DNA of 45,348 nt from an uncultured Gammaproteobacteria bacterium (lineage in GTDB: Bacteria > Pseudomonadota > Gammaproteobacteria > CAMYKB01). Below the pieces are notes generated by a model. It was not told the DNA's origin, made no database searches, and saw nothing but the letters and a program-made list of their open reading frames with translations. Positions 1 to 45,348 of this stretch are shown here, piece after piece. The stretch spans positions 1 through 45,348 of the forward strand of contig CAMYKB010000013.1 in assembly GCA_947258875.1 (NCBI GenBank), in the 5' to 3' direction. Positions within the stretch are counted from its first letter, which is position 1; each line of letters starts with the position of its first letter. The position numbers and the translations under genes are program-made.

Positions 1-739
1 CGCGTTTGGCGCCGCCGCCCCAGTAGCCCATCACCAGGCTCATATCCATGAACCAGCTTTGTACCGGTGTCTTGCGATGTTTGATTTTCTCGACGGCGCG
101 TTCACTGAAGCTCACGGGTGAAATGCCTGGTGTGCAGGATAGGCATTTTTGGGTGCCGGAGTAGATGGCATCGATACCCCATTCATCGACCAGTACGGGT
201 GTGCCACCCAGCGATGTGACCGCATCGACGATCGTCAGGCAGTCATGCTTGTGGGCAATTTCAGTGAGGGTTTTCGCGTCTGATTGCACACCGGTGGAGG
301 TCTCAGCATGCACGAAGGCGACGAGCTTGGCATCAGGGTTGGCCTTGAGGGCGTCTTCCAGCTTGTTAGGGTCAATGGGTTTGCCCCAGTCGTCCTGTAC
401 CATAACATCGATGCCGTCAGCACGTTCTACATTCTCTTTCATGCGGCCACCGAAGACACCGTTCTGGCAAACGATGACTTTGTCACCGGGTTCCATCAGG
501 TTGACGAAACAGGTTTCCATACCGGCCGACCCCGGTGCCGAAACCGGCAGTGTGAGTTCGTTCTTGGTCTGGAAGGCATATTGCAGCAGGGTCTTGGTCT
601 CCTCCATCATCTCGACGAAGAGGGGATCAAGATGTCCTATGGTGGGGCGTGCCATGGCTTTCAGGATGCGCGGATTGACATCGGAAGGGCCTGGGCCCAT
701 GAGGGTACGTACAGGTGGATGGAAGGACTTGGTCGGCAT
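1..739 (-). CDS. Alanine/serine-glyoxylate aminotransferase family protein (C-terminus beyond window)
   Basis: Class V PLP-dependent aminotransferase that would move an amino group from serine or alanine to glyoxylate. About 246 residues are visible from the ATG at 739; the C-terminal part lies outside the window. The N-terminus has the family's LMGPGPS segment (residues 13-19), a substrate/PLP loop around SAPGSAGME (68-75), VDAVTSLGG (171-179) and the probable PLP lysine K198 in SGTQKC. The nearby glycolate oxidase genes fit a role in consuming the glyoxylate they produce. Phosphoserine aminotransferase is less likely because the motifs follow the AGXT/SGAT type. Whether serine or alanine is the donor cannot be read from the sequence. 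Confidence 0.9.
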   Translation of the reverse strand, partial: MPTKSFHPPVRTLMGPGPSDVNPRILKAMARPTIGHLDPLFVEMMEETKTLLQYAFQTKNELTLPVSAPGSAGMETCFVNLMEPGDKVIVCQNGVFGGRMKENVERADGIDVMVQDDWGKPIDPNKLEDALKANPDAKLVAFVHAETSTGVQSDAKTLTEIAHKHDCLTIVDAVTSLGGTPVLVDEWGIDAIYSGTQKCLSCTPGISPVSFSERAVEKIKHRKTPVQSWFMDMSLVMGYWGGGAKR

Positions 740-974
740 GATGTTAAGTAGTCTCCTGATCGGGGCTCGTCTAATCCGGCGCCAAGTATAGAGTGATCCC
801 CATAAAATCGCTATTGGAAGAGACTGCTGGCGGCATACAATCCATATTGATCATAAGGGAATAAGTCTGCTGCACCAGCAGGCTGGGGCCGGTTAGCCTG
901 ATTTATGTTGAAGTGTGGTATGGAGCACGATGCTGTAAAATGCTCATTTGCCAACTATCAAGAAGTAACCACAT

Positions 975-1262
975 ATGGATCAACTTAAGCTTTCAAATGA
1001 ACTCGTCGATGCCGTCATCGGCACGCTTGCCCAGAATGATGAACGTGCCAAGGATCCATTCATCGCCAGCCAATATCTTGCTGCAATTACCGGCTATTTG
1101 GTTGGCGTGCAGGACACCCCGTCACCAGAAAAAAATGACATCCTTGAACACCTGGGCGCCTTTTCACGTCATGTCTGCGATGATATCGACCAACAACGGC
1201 AACAAGAGGCTGCAGCGCCTTCGCAGGAAGCCTTCGGTATCTGGAAACCGGGCGATAACTAA
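975..1262 (+). CDS. Small acidic hypothetical protein (95 aa)
   Basis: A 95-residue soluble protein that I do not recognise. It begins at an ATG at 975 and is rich in Asp, Glu and Gln, with no signal peptide, membrane segment or cysteine pair (one Cys). The first 70 residues look helical and the C-terminal tail carries a Gln/Ala-rich stretch ending in GIWKPGDN. It stands alone: 235 bases separate it from the divergent aminotransferase gene, and it ends six bases before the convergent antiporter gene. No clear Shine-Dalgarno sequence precedes the ATG, but codon use and length suggest a real gene. Confidence 0.6.
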   Translation: MDQLKLSNELVDAVIGTLAQNDERAKDPFIASQYLAAITGYLVGVQDTPSPEKNDILEHLGAFSRHVCDDIDQQRQQEAAAPSQEAFGIWKPGDN

Positions 1263-1268
1263 TCCTGA

Positions 1269-2438
1269 TCAGTCGCGACGTAATTTATCTGACACCGCTA
1301 TCGGTGTCGGATAACGCATTACGATGAGATAGGATGAAAACGCGAAGGTAAGCAGGGTGCTGACCTGTATCAGATAGGATGCCTTGCTACCGATGATGCC
1401 CAGTTCTAATGCCAGTACGGCAATTAACAGCGAAAACTCGCTAATCTGACCCAGCCGGAAACCGACCTCGGTTGAACGCCCGGATGCTTCACCGGAGCGG
1501 CGCAGTAAATACCTGAATACCAGGGGTTTGCACACCATAGTCAATGCCGCTAACAGCAGCGCTGGTATCAGCACCGCACTGAGGATATCCAGATTAAAGG
1601 TGGCGCCGAGGCTGAAAAAGAAAATAACCAGGAAGAAATCGCGCAAGGGCTTGAGGCTTTCGGCTATGTAGGCCGATATGGGGTTAGCGGCCAATGCAAC
1701 ACCCGCGATAAATGCCCCGATTTCATGTGACAGTCCCAACAAGTAAGCGACTTCGGCCATCCCCAGGCACCAGCCGATGGTTAGCAGGAAGACGTATTCA
1801 TGGATACTGTCAAAGCGCTCGATTAACTTGATGAGTACAAATTTTTCGAACACATAGGCAAACGCCAACAGACCCGGTAGTGACAGCAACAACAATAATA
1901 ATTTGCCGGTTGGCAGTTCACCCTGTCCCTTGGCCTGTAAGAAAAGCAGGATCAGGATGGCAATGATGTCCTGCAACAACAACACACTGATAATGATTTC
2001 ACCAGTATGCTTGTGGTGCAGTACGGTGGTGGGTAGCAGTTTCAGACCGATGATGGTGCTGGAGAACATCATGGCTGCGCCGATGATGAGTGACTCCGTC
2101 CAGGAAAATCCCAACACCATGCCAAAACCAGCGCCGATGAATGCGAATAGTAATGAGCTGATACCTGTTACCAGGGTGGTTTCCTGCAACAGCTTGAGCA
2201 GTTTTTGCGGATAAAGATCCAGCCCCAGCAGGAACAGCAGAAACATGATGCCGATATTGGCGATCTGCCTGACGACCTCGGCATCCTGTACCAGTCCAAC
2301 ACCAGATGGGCCGATCAGGATGCCCAGTGCAATATAGGCGATCAGCATGGCCTGGCGCATGTAGAGTGCGAGAGTGGCCAATACCGCCGCGCCGGTGAAG
2401 ATCAGGAAAATCGTAAAGACTATCGGCTCGCTCTGCAT
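1269..2438 (-). CDS. Cation:proton antiporter, CPA2 (Kef-type) family
   Basis: A 389-residue inner-membrane protein with about 12 hydrophobic segments, of the Na+/H+ exchanger fold used by KefB/KefC-type transporters. Visible family marks are the early AYIALGILIGPSG segment (residues 34-46), LGLDLYP in the fourth segment and GLSHEIGAFIAGVALA in the middle. It ends right after the transport domain, so it lacks the C-terminal TrkA-N nucleotide-binding domain of full-length KefB/C. It would exchange K+ or Na+ for protons; the ion and gating cannot be read from the sequence. It lies 31 bases downstream of glcF on the same strand and may be cotranscribed with glcDEF. Confidence 0.85.
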   Translation of the reverse strand: MQSEPIVFTIFLIFTGAAVLATLALYMRQAMLIAYIALGILIGPSGVGLVQDAEVVRQIANIGIMFLLFLLGLDLYPQKLLKLLQETTLVTGISSLLFAFIGAGFGMVLGFSWTESLIIGAAMMFSSTIIGLKLLPTTVLHHKHTGEIIISVLLLQDIIAILILLFLQAKGQGELPTGKLLLLLLSLPGLLAFAYVFEKFVLIKLIERFDSIHEYVFLLTIGWCLGMAEVAYLLGLSHEIGAFIAGVALAANPISAYIAESLKPLRDFFLVIFFFSLGATFNLDILSAVLIPALLLAALTMVCKPLVFRYLLRRSGEASGRSTEVGFRLGQISEFSLLIAVLALELGIIGSKASYLIQVSTLLTFAFSSYLIVMRYPTPIAVSDKLRRD

Positions 2439-2469
2439 ATAAAATATGACTTTAGGTGTGTGTTATAAC

Positions 2470-3687
2470 TTATTGATTATCAAATAAGTGTATCCAATGT
2501 GCAACCGGCACTTTAGCGCGGCTTTGCAAGTGAGACAAACAGCCGATGTTGGCGGTAGCGATCAGTTCGGGGCGTTGTTGCTGGAGGTTATGCAGCTTGT
2601 TGGTGAGTAATTTTTGCGACAACTCATGTTGTAATATCGAGTATGTGCCGGCTGAACCGCAGCATAGATGCGCATCTTCAACGGGCAGCAACTCAAAACC
2701 GGCGCGAATGAGGATCTGCTCGACCACGTTTTGTAATTTCTGTTCATGTTGCAGGGTGCAGGGTGGATGGAAGGCAATCCTGCGAGATGGGTGCGCTGCG
2801 AGTGACCCCAGGTCTTCTTGTGACAGCACCTCACTAAGGTCTTTAGTCAATGCGGAAACTCTTGCGGCCTTGTCAGCGTAATCAGGATCATCTTTTAAAT
2901 AGTCGCCATAGGCTTTCACCAGGCTGCCACAACCGCTAGCGGTCATGATAATGGCTTCCGCGCCGGCTTCAATATGCGGCCACCAGGCATCGATATTGGC
3001 CTTCATGAATGTTTGCGCCTCAGCGCCTGCATTGAGGTGCTGGCTCAGTGCGCCGCAACAACCGGCGTCGGGAGTCTGTACTACGCTGATGCCCAGGCGA
3101 TCCAGCACCCGGGTGGTGGCGATGTTGGTAGCGGGATCGAGTACCGGTTGTACACATCCGTCAAGTATCAGCATTTTGCGGGCATGCTGTTGTTGTGGCA
3201 GCGGGTGGTTATTGCGAGTCGCATTGCGCAGCGGCACCTTCTGCTTGAGTGCGGCAGGTAATACAGGCCGCACCAGTTGACCCAGAGTCAATACTGTATT
3301 GAAGCGTTGGGTATAAGGCAGCACCAGACGTAACGCGCGCCGAATCATGCGTTGTAACAACGGCCGTGGTATGCGTTCTTCGGCAATCTCGCGGCCAATT
3401 TCAAGCAGCTTGCCATAGCTGACACCGGACGGGCAGGTGGTTTGACAATTAACACAGGTCAGGCAGCGATCGAGATGCAGTTGTGTTTTGGGTGTGACAG
3501 CCTGGCCTTCCAGCATCTGCTTGATGAGGTAGATACGCCCCCGCGGGCCATCGAGTTCATCACCGAGCAATTGATAGGTGGGGCAGGTGGCATTGCAGAA
3601 ACCGCAGTGCACGCATGTCCTCAGGATCTGCTCTGCCTGTTTTCCCAGGGATGTGTTCTTGATGGAATCTGTGAGTTGCGTCTGCAT
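2470..3687 (-). CDS. glcF: Glycolate oxidase iron-sulfur subunit GlcF
   Basis: The electron-transfer subunit of membrane-associated glycolate oxidase, 405 residues. Two ferredoxin-type 4Fe-4S motifs lie near the N-terminus: CVHCGFCNATCP (residues 26-37) and CLTCVNCQTTCP (about 75-86). Two CCG domains follow, with core sequences DAGCCGA and HLCCGSAGTYS, as in GlcF, LutA and heterodisulfide reductase relatives. The gene starts two bases after glcE ends, so glcD, glcE and glcF form a tight operon. It passes electrons from the flavin subunits GlcD and GlcE towards the quinone pool. Length and motif order match E. coli GlcF. Confidence 0.95.
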   Translation of the reverse strand: MQTQLTDSIKNTSLGKQAEQILRTCVHCGFCNATCPTYQLLGDELDGPRGRIYLIKQMLEGQAVTPKTQLHLDRCLTCVNCQTTCPSGVSYGKLLEIGREIAEERIPRPLLQRMIRRALRLVLPYTQRFNTVLTLGQLVRPVLPAALKQKVPLRNATRNNHPLPQQQHARKMLILDGCVQPVLDPATNIATTRVLDRLGISVVQTPDAGCCGALSQHLNAGAEAQTFMKANIDAWWPHIEAGAEAIIMTASGCGSLVKAYGDYLKDDPDYADKAARVSALTKDLSEVLSQEDLGSLAAHPSRRIAFHPPCTLQHEQKLQNVVEQILIRAGFELLPVEDAHLCCGSAGTYSILQHELSQKLLTNKLHNLQQQRPELIATANIGCLSHLQSRAKVPVAHWIHLFDNQ

Positions 3688-3689
3688 GA

Positions 3690-4754
3690 TCAGAATTCTG
3701 CGTACAGGCGTTGCGGATTGAAAATGCCCTGCGGATCGAAGGCCTGTTTGAGGTTTTTGTGTATGTTTAACAATCCCGCAGACAAGGGATTAAAGATATC
3801 ACTGTCACGGTCACCATTACGAAACAGAATGGCGTGGCCACCTGCCGCGTTGACCAGCGAGCGAATGTTGTCCGCTGTAGCGCTGGATTTTAGCCAGCGT
3901 AGACCGCCGTCCCATTCCATTACCACATCACCCTGCAGTTGCAAGGGAGTAGTTGCCGCTGGCAGTGACAAACGCCACAACGGCAAGTCATCCATGAAAA
4001 AACTATTCGCTTGTTCACGCAGGTTGTACCAGAACATGTCACTCCAGTCGACGCTGTCGCTTCCGATGATCCGTTTGGCGGATTCGATCGCCTTATTATT
4101 GCCTGAGAGGCGAATGTAGAGTTCCTTGCCATCATGATAGGTTGCAGAAACCGGTAAATATTGTCCCGTCCACTCGGTCATCAGTTGGATGGCTTGTGCT
4201 GCATCAGCAGAGCGTGCAATGGTGATTTCGGTTGCCGGTTTGGGTAGCACCTTGATTGAGACCTCCAACAGGATGCCCAGGGTACCCATCGCGCCTGCCA
4301 TCAGGCGGGAGGCATCATAGCCTGCGACATTCTTCATGACCTCGCCGCCAAATGACAGGATTTGACCTTTGCCGTTGATGATCTTTACACCCAGCACGTT
4401 GTCACGCACCGCGCCGCTGTAGGGCCGGCGTGGCCCGGACAGGCCGGATGCTACGGCACCGCCTAGTGTCGCCGTATCACCAAAATGGGGTGGTTCAAAC
4501 GGCAGCATTTGATTGTGTTTGTCGAGGGCCTGCTCAATCTCGCGTAACGCTGTGCCACAGCGTGCCGTCAATACCAGTTCGGTGGGCTCGTAGCTGACAA
4601 TACCGCGGTGTACGCTGACATCGAGTGGCCGTCCCTGAATACGGCGGCCATAGAATTGCTTGGTATTGCCACCCTGAATGTTCAGAGTTGTTTTGTCAGT
4701 AAGCGCGGTTTGTACGGCGTCCTGTATCGCCTGGCTGTGGTCGGTATTGCTCAT
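3690..4754 (-). CDS. glcE: Glycolate oxidase FAD-binding subunit GlcE
   Basis: The second flavin subunit of glycolate oxidase, 354 residues from the ATG at 4754. It has a PCMH-type FAD-binding domain with the GGAVASGLSGPRRPYSGAVRD segment typical of GlcE and a C-terminal FAD-linked oxidase part ending in DPQGIFNPQRLY. I chose 4754 because it begins two bases after the glcD stop and leaves the usual GlcE N-terminus (MSNTDHSQ); a longer reading frame would overlap glcD by 70 bases. It acts with GlcD and GlcF to oxidise glycolate to glyoxylate. Confidence 0.94.
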   Translation of the reverse strand: MSNTDHSQAIQDAVQTALTDKTTLNIQGGNTKQFYGRRIQGRPLDVSVHRGIVSYEPTELVLTARCGTALREIEQALDKHNQMLPFEPPHFGDTATLGGAVASGLSGPRRPYSGAVRDNVLGVKIINGKGQILSFGGEVMKNVAGYDASRLMAGAMGTLGILLEVSIKVLPKPATEITIARSADAAQAIQLMTEWTGQYLPVSATYHDGKELYIRLSGNNKAIESAKRIIGSDSVDWSDMFWYNLREQANSFFMDDLPLWRLSLPAATTPLQLQGDVVMEWDGGLRWLKSSATADNIRSLVNAAGGHAILFRNGDRDSDIFNPLSAGLLNIHKNLKQAFDPQGIFNPQRLYAEF

Positions 4755-4756
4755 GA

Positions 4757-6244
4757 TTAAAAACGTGGTAGCTCGGGGTGTGGTAGTTTGCCACCGTGCA
4801 CATGCATTGCCCCGAATTCTGCGCAACGATGTAATGTCGGCACGGCTTTACCGGGATTAAGCAGGCCATAGGGGTCGAAGGCGGCCTTGATGGCATGGAA
4901 TTGTGTCAGTTCATCGCTGCTGAATTGCACGCACATCTGGTTGATTTTTTCGATACCTACACCGTGCTCGCCGGTGATGGTGCCGCCGACCTCGATACTC
5001 AATTCCAGAATTTTTGCGCCGAAGTCTTCGGCTTTTTCAAGTTCACCGGGAGTGTTGGCATCATAAAGGATCAGCGGATGCAGGTTGCCGTCTCCAGCAT
5101 GGAACACATTGGCTACCTGTAGACCGCATTCCTCGGACAGTTCGCTAATGCGTTTGAGTACATGCGCGATGTGTTTGCGCGGGATGGTGCCATCCATGCA
5201 GTAGTAATCGGGTGAGATACGGCCCACAGCCGGGAAAGCGGACTTGCGTCCTGCCCAGAAACTGGCGCGTTGTTGATCATTCTCGGCGGTGCGGACTTCA
5301 GTCGCGCCGGCCTTTAGCAAGACGTCACGCACTCTTTTAATTTCGATTGAGACCTCGTCATTGGTGCCATCCAGTTCACACAACAGGATAGCCGCCGCAT
5401 CAACGGGGTAACCGGCATGTACAAAATCCTCGGCGGCACGTATTGCCGGATTGTCCATCATTTCCAGACCGGCAGGAATGATGCCCGCGCCGATAAGCGT
5501 GGCGACCGCATCCCCCGCTTTTTGCACGTCATCGAAAGCGGCCAGCAGTACCTGGGCACGCTCAGGATTGGGCAACAGTTTAACGGTAATCTCAGTGATG
5601 ACACCCAGCATGCCTTCCGAGCCTGTCATCAAGGCCAGTAGATCGTATCCGGCTGAATCCAGGGCCCTGGAGCCGAGACTCAGGACCTCGCCATCGATGG
5701 TAACGATCTCCAGCGCCATGATGTTGTGTACCGTGAGTCCGTATTTAAGGCAATGTACGCCTCCCGAGTTTTCGGCGACATTGCCGCCAATAGAACAGGC
5801 GATCTGTGATGAGGGGTCGGGTGCGTAATACAGATTATGTGCGGCAACGGCCTCGGAGATCGCGAGATTGCGTACCCCGGGCTGTACCCGTGCGCAATGG
5901 TTATGTGCATCAATTTCCAGGATGCGATTGAATTTGGTCAGACTCAGCAGCAATCCGTTCTCCAGTGGCAGCGCGCCGCCCGATAGTCCTGTACCGGCGC
6001 CGCGGGCCACTACGGGCACCTCTAATTCCCTGCATACCCGCAAGATGTGCTGTACCTGTTCAGTGGTTTCCGGCAGCGCCACCATCAGCGGCAGCCTGCG
6101 GTAGGCGGAAAGGCCGTCACACTCATAAGGACGCAGTTCTTCCGCGCTGCTGAGTAACGATTCAGCAGGCAACACAGCGCCCAGCCGTTGCGCGAGTCGC
6201 AGGGCAATGTCTTGATCCGGCACTGGCTTGCTTGCTTGATTCAT
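4757..6244 (-). CDS. glcD: Glycolate oxidase catalytic subunit GlcD
   Basis: A flavoprotein of 495 residues that oxidises glycolate (or D-lactate) to glyoxylate. It carries the PCMH FAD-binding core with VVARGAGTGLSGGALP and CSIGGNVAENSGGVHCLKYG, and the C-terminal histidine-bearing motif NVFHAGDGNLHPL followed by ITGEHGVG. I chose the ATG at 6244, which gives the usual GlcD N-terminus; upstream in-frame codons run into the region shared with the divergent crcB gene. It is the first gene of glcDEF, the order found in other proteobacteria. Glyoxylate made here could feed the aminotransferase at 1-739. Confidence 0.95.
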   Translation of the reverse strand: MNQASKPVPDQDIALRLAQRLGAVLPAESLLSSAEELRPYECDGLSAYRRLPLMVALPETTEQVQHILRVCRELEVPVVARGAGTGLSGGALPLENGLLLSLTKFNRILEIDAHNHCARVQPGVRNLAISEAVAAHNLYYAPDPSSQIACSIGGNVAENSGGVHCLKYGLTVHNIMALEIVTIDGEVLSLGSRALDSAGYDLLALMTGSEGMLGVITEITVKLLPNPERAQVLLAAFDDVQKAGDAVATLIGAGIIPAGLEMMDNPAIRAAEDFVHAGYPVDAAAILLCELDGTNDEVSIEIKRVRDVLLKAGATEVRTAENDQQRASFWAGRKSAFPAVGRISPDYYCMDGTIPRKHIAHVLKRISELSEECGLQVANVFHAGDGNLHPLILYDANTPGELEKAEDFGAKILELSIEVGGTITGEHGVGIEKINQMCVQFSSDELTQFHAIKAAFDPYGLLNPGKAVPTLHRCAEFGAMHVHGGKLPHPELPRF

Positions 6245-6361
6245 CGGCTGGGGTACTCCGTAGGGTAGTGATTCAACTATAGCATCATCACAGACTATGT
6301 TAGCCTCACAAATTATGGGAAAAGAACAAGACTTGTTTTTATATCGTGCAAAGGTATTGAC

Positions 6362-6729
6362 ATGCAGTTGCTGGCGATAGGCGTCGGTGGTGCGCTCGGC
6401 GCCTTGTTGCGCTACTGGACATCGACAGGTGTGCATCATCTGCTGGGACGTGATTTCCCCTATGGCACACTGACGGTCAATGTGCTGGGTTCGTTACTGA
6501 TTGGTTTGTTGAGTGTCGTGATGCTGGACCGCCTGAGTGTGGGCCCGGAGTGGCGCGCCGGTCTGTTGATCGGCTTGTTGGGTGCCTTTACTACCTTTTC
6601 TACTTTCTCGTTAGATACATTGAATCTCATCGAGCAGGGTGCAATGTTCAAGGCGCTGCTAAACGTCACGGCCAGCGTCGTCTTGTGTTTAGCGGCTGTT
6701 TGGGTCGGTGTAATTTTAGGCAGGCAGAT

Positions 6730-6733
<4 letters not shown>
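6362..6733 (+). CDS. crcB: Fluoride channel CrcB (Fluc)
   Basis: A four-helix membrane protein of 123 residues that lets fluoride leave the cell as a dual-topology dimer. Family marks are GGALGALLRYW at the N-terminus, NVLGSLLIGLL in helix 2, and GLLGAFTTFSTFS with the conserved Phe/Thr/Ser residues that line the pore. The gene reads away from glcD, with 117 bases between the two starts. I see no fluoride riboswitch in that gap. The stop codon overlaps the next start in an ATGA, so crcB and the DUF190 gene are translationally coupled. Confidence 0.95.
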
Positions 6734-8326
<1,593 letters not shown>

Positions 8327-8365
8327 TCTTATTAAGAATGGCTATTTTCTAATTATAGGCACTTT

Positions 8366-9424
8366 ATGATTTCCCGTTTATTGCTGTTATGTATGGTGTT
8401 GCTCGCATCTGATGCCTTTGCTCTGTTACCGAGCGAGGTCGATGACAGCTCGATTGTTATCGATGATACCCCGCGGCAGCGTGACTTCGAGCACCCGGAC
8501 TGGTTCAAGATGTCATTCCTGGATATCCCTGCTGATCTCGAAGAAGCCATAGAGGAAGGTAAACAGGGACTGGTGGTTTATTTTGGGCAAAAAAACTGCG
8601 CCTATTGCGAGGCGCTGATGAATATCAATTTCAAACTGGATGATATCGTTAGTTTCACGCAACAACATTTTAATATCACTGCCATTGATATCTGGGGCAG
8701 TCAGGAAGTGACGACCATTAATGGTGATCAGCTCAGCGAAAAGGAATACGCAATTCGTGAGAAAACCAATTTCACGCCCTCACTGATTTTTTATGATAAA
8801 GACGGTATTGAGGCGTTGCGCCTGCGTGGTTATTACAAACCTTATAAATTTCGTGCGGCACTTAAATATGTTGCTGATGGTTTCTATAAACAGGAAAGCT
8901 TTCGCGAGTACCTGCTGCGTGCCAATCCGCCACCCAAGATGGATCAGGCTGAGCTTAATAAACAGGATTTTTTTTCCAGCCCGCCATACATGCTCGACCG
9001 CACCCGTTTCAAGTCATCACGCCCGCTGTTGGTGATGTTCGAGCAGGGTAGTTGTCACGCCTGTGACATCATGCACGGCGATCCGCTGACAGATGGACAG
9101 ACTCGTGCGCTGGCAAAAGAGTTTGAGATCGTGCAACTCGATATGTGGTCAGAGATGCCGGTGCTAACGCCCGATGGCCGACGTATTCGCGCACGCGAGT
9201 GGGCAGAACAACTCGGCCTGTTTTATGCGCCGACCCTGATATTCTTCGATGAGGCCGGTAAGGAAATCATTCGCGTCGACTCCGTGACGACCTTGTATCG
9301 CCTGCGCGACCTGTTCAAATATGTGCTGCTCAGAGGCTATGAGAAAGAGCCCACGTTTGTGCGTTGGCGGCTATTGCAGCCGCAACCCGAGTTGGGTGGG
9401 ACTGACTTACCCCAAATTCAATAG
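8366..9424 (+). CDS. Secreted protein with two thioredoxin-like domains
   Basis: A 352-residue protein with a cleavable-looking signal peptide (residues 1-19, ending SDAFA), so it should act in the periplasm. It holds two thioredoxin-like domains in tandem: the first with CAYC (Cys78 and Cys81) after VVYFGQKN, the second with CHAC (Cys230 and Cys233) after LVMFEQGS. Each is followed by the strand and cis-proline-like segment (TPSLIFYD and APTLIFFD). It belongs to the SoxW/YyaL-like thioredoxin group and could reduce or repair disulfides in exported proteins, perhaps cytochromes. The next gene starts on its stop codon. The exact substrate is unknown. Confidence 0.85.
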   Translation: MISRLLLLCMVLLASDAFALLPSEVDDSSIVIDDTPRQRDFEHPDWFKMSFLDIPADLEEAIEEGKQGLVVYFGQKNCAYCEALMNINFKLDDIVSFTQQHFNITAIDIWGSQEVTTINGDQLSEKEYAIREKTNFTPSLIFYDKDGIEALRLRGYYKPYKFRAALKYVADGFYKQESFREYLLRANPPPKMDQAELNKQDFFSSPPYMLDRTRFKSSRPLLVMFEQGSCHACDIMHGDPLTDGQTRALAKEFEIVQLDMWSEMPVLTPDGRRIRAREWAEQLGLFYAPTLIFFDEAGKEIIRVDSVTTLYRLRDLFKYVLLRGYEKEPTFVRWRLLQPQPELGGTDLPQIQ

Positions 9425-9939
9425 TGCATTTCTCAAGAATGACTTCACCTGCCTATCAACAATTGCTTGATCATTTTCCACGCGCTGGAAGACTCGAGTG
9501 GATAGGTTTGCGGCCCGCGCGCCGCCAACCCATTGAGGTCGTTGATGAAGTGCGTGTCGCTACCGGCAGCGGTCTCGAAGGTGATCGTGCGGGGGCCAGA
9601 CCCGGTGGCACGCGACAGGTCACGCTGATACAGGCCGAACACCTGCCTGTGATAGCAGGTTTGCTCGGTATTGATGAAGTGAAACCGGAATGGCTGCGGC
9701 GCAACCTGCTGGTGTCAGACATCAATCTGTTGGCACTCAAGGACAGGCAATTCACTGTCGGCGATGTGTTGCTGGAAGGCACCGGTCTATGCGCGCCCTG
9801 TGCACACATGGAAGAGGCGCTTGGAAAAGGCGGTTTCAATGCCATGCGTGGCCATGGAGGTTTGACGGCCCGGGTACTGTCGACGGGTATCATTTATACC
9901 GGTGATGCCATTCGTTTGGCAACGGACAAGACAGCTTGA
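9424..9939 (+). CDS. MOSC domain-containing protein
   Basis: A 171-residue protein made almost entirely of a MOSC (MOCO sulfurase C-terminal) domain, the fold that handles sulfur on molybdenum cofactor in YiiM and related proteins. Visible marks are GLEGDRAG, the TLIQAEHL segment, LRRNLLVS and the conserved cysteine in GTGLCAPCAHME, which is likely to carry the persulfide. A GTG at 9424 overlaps the previous stop codon and an ATG five codons later (9439) is an alternative start. It probably detoxifies or transfers sulfur via molybdenum cofactor; the partner enzyme is not in the window. Confidence 0.88.
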   Translation: MHFSRMTSPAYQQLLDHFPRAGRLEWIGLRPARRQPIEVVDEVRVATGSGLEGDRAGARPGGTRQVTLIQAEHLPVIAGLLGIDEVKPEWLRRNLLVSDINLLALKDRQFTVGDVLLEGTGLCAPCAHMEEALGKGGFNAMRGHGGLTARVLSTGIIYTGDAIRLATDKTA

Positions 9940-9941
9940 AC

Positions 9942-10301
9942 ATGGACAGGATAGTTTTTGCCGAACATTACGACCGGCTCGCTGTGATTGTGGCAACCAT
10001 CCATAAGGTTTCGGCTTGGATCGCAGTTTTGAGTTTTGCCGGTTATGGTGTAGCGGCCTGGGTCTGGTTCAAAGGATATACCTTTTCAGGTTTAATGATC
10101 GCGATAACTGCCTATCTGCTGTTCCGGCTTTTCAGGAAAATTTCCTTGTCAGTTACACGCGCTAAACTGGTATCGCGGCCGGGTTACGCAGATACCTTCG
10201 CACTGCTAGACAGGGAAATGACGCAGCGTAAACCCCAGGTGGTGCTGGCGGAGATCGAGGCGCTATTCGGTGAAACCCGTGAATCAGCGAAACATGACTA
10301 G
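9942..10301 (+). CDS. Small membrane protein, unknown function
   Basis: A 119-residue protein with two hydrophobic helices (about residues 11-42 and 47-63) followed by a charged cytoplasmic-looking tail of roughly 55 residues rich in Arg, Lys and Glu. I do not recognise the family. The ATG at 9942 sits two bases after the MOSC gene stop; a TTG at 9936 that overlaps that gene is the other option. Close spacing suggests cotranscription with the thioredoxin-like and MOSC genes, so a role in periplasmic redox or molybdenum enzyme care is possible, but this rests on context only. Confidence 0.6.
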   Translation: MDRIVFAEHYDRLAVIVATIHKVSAWIAVLSFAGYGVAAWVWFKGYTFSGLMIAITAYLLFRLFRKISLSVTRAKLVSRPGYADTFALLDREMTQRKPQVVLAEIEALFGETRESAKHD

Positions 10302-10494
10302 TGTGAGTAATCTCATATAGTCAATTTGGTTATATGGCAGGTAGCGACTGTATATAACTGCCGACTTCGACCCATTGGCAACTCCGATTCAAGTAAATGG
10401 ACGTGCGCATTGACGCCTAAATCATCGGCAACATAAAGTTGAGCAATGATCGGAACAGAGTTTTAATTTGCCCGAGTATATTTGCGTTAGACAC

Positions 10495-10521
10495 AAAAAA
10501 AGCCCCGGTGCTACCGAGGCT
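10495..10521 (-). terminator. Rho-independent terminator of the PEP-CTERM gene
   Basis: On the minus strand an AGCCTCGGT arm and an ACCGGGGCT arm form a nine-base stem with one mismatch and a three-base loop, followed by seven T residues. It lies 26 bases past the stop codon of the PEP-CTERM gene and is oriented to end it. Confidence 0.85.
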
Positions 10522-10546
10522 TTTAGCGGGTATTAAACTAAATTGA

Positions 10547-11215
10547 TTAGGCGGGTTTCTTTTTTCTTGAAAAAGCAATTCCAGCTAAACCTAAGCCAAG
10601 CAAAACGATACTGGAAGGTTCAGGCACTGAAACTGAGCCATTACCAGTTCCACCAAATGAGTGATCGTCAATTGCAAATCCAAAGAAACTATTATTTCCA
10701 CTTATTAACACTGACTGAATATCTGCTATGTCACTTTGAAAACCGAAAAACTGCATAGATGATATACCCGTAAAGTTAGCATCGTAACTCTGCCCTGACA
10801 TAAAATTGATTGTGATATCAAAATCTGGCATTAATGAATTAGTATCGAAGCCAAAAGCCGCAATAAGCGGATCATATGTTATCGTTAGATCTCGGTCGCT
10901 TGGATTGAAGCCGTCTAGAAAACCACCAGTAAAGCCCCCTCCGGCGTCTATATTAAAATAGTTCCCAGAGCCTAGAGGCGTTGTATAAGTGACACCAGCC
11001 TGAATATCACCGGCAGAGAGGGTGCCAAAACTGGATGTAGAGCTTAGGCTCCCACCTGGAATCGGAAAGTGAGCTGAGCTAGTGAAATCTTCGAAAGTCG
11101 TTGCGCCCACAGCTGCATCAAATACTGTGCGGTCGGTAAAGGTTGTAATCAGACCGGCACTCACATTTGTTGACAGGATCAAGCACGCAAGTGCCATCAG
11201 TGTTCTTAACTTCAT
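10547..11215 (-). CDS. PEP-CTERM sorting-domain exported protein
   Basis: A 222-residue exported protein from the ATG at 11215, preceded by GGGAG. Residues 1-20 are a signal peptide ending in NVSAG. The middle is a Gly/Ser/Phe-rich beta domain with few charges. The C-terminus is a textbook PEP-CTERM signal: VPEPSS, a hydrophobic helix (IVLLGLGLAGIAF), then SRKKKPA. Such proteins are recognised by an exosortase (EpsH family) and tied to extracellular polysaccharide or floc formation. No exosortase gene is in the window. A sigma-54 promoter and two upstream repeats precede it, and a terminator follows it, so it is a single-gene unit. Confidence 0.93.
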   Translation of the reverse strand: MKLRTLMALACLILSTNVSAGLITTFTDRTVFDAAVGATTFEDFTSSAHFPIPGGSLSSTSSFGTLSAGDIQAGVTYTTPLGSGNYFNIDAGGGFTGGFLDGFNPSDRDLTITYDPLIAAFGFDTNSLMPDFDITINFMSGQSYDANFTGISSMQFFGFQSDIADIQSVLISGNNSFFGFAIDDHSFGGTGNGSVSVPEPSSIVLLGLGLAGIAFSRKKKPA

Positions 11216-11258
11216 TATGTAACTCCCTGTTGTATGCAATATATCCACGCAGATAAAA

Positions 11259-11274
11259 GGCAAAATGTATGCCA
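11259..11274 (-). promoter_or_regulatory. Sigma-54 (RpoN) -24/-12 promoter
   Basis: On the minus strand the sequence TGGCATACATTTTGCC has the invariant GG and GC doublets exactly ten bases apart and a TTGC -12 box, which fits the RpoN consensus. Transcription would start near 11248 and give a ~33-base leader before the PEP-CTERM ATG at 11215. Confidence 0.8.
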
Positions 11275-11335
11275 GTTATATTTTCTAGTCACAAAACAAT
11301 AGGTTATGATTTTTTTCTTTTATTAGAATTATAAA

Positions 11336-11358
11336 AATGTAAATTTTATCGACACCAT
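11336..11358. repeat. Upstream repeat copy 1 (TGT-N11-ACA), probable enhancer site
   Basis: A 23-base sequence identical to 11502-11524. Its core TGTAAATTTTATCGACA is an imperfect dyad of TGT-N11-ACA type, like sites bound by sigma-54 activators. It lies about 65-85 bases upstream of the -24/-12 promoter at 11259-11274, a usual enhancer distance. A PrsR-type activator of PEP-CTERM genes is the natural candidate protein. Confidence 0.7.
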
Positions 11359-11501
11359 TGCGATTGTAATACTCAACAGTTTCAGTATGTATTCCCTCGA
11401 TTTCTTATAATTGACTTGATGACTGATTGATATTGATAAGTAACTCATTGATTTTGTTGTATTTTAAATTAATCTTTCCTGCATTTTCGAGCTATTCATT
11501 T

Positions 11502-11524
11502 AATGTAAATTTTATCGACACCAT
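11502..11524. repeat. Upstream repeat copy 2 (TGT-N11-ACA), probable enhancer site
   Basis: An exact second copy of the 23-base repeat at 11336-11358, in the same orientation and 166 bases further from the PEP-CTERM promoter. Two spaced copies of a site upstream of a sigma-54 promoter are typical of enhancer-binding protein control. The AT-rich DNA between the copies (11359-11501) holds no gene that I can support. Confidence 0.7.
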
Positions 11525-11851
11525 AGCTATCGAACGCCTAACAGCTACTCTACGCACCCCTCCAGGTATGTATCGTTGACGTCATGGTTGATTAATTCTG
11601 ATCAATAACGACTTGATTTAATTAGCATTAATAAATAACTGGGCCGGTTTTAAGCCACGCATAACCAAGCACACAAGTTATTCCATCAAGTCTATCTAGT
11701 CTGTGAGCTTCGGCATTGCAGCCTGAGTACCGGAAGCTTTTGGGAGCCGTGGTGTCCGCGTTGGGGGGTATGTCAATCGACGATTATTTGCCGTTTTCAG
11801 AAGTAGACGCGCAGACGCTGTTCGCCAGATCAAGTCGCGATGGAGAGATTA
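11525..11851. other. Non-coding stretch with possible short gene remnant
   Basis: The 588 bases between the PEP-CTERM gene and cyaY hold the sigma-54 site and the two repeats in the half nearer the PEP-CTERM gene. The other half has no convincing gene. A plus-strand frame from about 11707 to 11868 is open for 53 codons, includes MSIDDYLPFSEVDAQTLFA and overlaps the cyaY 3' end by 17 bases. It has no start signal or family that I recognise, so it may be a decayed C-terminal fragment or chance. Confidence 0.3.
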
Positions 11852-12181
11852 TTATAGCGGTAGGTTGATCTCGTTGCCGGTTTTAAGCGTGAGGATCCGG
11901 TTAAGTGTTGCCAGCAGGTTGTCGCCGGTCTTGTTGTTTACCCAGCTATCGCTTGCTTCGTTATAGCTGAAGTGTGCGGGTCCTTCAGGTGACGCCAGCC
12001 AAATCTGTTCCAGCGGTTCCTGGCGGTTGATGATCATCTTGCTGCCGTCTTCGAATTCGGCGGTGAGTACGCCGTCGATGATATCAATGTCCATATCCTC
12101 GAGTGCTTCGTTTTCACTTAAGTGGTCCATGAGATCATCAAGCAGCTGTGTGGCACGCACGGCATATGAAAGTTGATTCAC
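11852..12181 (-). CDS. cyaY: Frataxin homologue CyaY
   Basis: A 109-residue frataxin. The first helix is rich in Asp and Glu (DDLMDHLSENEALEDMDID), the acidic ridge that binds iron and the IscS-IscU machine. The beta sheet follows with GVLTAEFEDGSKMIINRQEPLEQIWLAS, which contains the conserved NRQ...QIWLAS core. The C-terminal helix ends the domain normally. It regulates iron supply or cysteine desulfurase activity in Fe-S cluster assembly. The gene is a lone unit, with 68 bases to the next gene upstream. Confidence 0.95.
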   Translation of the reverse strand: MNQLSYAVRATQLLDDLMDHLSENEALEDMDIDIIDGVLTAEFEDGSKMIINRQEPLEQIWLASPEGPAHFSYNEASDSWVNNKTGDNLLATLNRILTLKTGNEINLPL

Positions 12182-12249
12182 TGTTGATACCTTATCCTGG
12201 TTCGAAGGAGGCTGATGATGCGGCAGTAATCCTGGAGAAGCAAGCCATG

Positions 12250-12621
12250 TTATGCACGTATAACCGCGACTGCGAGTAATAGCCAGGCGATAATGAATGC
12301 AGTACCACCCAGTGGTGTTATTGCGCCCAACCAGCGGATGCCACTGATCGACAGAACATAAAGGCTGCCTGAAAATAGTACGATCCCTGTCAGCATCAGC
12401 CAGCCGGAGATTGTCGCTAATTTGTTTTCACCCAGTTGCCAGCTGATGAGGCCGATCAGTATCAGGCCCAGGGCATGGTACATATGGTACTCGACACCGG
12501 TTTGGTACACTGAAAGCATGGTGTCCGAGAGTGTATTTTTAAGGCCATGCGCGCCAAATGCACCCAGTCCCACGGCAAGCGCAGCACACAGCGCGCCGAT
12601 TGTAATAAAGAATTTATGCAT
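12250..12621 (-). CDS. DUF423 family membrane protein (YgdD-like)
   Basis: A 123-residue inner-membrane protein with four hydrophobic helices, of the DUF423/YgdD family. The N-terminal GALCAALAVGLGAFGAHGLK and the YQTGVEYHMYHALGLILIGL segment are diagnostic. The function of the family is not established. It diverges from yajQ with 84 bases between the starts and lies 68 bases upstream of cyaY on the same strand. Confidence 0.9.
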   Translation of the reverse strand: MHKFFITIGALCAALAVGLGAFGAHGLKNTLSDTMLSVYQTGVEYHMYHALGLILIGLISWQLGENKLATISGWLMLTGIVLFSGSLYVLSISGIRWLGAITPLGGTAFIIAWLLLAVAVIRA

Positions 12622-12705
12622 GAGTTTCTACGCAGCAATGAATTGTCGTATATTAAACCAGATCTGAATAAAAACCAGTTCTTGATAAAAGAAGGAGAAG
12701 CCTGA

Positions 12706-13188
12706 ATGCCATCATTTGATATCGTCTCGGAAGTGGATATGCATGAACTCACTAATGCCGTCGATCAGAGCAACCGGGAAATATCCAATCGTTTCGACTT
12801 TAAGGGCACGGACTCCAGGGTGGAGCGGCAAGAGGCCGTGCTGACCTTGCTTGCTCCTGCTGAATTCCAGGTCAAACAAGTGATGGATATTCTGGTGCAA
12901 AAGCTCTCCAAACGCGGCATCGATGTTGGCGCACTGGATGAGGGGGCGATAGAGGTTGCGGTACATCAGGCGAAACAGCTGGTAACGGTCAAGCAAGGTA
13001 TCGACGCTGCACTGGCCAGGAAGATCGTAAAACTGATTAAGGATTCGAAGGCCAAAGTACAGGCGGCGATCCAGGGCGAGAAGGTCAGGGTGACGGGAAA
13101 AAAACGCGATGATCTGCAGGGCGTGATGAGCATGTTGCGTGAGGCCAAGTTGGAGCAGCCCGTGCAATTTGATAATTTCCGCGATTAG
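12706..13188 (+). CDS. yajQ: YajQ family nucleotide-binding protein
   Basis: A 160-residue YajQ (UPF0234) protein with two ferredoxin-like repeats. Diagnostic segments are [15 protein letters not shown] at the start, the [15 protein letters not shown] stretch and the final [20 protein letters not shown]. Members bind cyclic di-GMP or other nucleotides, and in Xanthomonas one acts with a transcription factor; in E. coli the role is less clear. AAGAAGGAGAAG just upstream supplies a good ribosome site. It is followed 20 bases later by the Rieske-like gene. Confidence 0.96.
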
Positions 13189-13208
13189 CACATTTTCGTA
13201 TTTCCTGT

Positions 13209-13769
13209 ATGGAGTCCCATGACAAGCGCGTTATCTACCGGGTAACTTTGAAATTACTGTCCCTGATCGGCATTGCGATATTGATCTACATATTCCTTGC
13301 GTCATTCTTTGATGGTCGTACGACCAAGCGGTCGCCAGTGATTAGCGTGAACCTGGCTGATCTGAAACCCGGCGAACATATCAAACGGGATTGGGGTGGC
13401 CGCAAGGTCATCGTGCTGCATCGCAGTGCTGCGATGTTGGCAGGTATCGCTAGCATGGATGAAAGCTTATATGACCCGCATTCCAAATACAGTAACCAAC
13501 CGGTCTATGCACGGAATGCCTATCGTGCCATCGGACCGGCGTATTTTATTGCGGTTGCGATGGCGAGGGATACTGGTTGCGAGGTGGAGTTTATGCCTGG
13601 CCGGGCAGGCGAGGGCGGATCGCAGGGTGGCTTTGTCGATCCCTGTCGTGGCAGCCGCTACGATTTGGCCGGGCGTGTTTTCAAGAATCAACAGACCAAA
13701 CTCAATCTTACTATCCCCGAGTATTGTTATACCTCGGGAACTATGGTGACCATCGGGGCAGGTTGCTGA
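13209..13769 (+). CDS. Rieske-fold membrane-anchored protein lacking the 2Fe-2S ligands
   Basis: A 186-residue protein that resembles the Rieske subunit of cytochrome bc1. Residues 11-33 form one membrane helix, then LKPGEHIKRDWGGRKVIVLHR matches the first strands of a Rieske head, and RGSRYDLAGRVFKN followed by NLTIPEY matches the region after cluster box 2. The ligands are gone: box 1 (CTHLGC) is reduced to DTGC (Cys124), and box 2 (CPCHGS) reads DPCRGS, with Asp and Arg replacing one Cys and the His. It therefore cannot hold a standard Rieske cluster. The remaining Cys124 and Cys146 could form the usual Rieske disulfide. No bc1 genes are adjacent. Confidence 0.72.
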   Translation: MESHDKRVIYRVTLKLLSLIGIAILIYIFLASFFDGRTTKRSPVISVNLADLKPGEHIKRDWGGRKVIVLHRSAAMLAGIASMDESLYDPHSKYSNQPVYARNAYRAIGPAYFIAVAMARDTGCEVEFMPGRAGEGGSQGGFVDPCRGSRYDLAGRVFKNQQTKLNLTIPEYCYTSGTMVTIGAGC

Positions 13770-13784
13770 TACGTGCCAGGCTAG

Positions 13785-14561
13785 TCAGGTAATGCTGTAA
13801 ATATCGAAACGCGTGGTTTTGCCCGAAATGTTCCCTGTCGGTTTACAGCCATGTAGCGGCTTAGCCAGCCGCGGGCGTTTGACGACTACACGCTTGAATG
13901 CTTTTCCGAGTGCCACAGCGAGCAAGCGGTCAGCGTCTTCATCGGCACCCACGATTTCACGGAAATAACGCATTTCCTTTTTCACTAAAGCACTCTTGCT
14001 GGAGTGCGGATACATAGGGTCTAGATATATAACGTCGGGTCGTTCGTCGTCCTCAAGTGACGACAGGTATGATATTGCATCTGCCTCGATCAATGTCAGG
14101 TTTGCACTAATGCTGCCCGTATCTGCATCGCATTTGCTGCGTTCGATACCATCTCTCAGCAGTGCGGCAATAACAGGAGATCGTTCCAGCAGACGCACTC
14201 TGCATCCCAGTGTGGCGAGTACAAAGCTGTCGCGGCCCAGGCCAGCGGTGGCATCAATGATCTCTGGTCGATAACCCGGTTTTAGTCCGACTGCCTTTGC
14301 CAATGGTTCGTTCTTGGTGTTGATGCGTTTGCCGCGATATCCCAGCCTGCCTTGTAGAAAATCAACATAAACTGGTCCAGGTGCCTCGCGGCCGGTTCGG
14401 CGTAACTCGAGATGATGTTCCGTGTAGGCCAGCAGGTAATCTATCGAGTCATCAAGCATGTGAACAACAGGCAGGTTTAACCTTTCCGCAAGTGATTGTG
14501 CATCCGCGCTACGCTCATCGCAGTTGCTATAAACTGCCAGCTTACTGCCCTCAAGTGTCAT
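13785..14561 (-). CDS. rsmJ: 16S rRNA (guanine-1516-N2)-methyltransferase RsmJ
   Basis: A 258-residue SAM-dependent methyltransferase of the RsmJ (YhiQ) family that methylates G1516 of 16S rRNA. The SAM-binding motif is IIDATAGLGRDSFVLATLG, and the catalytic-type motif is YLDPMYPH. The preceding VDFLQGRLGYRGKRI segment is also typical. Length is close to the E. coli protein. It lies 15 bases downstream of the hydroxyacid dehydrogenase gene on the same strand, so the two may be cotranscribed. Confidence 0.93.
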   Translation of the reverse strand: MTLEGSKLAVYSNCDERSADAQSLAERLNLPVVHMLDDSIDYLLAYTEHHLELRRTGREAPGPVYVDFLQGRLGYRGKRINTKNEPLAKAVGLKPGYRPEIIDATAGLGRDSFVLATLGCRVRLLERSPVIAALLRDGIERSKCDADTGSISANLTLIEADAISYLSSLEDDERPDVIYLDPMYPHSSKSALVKKEMRYFREIVGADEDADRLLAVALGKAFKRVVVKRPRLAKPLHGCKPTGNISGKTTRFDIYSIT

Positions 14562-14576
14562 GCGGTCAATTTGACC

Positions 14577-15536
14577 TTAAACAACCTGGTTGCGAATACT
14601 GTCGGCCTGCCAGGCGTTAATGTTGAGCACCAGTTCGTCAACCATGCGTTGGCGTGATTCCTTGCTTGCCCAGGCTGTGTGCGGCGTGAGGATCAGATTT
14701 GGGATATCGTTTGACAGCAAGATATGATCTTTGGGCGGAGGTTCCTCGCTGAGGACATCGAAACCGGCGCCGCCGATGGTTCCGGTGCGCAGGGCATCGG
14801 CCAATGCCTGTTCATCCACCAGCCCGCCGCGTGCCGTATTGATCAACAATGCATCACGACGCATTGCCGCCAGTTGTGGTGCTGCTATCATGTTGCGAGT
14901 TTGCGGCGTCAACGGACAGTGCAGGCTGATGGCATCGGATGATGCCAGCAATTTGTCAAGTGAAACCCGGTCGTGGTCTTGTGATGTCCCCTGGGCGACC
15001 TGTATCTCCATGCCGAAAGCCTTGCCGACCTCGGCAACCGCGCGGCCCAGCACGCCGTAACCAATGATGCCCAGTGTCTTGCCTGCCAGTTCACGAATTG
15101 GATACTCCAGAGAACAGAAATGTCGGCTTTTTGACCAGCTGCCGTTATTGACGGCAGCGTGATATTCCTGCAGATGAGTTGTCAGGGATAGGATGAGTGC
15201 GAAAACATGCTGTACCACAGAGGCGGTTGCGTAATCGCGTACATTACACACAACCACACCGGCCTCCTGTGCAGCTTGCAGGTCGACGTTATTGGTGCCT
15301 GTCGCGGCGATACAGATTATTTTAAGTCGCTTCGCCTCAGCGAGATGCGGACGGCCAATAAAGGTTTTGTTCGAGATTACGACATCGGCGTGGCCGATTC
15401 TTTGCGCTACCTCACTGGCCGCGGTGTGTGGGTAAGGGGTAAACACACTGAAGCAATCCTTAAGACGGGTAAGATCAAGATCGCCGCGGTCCGCTGATTC
15501 AAGGTCCAGGAATACGCCAGTGAAGTTGTCAGTCAT
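14577..15536 (-). CDS. D-2-hydroxyacid dehydrogenase (hydroxypyruvate/glyoxylate reductase-like)
   Basis: A 319-residue NAD(P)-dependent D-2-hydroxyacid dehydrogenase. The dinucleotide site is GIIGYGVLGRAVA. Catalytic residues can be read: Arg in NTARGGLVDE, Glu in LSEEPP and His in TPHTAWAS. Its length and the LTPHTAWASKESRQRM segment are closest to glycerate dehydrogenase (HprA), which reduces hydroxypyruvate to D-glycerate. With glycolate oxidase and the glyoxylate aminotransferase nearby, a role in glycolate salvage is plausible. The exact substrate cannot be fixed without an alignment. Confidence 0.9.
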   Translation of the reverse strand: MTDNFTGVFLDLESADRGDLDLTRLKDCFSVFTPYPHTAASEVAQRIGHADVVISNKTFIGRPHLAEAKRLKIICIAATGTNNVDLQAAQEAGVVVCNVRDYATASVVQHVFALILSLTTHLQEYHAAVNNGSWSKSRHFCSLEYPIRELAGKTLGIIGYGVLGRAVAEVGKAFGMEIQVAQGTSQDHDRVSLDKLLASSDAISLHCPLTPQTRNMIAAPQLAAMRRDALLINTARGGLVDEQALADALRTGTIGGAGFDVLSEEPPPKDHILLSNDIPNLILTPHTAWASKESRQRMVDELVLNINAWQADSIRNQVV

Positions 15537-15566
15537 CTATTCCTTGGCCGAGGTGCCTGAGGCAAC

Positions 15567-15590
15567 AAAAATGCCCCGCCGCAGCGGGGC
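15567..15590 (-). terminator. Rho-independent terminator after the YccA-family gene
   Basis: GCCCCGC and GCGGGGC arms at 15573-15590 form a stable GC-rich stem with a four-base loop, followed on the minus strand by ATTTTTG. It lies 22 bases past the stop of the Bax-inhibitor family gene and separates it from the hydroxyacid dehydrogenase gene. Confidence 0.88.
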
Positions 15591-15611
15591 TCGGAATAAA
15601 TGCATGACCTG

Positions 15612-16277
15612 TTATTCACCACTTAACGCGGAAAACAGATTGAGCAGGTGCAGGAACATGACATAGATATTGGCAAATAATGAGACCGTCATGATCACAT
15701 AATTTGTTTCGCCACCATTCACCATGCGGCTGGTATCAAACAGAATCAGGCCTGACATCAGCATGACAGCCGCTGCGGAGATTGTTAGGGACAGCGCCGG
15801 TATCTGTAGAAAGAAATTGGCAATGATAGCTGCCAGTACCACCAACAGGCCTACCATCAGGAAGCCACCCATAAAACTGAAATCCTTGCGAGTCGCAATA
15901 GCATAGCCTGAAAGACCAAGGAACATGGTTGCGGTGGTGCCAAAGGCCATAACAACCACCTGTGGTCCATTTGGCAGATTAAGATAAAGGGAGAGGATGG
16001 GGCCCAGCACATAACCCATAAAACCAGTGAAGAGGAACGTCAGGATAATCGCCCAGCCACTGTTTCTAACGGCATTGATTACAAACGGCCCGCCGATAAA
16101 GACGGCAAGCATTAACCAGAAATTAATGGGTTGCGCACCTGTTGCCATAGCGATACCGGCAGTCACTGCGCTGGTGAGCAGCGTCAGAGTCAACAGCATA
16201 TAGGTATTGCGTAGTACCTTATTGGTGGCAAGTGTTGATTCTCTAGTAGTTGATGTTGCAATGCGTTCTACACTCAT
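15612..16277 (-). CDS. Bax inhibitor-1/YccA family membrane protein
   Basis: A 221-residue polytopic membrane protein of the BI-1/YccA family. About seven hydrophobic helices are visible, with the family segments LRNTYMLLTLTLLTSA near the start, FTGFMGYVLGPILSLYL in the middle and ILFDTSRMVNGGETNYV before the last helices. E. coli YccA binds and restrains the FtsH protease. The N-terminal ~20 residues are polar and cytoplasmic. It is a single-gene unit with its own terminator. Confidence 0.93.
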   Translation of the reverse strand: MSVERIATSTTRESTLATNKVLRNTYMLLTLTLLTSAVTAGIAMATGAQPINFWLMLAVFIGGPFVINAVRNSGWAIILTFLFTGFMGYVLGPILSLYLNLPNGPQVVVMAFGTTATMFLGLSGYAIATRKDFSFMGGFLMVGLLVVLAAIIANFFLQIPALSLTISAAAVMLMSGLILFDTSRMVNGGETNYVIMTVSLFANIYVMFLHLLNLFSALSGE

Positions 16278-16440
16278 TCGATTAGCTCCATAGATATTGC
16301 GGATTTAATTGGTCATACTGCTTTATATGATCGCAGATTTACCAGAAAATTCACAGGTATAAACCCCTGCTCCAGGGGTGGTTTTGAATCACAGGAATGG
16401 TTATCCTTGTCGCCCGCTGGAGAGGTGGCTGAGTGGTCGA

Positions 16441-16513
16441 CAAAATCGTCGGGAACGATTTTGAACAGCCGAAGGCTGGCCCCGGAGGGGTGGAGGGCAG
16501 GACGCCCGGAATA
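16441..16513 (+). repeat. Palindromic element A, in the tRNA-Ser D loop
   Basis: A 73-base insert right after TCGA of the D loop in the broken tRNA-Ser copy. It starts with CAAAATCG-TCGGGAA-CGATTTTG, an eight-base-pair hairpin, then AGCC-GAA-GGCT, then a third weak hairpin GGGC-AGGAC-GCCC. The spacer GAACAGCC...GGCTGGCCCC matches elements B and C in plan. Confidence 0.8.
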
Positions 16514-16564
16514 AAGCACTGGTCTTGAAAACCAGCGTGGGTTCATAGCCCACCGTGGGTTCGA

Positions 16565-16643
16565 CAAAATCGTCAGGAACGATTTTGAACAGCGCCGCTT
16601 TTTGGCGCTGGCCCGCACGGCAAAATACAGGGAAGTATTTTGT
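16565..16643 (+). repeat. Palindromic element B, in the tRNA-Ser T loop
   Basis: A 79-base insert between TTCGA and AATCCC of the T arm of the first tRNA-Ser copy. It folds on paper into three hairpins: CAAAATCG/CGATTTTG, AGCGCC/GGCGCT and CAAAATAC/GTATTTTG, with GGCCCGCACGG between the last two. The outer hairpins share the CAAAAT...ATTTTG ends. Confidence 0.85.
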
Positions 16644-16698
16644 AATCCCACCCGATAGTGGGAAATACAGCAGTAAATTCTATTACAATACCGATTCC

Positions 16699-16789
<91 letters not shown>

Positions 16790-16794
16790 AATAT

Positions 16795-16823
16795 AAAAAG
16801 GCCCCTGTTTTTGGGGCCTTTTT
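16795..16823 (+). terminator. Terminator after the intact tRNA-Ser
   Basis: AAAAAGGCCCC and GGGGCCTTTTT arms form an 11-base stem with a seven-base loop, five bases after the tRNA CCA. The A/T flanks allow it to work in both directions. Confidence 0.88.
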
Positions 16824-16857
16824 ATATTTTGTGGTTAGGCAGGGTGAGAAGCCACTC

Positions 16858-16974
16858 GGGTTCGACCAAATCGCCGGGAGCGATTTGGAACAGCGGCGTT
16901 TTTCGCCGCTGGCCCGTAGGGAGCATACGCGGCTGAGCAGAGGGATGTATTTTGTAATCCCACCCTCTCCGCCA
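16858..16974 (+). pseudogene. tRNA-Ser 3' fragment interrupted by palindromic element C
   Basis: GGGTTCGA (16858-16865) and AATCCCACCCTCTCCGCCA (16956-16974) are the two halves of the tRNA-Ser T arm, acceptor strand and CCA, split by a 90-base insert at the same TTCGA position as in the first broken copy. The 5' two thirds of the tRNA are missing. A terminator-like hairpin follows, as expected if this was once a full gene. Confidence 0.8.
16866..16955 (+). repeat. Palindromic element C, in a tRNA-Ser T loop
   Basis: A 90-base insert with the same plan as element B: CCAAATCG/CGATTTGG hairpin, AGCGGCG/CGCCGCT hairpin, GGCCCGTAGGG spacer and a decayed last hairpin ending GGGATGTATTTTGT. The arms changed together (compensated bases in both the first and second stems), so the structure appears to be what is kept. 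Confidence 0.8.
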
Positions 16975-16982
16975 AATAAAAC

Positions 16983-17004
16983 AGACCCCTTGTGGGGCTT
17001 TTTT
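16983..17004 (+). terminator. Terminator-like hairpin after the tRNA-Ser 3' fragment
   Basis: ACCCC-TTGT-GGGG(C)T followed by six T residues, nine bases past the CCA of the fragment at 16858-16974. The stem is short (about five pairs), so strength is uncertain. Confidence 0.65.
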
Positions 17005-17114
17005 ATGAGTACACTCTGATTGAAGGGGTATATTCAGTAGTACCCGCAGCCCCTGAACCAACACACAGCTTTCCCGTATAATCCAAAGTTCGTTCCTCAA
17101 CACAGTCATCAGCC

Positions 17115-17600
17115 GTGAAACAAAAAATCAGCGTCCTTTTTATATGTATGGGCAATATTTGCCGTTCTCCTACCGCGCATGGCGTGTTTGAAAAAAAGGT
17201 TGAGGATGCAGGACTCAGCCAGGTTATTGAGGTTGATTCAGCGGGTACTCACGCGTATCACGTCGGTGAACCACCTGACCGGCGTGCACAGCAGACAGCT
17301 TTACGCCGCGGTTATGACCTCAGTACTCAGCGGGCACGGCGTGCGAAAGCGGTAGATTTTGAGCGCTTCGATTATGTCCTTGCAATGGATGAAGATAACT
17401 ATGCAAACCTGGCGGTCCTTGCTGAAGGTGAGCACGGGGGCAAGTTACAGCTATTCATGGAATATGCGGAGGGTTATCAGGAGCAGGAGGTCCCCGATCC
17501 TTATTACGGAGGCGGTTCAGGTTTCGAACGTGTTCTGGATCTGGTGGAAGCTGCAGCAGAAGGTTTGTTGCAGGATATCCGCAGTCGGCACGGGGTATAA
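17115..17600 (+). CDS. Low-molecular-weight protein-tyrosine phosphatase
   Basis: A 161-residue cytoplasmic phosphatase of the LMW-PTP/arsenate-reductase fold. The P-loop CMGNICRS (Cys11 to Arg17, CX5R) sits at the N-terminus, and the general acid Asp is in VPDPYYGG near residue 129, followed by Tyr residues as in true LMW-PTPs. It uses a GTG start at 17115; no earlier in-frame ATG fits the family N-terminus. It would dephosphorylate phosphotyrosine, often on capsule or exopolysaccharide kinases. It stands alone between the tRNA-Ser locus and a terminator. Confidence 0.92.
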   Translation: MKQKISVLFICMGNICRSPTAHGVFEKKVEDAGLSQVIEVDSAGTHAYHVGEPPDRRAQQTALRRGYDLSTQRARRAKAVDFERFDYVLAMDEDNYANLAVLAEGEHGGKLQLFMEYAEGYQEQEVPDPYYGGGSGFERVLDLVEAAAEGLLQDIRSRHGV

Positions 17601-17634
17601 AACAACGTCAGGGGTTTTCAGCCCCTGACGTTGT
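17601..17634. terminator. Bidirectional terminator between LMW-PTP gene and rne
   Basis: AACAACGTCAGGGGT and AGCCCCTGACGTTGTT form a long near-perfect stem with a loop of about four bases. It lies just past the stop codons of two convergent genes and can serve both, although neither side has a long T run. Confidence 0.78.
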
Positions 17635-17637
17635 TGT

Positions 17638-19944
17638 TCAGGAATTTGTAGAATCTGGACTGCTTGGAGTCGCAGGTGGTTTGCTCGATTCCACATTGAC
17701 TGCGGGCGCTGGTTTGCTCGCAGCCTGACTGGCTGGCGCCGAGGCAGGGGACGTTACCTGCGGTTGCGCAGGCGCAGGCTGAGCTGTGGTCGATGCGCCA
17801 GCCGGATTAGTCGGTGTGCTGCCTGATGTGGGTATTACAGTGCGCTCGGGCCATTGCTGTTTTGATGGCTGTGTAGCCTCTGTCGACTCTCTAGCTGGCA
17901 TGGTATTCCCGGGCTGATTGTCTCTTGCAGGTTTATCAGCCTGTTGCTGCGCTGCGCTTTGTTGCTCAGCTGCATTCTGATTCTGGGTTGTGGCCGCTTG
18001 CTGTGGCTTGCGTCGCCTGCGGCTGCCACCACGTCGCTTGCGTGGTGCGTTGCCACTGCCTTCTGTCTTGCTCGAATTGCCCTGCGCCTGTTGCTTTTGG
18101 GGAGTACCTTGTTTTTCCTGTGGTTTATCACTCTGGTGTTTCTGTTTTTGCCTGGGCTGGTTGCGGCTGCGTGTATCAGACTGCTGGCGCCTGGGGCGCG
18201 GTTTGCGCTGTTGTTGTCGTTGCTGGGAAGTTCGCTTGGGTTTTGGTTTGCTCTCGGGTGCGGGAGCAAACAGGAAGTTCCATAGCCGGGTGAATAGCCC
18301 GGGCTTAAGCGGTGCTGCAGCGGTAGGTGTAGGTCGTGGTGCCGGTGCTGCCGGTGCAACAGTACTGACAGCCGGTTTTTCCACAACGGTGGATTTAGTT
18401 TCACCAACCGTCAGTTCAGGTTCTTTTTTGCTAGCGAGCTCGTAACTGCTCTTGCCGGTGTATTCCTTGTCGTCCGCGCGCATCCGTTCCATTTTGTAAT
18501 GAGGTGTTTCCAGTGCTGCATTGGGAACAACAAGCAACTGCACCTTGTTGCGTTGCTCGATTTCGTTAATGATTTCGCGTTTTTCGTTCAACAGGAAGCT
18601 TGCGATATCAACCGGTAGTTGAGTAATTACTCTGCCGGTTTTTTCCTTCATTGCCTGTTCTTCCATTAAGCGCAATATGGATAAGGCGAGTGATTCAATG
18701 CTACGTATATGACCATGTCCTGTACAACGTGGACACACTATCTGGCTGGATTCGCCGAGTGAAGGTCTGAGCCGTTGACGCGACATCTCCAGCAAACCAA
18801 AGCGAGATATGCGTCCAACCTGTACACGAGCACGATCCATTTTCAGGGCTTCACGTAAGCGGTTCTCCACTTCGCGTTGATGCCGGCTGGGTGCCATATC
18901 GATAAAGTCGATTACGATCAAGCCGCCAAGATCCCGCAGGCGTAGCTGTCGCGCGACCTCATCAGCAGCCTCAAGGTTGGTGTTGAGGGCGGTTTCTTCG
19001 ATATCACTACCTTTGGTGGAACGCGCCGAATTGATGTCGATAGAGATCAGTGCTTCGGTATGATCAATGACGATGGCGCCACCTGATGGCAGCGAGACTT
19101 CTCGATCGAAGGCGGATTCAATCTGGCTTTCAATCTGATATCGATTAAACAGCGGTACATGGTCTTGATACAACTTAAGCTTCTTCAGGTTATGCGGCAT
19201 GACCTGTTGCATGAAATCAGTGGCTTGATTGAAGATGGTTTCATCGTCAATCAGAATTTCACCGATATCGCTACGCAGATGGTCTCGCAACGCACGTATG
19301 ATGACGTTACTTTCCTGATAGATAAGAAATGGCGCGCTGCGCTCTTCACCTGCTTTCTGGATCGCAGACCATAGCGTTTGCAGATAATCGAGATCCCATT
19401 GCAGTTCTTCGGCTGTGCGGCCCACTCCTGCAGTACGTACGATCGCACCCATGCCGGCAGGAATCGTGACCTGGCTGAGTGCTTCGCGAACCTCGTTGCG
19501 TTCTTCACCTTCGATGCGCCGTGAGACACCACCGGCACGCGGGTTGTTGGGCATCAGGACAAGATAGCGTCCGGCAAGGCTGATGAAAGTAGTGAGTGCA
19601 GCGCCCTTGGTGCCGCGTTCTTCGCGTTCAACCTGGACGATCAGTTCCTGGCCTTCCTTTATTGCATCTTTGACAGCTGTGCGTCCCTGACCCTCGGTGG
19701 AGTCCTTGTCGAGATAGCTGCGTGCAATTTCCTTGAGAGGGAGAAAGCCATGTCTGTCAGCACCATAATTGACGAAGGCTGCTTCAAGGCTGGGTTCAAC
19801 TCGTGTGATAACCGCCTTGTAGATATTGGCTTTCTTTTGCTCCCTTGAAGGGACTTCGATATCGAGATCGTAAAGTCGCTGGCCATCGACCATGGCCACG
19901 CGCAATTCTTCTTGCTGTGTAGCATTGATTAAAATACGTTTCAT
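17638..19944 (-). CDS. rne: Ribonuclease E
   Basis: The essential endoribonuclease of the degradosome, 768 residues from the ATG at 19944. The N-terminal half has the S1 domain, 5' sensor and catalytic DNase-I-like domain. The catalytic residues fall on the E. coli numbers: Asp303 in [12 protein letters not shown] and Asp346 in LIVIDFIDM. The zinc link is CPRCTGHG (Cys404 and Cys407). From about residue 530 the protein is disordered, with Arg/Gln-rich RNA-binding stretches (around 600-680) and a Pro/Ala/Thr-rich tail. The C-terminal scaffold is shorter than in E. coli (1061 residues), so partner binding may differ. A 456-base gap precedes it, suiting a long autoregulatory leader. Confidence 0.97.
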
Positions 19945-20420
19945 GTGAATCTCTTGATTGTTGTTGTACTGCGCCCAGGTTGGCATACGCATGCAGATAC
20001 TTCATGAGGTCTGATATGTGCTGAATTAAATAGAACAAGAAATAGAACAAGAAATAGCACAGGGAATACCACAGGAAGACCATGGGCATGCGTGGTCGCA
20101 GTAGAATCGATATTGTATAAATATTGTGATTGCTCATAGGCTTGCTCTTGCGAGCTTCCAGGGCTGTCACGCCTCGTTTCAAGATCCAGTGAGCCTGATT
20201 ATCAGCCATATGTGCAACAATTCGCGTCGCAGGGAACAGATTGGGCTGAAATTTAAGCAGACTCGCCGCATCAGAATCTTCAGGTTCGGTTTAAAACCTC
20301 GCCATGTGGCCAGGCAGAGTGTTACGGAATCATCCGCTCTTGCCTGGGCAGAAAGTACAAGCCACTATAACATGATAGGTTGATCCTTCAAACTCATGAT
20401 TGAACTGGAAATATTCGACA
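19945..20420. other. Divergent rne/rluC intergenic region with 12-base tandem repeat
   Basis: A 476-base gap between the rne start and the rluC start. No gene can be supported in it. On the rne side, 20028-20063 holds three tandem 12-base units (AAATAGAACAAG twice, then AAATAGCACAGG). In E. coli the rne mRNA has a 361-base leader whose hairpins let RNase E limit its own synthesis; a gap of this size is consistent with a similar leader, but I could not confirm homologous hairpins. Confidence 0.5.
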
Positions 20421-21374
20421 ATGACCCCCGCACAGGATGATACGCTCCCCAGTGTCCGTTACCTTGAGATCAAGCAGCAGGATGCGGGACAGAGAGTCGA
20501 TAATTTCCTGCAGCGTCACCTGAAGGGTGTGCCGAAAAGCCATATTTACCGCATCCTGCGCAGTGGCGAGGTACGAGTTAACAAAGGCCGGGTGAAGCCC
20601 GCGTACCGTCTTGTCACTGGCGATAGTGTGCGTATCCCTCCTGTGCGTGTGGGTATCGAGAAGGTGACAAGAGTGCCACAGACGTTGCTGGCCGAACTCG
20701 AGGCTGCAGTGGTGTTTGAGGATGACCAGCTTATTGCACTCAATAAACCGCCGGGGCTGGCCGTGCACGGCGGCAGTGGTGTCCCATTCGGTGTGATTGA
20801 GGCTTTGCGGCAGGCACGACCGAATGCGCCAATGCTGGAACTAGTACACCGGCTTGATAAAGACACCAGTGGCATATTACTGATTGCCAAGACGCGCGCA
20901 CTGCTCAATGCGCTGCATGAGTTACTGCGCGACGGGCAGGTTGATAAACAGTATCTTGCGTTGCTCGCAGGCCGTTGGCAGGGCGGTGAACGCAAGCTGT
21001 CAGTAGCGCTGCAGCGTGGTAGTGGCAAGGGGTCAACGCCAAAGATGTCGGTGAGTGAAGACGGTAAATCTGCCGAGACATTATTCATGCCTCTGCAAAC
21101 TTTTGCCAATGCCAGTTTAATGGCGGTCACACTGGGCACTGGCAGAACGCACCAGATCAGGGTGCACGCCGAATACCTGGGGCAGCCACTGGCCGGCGAT
21201 GACAAGTACGGCGACTTTGCATTCAATCGTGAAATGAAGAAATTCGGTCTCAGGCGCCAGTTCCTGCATGCCACCAGGATTCGTTTTACAATGCCTGAAT
21301 CGGGGCAGCGCTATGATATTGAAGCGCCGTTGGCTGCGGATTTGCAGGCCGTACTTGAAAGACTGGAATCATGA
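20421..21374 (+). CDS. rluC: Ribosomal large subunit pseudouridine synthase C
   Basis: A 317-residue RluA-family pseudouridine synthase. An S4 RNA-binding domain comes first (QRVDNFLQRHLKGVPKSHIYRILRSGEVRVNKGR), followed by the catalytic domain with ELVHRLDKDTSGILLIAK, in which the Asp of HRLDKDTSG is the catalytic residue. The later GRTHQIRVHAEYLGQPLAGDDKYG segment is also conserved. RluC modifies U955, U2504 and U2580 in E. coli 23S rRNA. I chose the ATG at 20421; the upstream frame has only a TTG. It reads away from rne, the common gammaproteobacterial layout, and overlaps the next gene by four bases. Confidence 0.95.
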   Translation: MTPAQDDTLPSVRYLEIKQQDAGQRVDNFLQRHLKGVPKSHIYRILRSGEVRVNKGRVKPAYRLVTGDSVRIPPVRVGIEKVTRVPQTLLAELEAAVVFEDDQLIALNKPPGLAVHGGSGVPFGVIEALRQARPNAPMLELVHRLDKDTSGILLIAKTRALLNALHELLRDGQVDKQYLALLAGRWQGGERKLSVALQRGSGKGSTPKMSVSEDGKSAETLFMPLQTFANASLMAVTLGTGRTHQIRVHAEYLGQPLAGDDKYGDFAFNREMKKFGLRRQFLHATRIRFTMPESGQRYDIEAPLAADLQAVLERLES

Positions 21375-22039
21375 CATTATCACTGAAGCTGTTGGTTTTT
21401 GACTGGGACGGTACTCTCATGGATTCTGAGGCCAAGATCGTCAATAGCATGCGTGCGGCCATCGACGATTGCAATGCAGCATTGCGCAGCAATGACGAAT
21501 TAAGACATATCATCGGCCTGGGTATGCAAGAGGCGATTCGTGCGCTTTATCCACGGTGTAATGATGACTTTGTTGAGACCTTTGCCGATGCTTACCGCCG
21601 TCATTTCCTGGAAGAAGACGAAACACCCACTGGTTTGTTTGACGGTGTAGGTGATGTATTGGAAAATTTGGCAGCAGAGGGCTATTTGTTGGCAGTTGCG
21701 ACCGGCAAGGCGCGACGCGGCCTGGATAAGGTATTTGCCAGCACCGGTCTGGGTGAGTTGTTTCATGCTAGCCGCTGCGCAGATGAAACCTTTTCCAAAC
21801 CACACCCTCAAATGCTCGAAGAAATTGTTACCGATCTTGACGTGAGCCCTGATGCAGCATTGATGATCGGTGATACCGAGTACGATTTGTTAATGGCCGC
21901 TAATGCAGGAATGCATGCACTTGCTGTGAGCTATGGCGTACACTCACTCGAGCATTTATTGCAGTACAACCCATTGGGCTATCTGGATAACATCAGGGAA
22001 TTGCCGGCTTGGCTGAAGTCTGGCGGTGAATATCTTTAA
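21371..22039 (+). CDS. HAD-superfamily phosphatase (phosphoglycolate phosphatase-like)
   Basis: A 222-residue HAD subfamily IA hydrolase. Motif I is FDWDGTLMDS (nucleophile Asp near residue 11), motif II is the Thr in VATGK, motif III is the Lys in SKPHPQML, and motif IV is MIGDTEYDLLMA. The cap domain is the small helical type. The gene is coupled to rluC through an ATGA overlap, a pairing common in gammaproteobacteria, where the product is often labelled Gph-like or pyrophosphatase-like. Because glycolate oxidase is in the same window, phosphoglycolate is a reasonable substrate, but the sequence alone does not decide it. Confidence 0.88.
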   Translation: MTLSLKLLVFDWDGTLMDSEAKIVNSMRAAIDDCNAALRSNDELRHIIGLGMQEAIRALYPRCNDDFVETFADAYRRHFLEEDETPTGLFDGVGDVLENLAAEGYLLAVATGKARRGLDKVFASTGLGELFHASRCADETFSKPHPQMLEEIVTDLDVSPDAALMIGDTEYDLLMAANAGMHALAVSYGVHSLEHLLQYNPLGYLDNIRELPAWLKSGGEYL

Positions 22040-22075
22040 TCAAAGTTTACATGATAAAGCGTTAAGGAAACGACT

Positions 22076-23044
22076 ATGAGCGACGAAAACCAAATTCGTA
22101 ATACTGGTTCCACAGAAGGCTGGGAACGTGATGCCATCGTACAACTGGCAAACGCCGGGCTAGAGGAACAACGTCGTTCCCGACGCTGGAATATCTTTTT
22201 TAAATTGCTGGGTTTTGCTTACCTGTTCCTGGTGCTAATGATGTTTGTCGGAGGTTCCAATTTTGGTGGGGGCAAAAAAAGCTCGGGTAGCCATGCCGCG
22301 TTAGTTGATCTCAAAGGCGTAATTGCCGATGGCGAGGATGCCAGTGCAGACAATGTCGTTGCCGGGCTGCGCGCCGCTTTCAAGAACAAGGGTACCAAGG
22401 GTGTCATCCTGCGCATCAACAGCCCGGGTGGCAGCCCGGTGCAGTCAGGCTATATAAATGACGAAATCGTGCGCTTGCGCGCCAAATATCCCGATATCCC
22501 TCTGTATGCCGTGATCTCTGACCTTTGTGCTTCGGGTGGTATGTATGTCGCGGTCGCCGCCGACAAGATCTATGCCGACAAGGGTAGCCTGGTGGGTTCG
22601 ATCGGTGTGCGCATGGATGGTTTCGGTTTCGTCGAGGCGATTGACAAGTTGGGCGTCGAGCGTCGCTTGATGACGGCAGGTGAGTACAAGGGCCTGTTGG
22701 ACCCATTCTTACCTGAGGATGCGCAGGTACGCGAGCATCTGCAAGGGATGCTGGATAACATACACCGGCAGTTTATTGACGTAGTCAAGCAGGGTCGTGG
22801 TGACAGGCTTGCCGACGACGACAGGCTGTTCAGCGGCCTGGTGTGGACCGGTGAGGAGGCGATTGATGTCGGCCTGGTGGATGAGCTAGGCAGTGCAGGT
22901 CATGTGGCTCGTGAGATCATCGGTGAGGAGGAAATTGTCGATTTCACACGCAAACCGGACTTCTTCGAACGATTTGCCGGAAATATCGGTGCCTCAATGG
23001 TGCGTTCGATAAAGACGGAACTTATGGAACCCAGGCTGCGTTAG
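22076..23044 (+). CDS. Signal peptide peptidase SppA-type S49 serine protease
   Basis: A 322-residue inner-membrane protease of family S49, of the short single-domain type. One membrane helix lies at residues 41-60. The active-site serine is in CASGGMYVA and the general-base lysine in GEYKGLLDP. INSPGGSPVQSGYI forms the oxyanion region, and ADKGSLVGSIGVRM is the conserved segment between the two catalytic residues. It would degrade signal peptides left in the membrane. It follows the HAD gene by 36 bases with a GGAAACG ribosome site, so the three genes from rluC likely form an operon. Confidence 0.93.
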   Translation: MSDENQIRNTGSTEGWERDAIVQLANAGLEEQRRSRRWNIFFKLLGFAYLFLVLMMFVGGSNFGGGKKSSGSHAALVDLKGVIADGEDASADNVVAGLRAAFKNKGTKGVILRINSPGGSPVQSGYINDEIVRLRAKYPDIPLYAVISDLCASGGMYVAVAADKIYADKGSLVGSIGVRMDGFGFVEAIDKLGVERRLMTAGEYKGLLDPFLPEDAQVREHLQGMLDNIHRQFIDVVKQGRGDRLADDDRLFSGLVWTGEEAIDVGLVDELGSAGHVAREIIGEEEIVDFTRKPDFFERFAGNIGASMVRSIKTELMEPRLR

Positions 23045-23054
23045 ACCATGATCC

Positions 23055-23645
23055 CTAAACCAGGATATTCACACCGGCATTACGTAGGAATGCGAGTAGC
23101 CGGATAATAGGCAAGCCAATGAGTGCATTCGGGTCATCTCCCTGCAGGCGCTCGAACAGGGCGATACCCAGACCTTCAGACTTGAAGCTGCCGGCGCAGT
23201 CATAGGGCTGCTCGCGTTGCAGATAATTCTGTATTTCGCTATCTGTAAGCTGACGGAAAGTAACGCTAAAAATAATGTCGTCAACCTGCGATTCACCGCT
23301 GGTTGCATCCAGCAGACACAGGCCGGTATGGAAATCGACCTGATGGCCTGCGGCGTTTTTCAGTTGCGTATATGCATTATCGTAATTCCCGGGCTTACCC
23401 AGTATCTCGCCGTCGATGACAGCGCATTGATCGGAGCCGATGATCAATGCGGCAGGGAATTGCCCAGCCAGAGCCCGGGCCTTGGCTAGCGACAGCCGTT
23501 TTACCATGTCGCTTGCTGTTTCTCCTGCAAGCCTGCGCTCATCGATATCCGGTGCGGCCGTATCGAAAGGGATTCCCAGGCGTTCCAGCAAGGTTCTGCG
23601 GTAAGGCGATGCGGAGGCAAGTACGATCTGGCGACTGGGTGGCAT
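23055..23645 (-). CDS. Maf-family nucleotide pyrophosphatase (YceF-like)
   Basis: A 196-residue Maf/HAM1 protein. The N-terminal LASASPYRRTLLERLG is the phosphate-binding segment, DERRLAGETASDMVKRLSLAKA is family-typical, and IIGSDQCA carries the catalytic Asp. The YDCAGSFKSEGLG segment marks the YceF branch, which in E. coli hydrolyses m7GTP. It lies on the opposite strand next to the yceD-rpmF-plsX-fabH genes, as in E. coli. It is the only minus-strand gene between rne and the HNH gene at 31181. Confidence 0.93.
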   Translation of the reverse strand: MPPSRQIVLASASPYRRTLLERLGIPFDTAAPDIDERRLAGETASDMVKRLSLAKARALAGQFPAALIIGSDQCAVIDGEILGKPGNYDNAYTQLKNAAGHQVDFHTGLCLLDATSGESQVDDIIFSVTFRQLTDSEIQNYLQREQPYDCAGSFKSEGLGIALFERLQGDDPNALIGLPIIRLLAFLRNAGVNILV

Positions 23646-23795
23646 GAGGTATTGTCCTGTGCAGCCGGTATGGGTGGGATAGACGGTCGACTACGAAAAG
23701 TCCCTGTTCTAAGCGAGGCGGGTGGGGCTGTCAAGCTATAGCCTTGGATGTTCTAGCAAGCTGACTGCAAGCATCGGATTTTGCTGGGAATTCTT

Positions 23796-23824
23796 TTGAC
23801 GCGCGTGGTCACAATCTATACAAT
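23796..23824 (+). promoter_or_regulatory. Probable sigma-70 promoter of the yceD-rpmF-plsX-fabH operon
   Basis: TTGACG (23796-23801) and TACAAT (23819-23824) are 17 bases apart, a good sigma-70 match. Transcription would start near 23831, only a few bases before the preferred yceD ATG at 23835, so the mRNA would have almost no leader. A further upstream promoter cannot be ruled out. Confidence 0.55.
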
Positions 23825-23834
23825 GCCGAGCCTT

Positions 23835-24365
23835 ATGTCTGGCCCCCTGCCGGTAAAGATCGATCCACTGCACCTGGCTCAGCAAAGTGCTTGTATATCA
23901 GGTACTTTGACGCTACGTAGTATGGAACGCCTATGTCAGTGCCTGGTCTCAAGTGAGGGACAGGTCGAGGCGTCACTGTCGTTCTCGCGGGATGCGTCAA
24001 GGCAATTGTTGATAACAGGTACAATAGTTGCCATGGTCCAAATGACTTGCCAGCGCTGTCTACAGCCGGTAGATGTCGATATCGATACGGCATTCACACT
24101 GGCAATTATCAGCAGTGAAGAGGCAGCGGCTAGGTTACAGGAAGGCTACGAGGCCTATGAGCTGGACACGGAGTATTTGTTCGTCAAGGATGTGATTGAA
24201 GACGAATTATTGTTATCGCTGCCAATGGCGGCGGCGCATGAAGATCAGGTGGCATGCGATGCAGTAATGTTGGAAAGGCTGAAGCCTGAAATTTTAGAAA
24301 TAGAAGCTGTTGCGGAAGAAAAACCGAATCCGTTTGCAGCACTTAAACAATTGAAGACAGATTAG
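23835..24365 (+). CDS. yceD: 23S rRNA accumulation protein YceD (DUF177)
   Basis: A 176-residue DUF177 protein. MTCQRCLQPVDVDID holds the conserved CxxC pair, and the C-terminus ends with PNPFAALKQLK, the same tail as in E. coli YceD (NPFAVLASLK). I chose the ATG at 23835 because it gives the N-terminal length of the E. coli protein; an in-frame ATG at 23823 would lie inside the likely -10 box. In E. coli the protein affects 23S rRNA accumulation. It is the first gene of the yceD-rpmF-plsX-fabH group. Confidence 0.93.
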   Translation: MSGPLPVKIDPLHLAQQSACISGTLTLRSMERLCQCLVSSEGQVEASLSFSRDASRQLLITGTIVAMVQMTCQRCLQPVDVDIDTAFTLAIISSEEAAARLQEGYEAYELDTEYLFVKDVIEDELLLSLPMAAAHEDQVACDAVMLERLKPEILEIEAVAEEKPNPFAALKQLKTD

Positions 24366-24388
24366 ATAGACTCGTTGGAGAATAACTC

Positions 24389-24577
24389 ATGGCAGTTCAA
24401 CAGAATCGTAAAACCCGTTCACGTCGCGGCATGCGCCGTTCGCATGACAGCCTCACGGCTGCGCCCCTCTCGATTGATTCCACCTCAGGCGAAACGCACC
24501 TGCGGCATCATATCAGCCCGGATGGTTTTTATCGGGGCAAGCAGGTCATCCAGTCCAAGATAGAAGAAGAAGTCTGA
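24389..24577 (+). CDS. rpmF: Ribosomal protein bL32
   Basis: The 62-residue large-subunit protein L32. The start [20 protein letters not shown] is the hallmark and the C-terminal GFYRGKQVI is also typical. It has none of the four zinc-binding cysteines found in the C+ form, so it is the zinc-free type. TTGGAGAATAACTC upstream provides the ribosome site. It lies 23 bases after yceD and 104 bases before plsX, the order seen in most proteobacteria. Confidence 0.97.
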
Positions 24578-24681
24578 AATCACAGGCAGTGCGGCTGTTT
24601 TATTTTGCCGCCATTGGGGCGTTTGCCGAGGTATGGATTGTTGTTTAGCACTGCCTTGCGCGTGATGAAAGGTCAAATAGC

Positions 24682-25710
24682 ATGACGCAACGTTCAGTGA
24701 TTTCACTCGATGTTATGGGGGGTGACCATGGCTTGGAAGTCGTGTTGCCCGCTGCCGTTGAGGCGCTCCAGCAATTCGATGATATCGAGTTTATTCTGGT
24801 TGGTGATGAATCGCTGATTGTGTCTCACCTTGAGACCATGGGCGTCACCACGGGTGAACATCTGCGCATACAACATGCCAGCCAGAGGGTTGAGATGGAT
24901 GAGCCCCCGGCGCAAGCCCTGCGCATGAAAAAGGACTCATCCATGCGGGTGGCAATCAACCTCGTCAAGGACGGTGTGGCGCAGGCCTGTGTCAGCGCAG
25001 GTAACACTGGCGCACTGATGGCAACCGGGCGCTTCGTGCTGCGGACTCTGGCCGGAATTGATCGCCCAGCAATGATGACCAAGATCCCGTCAATAAATGG
25101 CCACACCCACATGCTTGATCTTGGCGCAAATGTAGATTGTAAGGCGGAACACCTGTTCCAGTTTGCGGTGATGGGTTCGGTGTTGGCCAGCGCTGTCGAT
25201 GATATTGCTTCACCCAAGGTCGGTTTGTTGAATGTCGGGCAAGAAGCCATCAAGGGTAACGATCAGGTCAAAGAAGCTAACCGCTTGCTGGAAAATACGA
25301 ACTTGAACTATATCGGTTATGTAGAGGGCGATGACATTTATTGCGGTGATGTTGATGTGGTAGTGTGTGACGGTTTTGTAGGTAATGTCGCACTCAAGTC
25401 CAGCGAGGGTGTGGCGAAAATGATTTCGCACTATATCAACAAGGAATTCAGACGTAATATTTTCACAAAACTGCGTGGCCTGGTGGCTCGCAGAAGCCTT
25501 AAGGCCTTTGGCCAGAGTATCGATCCACGCTGCTATAACGGGGCCAGTCTGTTGGGATTACAGGGTATTGTTATAAAGAGCCATGGTGGCGCCGATGCAT
25601 TTTCTTTCGGGCACGCTATCAAGGTTGCGCGTATTGAGGCCAATAAGAGTGTGCCGCAACGTATTGACAGCAAGCTTGAAGCTCTGCTCACGGCGCGGGA
25701 ATCGGCATGA
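24682..25710 (+). CDS. plsX: Phosphate acyltransferase PlsX
   Basis: A 342-residue soluble enzyme that turns acyl-ACP into acyl-phosphate, the first step of the PlsX/PlsY route to phosphatidic acid. Conserved segments are [10 protein letters not shown] at the start, [19 protein letters not shown] and [12 protein letters not shown] near the end. The length matches the family. Its stop overlaps the fabH start by four bases, so the two are coupled. Confidence 0.97.
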
Positions 25711-26675
25711 CGTATTCCAGAATCGCCGGCACCGGCAGCTATTTACCTGAAAAGGTATTAACCAACCATGACCTGGAATCCATGGTGGATACCACCGATG
25801 CTTGGATCCAGGAGCGCACCGGTATCAAGCAGCGTCATATCGCTGCTGATGATCAGAGTACCTGCGATCTCGCGGAAATGGCGGCACGGCGTGCCATAGA
25901 GGCCGCAGGGAAAAAGCCTGAAGAGGTCGATCTGATCATCCTTGCTACGGCCACACCGGACAGGATATTTCCCAGTACTGCCTGCCTATTACAAAAACGT
26001 CTGGACATTCACGGTTGTGCGGCATTTGATATCTCGGCAGCCTGCACGGGTTTTGTGTATGCGCTGAGTGTTGCCGACCGGTTCATCCGTACCGGGGGCG
26101 CGCGTTGTGCTGTGGTTGTGGGTGTTGAATTACTGTCGCGTATTATCGACTGGAGTGATCGCACCACCTGCGTCCTGTTTGGTGATGGCGCGGGTGCCGT
26201 AGTGCTGGAGGCCAGTGAGGAGCCGGGTATCCTGTCTACCCATATTCATGCTGATGGCAGTTATGAGCATTTGCTGTCAGCACCATTTGGTGTGTCACAG
26301 GGCTTTGAGGACGTCAAGCCGAGCGATTCCTATATCCAGATGAAGGGTAATGAGGTCTTCAAGATGGCGGTCAATACACTGGGCCGTATCGTTGATGAAA
26401 CCCTGCAGGCCAATAATATCGATAAGAGCGATATCGACTGGCTGGTACCTCATCAGGCGAATAACCGTATTATCGAGGCGACAGCCCGCAAATTAAAAAT
26501 GTCCATGGACCATGTGGTGGTTACGGTCGACAGGCATGGCAACACGTCCGCGGCCTCGATACCGCTGGCGCTGGATGCTGCAGTGCGTGATGGACGGATC
26601 AAGCGGGGTGAATTATTAATGCTGGAGGCCTTTGGTGGTGGTTTTACCTGGGGTTCTGCTTTGCTGAAATACTAG
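25707..26675 (+). CDS. fabH: 3-oxoacyl-ACP synthase III FabH
   Basis: A 322-residue condensing enzyme that starts fatty acid synthesis by joining acetyl-CoA to malonyl-ACP. The catalytic triad can be read: Cys in [11 protein letters not shown], His in [10 protein letters not shown] and Asn in HGNTSAAS. The C-terminal [11 protein letters not shown] is typical. In E. coli fabD, fabG, acpP and fabF follow; here the operon stops at fabH and a two-component regulator comes next after 113 bases, so those genes must lie elsewhere. Confidence 0.97.
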
Positions 26676-26788
26676 AATCACGCCGCTTCATATCCAGGGT
26701 ATGTAATATATGTTAATTTGTTCTTAAGGAGATGCAAAACCAGGAGGTTTGTTAAGAAATACAGTACATCAACAAACAAGAGCAAAAA

Positions 26789-27442
26789 ATGATTACAGTA
26801 ATGTTAGTAGATGATCACGATCTCGTGAGAACCGGTATTCGGCACTTGCTGCATGACTATGCTGAAAATCGCATCAAGGTGATCGCAGAAGCATCTACCG
26901 GTGAAGACGCCTTGCAACTTGCTCGCGAGCACTCACCTGATGTGGTGCTCATGGATGTCAATATGCCTGGCATCGGAGGGTTCGAGGCAACCCGTCGACT
27001 GATGCAGACGGACCCCAGCTCCAAGGTCATTGTGCTGACCGTCCACGCCGAAGGGCCTTTTCCCAAACGATTACTGGAAGCCGGTGCATCGGGCTATCTT
27101 ACCAAGGGTTGCGATGTTGCTGAGATGGTGCGCGCCATTGAACGCGTTGTACATGGCGAGCGTTATATCGCTGCCGAAATTGCCCAGCAACTTGCACTGG
27201 GAATGCTGCCGGGCTCAGAAGATTCACCATTTGATTCACTATCCCAGCGCGAGATGCAGATACTGTTGATGCTGACACAAGGTCATAAACCCCACGTCAT
27301 ATCAGACAAGCTACACCTTAGTCCCAAAACGGTCAGTACCTACAAAAGCCGCCTGCTGGATAAACTCAAAGTAAAAAGTGATTTCGAGCTTATCAAACTG
27401 GCAATACAGCACGGCATGCTGGAGAAAGATGCAGGCGGTTAG
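26789..27442 (+). CDS. GacA/UvrY-type LuxR-family response regulator
   Basis: A 217-residue NarL/FixJ-type response regulator. The receiver domain (1-120) has the acidic pair DDHD near the start, phospho-acceptor Asp56 in VLMDVNMPG, Thr in VLTVHAE and the Lys in YLTKGCD. A LuxR-type helix-turn-helix follows (LSQREMQILLMLTQGH, then LSPKTVSTYKSRLLDKL). Its place two genes upstream of uvrC and pgsA matches E. coli uvrY (gacA), the partner of BarA/GacS that drives the Csr small RNAs. The kinase is not in the window. Confidence 0.88.
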   Translation: MITVMLVDDHDLVRTGIRHLLHDYAENRIKVIAEASTGEDALQLAREHSPDVVLMDVNMPGIGGFEATRRLMQTDPSSKVIVLTVHAEGPFPKRLLEAGASGYLTKGCDVAEMVRAIERVVHGERYIAAEIAQQLALGMLPGSEDSPFDSLSQREMQILLMLTQGHKPHVISDKLHLSPKTVSTYKSRLLDKLKVKSDFELIKLAIQHGMLEKDAGG

Positions 27443-27531
27443 CGTGTGCTGTCTACGGCCGGTATGACCAGCAGACGTGATATGGCTCATCCATGGCAGT
27501 GTTGTGAATCTTTATTTTATTTAACCACGAT

Positions 27532-28170
27532 ATGACGAAGTCAGTGTTCGACTCAGAATGCCGCCGTTGCAAACGGCTGGCGCAATTTCTGGATAAGGTC
27601 AAACACACCCATCCTGATTACCACAGTCGCCCGGTTGCAGCGTTTGGTGACAAAAAGGCGCGCCTGCTTATCGTTGGCCTGGCGCCCGGTATGCACGGCG
27701 CAAACGCCAGTGGCCGGCCTTTTACAGGGGATCACGCAGGCATCCTCCTGTATGAGACGTTGCATAAATTCGGATTCAGTAATCAACCAGTGTCTGAATC
27801 CAGGAACGATGGCCTGCGCCTACAGAATTGTCGTATCACCAATGCCGTGAAATGCCTGCCACCGGAAAACAAGCCTTTTACGGATGAAATCAAGAACTGC
27901 AATAGCTATCTCAAACATGAGCTTGATGGACTACCGCACCACTCGGTGGTGCTGGCTCTGGGTGGTATTGCCCATAATGCGGTATTGCGTGCGTTACAAC
28001 TCAAGTTGAGCGGATATGCTTTTGGTCATGCGGTGGTGCATGACATCGGTGATGGGTTAACGCTGCTCGATTCTTATCATTGCAGCCGTTACAACACCCA
28101 GACCAAACGTTTGACGACACGTAACTTCCACGCGGTATTCCGCAAGGCCAGGAAATTGCTGGAAGCATAG
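27532..28170 (+). CDS. Uracil-DNA glycosylase, family 5 (UDGb)-like
   Basis: A 212-residue DNA repair protein of the uracil-DNA glycosylase superfamily. Motif 1 is VGLAPGMHGANASGRPFTGD, in the family 5 (UDGb) form that lacks the usual Asp/Asn activator at this place. The motif 2 region is DSYHCSRYNTQTKRLT, and N-terminal CRRC plus later cysteines (NAVKCLPP, IKNCNSY) suggest a 4Fe-4S cluster. It would remove uracil or other deaminated bases from DNA. It lies 21 bases upstream of uvrC, so two repair genes are likely cotranscribed. Confidence 0.88.
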   Translation: MTKSVFDSECRRCKRLAQFLDKVKHTHPDYHSRPVAAFGDKKARLLIVGLAPGMHGANASGRPFTGDHAGILLYETLHKFGFSNQPVSESRNDGLRLQNCRITNAVKCLPPENKPFTDEIKNCNSYLKHELDGLPHHSVVLALGGIAHNAVLRALQLKLSGYAFGHAVVHDIGDGLTLLDSYHCSRYNTQTKRLTTRNFHAVFRKARKLLEA

Positions 28171-28191
28171 CGTCCTTGCGGTCCCCGACAC

Positions 28192-30027
28192 ATGTCAGAG
28201 CATGAAAAAACCACAGTCTTTGATGCCGATGCTTTTATCAGGGATTTGACGCAGCAGCCGGGTGTTTACCGTATGCTGGATGGCCGTGGCGATATTCTTT
28301 ATGTTGGTAAGGCGCGGAATCTTAAAAACAGGGTCACTACATATTTTCGTAAGAGCGGGCTGACGACACGTATTTTATCAATGATGTCGCAGGTTGCTAA
28401 TGTGGAAGTCACAGTGACCAATACAGAAGCCGAGGCGTTGTTGCTTGAAAACAATCTTATCAAGCAATACCGGCCACGCTATAACATTCTGTTACGTGAT
28501 GACAAGAGTTATCCCTACATATTTATAGCGTCAGACAGTGAGTTTCCACGCCTGGGATTTCATCGTGGCGCACGCCGGGTGAAGGGTCGCTATTTCGGGC
28601 CTTATCCCAGTGCCGGTGCGGTGCGCGAAACCCTCAACCTGCTGCAGAAAACTTTCCGTATACGCCAGTGCGAAGACAGTTTTTTCAGGAACCGTTCAAG
28701 GCCGTGCCTGCAGTATCAGATAAGACGCTGTACCGCGCCCTGTGTGGATTTGATCACGGCAGGGGATTACCAGAGCGATGTACAGCATGCAATCCAATTC
28801 CTTGAGGGTAAAAGCGATCAGGTTATTGATGACCTAATTACCAGTATGGAGCATGCCTCGGCACAGCTCGACTATGAACAGGCGGCCATTTATCGTGATC
28901 AGGTCGAGACCTTGCGGCGTTTTACAGAGCGGCAATATGTCAGTGCAGAGAGCGGTGACCTTGATATCATCGCCCTGATTGCAGCGGCGGATAACGCTTG
29001 TGTGCTGGTATTCAATATTCGCTCAGGGCTGAATCTAGGCAGTAAAAGTTATTATCCGAAAACGCCAGCTGAAATGGATGAGGCTGAGATTATGACGGCT
29101 TTCATCGGGCAGTATTACCTGCAACGTGAAATTCCGATTGACATTATCGTCAGCCATGCCCCGCATGATCCGGCGATTGTACAGATGTTGTGTGACAAGG
29201 CCGCCCGGCGGGTATCGTTGAGCGCATCGGTCAGGGGGCAGCGTGCACGCTGGCTGGATATTGCCCGGCGTAATGCTGAACTCGCGCTGAGTAATCGCCT
29301 GGCATCCAGGGCCGGTATGCAGCAGCGTATCGATGCCCTACAGGAGGAATTGGGATTGGAAGAGGCGCCAGGCCGTATGGAATGCTTCGATATCAGCCAT
29401 ACCATGGGTGAAGCGACTGTGGCTTCGTGCGTGGTCTTCGATGCTGAGGGTCCACTCAAATCAGATTATCGGCGTTTCAATATTGAGAATATCCAGGGCG
29501 GTGACGATTATGCCGCCATGCGGCAGGCATTACTTCGGCGTTATACACGACTCAAGAAAGGCGAAGGCAAGCTACCGGATATCCTGTTCATCGATGGTGG
29601 TAAAGGACAGCTACGTCAGGCCGAAGAAGTGCTCGAGGAATTACAGATTGATGGTGTGACACTTGTGGGTGTCGCCAAGGGAAGTGAGCGCAAGGCAGGC
29701 CTGGAGTCGCTTTTCTTGAGTGGCGTTGGGTCGCCTATTATACTGCCAGTCAGTTCTTTGGCTTTGCACCTGATCCAGCAAATCCGTGATGAGGCGCATC
29801 GTTTTGCGATTACGGGTCACCGACAACGACGGGCCAGGACTCGTAACAGTTCACCTCTGGAGCAGATTGTGGGTTTGGGACCGAAGCGTAGACAGGCCTT
29901 GCTGAAACATTTTGGTGGCTTACGTGGGGTCAGCCGGGCAGGGGTCGAGGATCTCGCCAAAGTGACCGGCATCAGTAAAAAGCTCGCTCAGCAAATATTC
30001 GATGTTATGCATCAACAGGCGCAGTAA
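28192..30027 (+). CDS. uvrC: Excinuclease ABC subunit C
   Basis: The 611-residue nuclease subunit of nucleotide excision repair. The GIY-YIG domain opens the protein (GVYRMLDGRGDILYVGKARN), the four-cysteine-like region PCLQYQIRRCTAPCV follows, a UVR motif lies near residue 205-235, and the C-terminal RNase-H-like nuclease has MECFDISHTMGEATVASCVVF. Two helix-hairpin-helix motifs end the protein (VGLGPKRRQALLKHFGG). It cuts damaged DNA on both sides of the lesion marked by UvrAB. pgsA starts three bases after its stop. Confidence 0.97.
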   Translation: MSEHEKTTVFDADAFIRDLTQQPGVYRMLDGRGDILYVGKARNLKNRVTTYFRKSGLTTRILSMMSQVANVEVTVTNTEAEALLLENNLIKQYRPRYNILLRDDKSYPYIFIASDSEFPRLGFHRGARRVKGRYFGPYPSAGAVRETLNLLQKTFRIRQCEDSFFRNRSRPCLQYQIRRCTAPCVDLITAGDYQSDVQHAIQFLEGKSDQVIDDLITSMEHASAQLDYEQAAIYRDQVETLRRFTERQYVSAESGDLDIIALIAAADNACVLVFNIRSGLNLGSKSYYPKTPAEMDEAEIMTAFIGQYYLQREIPIDIIVSHAPHDPAIVQMLCDKAARRVSLSASVRGQRARWLDIARRNAELALSNRLASRAGMQQRIDALQEELGLEEAPGRMECFDISHTMGEATVASCVVFDAEGPLKSDYRRFNIENIQGGDDYAAMRQALLRRYTRLKKGEGKLPDILFIDGGKGQLRQAEEVLEELQIDGVTLVGVAKGSERKAGLESLFLSGVGSPIILPVSSLALHLIQQIRDEAHRFAITGHRQRRARTRNSSPLEQIVGLGPKRRQALLKHFGGLRGVSRAGVEDLAKVTGISKKLAQQIFDVMHQQAQ

Positions 30028-30030
30028 CGA

Positions 30031-30588
30031 ATGACTATAAATATACCGACATTACTGACGTTGCTGCGCATCGCTTTTATCCCGTTGTTTGTGCTGGTGT
30101 TTTACCTTCCTTATGAGTGGGCTTATCCCGCTAGCGCACTGATCTTCGGTTTGGCGGCTATAACTGACTGGCTGGATGGCTATCTGGCGCGTAAGCTGGA
30201 CCAAACCTCGGATTTTGGTGCCTTTCTTGACCCGGTGGCCGACAAATTGATGGTAGCGGTGGCTCTGCTAATGCTTGTTGATCACCATGGTGATGTGTTT
30301 ATGACGATTGCTGCAATGATTATTATTGGCCGAGAGATCGCCATTTCTGCCTTACGTGAGTGGATGGCAAAAATCGGTCAACGAGCAGCCGTATCTGTCT
30401 CGTCGATCGGTAAAGTGAAGACCACGGTGCAGATGATTTCGCTGTTATTCCTGCTGTATTACCAGCCATTATTCGGTTTGCCGGTCTATGGCATTGGTCT
30501 CATTTTGCTCTATGTGGCAGCAGCATTGACCCTATGGTCAATGCTGGTTTATCTGCGTTCTGCCTGGCTGGTCTTGTCAAAGGCCTGA
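30031..30588 (+). CDS. pgsA: CDP-diacylglycerol-glycerol-3-phosphate 3-phosphatidyltransferase
   Basis: A 185-residue inner-membrane enzyme that makes phosphatidylglycerol phosphate. The CDP-alcohol phosphotransferase motif is read as DWLDGYLARKLDQTSDFGAFLDPVADK, which holds the four Asp residues of DGx2ARx8Gx3Dx3D. About five membrane helices are visible. It follows uvrC closely and is followed by the tRNA-Gly, tRNA-Cys and tRNA-Leu genes, as in E. coli. Confidence 0.97.
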   Translation: MTINIPTLLTLLRIAFIPLFVLVFYLPYEWAYPASALIFGLAAITDWLDGYLARKLDQTSDFGAFLDPVADKLMVAVALLMLVDHHGDVFMTIAAMIIIGREIAISALREWMAKIGQRAAVSVSSIGKVKTTVQMISLLFLLYYQPLFGLPVYGIGLILLYVAAALTLWSMLVYLRSAWLVLSKA

Positions 30589-30607
30589 ATAACACTTCTA
30601 TATTGTC

Positions 30608-30635
30608 TTGACAGCAAGGCGACTTTCCCTAAAAT
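30608..30635 (+). promoter_or_regulatory. Sigma-70 promoter of the tRNA cluster
   Basis: TTGACA (30608-30613) and TAAAAT (30630-30635) are 16 bases apart, close to the best sigma-70 promoter form. The tRNA-Gly 5' fragment begins 12 bases after the -10 box, so the promoter reads the tRNA cluster starting with that fragment. Confidence 0.8.
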
Positions 30636-30646
30636 GTCACGTCCAC

Positions 30647-30665
30647 GCGGGAATAGCTCAGTTGG
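30647..30665 (+). pseudogene. tRNA-Gly 5' fragment joined to a palindromic sequence
   Basis: GCGGGAATAGCTCAGTTGG equals the first 19 bases of the intact tRNA-Gly at 30771. After the D-loop GTTGG the sequence leaves the tRNA and continues with hairpins GCTGC-GGTTGA-GCAGC and CCCGAC-AGGAC-GTCGGG, then AGGGATGGCATGC, until the intact gene starts 105 bases later. Breaking in the D loop and the AGGGATG block recall the tRNA-Ser elements. Confidence 0.75.
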
Positions 30666-30770
30666 GTGAGCTGCGGTTGAGCAGCGAACGGCCCGACAGG
30701 ACGTCGGGACTGGTGTTAAGTAGAACTCGCGCTGTTACGCTAGGGATGGCATGCAAAAGGTTACAAATAT

Positions 30771-30846
<76 letters not shown>

Positions 30847-30863
30847 GAATACGCTAAGCAAAT

Positions 30864-30899
30864 GGGAAAGCCCGGCGACGCGCTTTCCCTGTTTTTTTT
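30864..30899 (+). terminator. Terminator-like hairpin after tRNA-Gly
   Basis: GGGAAAGC and GCTTTCCC form an eight-base stem with a ten-base loop, followed by TG and eight T residues. It sits between tRNA-Gly and tRNA-Cys, so tRNA-Cys may rely on readthrough or its own promoter. Confidence 0.82.
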
Positions 30900-30921
30900 A
30901 CCCAGGTTATAACAGACCAGG

Positions 30922-30995
30922 GGCTGGGTGGCAGAGTGGTTATGCAGCGGCCTGCAAAGCCGTGGACGCCGGTTCGATTCCGACCCCAGCCTCCA
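30922..30995 (+). tRNA. tRNA-Cys(GCA)
   Basis: A complete 74-base tRNA with encoded CCA. GGCTGGG pairs with CCCAGCC, the anticodon loop CTGCAAA carries GCA, and the discriminator base is T, as required for cysteine identity. It is the counterpart of E. coli cysT. Confidence 0.97.
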
Positions 30996-31087
30996 TTTTT
31001 TGTCGGTTTCATAATTATCGGTTATGGCGGTACAATGTAAATGTTCACCCATGCCCGGGTGGCGAAATTGGTAGACGCAAGGGACTT

Positions 31088-31785
31088 ATTGGCATTGAGC
31101 ACCCAGTTTGGAAACAACTGGTGTGAATGGAGTCAAATTCGGGGAAACCTCAGCACATTAAAGGTGGTGGCAATCCCGAGCTAAGCCTTGGAGCGGTTCT
31201 TACTTCGATACGTTGGAGTAAGTGCGTGGCAGTTAGGGCAAAGAAGCCGCAGGTTTTTTAGTCGATTATCGCTTCTATTGCCGTTTATATGGTCAAGCTC
31301 GAGAGGGATGAGACCGCCGAGCCATTCAGTGTTTTGACACATCGAACAGCGATGCTCAAAAAAGTCTTCCTTGAGAAGTCGTCTTTTGAGCTTGTAGGTT
31401 TGTATGTGAAGTTCATTGTTTAGGTATTTTGCTATCGGTGTCCTTGGAGGAAGCGATTTCCCCTTATTCCATGCTTGCCCTGTAAAGTGTGAAGTATCCA
31501 GGCCAAAGTGTTTTATCGCTTTTCTGAGTACTTCGTAATTGCCGCCATAGGGTGCAACCTTAAGTTTCTGTAGAGCCTGTCTCATTGAGGCCGACGTTTT
31601 TATGGCTGCTTTGAGCTGTTTTTCAGAATACTTATGAAGTTTCACTCATATCACTCCCTGGAAAGTGTAGAGACTTGACGGCTCCTGCCTACGTCATGAC
31701 TGGCTTCATGATACGGTAAAGAGAAAGTCCAGACCACAAATGCGTTTTAAGTAAAAGCGCAGCAGCGAAAGCTGTAGCAGGTAAG
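31088..31785 (+). ncRNA. Group I intron (IC3-like) in tRNA-Leu(UAA)
   Basis: A 698-base self-splicing intron. Exon 1 ends in U and the intron ends in G, as group I chemistry needs. Core pairings can be read: P1 pairs exon CTT with GAG at 31097-31099 (U-G at the splice site); P2 is a hairpin at 31100-31123 capped by GGAAAC; P3 pairs GGAG 31129-31132 with CTCC 31682-31685; P4 pairs TCGGG 31139-31143 with CCCGA 31175-31179; P7 pairs GACTT 31672-31676 with AAGTC 31725-31729. The segments GGGGAAACC, CAATCCCGAGC and GTAGAGACTTGACGG resemble the cyanobacterial tRNA-Leu introns. An HNH gene fills about 465 bases between P4 and P7, probably the P6 loop, in antisense. Confidence 0.9.
31181..31645 (-). 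CDS. HNH homing endonuclease, antisense inside the group I intron
   Basis: A 154-residue HNH nuclease. The N-terminal half is a helical DNA-binding region (YGGNYEVLRKAIKHFGLDTS, then GQAWNKGKS) seen in phage HNH proteins. The C-terminal half is the HNH zinc finger: Cys100 and Cys103, His119 in LELDHINGN, Asn131 in LKNLRLL, and Cys136, Cys139, His140 in CPNCH. All key residues are present. The start is a GTG at 31645 with GGGAG nine bases upstream. It runs opposite to the tRNA, and its stop codon lies in the 3' strand region of P4. It probably cuts intronless tRNA-Leu genes and so spreads the intron; this is inferred from the family and location. Confidence 0.9.
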   Translation of the reverse strand: MKLHKYSEKQLKAAIKTSASMRQALQKLKVAPYGGNYEVLRKAIKHFGLDTSHFTGQAWNKGKSLPPRTPIAKYLNNELHIQTYKLKRRLLKEDFFEHRCSMCQNTEWLGGLIPLELDHINGNRSDNRLKNLRLLCPNCHALTPTYRSKNRSKA

Positions 31786-31837
31786 AAAATCCCTCGGTGG
31801 CAACACCGTGCCGGTTCGACTCCGGCCCCGGGCACCA

Positions 31838-32102
31838 TATCGTCTGAAATAGGCTGATATCCCATAGGCCGTTTTGATTCACTCCTGACCTCTGCCAGCC
31901 TATAGCCACAAGCTGGGTCGCGTAAATTTGATGTGCGTCACATTTTTTGCCCATAGGCCACGAATAAGCGCTTTAGTATTTATATTTAACAATCGTTTGC
32001 AGACAGATGAGATCAGGTGATAAATAATAAAGTATGCCTCCTAATCTCAGCTACACTCCATATGACTAAGGATGGACGCACATTAAGGATGAGCTCTTAT
32101 CC
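31838..32102. other. Non-coding gap between tRNA-Leu and the response-regulator gene
   Basis: A 265-base gap. A minus-strand frame here runs back into the tRNA and has no support as a gene. No clear terminator follows the tRNA-Leu CCA. AT-rich sequence around 31975-32050 (TATTTATATTTAAC) may hold the promoter of the GGDEF-EAL gene, but I cannot fix its boxes. Confidence 0.4.
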
Positions 32103-33863
32103 ATGAATCTACCCCCCGCTATCCGAGTATTGCTGGTAGAAGATAACCAGGAAGAAGCGCTTCAGGTCAAGACTCGCCTTGAAGGCGAGACATCTGCCCG
32201 TTTTGAGATCGCGCAAGTCAGCGAGCTGACTGCTGCGCGAAAGCTTCTTGATCGCGTGGATATCGTGCTGCTGGACTTGAATCTCGAAGATTCGGCAGGG
32301 CTAGCGACCTTGCAGGCTGTTACAAAATCACACTTCGATGTGCCAATTATTGTCCTGACAGGATCGAATGATGAAAAGATGGCGATCGAGGCATTGCGTT
32401 TGGGTGCGCAAGACTATGTCGTCAAAGGCGAGCAGGAGGTCAAAGTACTGGCCCGCACTATCCGTTATGCGATCGAGCGGCATGCTAGCAAGATCAATAC
32501 TGGCGGTTCTGTCGCCGAGAAGGCCTCTGACTATGATACCGTGATTGGTTTGCCAACCCGTAAGTTGTTTATGGCCTGGCTCAAACAATCGACATTGATG
32601 TATGAGCAGACAGGTCAGAATTTCGGCTTGTTCCTTATTTCACTGGATCGCTTCAGAACCATTAACGATACGCTGGGTCATGAGGTGGGTGATGAACTGC
32701 TGAATGTCGCCAAAGACCGGCTACTAAAACTCTCCGCAGGCCAGGATCTGTTTTCACGCCTGGGGGGCAACTATTTCGGAATCATTAAAACCGGTATCAG
32801 TACCAAGCTGGAAGCCTCCGAATTCGCAAAAGATATTATCAGTAAACTATCGCAGCCCTACGATATCCTGGAGAGAGATTATTTCATCGGCGCCAGCCTC
32901 GGGGTCACTCTCGGTGATGAGACGGGGGTCAACGAAGATATGTTGTTGCAACGGGCAGCTTTGGCGATGCAGGAAGCGATTGATTCTGGCGGCAATACCT
33001 ATCACTTTTATAGTCAGGACCAACACATGGCTGCTGCTCGGCGCCTATCTCTGGATAATAGTTTGCGCAAGTCAATTGAGCGCAATGAGTTGATGCTTTA
33101 TTACCAACCTTGTGTGGACTTGAAGACAGGAGAGGTGATCTCTGTTGAAGCCCTTTCCCGCTGGAAGCATGATGAGCTGGGTATGATGATGCCGGATGAA
33201 TTTATCCCGCTGGCCGAGGAATCTGGTTTTATACTCGACCTTGATGCCTGGGCTTTGCAACAGGCCTGCCATCAAATTAGCAAATTCGAGAGTGAAGCAC
33301 CCACGCCGATGTCGATCGCCATCAATTTTTCGGCGTTGCACTTCACGCGCACGGAATTAACGCGCAAAGTGGAAAATATCCTTACTCAAACAGGTCTGGC
33401 GCCTCATTATCTTGAAATAGAGCTCACTGAAACAGCATTGGTGAAAGAACCGGATAATGCCGCTTCAATCCTCGCACGACTCAAGGATATCGGTGTGAGG
33501 ATTTCGATTGATGATTTCGGCGTTGGTTATTCTTCACTAAATTACCTGCGCCTGTTACCCATAGATATCCTTAAGATTGATCGCTCCTTCATTAGCGAAC
33601 TTGATGATAGTAAGAGCAAGGCCGCTGCCGTAGTCAGATCAATCATTATGTTGGCCAAGGAGCTGGGACTGACGGTGGTCGCGGAAGGTGTCGAGGACTG
33701 GGCGCAACTCGCCTGGTTACAGCAACATGGCTGTCATCGTGTGCAGGGCTTTTTGTTCTCCCAGCCGGTGCCGAACCCGGATATCCGTTCCATGAATGCA
33801 CATTTCTCGCATATTCTGTCAAAAACGCGGGCGATCAATACTCCGCCGCGGCAAAGCCACTAA
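32103..33863 (+). CDS. REC-GGDEF-EAL response regulator (probable c-di-GMP phosphodiesterase)
   Basis: A 586-residue cytoplasmic signalling protein. The N-terminal receiver domain (1-125) has Asp58 in VLLDLNLED, Thr/Ser in VLTGSND and Lys in YVVKGEQ. The GGDEF domain (about 150-310) is degenerate: the active-site loop reads RLGGNYFGII (221-225) instead of GGDEF, so cyclase activity is unlikely. The EAL domain (about 325-575) is intact, with EAL at 349-351, DDFGVGYSSLNYL near 470 and LKIDRSFI. It should break down cyclic di-GMP in response to phosphorylation, with the GGDEF part perhaps binding GTP. No kinase gene is adjacent. Confidence 0.92.
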   Translation: MNLPPAIRVLLVEDNQEEALQVKTRLEGETSARFEIAQVSELTAARKLLDRVDIVLLDLNLEDSAGLATLQAVTKSHFDVPIIVLTGSNDEKMAIEALRLGAQDYVVKGEQEVKVLARTIRYAIERHASKINTGGSVAEKASDYDTVIGLPTRKLFMAWLKQSTLMYEQTGQNFGLFLISLDRFRTINDTLGHEVGDELLNVAKDRLLKLSAGQDLFSRLGGNYFGIIKTGISTKLEASEFAKDIISKLSQPYDILERDYFIGASLGVTLGDETGVNEDMLLQRAALAMQEAIDSGGNTYHFYSQDQHMAAARRLSLDNSLRKSIERNELMLYYQPCVDLKTGEVISVEALSRWKHDELGMMMPDEFIPLAEESGFILDLDAWALQQACHQISKFESEAPTPMSIAINFSALHFTRTELTRKVENILTQTGLAPHYLEIELTETALVKEPDNAASILARLKDIGVRISIDDFGVGYSSLNYLRLLPIDILKIDRSFISELDDSKSKAAAVVRSIIMLAKELGLTVVAEGVEDWAQLAWLQQHGCHRVQGFLFSQPVPNPDIRSMNAHFSHILSKTRAINTPPRQSH

Positions 33864-34007
33864 CATTTTCAAGACCTGAATTGGTCAATTCTGCCGTTTG
33901 CTATGCCTCGAGTGCGGTTTCGCGTTGGGTATTTGCAATGTAAACTTCATACAATACAATCTGTTATAGTTTAGGGAATTCTGATTTAAGTCAGGGGCTC
34001 CTGCGGC

Positions 34008-34079
34008 ATGGGGTGTACCACCATTTTCAATCTCTTTAAGTGGTTGAAAAAAGAAGGAAAACGAAAATCGAGTCTTTAG
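34008..34079 (+). CDS. Possible 23-residue leader peptide overlapping a hairpin
   Basis: An ATG at 34008 opens a 23-codon frame (MGCTTIFNLFKWLKKEGKRK, then SSL) upstream of the acetolactate synthase gene. Its end overlaps an 11-base-pair hairpin (34052-34062 with 34079-34089). AGGGGC lies about 10 bases before the ATG, and a sigma-70-like pair TTGCAA/TACAAT (33933-33960) precedes it. The peptide is not notably rich in Ile, Leu and Val, so classic attenuation of the ilv type is doubtful. Confidence 0.3.
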   Translation: MGCTTIFNLFKWLKKEGKRKSSL

Positions 34080-34152
34080 TTTTCCTTCTCTGGAATGTCG
34101 CGCAAGTTTTTTTAAAGGTTTGCTTACTTTTATATTTACCAGCTCAAAGACT

Positions 34153-35988
34153 ATGCATCCAAATTACGCACCATCAGAGAACACTGAGCATCCCTTAGCA
34201 GGTACCACGCTGTCGGGCGCCGAAATGATTATCCAGGTATTGGCCGACGAAGGGGTCGATGTCGTTTTTGGTTATAGCGGTGGTGCAATACTGCCGACCT
34301 ATGATGCGGTGTTCCGTTACAACGCTGAGCACGCGCAGGCGATGCCGCTGATCGTACCCGCTAACGAACAGGGCGCGGGTTTCATGGCGGCAGGTTATGC
34401 CCGTAGCAGCGGCAAGGTTGGCGTGGCGATGGTGACTTCTGGCCCTGGCGCGACCAATACCGTCACTCCGGTACGTGATTGCATGGCTGATTCGATTCCG
34501 ATTGTAGTGGTCTGTGGGCAGGTGCCCACGGGGGCCATAGGCACGGATGCGTTTCAGGAAGCGCCGATTTCGAACATTATGGGTTCGGTCGCCAAGCATA
34601 TTTTCCTGGTAACCGATCCGCACAAGCTTGAAGCCACTGTGCGTACAGCATTTGAGATTGCTCGCACCGGTCGCCCAGGACCGGTAGTCATCGATATTCC
34701 CAAGGATGTACAGAACTGGTCGGGTACTTTCATGGGTTCAGGAAAATTACCAGTGCGTGGTTATCGACAGCGCATGCATGCAGTCAATTTCAATAAACTG
34801 CGGGATGAACATGCCGGCGAGTTCTTTCGCTTGCTGTCAGAGTCCGAACGGCCGCTGATCTACGCCGGTGGTGGTGTGATCAACAGTAATAGTACCGAAG
34901 TGCTGCGCAACTTTGCCAGAACGTTCAATATTCCTATGGTGACAACACTAATGGGTATTGGCGCGATGGATACGACTGATCCCATGTCGCTGCACATGCT
35001 TGGCATGCATGGGACAGCCTATGCAAACTATGCCGTTGATGACTGTGATTTTTTGATTACGATGGCTGCGCGCTTTGACGACCGCGTGGCAGGTGTGCCT
35101 GCGAAATTCGCTGCCAACGCAAAGCATATCGCTCATTTTGATATCGATCATTCAGAAATTGGCAAGGTGAAACCCGCTGACTGGCACCACGTCGGCCGCC
35201 TGGCTGATGCACTTCAAACATTGCTGGACTATGGTAAGCAGCGCAGTTTTGACAAGGACTATTCGCCCTGGGTTCAGCATGTTGCCAAGCTCAAGAAAGA
35301 TTATGCAATGAACTATGATCGCGATAGTGCATTGATACAGCCGTATTATGTGATCGAGGAAATCAATAAACACACCAAAGGGGAGGCTTTTATCTCTACG
35401 GGTGTAGGCCAACATCAAATGTGGGCTGCACAATATTTTGATTTTAAATCGCCTCGCCTGTGGCTGACTTCAGGCAGCATGGGCACCATGGGTTTTGGCT
35501 TGCCTGCAGCGATCGGCGCGCAACTTGCACAGCCGGACAAAATGGTAATCGATATTGATGGCGATGCCAGTATTCGTATGAATCTTGGTGAGCTGGAGAC
35601 CGTGACCACTTATGATCTACCGGTCAAGATCGTGGTGCTCAATAACTTCGGTGACGGCATGGTCAAACAGTGGCAAAAGCTCTATTTCAAGGGGCGTATG
35701 TCAGCCAGCGACAAGTCGCTACATAAGAAGAATTTTGTGATGGCGGCTAAGGCTGATGGTTTTAAATATGCCGTGCGCCTTGACAAGAAAGCCGATGTGC
35801 CACGTGTCATCAAGGAATTTATTGAGTTCGATGGCCCGGCCTTCCTGGAAGTGCTGATAGATACAGATGCCTGTGTCTATCCCATGGTGGGGCCGGGGAT
35901 GAGCTATATGGAAATGATTACGGGTGATCATATCCCCACCCGTTATGATAAACAGGACGAAGACGTGGACCCTTCAAATATGTTCTGA
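34153..35988 (+). CDS. ilvB: Acetolactate synthase large subunit
   Basis: A 611-residue ThDP-dependent enzyme that joins two pyruvates to acetolactate, or pyruvate and 2-oxobutyrate, in branched-chain amino acid synthesis. The catalytic Glu is in PANEQGAGFMAAGYAR. The ThDP/Mg motif is IDIDGDASIRMNLGELETV through VVLNN. The FAD region RFDDRVAGVPAKFA is typical of acetohydroxyacid synthase rather than pyruvate oxidase. I chose the ATG at 34153; the upstream in-frame TTG is not needed. The regulatory small subunit gene (ilvN/ilvH), normally next to it, is absent: an arsenosugar cluster on the other strand follows. The active-site loop (NNFGDGMVKQWQKLYFKGR) is somewhat divergent. Confidence 0.88.
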   Translation: MHPNYAPSENTEHPLAGTTLSGAEMIIQVLADEGVDVVFGYSGGAILPTYDAVFRYNAEHAQAMPLIVPANEQGAGFMAAGYARSSGKVGVAMVTSGPGATNTVTPVRDCMADSIPIVVVCGQVPTGAIGTDAFQEAPISNIMGSVAKHIFLVTDPHKLEATVRTAFEIARTGRPGPVVIDIPKDVQNWSGTFMGSGKLPVRGYRQRMHAVNFNKLRDEHAGEFFRLLSESERPLIYAGGGVINSNSTEVLRNFARTFNIPMVTTLMGIGAMDTTDPMSLHMLGMHGTAYANYAVDDCDFLITMAARFDDRVAGVPAKFAANAKHIAHFDIDHSEIGKVKPADWHHVGRLADALQTLLDYGKQRSFDKDYSPWVQHVAKLKKDYAMNYDRDSALIQPYYVIEEINKHTKGEAFISTGVGQHQMWAAQYFDFKSPRLWLTSGSMGTMGFGLPAAIGAQLAQPDKMVIDIDGDASIRMNLGELETVTTYDLPVKIVVLNNFGDGMVKQWQKLYFKGRMSASDKSLHKKNFVMAAKADGFKYAVRLDKKADVPRVIKEFIEFDGPAFLEVLIDTDACVYPMVGPGMSYMEMITGDHIPTRYDKQDEDVDPSNMF

Positions 35989-36037
35989 TTGGCAGCATTC
36001 TCCAGCCATGTGTTTGGTTAGGGCAGGCACACGCGTG

Positions 36038-36691
36038 TTAACAAGTACCAGTCAAGTTTTGCAATAAGTGTTTGAATTCAGAATCCTGGCGCAATGCATC
36101 AAGGTCCTCTTGTGTATCGATGTCCTGCAAGGGTTCAAGCTCGGTACATCTCATTTGCAGTGTAGTGATACGTTGCCGAGTTTGTTCGAGTACTTTTGCG
36201 CTTCCCCAGTGAATATCTTTGAATAGTAACCAGTCAGTTTTACGAGCCCCGATCATCACATAACCGCCATCCAGTGCCGGTCCCAGTACCAGATCGTCCC
36301 CCTCGGAAAGTTGTGTGAATGCTTGAGTGAGATACGCCGTATCAATTCCCGGGCAGTCTGTACCCATCAATACAGCGGAGTCGCTTGTCTGCAGTGTTTG
36401 TTGCAACGCATGGTGCATGCGTTCGCCCAGATCAAGGCCATGTTGTTGTCGCAACTGTATCGGAAACTGTGCTGCGCAGCTGCTAAAAAAGGGATGGCTG
36501 GTGTCGGGTGTGCACCACAGCTCAATATTTGTGTGGTCCAGATTGCATGCGGTAGTTAGACTGCGCTGGATGAAGTGCTGTTGTAACACTGCGCACTGCT
36601 GCTGTGACAAAGTAGGCTGTAAGCGTGTATTGACCTTTCCTGGTATAGGGGCCTTGGCAAAAACTAGAACTGTATTGTGTCCCTGTGTCAT
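36038..36691 (-). CDS. Arsenosugar-type glycosyltransferase, TIGR04282 family (DUF2064)
   Basis: A 217-residue cytoplasmic protein of the GT-A fold, family TIGR04282/DUF2064. The N-terminal VLVFAKAPIPGKVNTRLQPTL is the nucleotide-binding signature, followed by MGTDCPGID, which carries the metal-binding Asp, and LGPALDGGYVMIGAR. It is the last of three minus-strand genes (arsS, TIGR04283, TIGR04282) and overlaps the previous one by four bases. Such clusters are predicted to attach sugar units in arsenosugar synthesis. The exact sugar is not known. Confidence 0.9.
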   Translation of the reverse strand: MTQGHNTVLVFAKAPIPGKVNTRLQPTLSQQQCAVLQQHFIQRSLTTACNLDHTNIELWCTPDTSHPFFSSCAAQFPIQLRQQHGLDLGERMHHALQQTLQTSDSAVLMGTDCPGIDTAYLTQAFTQLSEGDDLVLGPALDGGYVMIGARKTDWLLFKDIHWGSAKVLEQTRQRITTLQMRCTELEPLQDIDTQEDLDALRQDSEFKHLLQNLTGTC

Positions 36692-37374
36692 GGCTTGCTG
36701 CCGTAATATGAGCGGGCGAGCCTGCTCGTGTCAGCACCCAGGAAAAAGGCGAGGCGTAAGCGCCACATTTTGAAGATAGTGAGATATATGCCATTTTGCT
36801 CCCAGCGTCGACTGGAGGAGCTAACCTTTTTGGAGATGCAGGCAGGTTTGTATAAACGCTTGAGTATTTTGCTCAAGGCAATATCTTCCATTAATTCGAT
36901 ATCCGGAAAACCGCCAAGTTGTTTGAAGATGTGGCGTTTGACAAATACCGCCTGGTCGCCTGTGGCGATGCCTGTCAGGCGCGAACGCAGGTTCATCATG
37001 TTTTCAATAATTCTGAAGATACGCCGCTTTCCCGAAAGTCTGACATCGAAACGCCCCCAAACCTGATCGGCGTGGCTCAGGCAACGTTGGATGCAGATAT
37101 CCGCGAGCTCAGGCAGCTGAGTATCGGCGTGTAAAAAAAGTAATACATCTCCATGGGCGACCTGTGCGCCGGCATTCATTTGTTGTGCCCGGCCCGCGGC
37201 GGTGGCGATCAGCTGATCACAATGGTTAGTGCAGGCGTTTACGCTATCGTCCTGGCTGCCCCCATCAACAACAATGATTTCATGGCCACGCTTGCGTAGC
37301 CCCGCAAGCGATGCAAGTGTTTCCTGGATGATGTGCGCTTCATTCAGGACCGGCACGATAATTGAGAGCTGCAT
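36688..37374 (-). CDS. Arsenosugar-type glycosyltransferase, TIGR04283 family
   Basis: A 228-residue family 2 glycosyltransferase. The start MQLSIIVPVLNEAHIIQETL and VVDGGSQDDSV give the nucleotide-binding region, LFLHADTQLP holds the DxD-like metal site, and GDQAVFVKRHIFKQLGGFP is the acceptor-side motif. I chose the ATG at 37374; a longer frame would overlap arsS. It ends in a hydrophobic, basic stretch (RLRLAFFLGADTSRLARSYY) that may touch the membrane. It is coupled to the TIGR04282 gene by an ATGA overlap. Confidence 0.9.
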   Translation of the reverse strand: MQLSIIVPVLNEAHIIQETLASLAGLRKRGHEIIVVDGGSQDDSVNACTNHCDQLIATAAGRAQQMNAGAQVAHGDVLLFLHADTQLPELADICIQRCLSHADQVWGRFDVRLSGKRRIFRIIENMMNLRSRLTGIATGDQAVFVKRHIFKQLGGFPDIELMEDIALSKILKRLYKPACISKKVSSSSRRWEQNGIYLTIFKMWRLRLAFFLGADTSRLARSYYGSKP

Positions 37375-37394
37375 GATGCCAGGATTAACAGGTC

Positions 37395-38354
37395 CTAGAG
37401 TAGGGCGCCGCCACAACTACTGCCCTGACCTGCAGTACAGCCATAGCAATGATCGGCAATTCTTATCGGATTATTTTCGATATTCTTTCCAATAAGATCC
37501 CTCAGGTGAGTTTTGGGTTTAGTATTACTGATCGGTATGTTCAGCATTTGGTTGAAATCGCAATCATATAAATAGCCGCGGTAATCAGCACTGATGAGAT
37601 TTTTGCACATAACACTCTCGAGATTGTTATCGCTGTATGCGCCCTTGAGTAAATTCATGTAGTCATCGAATTCACCCTTGCTGATCAGGGTACTACCAAA
37701 TCGAGCAATAGGCATATTCGTAATTGTGTATAACCGGTTAAAGGCTATGCCATAACGTTCACCGAGTTCTCGTTTGTAATCGGTTTCAAGGCTGTCCTGT
37801 GAGGGGGGAAGATAAGGGCCGATCGGGTTGTAGACAAGGTTGAGTTCGAGGCCGGAGTCATCCACGCCATAACCCAGCGCGTTGAGTTTACGGATACCTT
37901 CAATACTGCTGGCGAACACACCGTCGCCACGTTGTTCATTAACGTTCTCTTCAAGATAGCAGGGCAGGGAGGCCACAACTTCAACGCGATGTTGTGCTAG
38001 AAATTCCGCAGTGTCTTCTTGCTCCGGTTCCTGCAGGATCGTCAGATTACAGCGATCCATGATATGAATGCCCAATCCATAGGCTGATGTTACCAGTTCT
38101 CGGAAATGGGGGTTCAGTTCAGGTGCGCCGCCGGTCAAATCCAGCGTGCGAGCCGTGGATGTTGCGAGAAATTTGAGCACCACCTCCATAGTATTGCGAT
38201 CCATCTGTTCCTTGCGTTTGGGGCTGGCGTTGACATGACAGTGCAGGCAGGCCTGGTTGCATTTATAACCCAGGTTGATTTGCAGCGTTTCGAGCTTTGC
38301 CCTATTGATTGCAGGAAAATCGGTTTTCTGCAGCAGTGGCAGCATATCGCGCAT
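37395..38354 (-). CDS. arsS: Arsenosugar biosynthesis radical SAM protein ArsS
   Basis: A 319-residue radical SAM enzyme with the C-terminal DUF3641 domain. The 4Fe-4S motif is CNQACLHCH (CxxxCxxC, about residues 32-39), followed by TLDLTGGAPELNPHF. The C-terminal CYGCTAGQGSSCGGALL adds cysteines for a second cluster. In cyanobacteria ArsS is proposed to build the 5'-deoxyadenosyl arsenic sugar from methylated arsenic. It starts the three-gene cluster. The methyltransferase ArsM, which supplies its substrate, is not in the window. Confidence 0.93.
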   Translation of the reverse strand: MRDMLPLLQKTDFPAINRAKLETLQINLGYKCNQACLHCHVNASPKRKEQMDRNTMEVVLKFLATSTARTLDLTGGAPELNPHFRELVTSAYGLGIHIMDRCNLTILQEPEQEDTAEFLAQHRVEVVASLPCYLEENVNEQRGDGVFASSIEGIRKLNALGYGVDDSGLELNLVYNPIGPYLPPSQDSLETDYKRELGERYGIAFNRLYTITNMPIARFGSTLISKGEFDDYMNLLKGAYSDNNLESVMCKNLISADYRGYLYDCDFNQMLNIPISNTKPKTHLRDLIGKNIENNPIRIADHCYGCTAGQGSSCGGALL

Positions 38355-38373
38355 CGTTAACTTCCAGTGATGA

Positions 38374-38408
38374 ATCTCGTTAATCCCGATTGGCAGATTA
38401 ATCGAGAT
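38374..38408. promoter_or_regulatory. Inverted repeat upstream of arsS, possible operator
   Basis: ATCTCGTTAAT (38374-38384) and ATTAATCGAGAT (38397-38408) form an inverted repeat with one extra base, 19 bases upstream of the arsS start. Its place suggests an operator for the arsenosugar genes or an mRNA hairpin. The protein is unknown; an arsenic-responsive ArsR-type repressor would fit but no such gene is seen here. Confidence 0.45.
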
Positions 38409-38438
38409 GAGCCCTGATTGGAAGCTGGGTTGAGTTGT

Positions 38439-38599
38439 TTAAGGAGCTTCTGATGAGGTTGAGTGGGGTGTGTTGTCGTTCAAAATCGTTAAATTCAAGC
38501 TGCAAATCGCAGCTAATAACCCGTTATTGCGAAGGGTTGCAACGCTTGACGATTCGGGACGCAAATCAATCGCTCATGACTTAATCAGGGGCTCCTTAA
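38439..38599. repeat. 161-base segment bounded by 15-base inverted repeats
   Basis: TTAAGGAGCTTCTGA (38439-38453) and TCAGGGGCTCCTTAA (38585-38599) are inverted repeats matching at 13 of 15 bases. Inside are smaller hairpins, AGCTGC-AAATC-GCAGCT and AACCC...GGGTT. It could be a small non-coding element or a structured RNA. No flanking target duplication is obvious. Confidence 0.4.
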
Positions 38600-38655
38600 T
38601 TGGCTAAAGGGCCTCAAAATTAGTCAGATGCCCGTGAATGTTGGAGCAGTCATTA

Positions 38656-38940
38656 ATGATAAAATTGTTTTCGCGCAGATATTACAGAGTCGGCCTGTGT
38701 GCGCTCCGTAAGGCGGATCGCGATGAATTCGTTCGTCTGATGCGTTCCAGTCTTAAACTACACTGACTTGTGGCAATCATTCAACCCGGCAATACCAGCT
38801 CGAGCTCGCTGGAGCTGGTAAAACATTGTGGTTTCAGCAAGGAGGGGTGCTCGCCACGTTATCTCAAAATCGGTGACCGCTGGTGCGATCACGAACGTTG
38901 GGCAGTGCTGAAGGAAACATGGCAAGAGCGAGTCAAATAA
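38656..38940 (+). pseudogene. RimJ/RimL-type acetyltransferase pseudogene with internal deletion
   Basis: Two pieces of one GNAT protein lie end to end. From 38656 a 36-codon frame reads VGLCALRKADRDEFVRLMRS...LKLH and stops at 38766; this is the RimJ-like N-terminus. From 38768 in another frame comes IIQPGNTSSSSLELVKHCGF and SPRYLKIGDRWCDHERWAVL, the RimJ-like C-terminus, ending at TAA 38938-38940. The middle, roughly 100 residues with most of the acetyl-CoA site, is missing. The wild-type family is about 190 residues. The last stop codon overlaps the ATG of the next gene, so the two were probably coupled. Confidence 0.82.
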
Positions 38941-39371
38941 TGGATGAAATGCTACACATCAGGTGTTTTGAACCGAATGATGAAGCCGCGGTCGTCGACT
39001 TGTGGCAACGCTGTGGCTTGACAATGCCCTGGAATGATCCACACAAAGATATCGCGCGCAAACTCGCGTGTGAAGACGGTTTGTTCCTGGTCGGCTTGTC
39101 AGGGAATCATCTGATCGCTTCGGTAATGGGTGGCTATGATGGCCATCGTGGCTGGATTTATTATTTGGCGGTAGCGCCTGAGCACCAAGAAAGGGGTTAT
39201 GCTCGTGAGATTATCGCCAGGCTTGAGTCGGCGCTGCTTGAACGCGGCTGCCCAAAGGTACAGCTCATGGTAAGGGAAAGTAATCTTGATATTGCTGCAT
39301 TCTATAGTCGTATTGGCTATTCAGCAGATAATGTTGTTACCTTGAGCAAGAGGTTGATAGCCGATAACTAA
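38940..39371 (+). CDS. ypeA: GNAT family acetyltransferase YpeA
   Basis: A 143-residue single-domain acetyltransferase very close to E. coli YpeA in plan: IRCFEPNDEAAVVDLWQRCG, LTMPWNDPHKDIARK and the MGGYDGHRGWIYYLAV segment. The acetyl-CoA loop is PEHQERGYAREI. The ATG at 38940 overlaps the stop of the rimJ-like pseudogene. An upstream in-frame start at 38883 would lie inside that pseudogene and add residues not found in YpeA. The natural substrate is unknown. Confidence 0.93.
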   Translation: MDEMLHIRCFEPNDEAAVVDLWQRCGLTMPWNDPHKDIARKLACEDGLFLVGLSGNHLIASVMGGYDGHRGWIYYLAVAPEHQERGYAREIIARLESALLERGCPKVQLMVRESNLDIAAFYSRIGYSADNVVTLSKRLIADN

Positions 39372-39664
39372 AGCGGCATTTTTGAATTATTTGATTGATT
39401 GGCGTTGCTATTCATCACCTGCATATTGAGAGATGGTTGACCTGAGTCAAGCACCAGATCAAAATTTGGGATTAACTTTAGGCATTATCTTAACCCATGC
39501 GGGACATGGGTAAGTAGCTGTGACTCGAACTGAAACCTGCTTCATCGATGCGGAATGTATGTTGATGGAACGTATCAATTTGAGCCGCACGCATGAATGG
39601 ACCTGTCAATAAACAGGTGGTTTGTTCACGGATGAGTCTACAACCAGAACCATTGGAAGGAATG

Positions 39665-39708
39665 ACCAGGGGGCTGTAGAGGGACGGCCTCCTGGTTTCT
39701 TTTTTTTC
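39665..39708 (+). terminator. Rho-independent terminator in the ypeA-gdh gap
   Basis: ACCAGGGGGC and GCCTCCTGGT form a GC-rich stem of about ten pairs with a loop of roughly 12 bases, followed by TTCTTTTTTTT. The nearest upstream gene ends 290 bases before it, so it either ends a long ypeA transcript or a small RNA. Confidence 0.8.
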
Positions 39709-39735
39709 ATCGTAATAATGATGTCCCTGCGTAGC

Positions 39736-39765
39736 TTGACGCAAAAGTCTCTTGCGCGGTATATA
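39736..39765 (+). promoter_or_regulatory. Candidate sigma-70 promoter of the glutamate dehydrogenase gene
   Basis: TTGACG followed after 18 bases by TATATA, downstream of the terminator at 39665-39708 and about 150 bases before the dehydrogenase start. It would leave a leader of roughly 145 bases. Confidence 0.5.
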
Positions 39766-39917
39766 GTGATTGCTAACGCGCTATATGGTGTTAAGCTCAA
39801 CTATTGGTGGCTGGATAACGGCAGCTGGGGTGTTTGAATCAGGCGTAGTGTGCTCTGTGAGTTTCTGCATTCACTGATTTCACATTCAAGCTATCATAGA
39901 CACTGATGGAAGTTATA

Positions 39918-41339
39918 ATGGCTGATAAAATAAAAGAACCCAGTTTCAGGGAAAGTGTCAATCTCATGGTAGATCGTGCCATGTCCGCCACCAAGCTGGA
40001 TGAAGGTACCGCAAATGCCATAAAGTCCTGCAACTCGGTACTGCAGGTTCAGTTTCCGGTAAAAATAAGAGGTAAAGTAGAGGTTTTCACAGGCTGGCGT
40101 GCGGCACACAGTACCCACCGCTTGCCATGTAAGGGCGGCATCCGTTATGCCCCTTACGCCAATCAGGACGAAGTGGAAGCGCTCGCTGCCTTGATGACCT
40201 ATAAATGCGCAATTGTGGATGTACCCTTTGGTGGCTCAAAAGGTGCACTATTGATTGATCCCTCGCTTTATGATCGGGATGAACTGGAAGTGATCACGCG
40301 CCGCTTCACAACTGAACTGGTACGTAAAGGTTTTCTCAGCCCGTCGACCAATGTCCCCGCACCCGATGTTGGCACCGGCCAGCGTGAAATGGCCTGGATT
40401 GCGGATGCCTATAAACACCTGCACCCTGATGATATCAATCATATAGCCTGCGTCACCGGAAAACCGGTACATCACGGCGGTATACAGGGGCGTGTTGAGG
40501 CTACAGGCCGTGGTGTGCAGTATGGAATACGCGAATTTTTTCGACATTCCGAGGATGTGAATTCAGCAAATATGTCTGGCACGCTGGATGGGAAAACCTG
40601 TGTTATTCAGGGTTTCGGTAATGTGGGCTACCATGTGGCCAAATTTCTGTCGGAGGAAGATGGCGTAATAATAACGGCCATCATCGAGCGTGATGGTGCG
40701 TTAATCTCTGATGAAGGTATTAATATAGAAGACCTGCACCAGCACATCGTCGAACATAGCACCATCAAAAATTTCCCGGGTGCCGGTTTTGAGGGAAATG
40801 GCAATGCGGTGCTGGAAAAGGACTGCGATATCTTAATCCCTGCTGCTCTCGAGAGTCAGATCACACTTGAAAACGCTGATCGAATCAATGCCAGGCTTAT
40901 TGTCGAAGCGGCCAATGGCCCTATTACCTTCGGTGCCGATGAAGTACTCAACAAGAAAGGTACTATTATTATCCCCGATACCTATGCAAATGCTGGTGGC
41001 GTAACGGTGTCGTACTTTGAATGGATCAGGAATATTTCGCATATTCGCTTTGGGCGCATGCAAAAACGTCATGATGAAATGCGTGGCCACCAGATGGCGA
41101 GCATGCTTGAGGAAGTAACTGGGGCGAAAGTATCGCCTTTGCTAAAAAGCAGTATCACACGTGGTGCGGATGAACTCGATCTCGTGCGTTCCGGTCTGGA
41201 TGACACTATGCGTCTTGCCTATCAGGAAATGCGCGGTGCCCTCGATAATGAGGCCGGAGTACATGACCTGCGAACTGCTTGTTATGTTGCCTCAATCAGC
41301 AAAATAGCAAGATCCTGCCTTGATGTGGGTGTGTATTAA
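39918..41339 (+). CDS. Glu/Leu/Phe/Val-type dehydrogenase (probable glutamate dehydrogenase)
   Basis: A 473-residue dehydrogenase that interconverts glutamate and 2-oxoglutarate plus ammonia. The substrate site shows Lys in PCKGGIRYAP and the catalytic Lys in LMTYKCAIVDVPFGGSKGA; the conserved Asp is in PAPDVGTG. The NAD(P) domain has VIQGFGNVGYHVA. A later GGVTVSYFEW segment is typical. I chose the ATG at 39918 because GGAAG lies five bases before it; an ATG at 39906 is the other option. Length fits the longer hexameric-like type found in many gammaproteobacteria. Cofactor preference cannot be read safely. Confidence 0.92.
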   Translation: MADKIKEPSFRESVNLMVDRAMSATKLDEGTANAIKSCNSVLQVQFPVKIRGKVEVFTGWRAAHSTHRLPCKGGIRYAPYANQDEVEALAALMTYKCAIVDVPFGGSKGALLIDPSLYDRDELEVITRRFTTELVRKGFLSPSTNVPAPDVGTGQREMAWIADAYKHLHPDDINHIACVTGKPVHHGGIQGRVEATGRGVQYGIREFFRHSEDVNSANMSGTLDGKTCVIQGFGNVGYHVAKFLSEEDGVIITAIIERDGALISDEGINIEDLHQHIVEHSTIKNFPGAGFEGNGNAVLEKDCDILIPAALESQITLENADRINARLIVEAANGPITFGADEVLNKKGTIIIPDTYANAGGVTVSYFEWIRNISHIRFGRMQKRHDEMRGHQMASMLEEVTGAKVSPLLKSSITRGADELDLVRSGLDDTMRLAYQEMRGALDNEAGVHDLRTACYVASISKIARSCLDVGVY

Positions 41340-41368
41340 AGGGTATGCCTAATGCCGGCGCTGTTATT

Positions 41369-41444
<76 letters not shown>

Positions 41445-41697
41445 TGTGAAATGCTGCAAGGATTTTTATTGCTTAACAATTAGTTTTACATCATTTTACG
41501 AAGATCTTCAGGAAAAATTAGCGTAGAGACGCATATATTTCGAATATTAATGAATATTTATATCTGCTCCAATTTTTCTAGCACGCCAGCAGCAATGAGG
41601 CTTGTGTTAAATTGGCGGAAGCACCAGGCAACCCAGATCATGCATGGTCTTAACTGGAACAATATCTTGACTGTCACCCCTATGAACGGTGCACGAC
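41445..41697. other. AT-rich gap after tRNA-Ala
   Basis: A 253-base non-coding gap. It is AT-rich (for example 41461-41580) and holds no gene, tRNA repeat or terminator that I can support. It marks the change from the housekeeping part to the accessory end of the window. Confidence 0.4.
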
Positions 41698-42453
41698 ATG
41701 GCTGACGTTCGTTTCGAACAACTTCATCACCTGCCCAGTGGATCCAGAATGTTATACACCATGACTCTGTTGGTGCTCGGGGTGGGTTACTTGTTTGCGA
41801 TGATCCAGGTCTTCGAGGTATACGCTGGAAGGGATGGCAAACCCGGCCTGTCGAAAACAGACCTGGTTATCGCCTATAGTGGCAGTCATTCTGATACTCG
41901 ACTTGAGGCCTCGCTCAAGGGGGCTATGAAGGGCATGCTGCCAGCGCAGGAGCGAGAGATTATCTTTGGCTGGATACATATGAACGGGGGTGTGGTACAT
42001 CGAGGTGGTGGCGAAGAGGAGTTTAATAAAGTTGTCAAACCGATCATAGAGAAGCGCTGTCTTACCTGTCACGGGGGGCAGAATCCCCATATAGTCAAAT
42101 TATCGAATTTCACCGACGTATCTCGTGTTGTGGCAAAGGATACAGGGATGGACGTTTTCAGCCTTATTCGCATCTCCCATATTCACCTGTTTGGCCTGAC
42201 CTTCATCTTCTTTATTAGCAGCATGATCTTTGTTCAAACCTACATCCACCCTATGTGGCTCAAAACCCTGCTTATTGCAACGCCGTTTATTGGCATCCTG
42301 TTGGATATTGCCTCCTGGTACCTGACCAAGATCTACACGGGCTTCGCATGGGTAGTGATGATCGGCGGTGCCCTGATGATGCTCGTTTTCGCAACCCAGT
42401 GGGTCGTGTCAATGTATCAGATGTGGTTCTACAAAGGCCCGCCGGAGTTGTAG
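41698..42453 (+). CDS. Membrane protein with a c-type haem site (CxxCH)
   Basis: A 251-residue inner-membrane protein. One helix (about 19-39) is followed by a ~100-residue loop that would lie in the periplasm and carries one haem-binding motif, CLTCHGG (Cys121, Cys124, His125). Three more helices follow (about 155-180, 184-202 and 208-233). His residues flank the second helix (ISHIHLFGL). It may pass electrons or bind a gas, but I do not recognise a named family. I chose the ATG at 41698; a GTG three codons earlier is possible. A broken copy of its 5' half lies at 44049-44220. Confidence 0.75.
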   Translation: MADVRFEQLHHLPSGSRMLYTMTLLVLGVGYLFAMIQVFEVYAGRDGKPGLSKTDLVIAYSGSHSDTRLEASLKGAMKGMLPAQEREIIFGWIHMNGGVVHRGGGEEEFNKVVKPIIEKRCLTCHGGQNPHIVKLSNFTDVSRVVAKDTGMDVFSLIRISHIHLFGLTFIFFISSMIFVQTYIHPMWLKTLLIATPFIGILLDIASWYLTKIYTGFAWVVMIGGALMMLVFATQWVVSMYQMWFYKGPPEL

Positions 42454-42470
42454 ACAACGGATCGACAACG

Positions 42471-42634
42471 TTTCCGCTACATCGCGTGACCCGACCGTAT
42501 CTGAGCTGCACCTGTCACTGAGCGCACAAGGCAAGGTGCGCTATGAGTTAGCAACCCCTTATCGCGACGGCACCACCCATGTCATCTTCGAGCCCTTGGG
42601 CTTGATCGCCTGCATTGAAGCCCCGTGGTTGTAA
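42471..42634 (+). pseudogene. IS91-type transposase C-terminal remnant
   Basis: From about 42498 a frame reads VSELHLSLSAQGKVRYELAT then PYRDGTTHVIFEPLGLIA and stops at 42632-42634. The VRYxLxTPYRDGTTHVxFEPLxFIA segment is characteristic of the C-terminus of IS91-family (Y2) transposases. The preceding FRYIA segment is in another frame, so a frameshift is present, and the protein stops short after IEAPWL. It begins 17 bases after the haem protein gene. No ends of the element remain visible. Confidence 0.75.
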
Positions 42635-42813
42635 AGAAAATATTCACTATTAACTCGTAATGCTTTGATATGGATCATGACGCTTTCATGCAGGATGAAA
42701 TAGAAAGGTAAATTGTGAAGGTAAAAGCAAGCCGACCATACCATCGAGCATGGTGATTAATTATCTTTCACGACGAGCAGGAATAATAATACGTAAGTCT
42801 AAGGAGTGGTGAC

Positions 42814-43434
42814 GTGAAATACCTGCCGATCACTCTAAGCATCATCGCTCTGTTGGTGGCTCTGAATTCAAGTTTCAACCAAGATATCTACAGCAGCTTA
42901 CCGACAGATAGCGGGCTGGCCCCGGAGAGTTCTGTTGCGCCTGGTAATAATGCCGATGACGAGATCGCATCCTTGCAACGGCAAATAAGAGGCATCACGC
43001 AGCAACTTCAAGCCCTGAATACCCAGCTTGCCGAGTTTGCATTCGTTCCGCACATTTCAGCAGACAGCAGTGAGATACCCGGCCAATATCCCGCTGATTT
43101 CCAGGCTCGCCAAAAAAAAATCCTAAATCCGAAGACTACAGCAGATATAAAATTCAATGCATTTCTCGGCAGCAGTGAAGACACAATACGAACAATGCTG
43201 CTGATGAATACCTTGCAAAACAAAATGATCGAGCACGGGTTAAGTGCGGACTTGCTCGGTGCTGTTGAATGTCGTGAATTTGGTTGCCGTATTGATATCA
43301 GCGAGCGGTCGGGTCTGGACGAACAGCAGATTACAGCCATCATAACAAGCCTTGAAGAGCCGCCGATGGAATTCAGCATCCACCCAGCCGATGCAAGTAA
43401 TTTGAATCCAAGCACAATAGTCTATCTGAAGTAG
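42814..43434 (+). CDS. Exported or membrane-anchored hypothetical protein (206 aa)
   Basis: A protein of 206 residues starting at GTG 42814, with AAGGAGTGG seven bases upstream. Residues 1-20 are hydrophobic (signal peptide or N-terminal anchor). A polar linker follows, then a short coiled-coil-like stretch (about 49-70, ASLQRQIRGITQQLQALNTQL), then a compact C-terminal domain (about 105-205) with two cysteines in VECREFGCRIDI that could form a disulfide. I do not recognise the family. It lies 20 bases upstream of another exported protein and is likely cotranscribed with it. Confidence 0.7.
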   Translation: MKYLPITLSIIALLVALNSSFNQDIYSSLPTDSGLAPESSVAPGNNADDEIASLQRQIRGITQQLQALNTQLAEFAFVPHISADSSEIPGQYPADFQARQKKILNPKTTADIKFNAFLGSSEDTIRTMLLMNTLQNKMIEHGLSADLLGAVECREFGCRIDISERSGLDEQQITAIITSLEEPPMEFSIHPADASNLNPSTIVYLK

Positions 43435-43454
43435 CCATCAATAAGGAGGTCGAA

Positions 43455-43994
43455 ATGAAACTACACGCAAAAGTAATCGTAACAGCAGCTTTTGCCGCAG
43501 TGGCATTAGCTCCCGTACCGGCACTGTCTGGCTCACTGGATGTGGCGTCTGTGCCCGCATCGATGTGTGAACCGACGAGCCCAGCTTCGGCAGACAAACT
43601 GCGGCTGGGAAGTAATGGCTATTACTTTCGCAGGGCCAATACCGGCTTTGCAACTTTACATTGCCCAATCCCGTACAAGTCAGCTGATTTTGTTGGTGGT
43701 GAAAGTGTATACATGCTCAATTACAGGCTGTTTTATCGAGATACCGATGGCAACGGAAATGCCGCTCGCGTCTACACCTGGTTCCTGGAAAGAAGCATAA
43801 ATGGCACGGTATCCTTCAGCGACTTGCTGGACTCGAACACATATCCTGATACGGGCTACAGTGCGCAATTCAGGTTCATGGATACGTTTCTGGGTCTAGA
43901 TCAGCTGCACGGCCTTTATGTTGTGATGTATCGTGCGAACACCAGTCAACGTCCCGTATTCAGCGGGTTCGACATGAACGGAACCTCTTTTTGA
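43455..43994 (+). CDS. Secreted hypothetical protein (179 aa)
   Basis: A 179-residue secreted protein with a clear signal peptide (residues 1-25, cleavage after PALSG). AAGGAGG seven bases before the ATG is a very strong ribosome site. The mature part is rich in Tyr, Phe, Gly and Asn and looks like a beta-sandwich with two cysteines (CEPTSP and HCPIPY) that could pair. No enzyme motif is seen. It is the second gene of a probable two-gene unit with the 206-residue protein. I do not recognise the family. Confidence 0.72.
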   Translation: MKLHAKVIVTAAFAAVALAPVPALSGSLDVASVPASMCEPTSPASADKLRLGSNGYYFRRANTGFATLHCPIPYKSADFVGGESVYMLNYRLFYRDTDGNGNAARVYTWFLERSINGTVSFSDLLDSNTYPDTGYSAQFRFMDTFLGLDQLHGLYVVMYRANTSQRPVFSGFDMNGTSF

Positions 43995-44027
43995 GTTTTA
44001 ATCATCAACAGGAGACAGCATAAAACC

Positions 44028-44048
44028 AACCCCGGCAGCGCCGGGGTT
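44028..44048. terminator. GC-rich hairpin after the secreted-protein gene
   Basis: AACCCCGGC and GCCGGGGTT form a perfect nine-base stem with an AGC loop, 33 bases past the stop codon. There is no T run on the plus strand, while GGTTTTAT follows on the minus strand, so its terminator strength for the plus-strand gene is uncertain. Confidence 0.6.
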
Positions 44049-44220
44049 GCCTGTTCGCGATAATCCAGGTCTTCGAGGTTCACGCTGGTCGGGACGGCAA
44101 GTCTGGCTTATCGAAAGCGACCAGGTTATCGCTTATAGTGGCAGTCATTCCGATACGCGCCTCAAGGCCTCGCTCAAGGGCCCATGAAGAATATGCTGCC
44201 GACTAAATTGTAGGCAACGG
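44049..44220 (+). pseudogene. Broken second copy of the haem membrane protein gene
   Basis: The sequence from GCGATAATCCAGGTCTTCGA onward repeats 41797-41950 of the intact gene with about 80-85% identity by eye. It starts as AIIQVFEVHAGRDGKSGLSK, then loses one base after TCGAAA and goes out of frame. After ATGCTGCC it jumps to ATTGTAGGCAACGG, which matches the 3' end of the intact gene (GTTGTAGACAACGG at 42450-42463). The start, the haem motif and three helices are missing, so it cannot work. Confidence 0.8.
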
Positions 44221-44288
44221 TTCTAAAAGATACATAGCCTCCCGGAAAATGTTGATCTCGCTAACGATTAGCTGTTTGTTCACTTCTA

Positions 44289-44337
44289 GTTGTACGTCGT
44301 CAAACCATCTGTCCAAAAAGGTTTGACGACGTACAAC
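44289..44337. repeat. Perfect 18-base inverted repeat with 13-base loop
   Basis: GTTGTACGTCGTCAAACC (44289-44306) is followed after 13 bases by its exact reverse complement (44320-44337). It sits at the broken end of the integrase remnant, whose last codons form one arm. It may be a recombination scar, a protein-binding site or an inverted duplication. Confidence 0.85.
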
Positions 44338-44414
44338 AAGCCTCCACTGTCGAACATTCTGATGGGTTTCTTGCCTGGTTTGGCATGACGAATGGCTGTG
44401 GCGGTGAGCGGCAT
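44320..44414 (-). pseudogene. Tyrosine integrase N-terminal remnant (P4-type, DUF4102)
   Basis: From the ATG at 44414 the minus strand reads MPLTATAIRHAKPGKKPIRM then FDSGGLLYVV, the standard start of P4-type tyrosine integrases (DUF4102 arm-binding domain). After about 30 residues it breaks at the inverted repeat at 44289-44337. The catalytic domain is gone. It is what is left of an integrative element, and it lies beside an IS3-family insertion. Confidence 0.78.
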
Positions 44415-44524
44415 TGGGGCAACTCCATCCTGGGTTTGTGAGTTACCCCGGGTGTCATAGATGAGTTGGGGCAGGATGGGGCTGCAATGCCCCCATTCTT
44501 TGGCCACTTGGAATGTTAGGCTTT

Positions 44525-45348
44525 TCATGGTTGCGTAAGTCCAAAGTAAGCCATTTCTGGCGTGATGTAATGCTGCGTGCTGTGTGGGCGTTGACGATTA
44601 TATTTCTTGCGCCATTGCTCGATCACAACCTGAGCCTCCATTAAACTGCCGAATAATTCAGCATTCAAACATTCTTTTCTTAACGTGCCGTTGAAACTCT
44701 CATTGCTGCCGTTCTGCCAAGGCTTGCCAGGATCAATGGTGGCCGATCGTATGCCTTCACTTTGAATGAACTCTTGCAGCTCCTTGGCGACCAGTTCACT
44801 GCCATTATCGCTGCGTACTGCCTTGGGGCGACCATGCGTCGTGATGAGGCGTTTCAATAACGATTTTACATCCCCATTACGAATATGCCGGTCGATTTCA
44901 ATGGCCAGACAATATGAGGTGGCTTCGTCCTTGACCGTCAGCATCCGAAACTTCTCCCCCTCAGCATAACTGTCATGCACCAGATCCCACGCCCAGACGT
45001 CATTCCTAACCCGCGCTGGTTCATCCAACCCGTTCCCTGTCTTTATCTTGCGACTGGGTCGATAAGGCGGTAAACACAGCCCATTCAGCGACCAAATACG
45101 ATAGGCCCGTTTCGGGTTATCCCCCCGGCCGCGTAACCTCAGCAGACCCAGCACCAACCGATAGCCCCAGGCCGGATTGGCGCGGGCTACTAAGCGCAGC
45201 GCCCTCGACAAATGTCGATCCAGCCGCTCACGCACCGATTGATACCGCAACCCCGAACGCGGTGTGTTGCACAACCAAGCCGCTTTACGCTCGCTTAAGC
45301 CGCGACCAACCGCATACCAGGACATGGCCCGCCGGGCACGCGGCTTCA
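44525..45348 (-). CDS. IS3-family transposase OrfB (5' end beyond window)
   Basis: A DDE transposase with integrase core, of at least 266 residues from a possible ATG at 45325; the frame stays open to the window edge, so the true start may lie outside or be reached by frameshift from OrfA. The N-terminal part has the HTH_21-like WGYRLVLGLLRLRG region. The DDE residues are Asp in WAWDLVHD, Asp in RSDNGSE and Glu in NESFNGTLRKECL. The spacing and the final YNRQRPHSTQHYITPEMAYF are typical of IS3-group elements. The protein looks complete at its C-terminus. The left terminal repeat would lie a little before 44525, but I could not define it. Confidence 0.9.
   Translation of the reverse strand, partial: KPRARRAMSWYAVGRGLSERKAAWLCNTPRSGLRYQSVRERLDRHLSRALRLVARANPAWGYRLVLGLLRLRGRGDNPKRAYRIWSLNGLCLPPYRPSRKIKTGNGLDEPARVRNDVWAWDLVHDSYAEGEKFRMLTVKDEATSYCLAIEIDRHIRNGDVKSLLKRLITTHGRPKAVRSDNGSELVAKELQEFIQSEGIRSATIDPGKPWQNGSNESFNGTLRKECLNAELFGSLMEAQVVIEQWRKKYNRQRPHSTQHYITPEMAYFGLTQP

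Follow-up and report, generated by a model that had tools for sequence, protein, structure and literature searches.

PrsR-type sites at whole-turn distances from a predicted RpoN element upstream of a gammaproteobacterial PEP-CTERM gene and across its class

Haft et al. (2006) described an element that lies in front of 99 of 167 PEP-CTERM genes from proteobacteria. It consists of a 17-nt motif ending in TTTACA (motif 1), which is sometimes repeated, and a downstream -24/-12 element (motif 2), with a spacer averaging 62.8 nt (SD 10.6, range 32-92). The profile of the element matched those of PrsR, PrsK and PrsT, and it was assigned to the PrsK/PrsR pair (PMC1569441). In Aquincola tertiaricarbonis RN12, the PEP-CTERM gene pepA is RpoN-dependent and has a mapped -24/-12 start (PMC9850573). 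Among other RpoN promoters, those of the Vibrio qrr genes have LuxO loop lengths that cluster ~11 bp apart (61 enhancers; PMC4740811), and IHF-assisted promoters carry an IHF site between the enhancer and the promoter (PMC7962754). In vivo data on lac looping were fitted with helical repeats of 11.08 and 11.60 bp (PMC1762422).

The stretch analysed here (the window, 45,348 nt) is the whole contig G000:C13 of an assembly of 3.01 Mb in 67 contigs that is 98.5% complete; the only Rfam matches in it were tRNAs. It carries a PEP-CTERM gene with an ATG start codon at 11215-11213, whose product has a signal-like segment at the N-terminus and the C-terminus VPEPSSIVLLGLGLAGIAFSRKKKPA. The gene and its upstream elements are as follows.

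10547..11215, minus strand: PEP-CTERM protein gene, 222 aa (TIGR02595, 30.7 bits against a cut-off of 16)
11260..11274, minus strand: predicted -24/-12 (RpoN) element TGGCATACATTTTGC, GG-N10-GC, 63 nt from the proximal motif 1
11294..11306, minus strand: IHF-like site TAACCTATTGTTT, one mismatch to YAANNNNTTGATW, 32 nt 5′ of the TGG
11338..11354, minus strand: proximal motif 1 (putative PrsR site) TGTCGATAAAATTTACA, the motif 1 of Haft et al.
11441..11453, minus strand: perfect match to the IHF consensus WATCAANNNNTTR, between both putative activator sites, found by eye
11504..11520, minus strand: distal motif 1 TGTCGATAAAATTTACA, facing the same way as the proximal copy and 166 bp farther upstream

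An initial annotation of this DNA had pointed to two identical 23-base TGT-N11-ACA repeats upstream of the gene, and to a -24/-12 element with GG-N10-GC spacing in front of it. Both were confirmed, as was every other sequence detail open to checking: copies of AATGTAAATTTTATCGACACCAT occupy positions 11336-11358 and 11502-11524, and TGGCATACATTTTGC is read from 11274 to 11260. The matching stretch around the two repeats, which are 166 bp apart, reaches 29 nt with 93% identity. The distance from TGGCATACATTTTGC to the ATG is ~45 nt, and the leader would be ~33 nt long if transcription starts, as predicted, ~12 nt past the GC. The proposal that the 23-base repeat is a candidate PrsR-type site was supported, with one correction: the repeat contains a match to motif 1, but the conserved unit is 17 nt long, not 23, and reads TGTCGR-N5-TTTACA in gene orientation, the additional identity of the 23-mer being local.

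The element of the window corresponds to the motif 1 and motif 2 already described by Haft et al. (2006), with two copies of a 17-nt motif 1 ending in TTTACA, a spacer of 63 nt and GG-N10-GC, placed before a gene that belongs to the PEP-CTERM group by position and protein family. The two cases share motif 1, a spacer of ~63 nt, the -24/-12 element, and the placement of the PEP-CTERM gene as a single gene preceded by a long non-coding stretch; they differ in that PrsR, PrsK and EpsH are missing from this assembly. Aquincola pepA likewise has an RpoN-type PEP-CTERM promoter with a predicted enhancer upstream (PMC9850573), but there RpoN dependence and the start were measured, whereas those of the window promoter are predicted. 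In the window, single parts of the element were about as frequent as expected by chance: TGGCAN6TTGC with at most one mismatch gave 25 matches against 20.5 expected, and TGTAAAN6CGACA with at most two mismatches gave 11 against 10.8. The evidence for the element comes from the exact repeat, from the spacing and from recurrence.

Of the three exact copies of the 17-mer in the 3.01 Mb assembly, two are those of the window and the third precedes another PEP-CTERM gene; a degenerate form of the motif has 17 matches, nine of them before PEP-CTERM genes. Seven PEP-CTERM genes of this genome exceeded the Pfam cut-off, and motif 1 was observed upstream of all seven. An eighth gene, on contig C1, was detected via two motif copies alone; it is an open frame of 80 aa with a PEP-CTERM segment at its end and no visible signal peptide, perhaps a remnant. 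The expected enrichment of the motif before PEP-CTERM genes, a prediction of the initial annotation that could have failed, was thus found at 8/8 genes. In all eight, motif 1 lies in phase with a -24/-12-like site, and the proximal copy is 63, 64, 64, 64, 64, 65, 66 and 74 nt away from the -24 element, respectively; five of these promoters were held out, i.e., they had not been chosen by the composite pattern described below. GG-N10-GC is present in six of the eight promoters (C5 has GG-N10-GA and C1 GG-N10-GT). Seven have two copies of motif 1, 90 to 363 bp apart, and that on C10 has one; an IHF-like form within one mismatch is also present in seven, and in C5 it is at -37. Two other candidates were discarded. 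The motif copy at C20:15906, before a pilin-like gene, was left out because no -24/-12 element was seen at the right distance, and C8:61018, where the PF07589 match (15.6 bits) is below the cut-off and no PEP-CTERM gene was seen, was removed from the count.

To extend the comparison, a composite pattern (motif 1, spacer and -24/-12 element) was searched in 369 genomes of the class. It was found in 71 genomes, and the reversed pattern in two. The strict composite was present in 61 of the 106 PrsR-positive genomes vs 10 of the 263 without PrsR (Fisher P = 4.5e-30), and was missing in 45 of the 106. At least two composites were found in 39 genomes; 36 of these have PrsR, and the exceptions are this genome, G196 and G342. 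The assignment of PrsR was clear, with true PrsR proteins well separated (at least 545 bits for those over the cut-off, as against no more than 479 for the other listed matches), and among the matches listed the highest below the cut-off was a partial copy from a genome that also has a full PrsR. The recognition-helix motif (S/T)RPT(L/F/I/M)Y was present in 30/30 PrsR loci (27, plus three with I or M). The layout proposed by the initial annotation, in which an activator site lies upstream of an RpoN promoter, is therefore supported both by the eight genes of this genome and by the class-wide co-occurrence with PrsR. The quasi-palindromic nature of motif 1, together with the chance level of isolated -24/-12 matches in the window, might instead suggest that a dimeric regulator of another kind binds the repeats and that the -24/-12 match is fortuitous. 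We consider this extremely improbable, because the composite co-occurs with PrsR and because, throughout the class, the spacing to the -24 element is locked in helical steps.

The latter result came from a pattern search that weighted all spacers equally, covering lengths of 46-76, then 77-107, and then 15-45 nt. Spacers of 46-76 nt gave 157 matches, 150 of them listed, and the other seven (from G022, G124, G169, G272 and G359) are outside the spacing statistics. Eleven of the 150 came from genomes without PrsR and were set aside, which left 139 promoters; 7 of 46 matches at 77-107 nt and 6 of 10 at 15-45 nt were set aside on the same grounds. Spacers of 15-45 nt gave matches at chance level only (in 10 of 369 genomes), and the four that remained were excluded from the period fit, which used the spacers of 46-107 nt from the PrsR-positive genomes and from this one (n = 178). 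Across the class, the distance from motif 1 to the -24 element clustered at ~52, 63, 74, 85 and 96 bp, with 15 promoters at 50-54, 83 at 60-65, 38 at 71-76, 18 at 83-87 and 8 at 95-97. The best period was 11.14 bp (R 0.66, bootstrap interval 10.92-11.36), and none of 2000 jittered sets equalled it. The eight promoters of this genome fit the same phase, at 63-66 bp with one at 74. A step of ~11.1 bp is close to the helical repeats fitted to looping data from living cells, and the SD of 10.6 reported by Haft et al. is the value expected from clusters one helical turn apart.

Some genomes contributed up to nine promoters, and similar promoters repeat inside families f22 and f144, so that the phase clustering could merely reflect the common descent of a small number of duplicated promoters. 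When sampling was by genome, with one promoter from each (58 genomes, spacers of 46-76 nt), R was still 0.72; in addition, there are five separate clusters, and the five held-out promoters of this genome fit. Shared ancestry alone is therefore a very unlikely explanation. Outside the five clusters there were 16 of the 178 promoters, 12 of them at 77-81 nt and four elsewhere. Those at 77-81 nt came from G021, G168, G276 (family f22), G322 and G080; they are partly look-alike promoters of one family, and may have another geometry.

The closest precedent for phased spacing is that of the Vibrio qrr promoters, where RpoN enhancers responding to LuxO also have loop lengths in ~11 bp steps. There, however, the activator and its site are different, the loops are of ~80-120 bp and the data come from one genus (PMC4740811), whereas the distances at PEP-CTERM promoters are of 52-96 bp and were collected by searching 369 genomes of a whole class. 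A term search of the article by Haft et al. (PMC1569441) returned no mention of helical clusters or of IHF sites. We found no report of phased spacing at PEP-CTERM promoters in the open-licence papers that our searches listed, and the helical clustering is seemingly new.

The distal copies of motif 1 were surveyed in the 135 promoters with 430 nt of upstream sequence. A second copy was present in 42 of them, with 46 matches in all (42 facing the same way and four the opposite way), when ~3 in total are expected by chance. The distances between copies gave a best period of 11.18 bp, which none of 3000 nulls, also scanned for their best period, equalled; at a fixed period of 10.5 bp the phase was not significant.

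The spacers were also analyzed for IHF-like sites. YAANNNNTTGATW or its reverse, with at most one mismatch, was found in 71 of the 139 spacers, compared with 18.4 in 200 shuffles (maximum 27), and in 68 no such site was detected at this threshold. The forward form was concentrated 34-30 nt before the TGG (40/139 promoters) and the reverse form 21-17 nt before it (20/139). In equal-length control stretches of the same 139 promoters there were 18 forward and 11 reverse forms upstream, and 2 forward and 10 reverse forms downstream. The site TAACCTATTGTTT of the window occupies the position preferred in the class, between the putative enhancer sites and the promoter. This arrangement is shared with the known IHF-assisted RpoN promoters (PMC7962754); at the PEP-CTERM promoters the IHF-like site is predicted, has a preferred place and is present in about half of the cases. 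A bend at this site would let a short loop close, and would explain why phase matters.

Taken together, these data indicate that the promoter of the window is very probably an RpoN-dependent, enhancer-activated member of a PEP-CTERM regulon, with PrsR sites, an IHF-type bend and whole-turn spacing. In the proposed mechanism, the kinase PrsK would switch on PrsR, the most likely activator, and activator dimers would occupy either a single 17-bp site or two that face the same way. The DNA between these sites and the promoter would be bent, probably by IHF, which would allow the activator to contact the RNA polymerase-RpoN complex at the -24/-12 element from a fixed face of the helix, and to open that element. 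The spacing would shift only by whole turns because a short loop needs the site on one helix face. The sequences themselves show the sites with their spacing, phase and orientation, their recurrence and their co-occurrence with PrsR; that PrsR binds, that IHF occupies its site and that RpoN is needed in this organism is inferred. By extension, the PrsR/RpoN promoters probably constitute a class-wide set of short, IHF-bent loops in which the activator sites have moved only in whole turns of ~11.1 bp.

The genes for the proposed regulators, which the initial annotation suggested looking for, are missing from the assembly. No PrsR (best match 386 bits, cut-off 502.6) or PrsK (best match 101 bits, cut-off 300) exceeded its cut-off, and a PF09721 profile search returned no exosortase. 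At the end of another contig (C28:1-699, L345), a gene for an EpsB_2-type transferase runs off the first base of the contig after 233 aa. Over the corresponding region, the fragment shares 32-41% identity with seven reference EpsB_2 proteins, and it scored 144.8 bits against TIGR03013, where two equally cut EpsB_2 references scored 109 and 133. In seven of nine reference loci (L056, L057, L058, L059, L061, L063 and L064; neighbours judged by eye) an EpsB_2-type gene directly precedes prsK. Beyond the C28 gene, on the other strand, there are sugar-nucleotide dehydrogenase-like and epimerase-like genes (named by eye), and with these neighbours the end of C28 is probably the edge of an EPS/exosortase locus.

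Our first reading had been that of an orphan regulon, in which prsK/prsR and the exosortase have really been lost from the lineage and the old sites are now used by a different RpoN activator. Three markers are missing from a 98.5%-complete assembly, and PrsR is missing from three of the 39 genomes with at least two composites, namely this one, G196 (99% complete) and G342 (85% complete). The cut EpsB_2 gene weakened this reading. Furthermore, the (S/T)RPT(L/F/I/M)Y helix was found in none of ten of the 11 activators of this genome, one of the ten being cut before the helix. Since C28 breaks within the gene that usually precedes prsK, an assembly gap is likelier than an orphan regulon, which we regard as improbable; most likely, PrsR and PrsK are missing through that gap. 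A contig break can thus give a complete system an orphaned look. The exosortase may have fallen into the same gap, but its absence is less fully explained in this way, because this enzyme can be encoded elsewhere. PrsR and the composite are present in G022, G169 and G052, and no exosortase was detected by PF09721 in G022 and G052. In a YajQ search for close relatives, none of the 80 loci returned was more than 70% identical; for lack of a near relative, comparison could not close the gap, and these loci were left out of the rest of the analysis. Separately, G196, with three strict composites and no PrsR over the cut-off, is a second candidate for an orphan regulon.

The promoter ties the PEP-CTERM gene of the window to the known PrsR/RpoN matrix regulon. 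Across the class, PEP-CTERM-like genes lie downstream of 90 of the 139 promoters, as judged with a loose C-terminus expression that includes other P-x-P plus S/A-P variants; a narrower first version gave 65. Motif 1, whole-turn spacing and an IHF-like site together form a rule that finds members missed by protein searches: the short PEP-CTERM gene of this genome and, in relatives, genes for GGDEF, DUF5658, DUF3135 and cell-wall-hydrolase proteins, which recur downstream in several genomes and, as expected, fit a matrix programme. The spacing rule makes the geometry of RpoN enhancer loops testable and, if true, would provide a yardstick, usable across whole genomes of uncultured bacteria, for DNA helicity and loop geometry, as well as a sharp rule for locating the PEP-CTERM/EPS regulon. 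The DUF3135 and GGDEF members hint that c-di-GMP and matrix control belong to the same regulon.

Among the individual loci with PrsR-type promoters, short DUF5658 proteins were observed at L098, L234 and L330 and, by eye, at L099, whose genome (G205) yielded no PrsR match above the cut-off. DUF3135 proteins were observed at L250 and L257 and, by eye, at L251, and GGDEF diguanylate cyclases at L107 and, by eye, at L109 and L252. Cell-wall hydrolases (PF07486) lie behind such promoters in two genera, at L314 (G196, an assembly without PrsR) and at L279 (G036).

Follow-up and report, generated by a model that had tools for sequence, protein, structure and literature searches.

An antisense HNH endonuclease gene in the group I intron of a gammaproteobacterial tRNA-Leu(UAA) gene and its relatives linked to phage tRNA-Leu(UAA) genes

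A group I intron in the tRNA-Leu(UAA) gene of a Pseudomonas isolate was reportedly described by Vepritskiy in 2002. To our knowledge, the known introns of this tRNA gene, i.e., those of cyanobacteria, plastids, Beggiatoaceae, and Pseudomonas, contain no endonuclease gene. In Beggiatoaceae, group I introns were reported in tRNA-Leu-TAA and tRNA-Arg-TCT (PMC4853749). I-Ssp6803I, the endonuclease of the cyanobacterial tRNA-fMet intron, has a PD-(D/E)XK fold (Bonocora and Shub 2001, as cited in PMC3984707). Collaborative homing, in the description given in PMC10448857, includes F-CphI with the cyanophage psbA intron and a system of T3-like phages (Bonocora and Shub 2009, Zeng 2009). In T4-like phages, tRNA regions contain free-standing endonucleases such as SegB (PMC13096335).

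The window, i.e., the whole stretch of 45,348 nucleotides analyzed here, derives from an uncultured gammaproteobacterium, and the features of its split tRNA gene are collected in Table 1. ARAGORN found no tRNA at 31053-31837 at default settings. With introns allowed, tRNA-Leu(taa) with a 698-base intron after U34 was predicted, and the joined exons folded as a complete tRNA-Leu(UAA) of 87 nt. By this prediction, the insertion lies between U34 and A35, which is the site of the cyanobacterial and plastid IC3 lineage. The gene order at the locus is uvrC-pgsA-tRNA-Gly-tRNA-Cys-tRNA-Leu. The preliminary description, made by reading the sequence, had already placed a gammaproteobacterial group I intron of 698 nt, ending in G, after U34 at this classic site and in this gene order. 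The tRNA finder that it proposed as a check recovered the split gene once introns were allowed, and ARAGORN and the sequence agreed on the boundaries. A prophage at the locus was considered, but the uvrC-pgsA-tRNA order is typical of host sequence and speaks against it. The 5' part of tRNA-Gly(GCC) occurs twice: besides the intact gene there is a copy at 30647-30671 (GCGGGAATAGCTCAGTTGG..GAGC), approximately 120 nt further upstream, which is perhaps a recombination remnant.

Table 1. Features of the split tRNA-Leu(UAA) gene in the window, in window positions.
Feature	Position	Strand	Details	Basis
tRNA-Leu(UAA) 5' exon	31053-31087	+	Ends in U34; joined exons fold as tRNA-Leu(taa)	ARAGORN, introns allowed
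Predicted cut site halves	31082-31792	+	GACTT 31083-31087, AAAATC 31786-31791, intron between	Anticodon-arm comparison
P1	31085-31099	+	Exon C32-U33-U34 (31085-31087) with intron G-A-G (31097-31099); U.G at splice site	Reading
Group I intron	31088-31785	+	698 nt, last base G	Boundaries by ARAGORN; core by covariation and model matches
P2 hairpin	31100-31123	+	GAAA tetraloop 31111-31114 (L2)	Reading
P3	31129-31134 with 31680-31685	+	GGAGUC with GGCUCC	4 of 6 pairs covary
P4-P5	31138-31180	+	P4 is 31138-31143 with 31175-31180	Rfam hit, covariation, model match
P6 and P6a, 5' strands	31181-31193	+	HNH stop codon (minus strand, 31183-31181) overlaps P6	Covariation
HNH homing-endonuclease-like gene	31181-31645	-	154 codons; GTG start 31645, stop 31183-31181; fills P6 loop	
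P6a and P6, 3' strands	31654-31665	+		Reading and covariation
Ribosome-binding-like GGGAG	31654-31658	-	8 nt before GTG; complement of P6a 3' strand	Reading
P7	31670-31675 with 31726-31730	+	5' strand G(A)GACU	Covariation
P8 hairpin	31686-31718	+		6 of 8 counted pairs covary
P9 region	31741-31774	+	Hairpins 31741-31761 and 31763-31774; GAAA tetraloop 31767-31770 (L9)	Reading
tRNA-Leu(UAA) 3' exon	31786-31837	+	CCA encoded	Reading and ARAGORN

The intron was present once in the source genome. Besides the split gene, tRNA-Leu genes for UAG, CAA (two), CAG, and GAG were detected. A second, intact tRNA-Leu(UAA), which together with an unexpressed split copy would have spoken against the intron according to the preliminary description, was not found among the 39 tRNA hits of this 98.5%-complete genome, a 67-contig assembly in which tRNA-Tyr and a few other tRNAs were absent as well. 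Under established decoding rules, UUA is read by tRNA-Leu(UAA). The split gene is the only one found for it, so UUA codons would depend on splicing.

The conserved core helices of group I introns, i.e., P3, P4-P6, P7, and P8, were all present. The core of the window intron, with the P6 loop removed, was aligned with those of seven tRNA introns from other gammaproteobacteria, and a structure from P3 to P8 was drawn by hand for the covariation test. Across the eight rows, P3-P8 was paired in 97.5% of cells. Changes on both sides were seen in 20 of 36 pairs, against 8.3 ± 2.0 in shuffled alignments (0 of 500 as high) and at most 8 in slid structures. Of the pairings that the preliminary description had claimed, P1 and P2 are readable, and P3, P4, and P7 fall within the covarying part. 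The covariance-model check suggested there gave a divided result. The Rfam model Intron_gpI scored 16.4 bits on P4-P6, below the gathering cut-off of 50, which is a search threshold and no biological defining feature of group I introns. The low score is explained by the ORF, which splits P6, and by the breadth of the model. In contrast, a model of the related introns, trained on the eight rows with the window's own core among them, matched both halves of the intron (E = 8e-14 and 2e-9). Matches to mir-374, tRNA-Sec, and sR35 in the Rfam search were taken as chance. Every part needed for splicing is there, and the RNA would be expected to splice itself out and restore tRNA-Leu(UAA).

Introns matching the model were found in tRNA genes of 71 of 369 genomes of the class Gammaproteobacteria, and in approximately 25 of these, window included, the gene was tRNA-Leu(UAA), i.e., about 7% of the 369. 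A DNA pattern search in named genomes gave at least 119 stretches. Among the matches listed, most of the readable ones were tRNA-Leu(UAA) introns, and the groups represented were alpha-, beta-, and gammaproteobacteria, Bacteroidota, Acidobacteriota, and one planctomycete record. Because most of the named genomes are metagenome bins, an unusual phylum that occurs singly could reflect misbinning. The wider spread that the preliminary description offered as one option is real, but the novelty it saw in a gammaproteobacterial host is not, given this frequency and the published Beggiatoaceae introns. The tRNA-Leu(UAA) intron by itself is ordinary; the real find is the HNH gene, which was missing from the earlier account.

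Related group I introns also interrupt gammaproteobacterial tRNA genes that unrefined ARAGORN anticodon calls assign to Arg, Gln, His, Met, Lys, and others (L085-L154). Three of these, in tRNA-Arg(UCU) (L147, L150, and L152, from genomes G234, G102, and G334), are 658-690 nt long and carry a sense-strand ORF of a PD-(D/E)XK endonuclease. This ORF matched PF11645 (E = 7e-40 for L150), is split in L152, and belongs to a family different from the HNH gene.

The HNH ORF makes up two thirds of the intron length, and no promoter for it was evident. The predicted protein matched PF13392 modestly (E = 1e-6) and phrog_10822, a phage family of HNH endonucleases, nearly end to end (E = 4e-49). An HNH motif with conserved residues, predicted to be catalytic and zinc-binding, is present, i.e., H119, N127, and H140 together with four cysteines, all invariant in 35 relatives. 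The structure was predicted confidently (pLDDT 90), and the comparison with solved structures was weak, the best match being to McrA-type HNH enzymes (E = 0.12). By a profile search blind to tRNA, the family was found in 5 of the 369 class genomes, all five inside a tRNA-Leu(UAA) intron and one decayed. The class genomes and the named genomes together yielded 13 distinct intact chromosomal copies. Twelve of them lie antisense in P6, and the thirteenth (L265) lies antisense just downstream of the tRNA gene, whose intron has no ORF. The median pN was 0.23 and the median pS 0.82 over the 13 copies, which indicates that the minus-strand frame encodes a protein under constraint. It was considered whether the ORF might be a maturase, or functionless with a residual HNH resemblance, as the modest Pfam match and the decayed copies L130 and L226 would allow. 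This is scarcely plausible in view of the invariant HNH and cysteine residues, the strong purifying selection, and the presence of the gene outside introns, where a maturase role would make no sense. A plasmid origin of the gene was also considered and set aside, with one weak plasmid match for the protein.

Outside chromosomes, the relatives of the HNH gene were in viral contigs, some of them near genes of UvsX recombinase, DNA polymerase, thymidylate synthase, and RNA ligase. The nearest tRNA gene was tRNA-Leu(UAA) for 37 of the 46 non-redundant phage relatives, in most cases no more than about 110 nt away. The remaining tRNA genes in these phage stretches rarely included tRNA-Leu(UAA) (3 of about 69). 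The HNH endonuclease gene is thus encoded in, or linked to, its presumed target. More distant relatives (34-45% identity) were often beside other tRNA genes, other tRNA-Leu included. The general tendency of endonuclease genes to gather in tRNA-rich phage regions counts against a homing role.

The HNH gene occupies several positions relative to tRNA-Leu(UAA). It was found beside intronless genes (L277, L279, and L303), and beside intron-containing ones in the phage loci L309, L295, and L338 and in the chromosomal L265. A free-standing endonuclease gene adjoining an intron-containing target, as in a collaborative homing pair, is therefore present among the phage relatives and in L265, while the window gene is internal to the intron. 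Other phage copies are internal as well, i.e., antisense in P6 (L274, L291, L294, L327, L328, and L383), sense in P6 (L316, L375, and L400, the last from the 595-kb phage LR756511), or sense before P4 (L305, L336, L337, and L353). These varied placements, next to the tRNA gene or within the intron in both orientations, make repeated entry of the gene into such introns probable.

Viral contigs with tRNA-Leu(UAA) introns number in the dozens, and such introns were also detected in one isolated phage and in two huge-phage genomes; the huge-phage records are unannotated. The isolated phage is Agrobacterium phage Atu_ph07 (L746, 1494-1855), which has a 278-nt group I intron; neither the tRNA gene nor the intron is annotated in its record. 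The 735-kb phage record LR756503 has an intron of 205 nt. Both introns are too short for the HNH gene. Neither phage tRNA introns nor an HNH enzyme for tRNA-Leu were found in the open-licence literature. The split terminase large-subunit gene of Vibrio phage 11895-B1 (L749, 1201-1252) includes a segment with 85% identity to P4-P6 of the window intron, which suggests that phage protein genes may also harbour related cores. In two 37-kb viral contigs (L380 and L387), tRNA-Leu(UAA) introns resembling those of Burkholderia lie close to one end; these contigs are perhaps prophages integrated at or near this gene.

The intron and the HNH gene probably form a mobile homing system that is dedicated to tRNA-Leu(UAA) and common to phages and bacteria; splicing, the cut site, homing, and the direction of transfer are what we infer from sequence comparison. 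The intron RNA would fold into the group I core, splice itself out, and restore the only tRNA-Leu(UAA) found. The HNH enzyme would cut intronless tRNA-Leu(UAA) genes in the anticodon arm at GACTT/AAAATC, where the slash marks the intron insertion point. Repair of the cut copies would bring in the intron with the HNH gene. The intron, or a changed anticodon stem, would shield the carrier from the enzyme, and the HNH gene would have reached chromosomes from phages.

The predicted cut site was examined in phage tRNA-Leu(UAA) genes. GACTT/AAAATC was present in 26 of 27 intron-containing genes adjacent to an HNH gene, and in 189 of 219 control genes with no HNH gene nearby. Among HNH-adjacent intronless genes only 4 of 21 had it, with kinship among the phages controlled only in part. 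The control scan added two HNH-linked genes, L670 with the core motif and L689 without, and the linked intronless genes that retain the site are L277, L323, L330, L352, and L670. A second control set, drawn without the D-arm constraint, kept the site in 51 of 71 genes. Identical tRNA-shape filters weakened the contrast (4 of 13 against 51 of 71, p = 0.009), and under the strictest filter 3 of 6 linked intronless genes kept the site (p = 0.04). Altered stems in the intronless neighbours of HNH genes are expected if the enzyme cuts this sequence. The contrast is read here as protection, i.e., the enzyme would coexist with a target that the intron splits or that has been altered. The uniformity of the intron-bearing set could be due to splicing constraints, but these would not account for the alterations of the intronless set. 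The allele predicted to be cut is an intronless tRNA-Leu(UAA) gene with GACTTAAAATC, near U34/A35.

Alternatively, the HNH enzyme could be mainly a weapon that destroys the tRNA-Leu(UAA) genes of competing phages or hosts, with the intron or the altered stem as immunity. Free-standing copies do adjoin intronless, altered tRNA genes, and it is common for phage tRNA genes to have an intact site without an HNH gene in the vicinity. However, the chromosomal copies found are all in or directly beside the intron, and such a role for the enzyme as the main one is considered quite improbable. It overlaps with homing in any case, because cutting and homing are not exclusive.

In the phylogeny of the endonucleases, the 13 chromosomal copies formed a single clade (100/97) nested in phage diversity. 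The gene is accordingly of probable phage origin, and the tree points to entry from phages into chromosomes, which most simply would have happened once. The tree of intron cores was weakly supported; in it, gammaproteobacterial introns with and without the HNH gene were mixed, phage introns were scattered over several places, and betaproteobacterial introns grouped together. This betaproteobacterial cluster, and the absence of the ORF from most gammaproteobacterial introns at the tRNA-Leu(UAA) site, would suit an old and mostly vertical intron in which the HNH gene is a late passenger of a harmless P6 loop and does not move the intron. Such a history is unlikely, because in phages the gene is tied to tRNA-Leu(UAA) with or without an intron, and because the linked intronless genes are altered at the insertion point, which a site-neutral passenger would not predict.

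Direct transfer from cyanobacteria to this gammaproteobacterial lineage was also weighed. The window intron is of the same class as the cyanobacterial tRNA-Leu introns, and the insertion site is identical. Among the cores in the tree, however, the window core was closest to other gammaproteobacterial ones (88% identity to L201), and many phyla, as well as phages, have an intron at this site. On this comparison, direct cyanobacterial transfer is very improbable. Horizontal movement of the intron as such is likely, and the evidence points to phages. Somewhat tentatively, phages may have moved the intron from one bacterial phylum to another, and the HNH family may preserve steps from a free-standing to an intron-encoded endonuclease, a proposal with slightly less than even odds. 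The findings suggest that the 'ancient' intron site of tRNA-Leu(UAA) is still under invasion, with phages helping.

The antisense HNH gene and its phage relatives provide a concrete means of intron transfer. A family that spans free-standing, neighbouring, and intron-encoded states, together with a predicted cut site, makes it possible to test how introns come by their endonucleases and by what route the tRNA-Leu(UAA) intron arrived in so many groups of bacteria.

The window intron shares the tRNA gene, the insertion point, the kind of core, and the terminal G with the introns of cyanobacteria, plastids, Beggiatoaceae (PMC4853749), and Pseudomonas, but differs from them in that P6 is filled by an HNH gene on the opposite strand. 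The phrog_10822 entry names no target, and the link to tRNA-Leu(UAA) comes from the present analysis. SegB-type enzymes are likewise phage homing endonucleases acting in a tRNA gene region; they belong to another enzyme family and are not associated with introns. Like I-Ssp6803I, the window HNH protein is an intron-encoded endonuclease presumably aimed at a tRNA anticodon region. However, I-Ssp6803I is a PD-(D/E)XK enzyme in tRNA-fMet, whereas the window gene encodes an HNH protein, lies antisense in tRNA-Leu(UAA), and has phage relatives. With the collaborative homing of psbA and T3-like phages, the family shares free-standing endonuclease genes that adjoin an intron inserted at the presumed target. 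Unlike those systems, it combines an HNH enzyme with a tRNA target and has free-standing, neighbouring, and intron-encoded members within one family, in phages and in bacteria.
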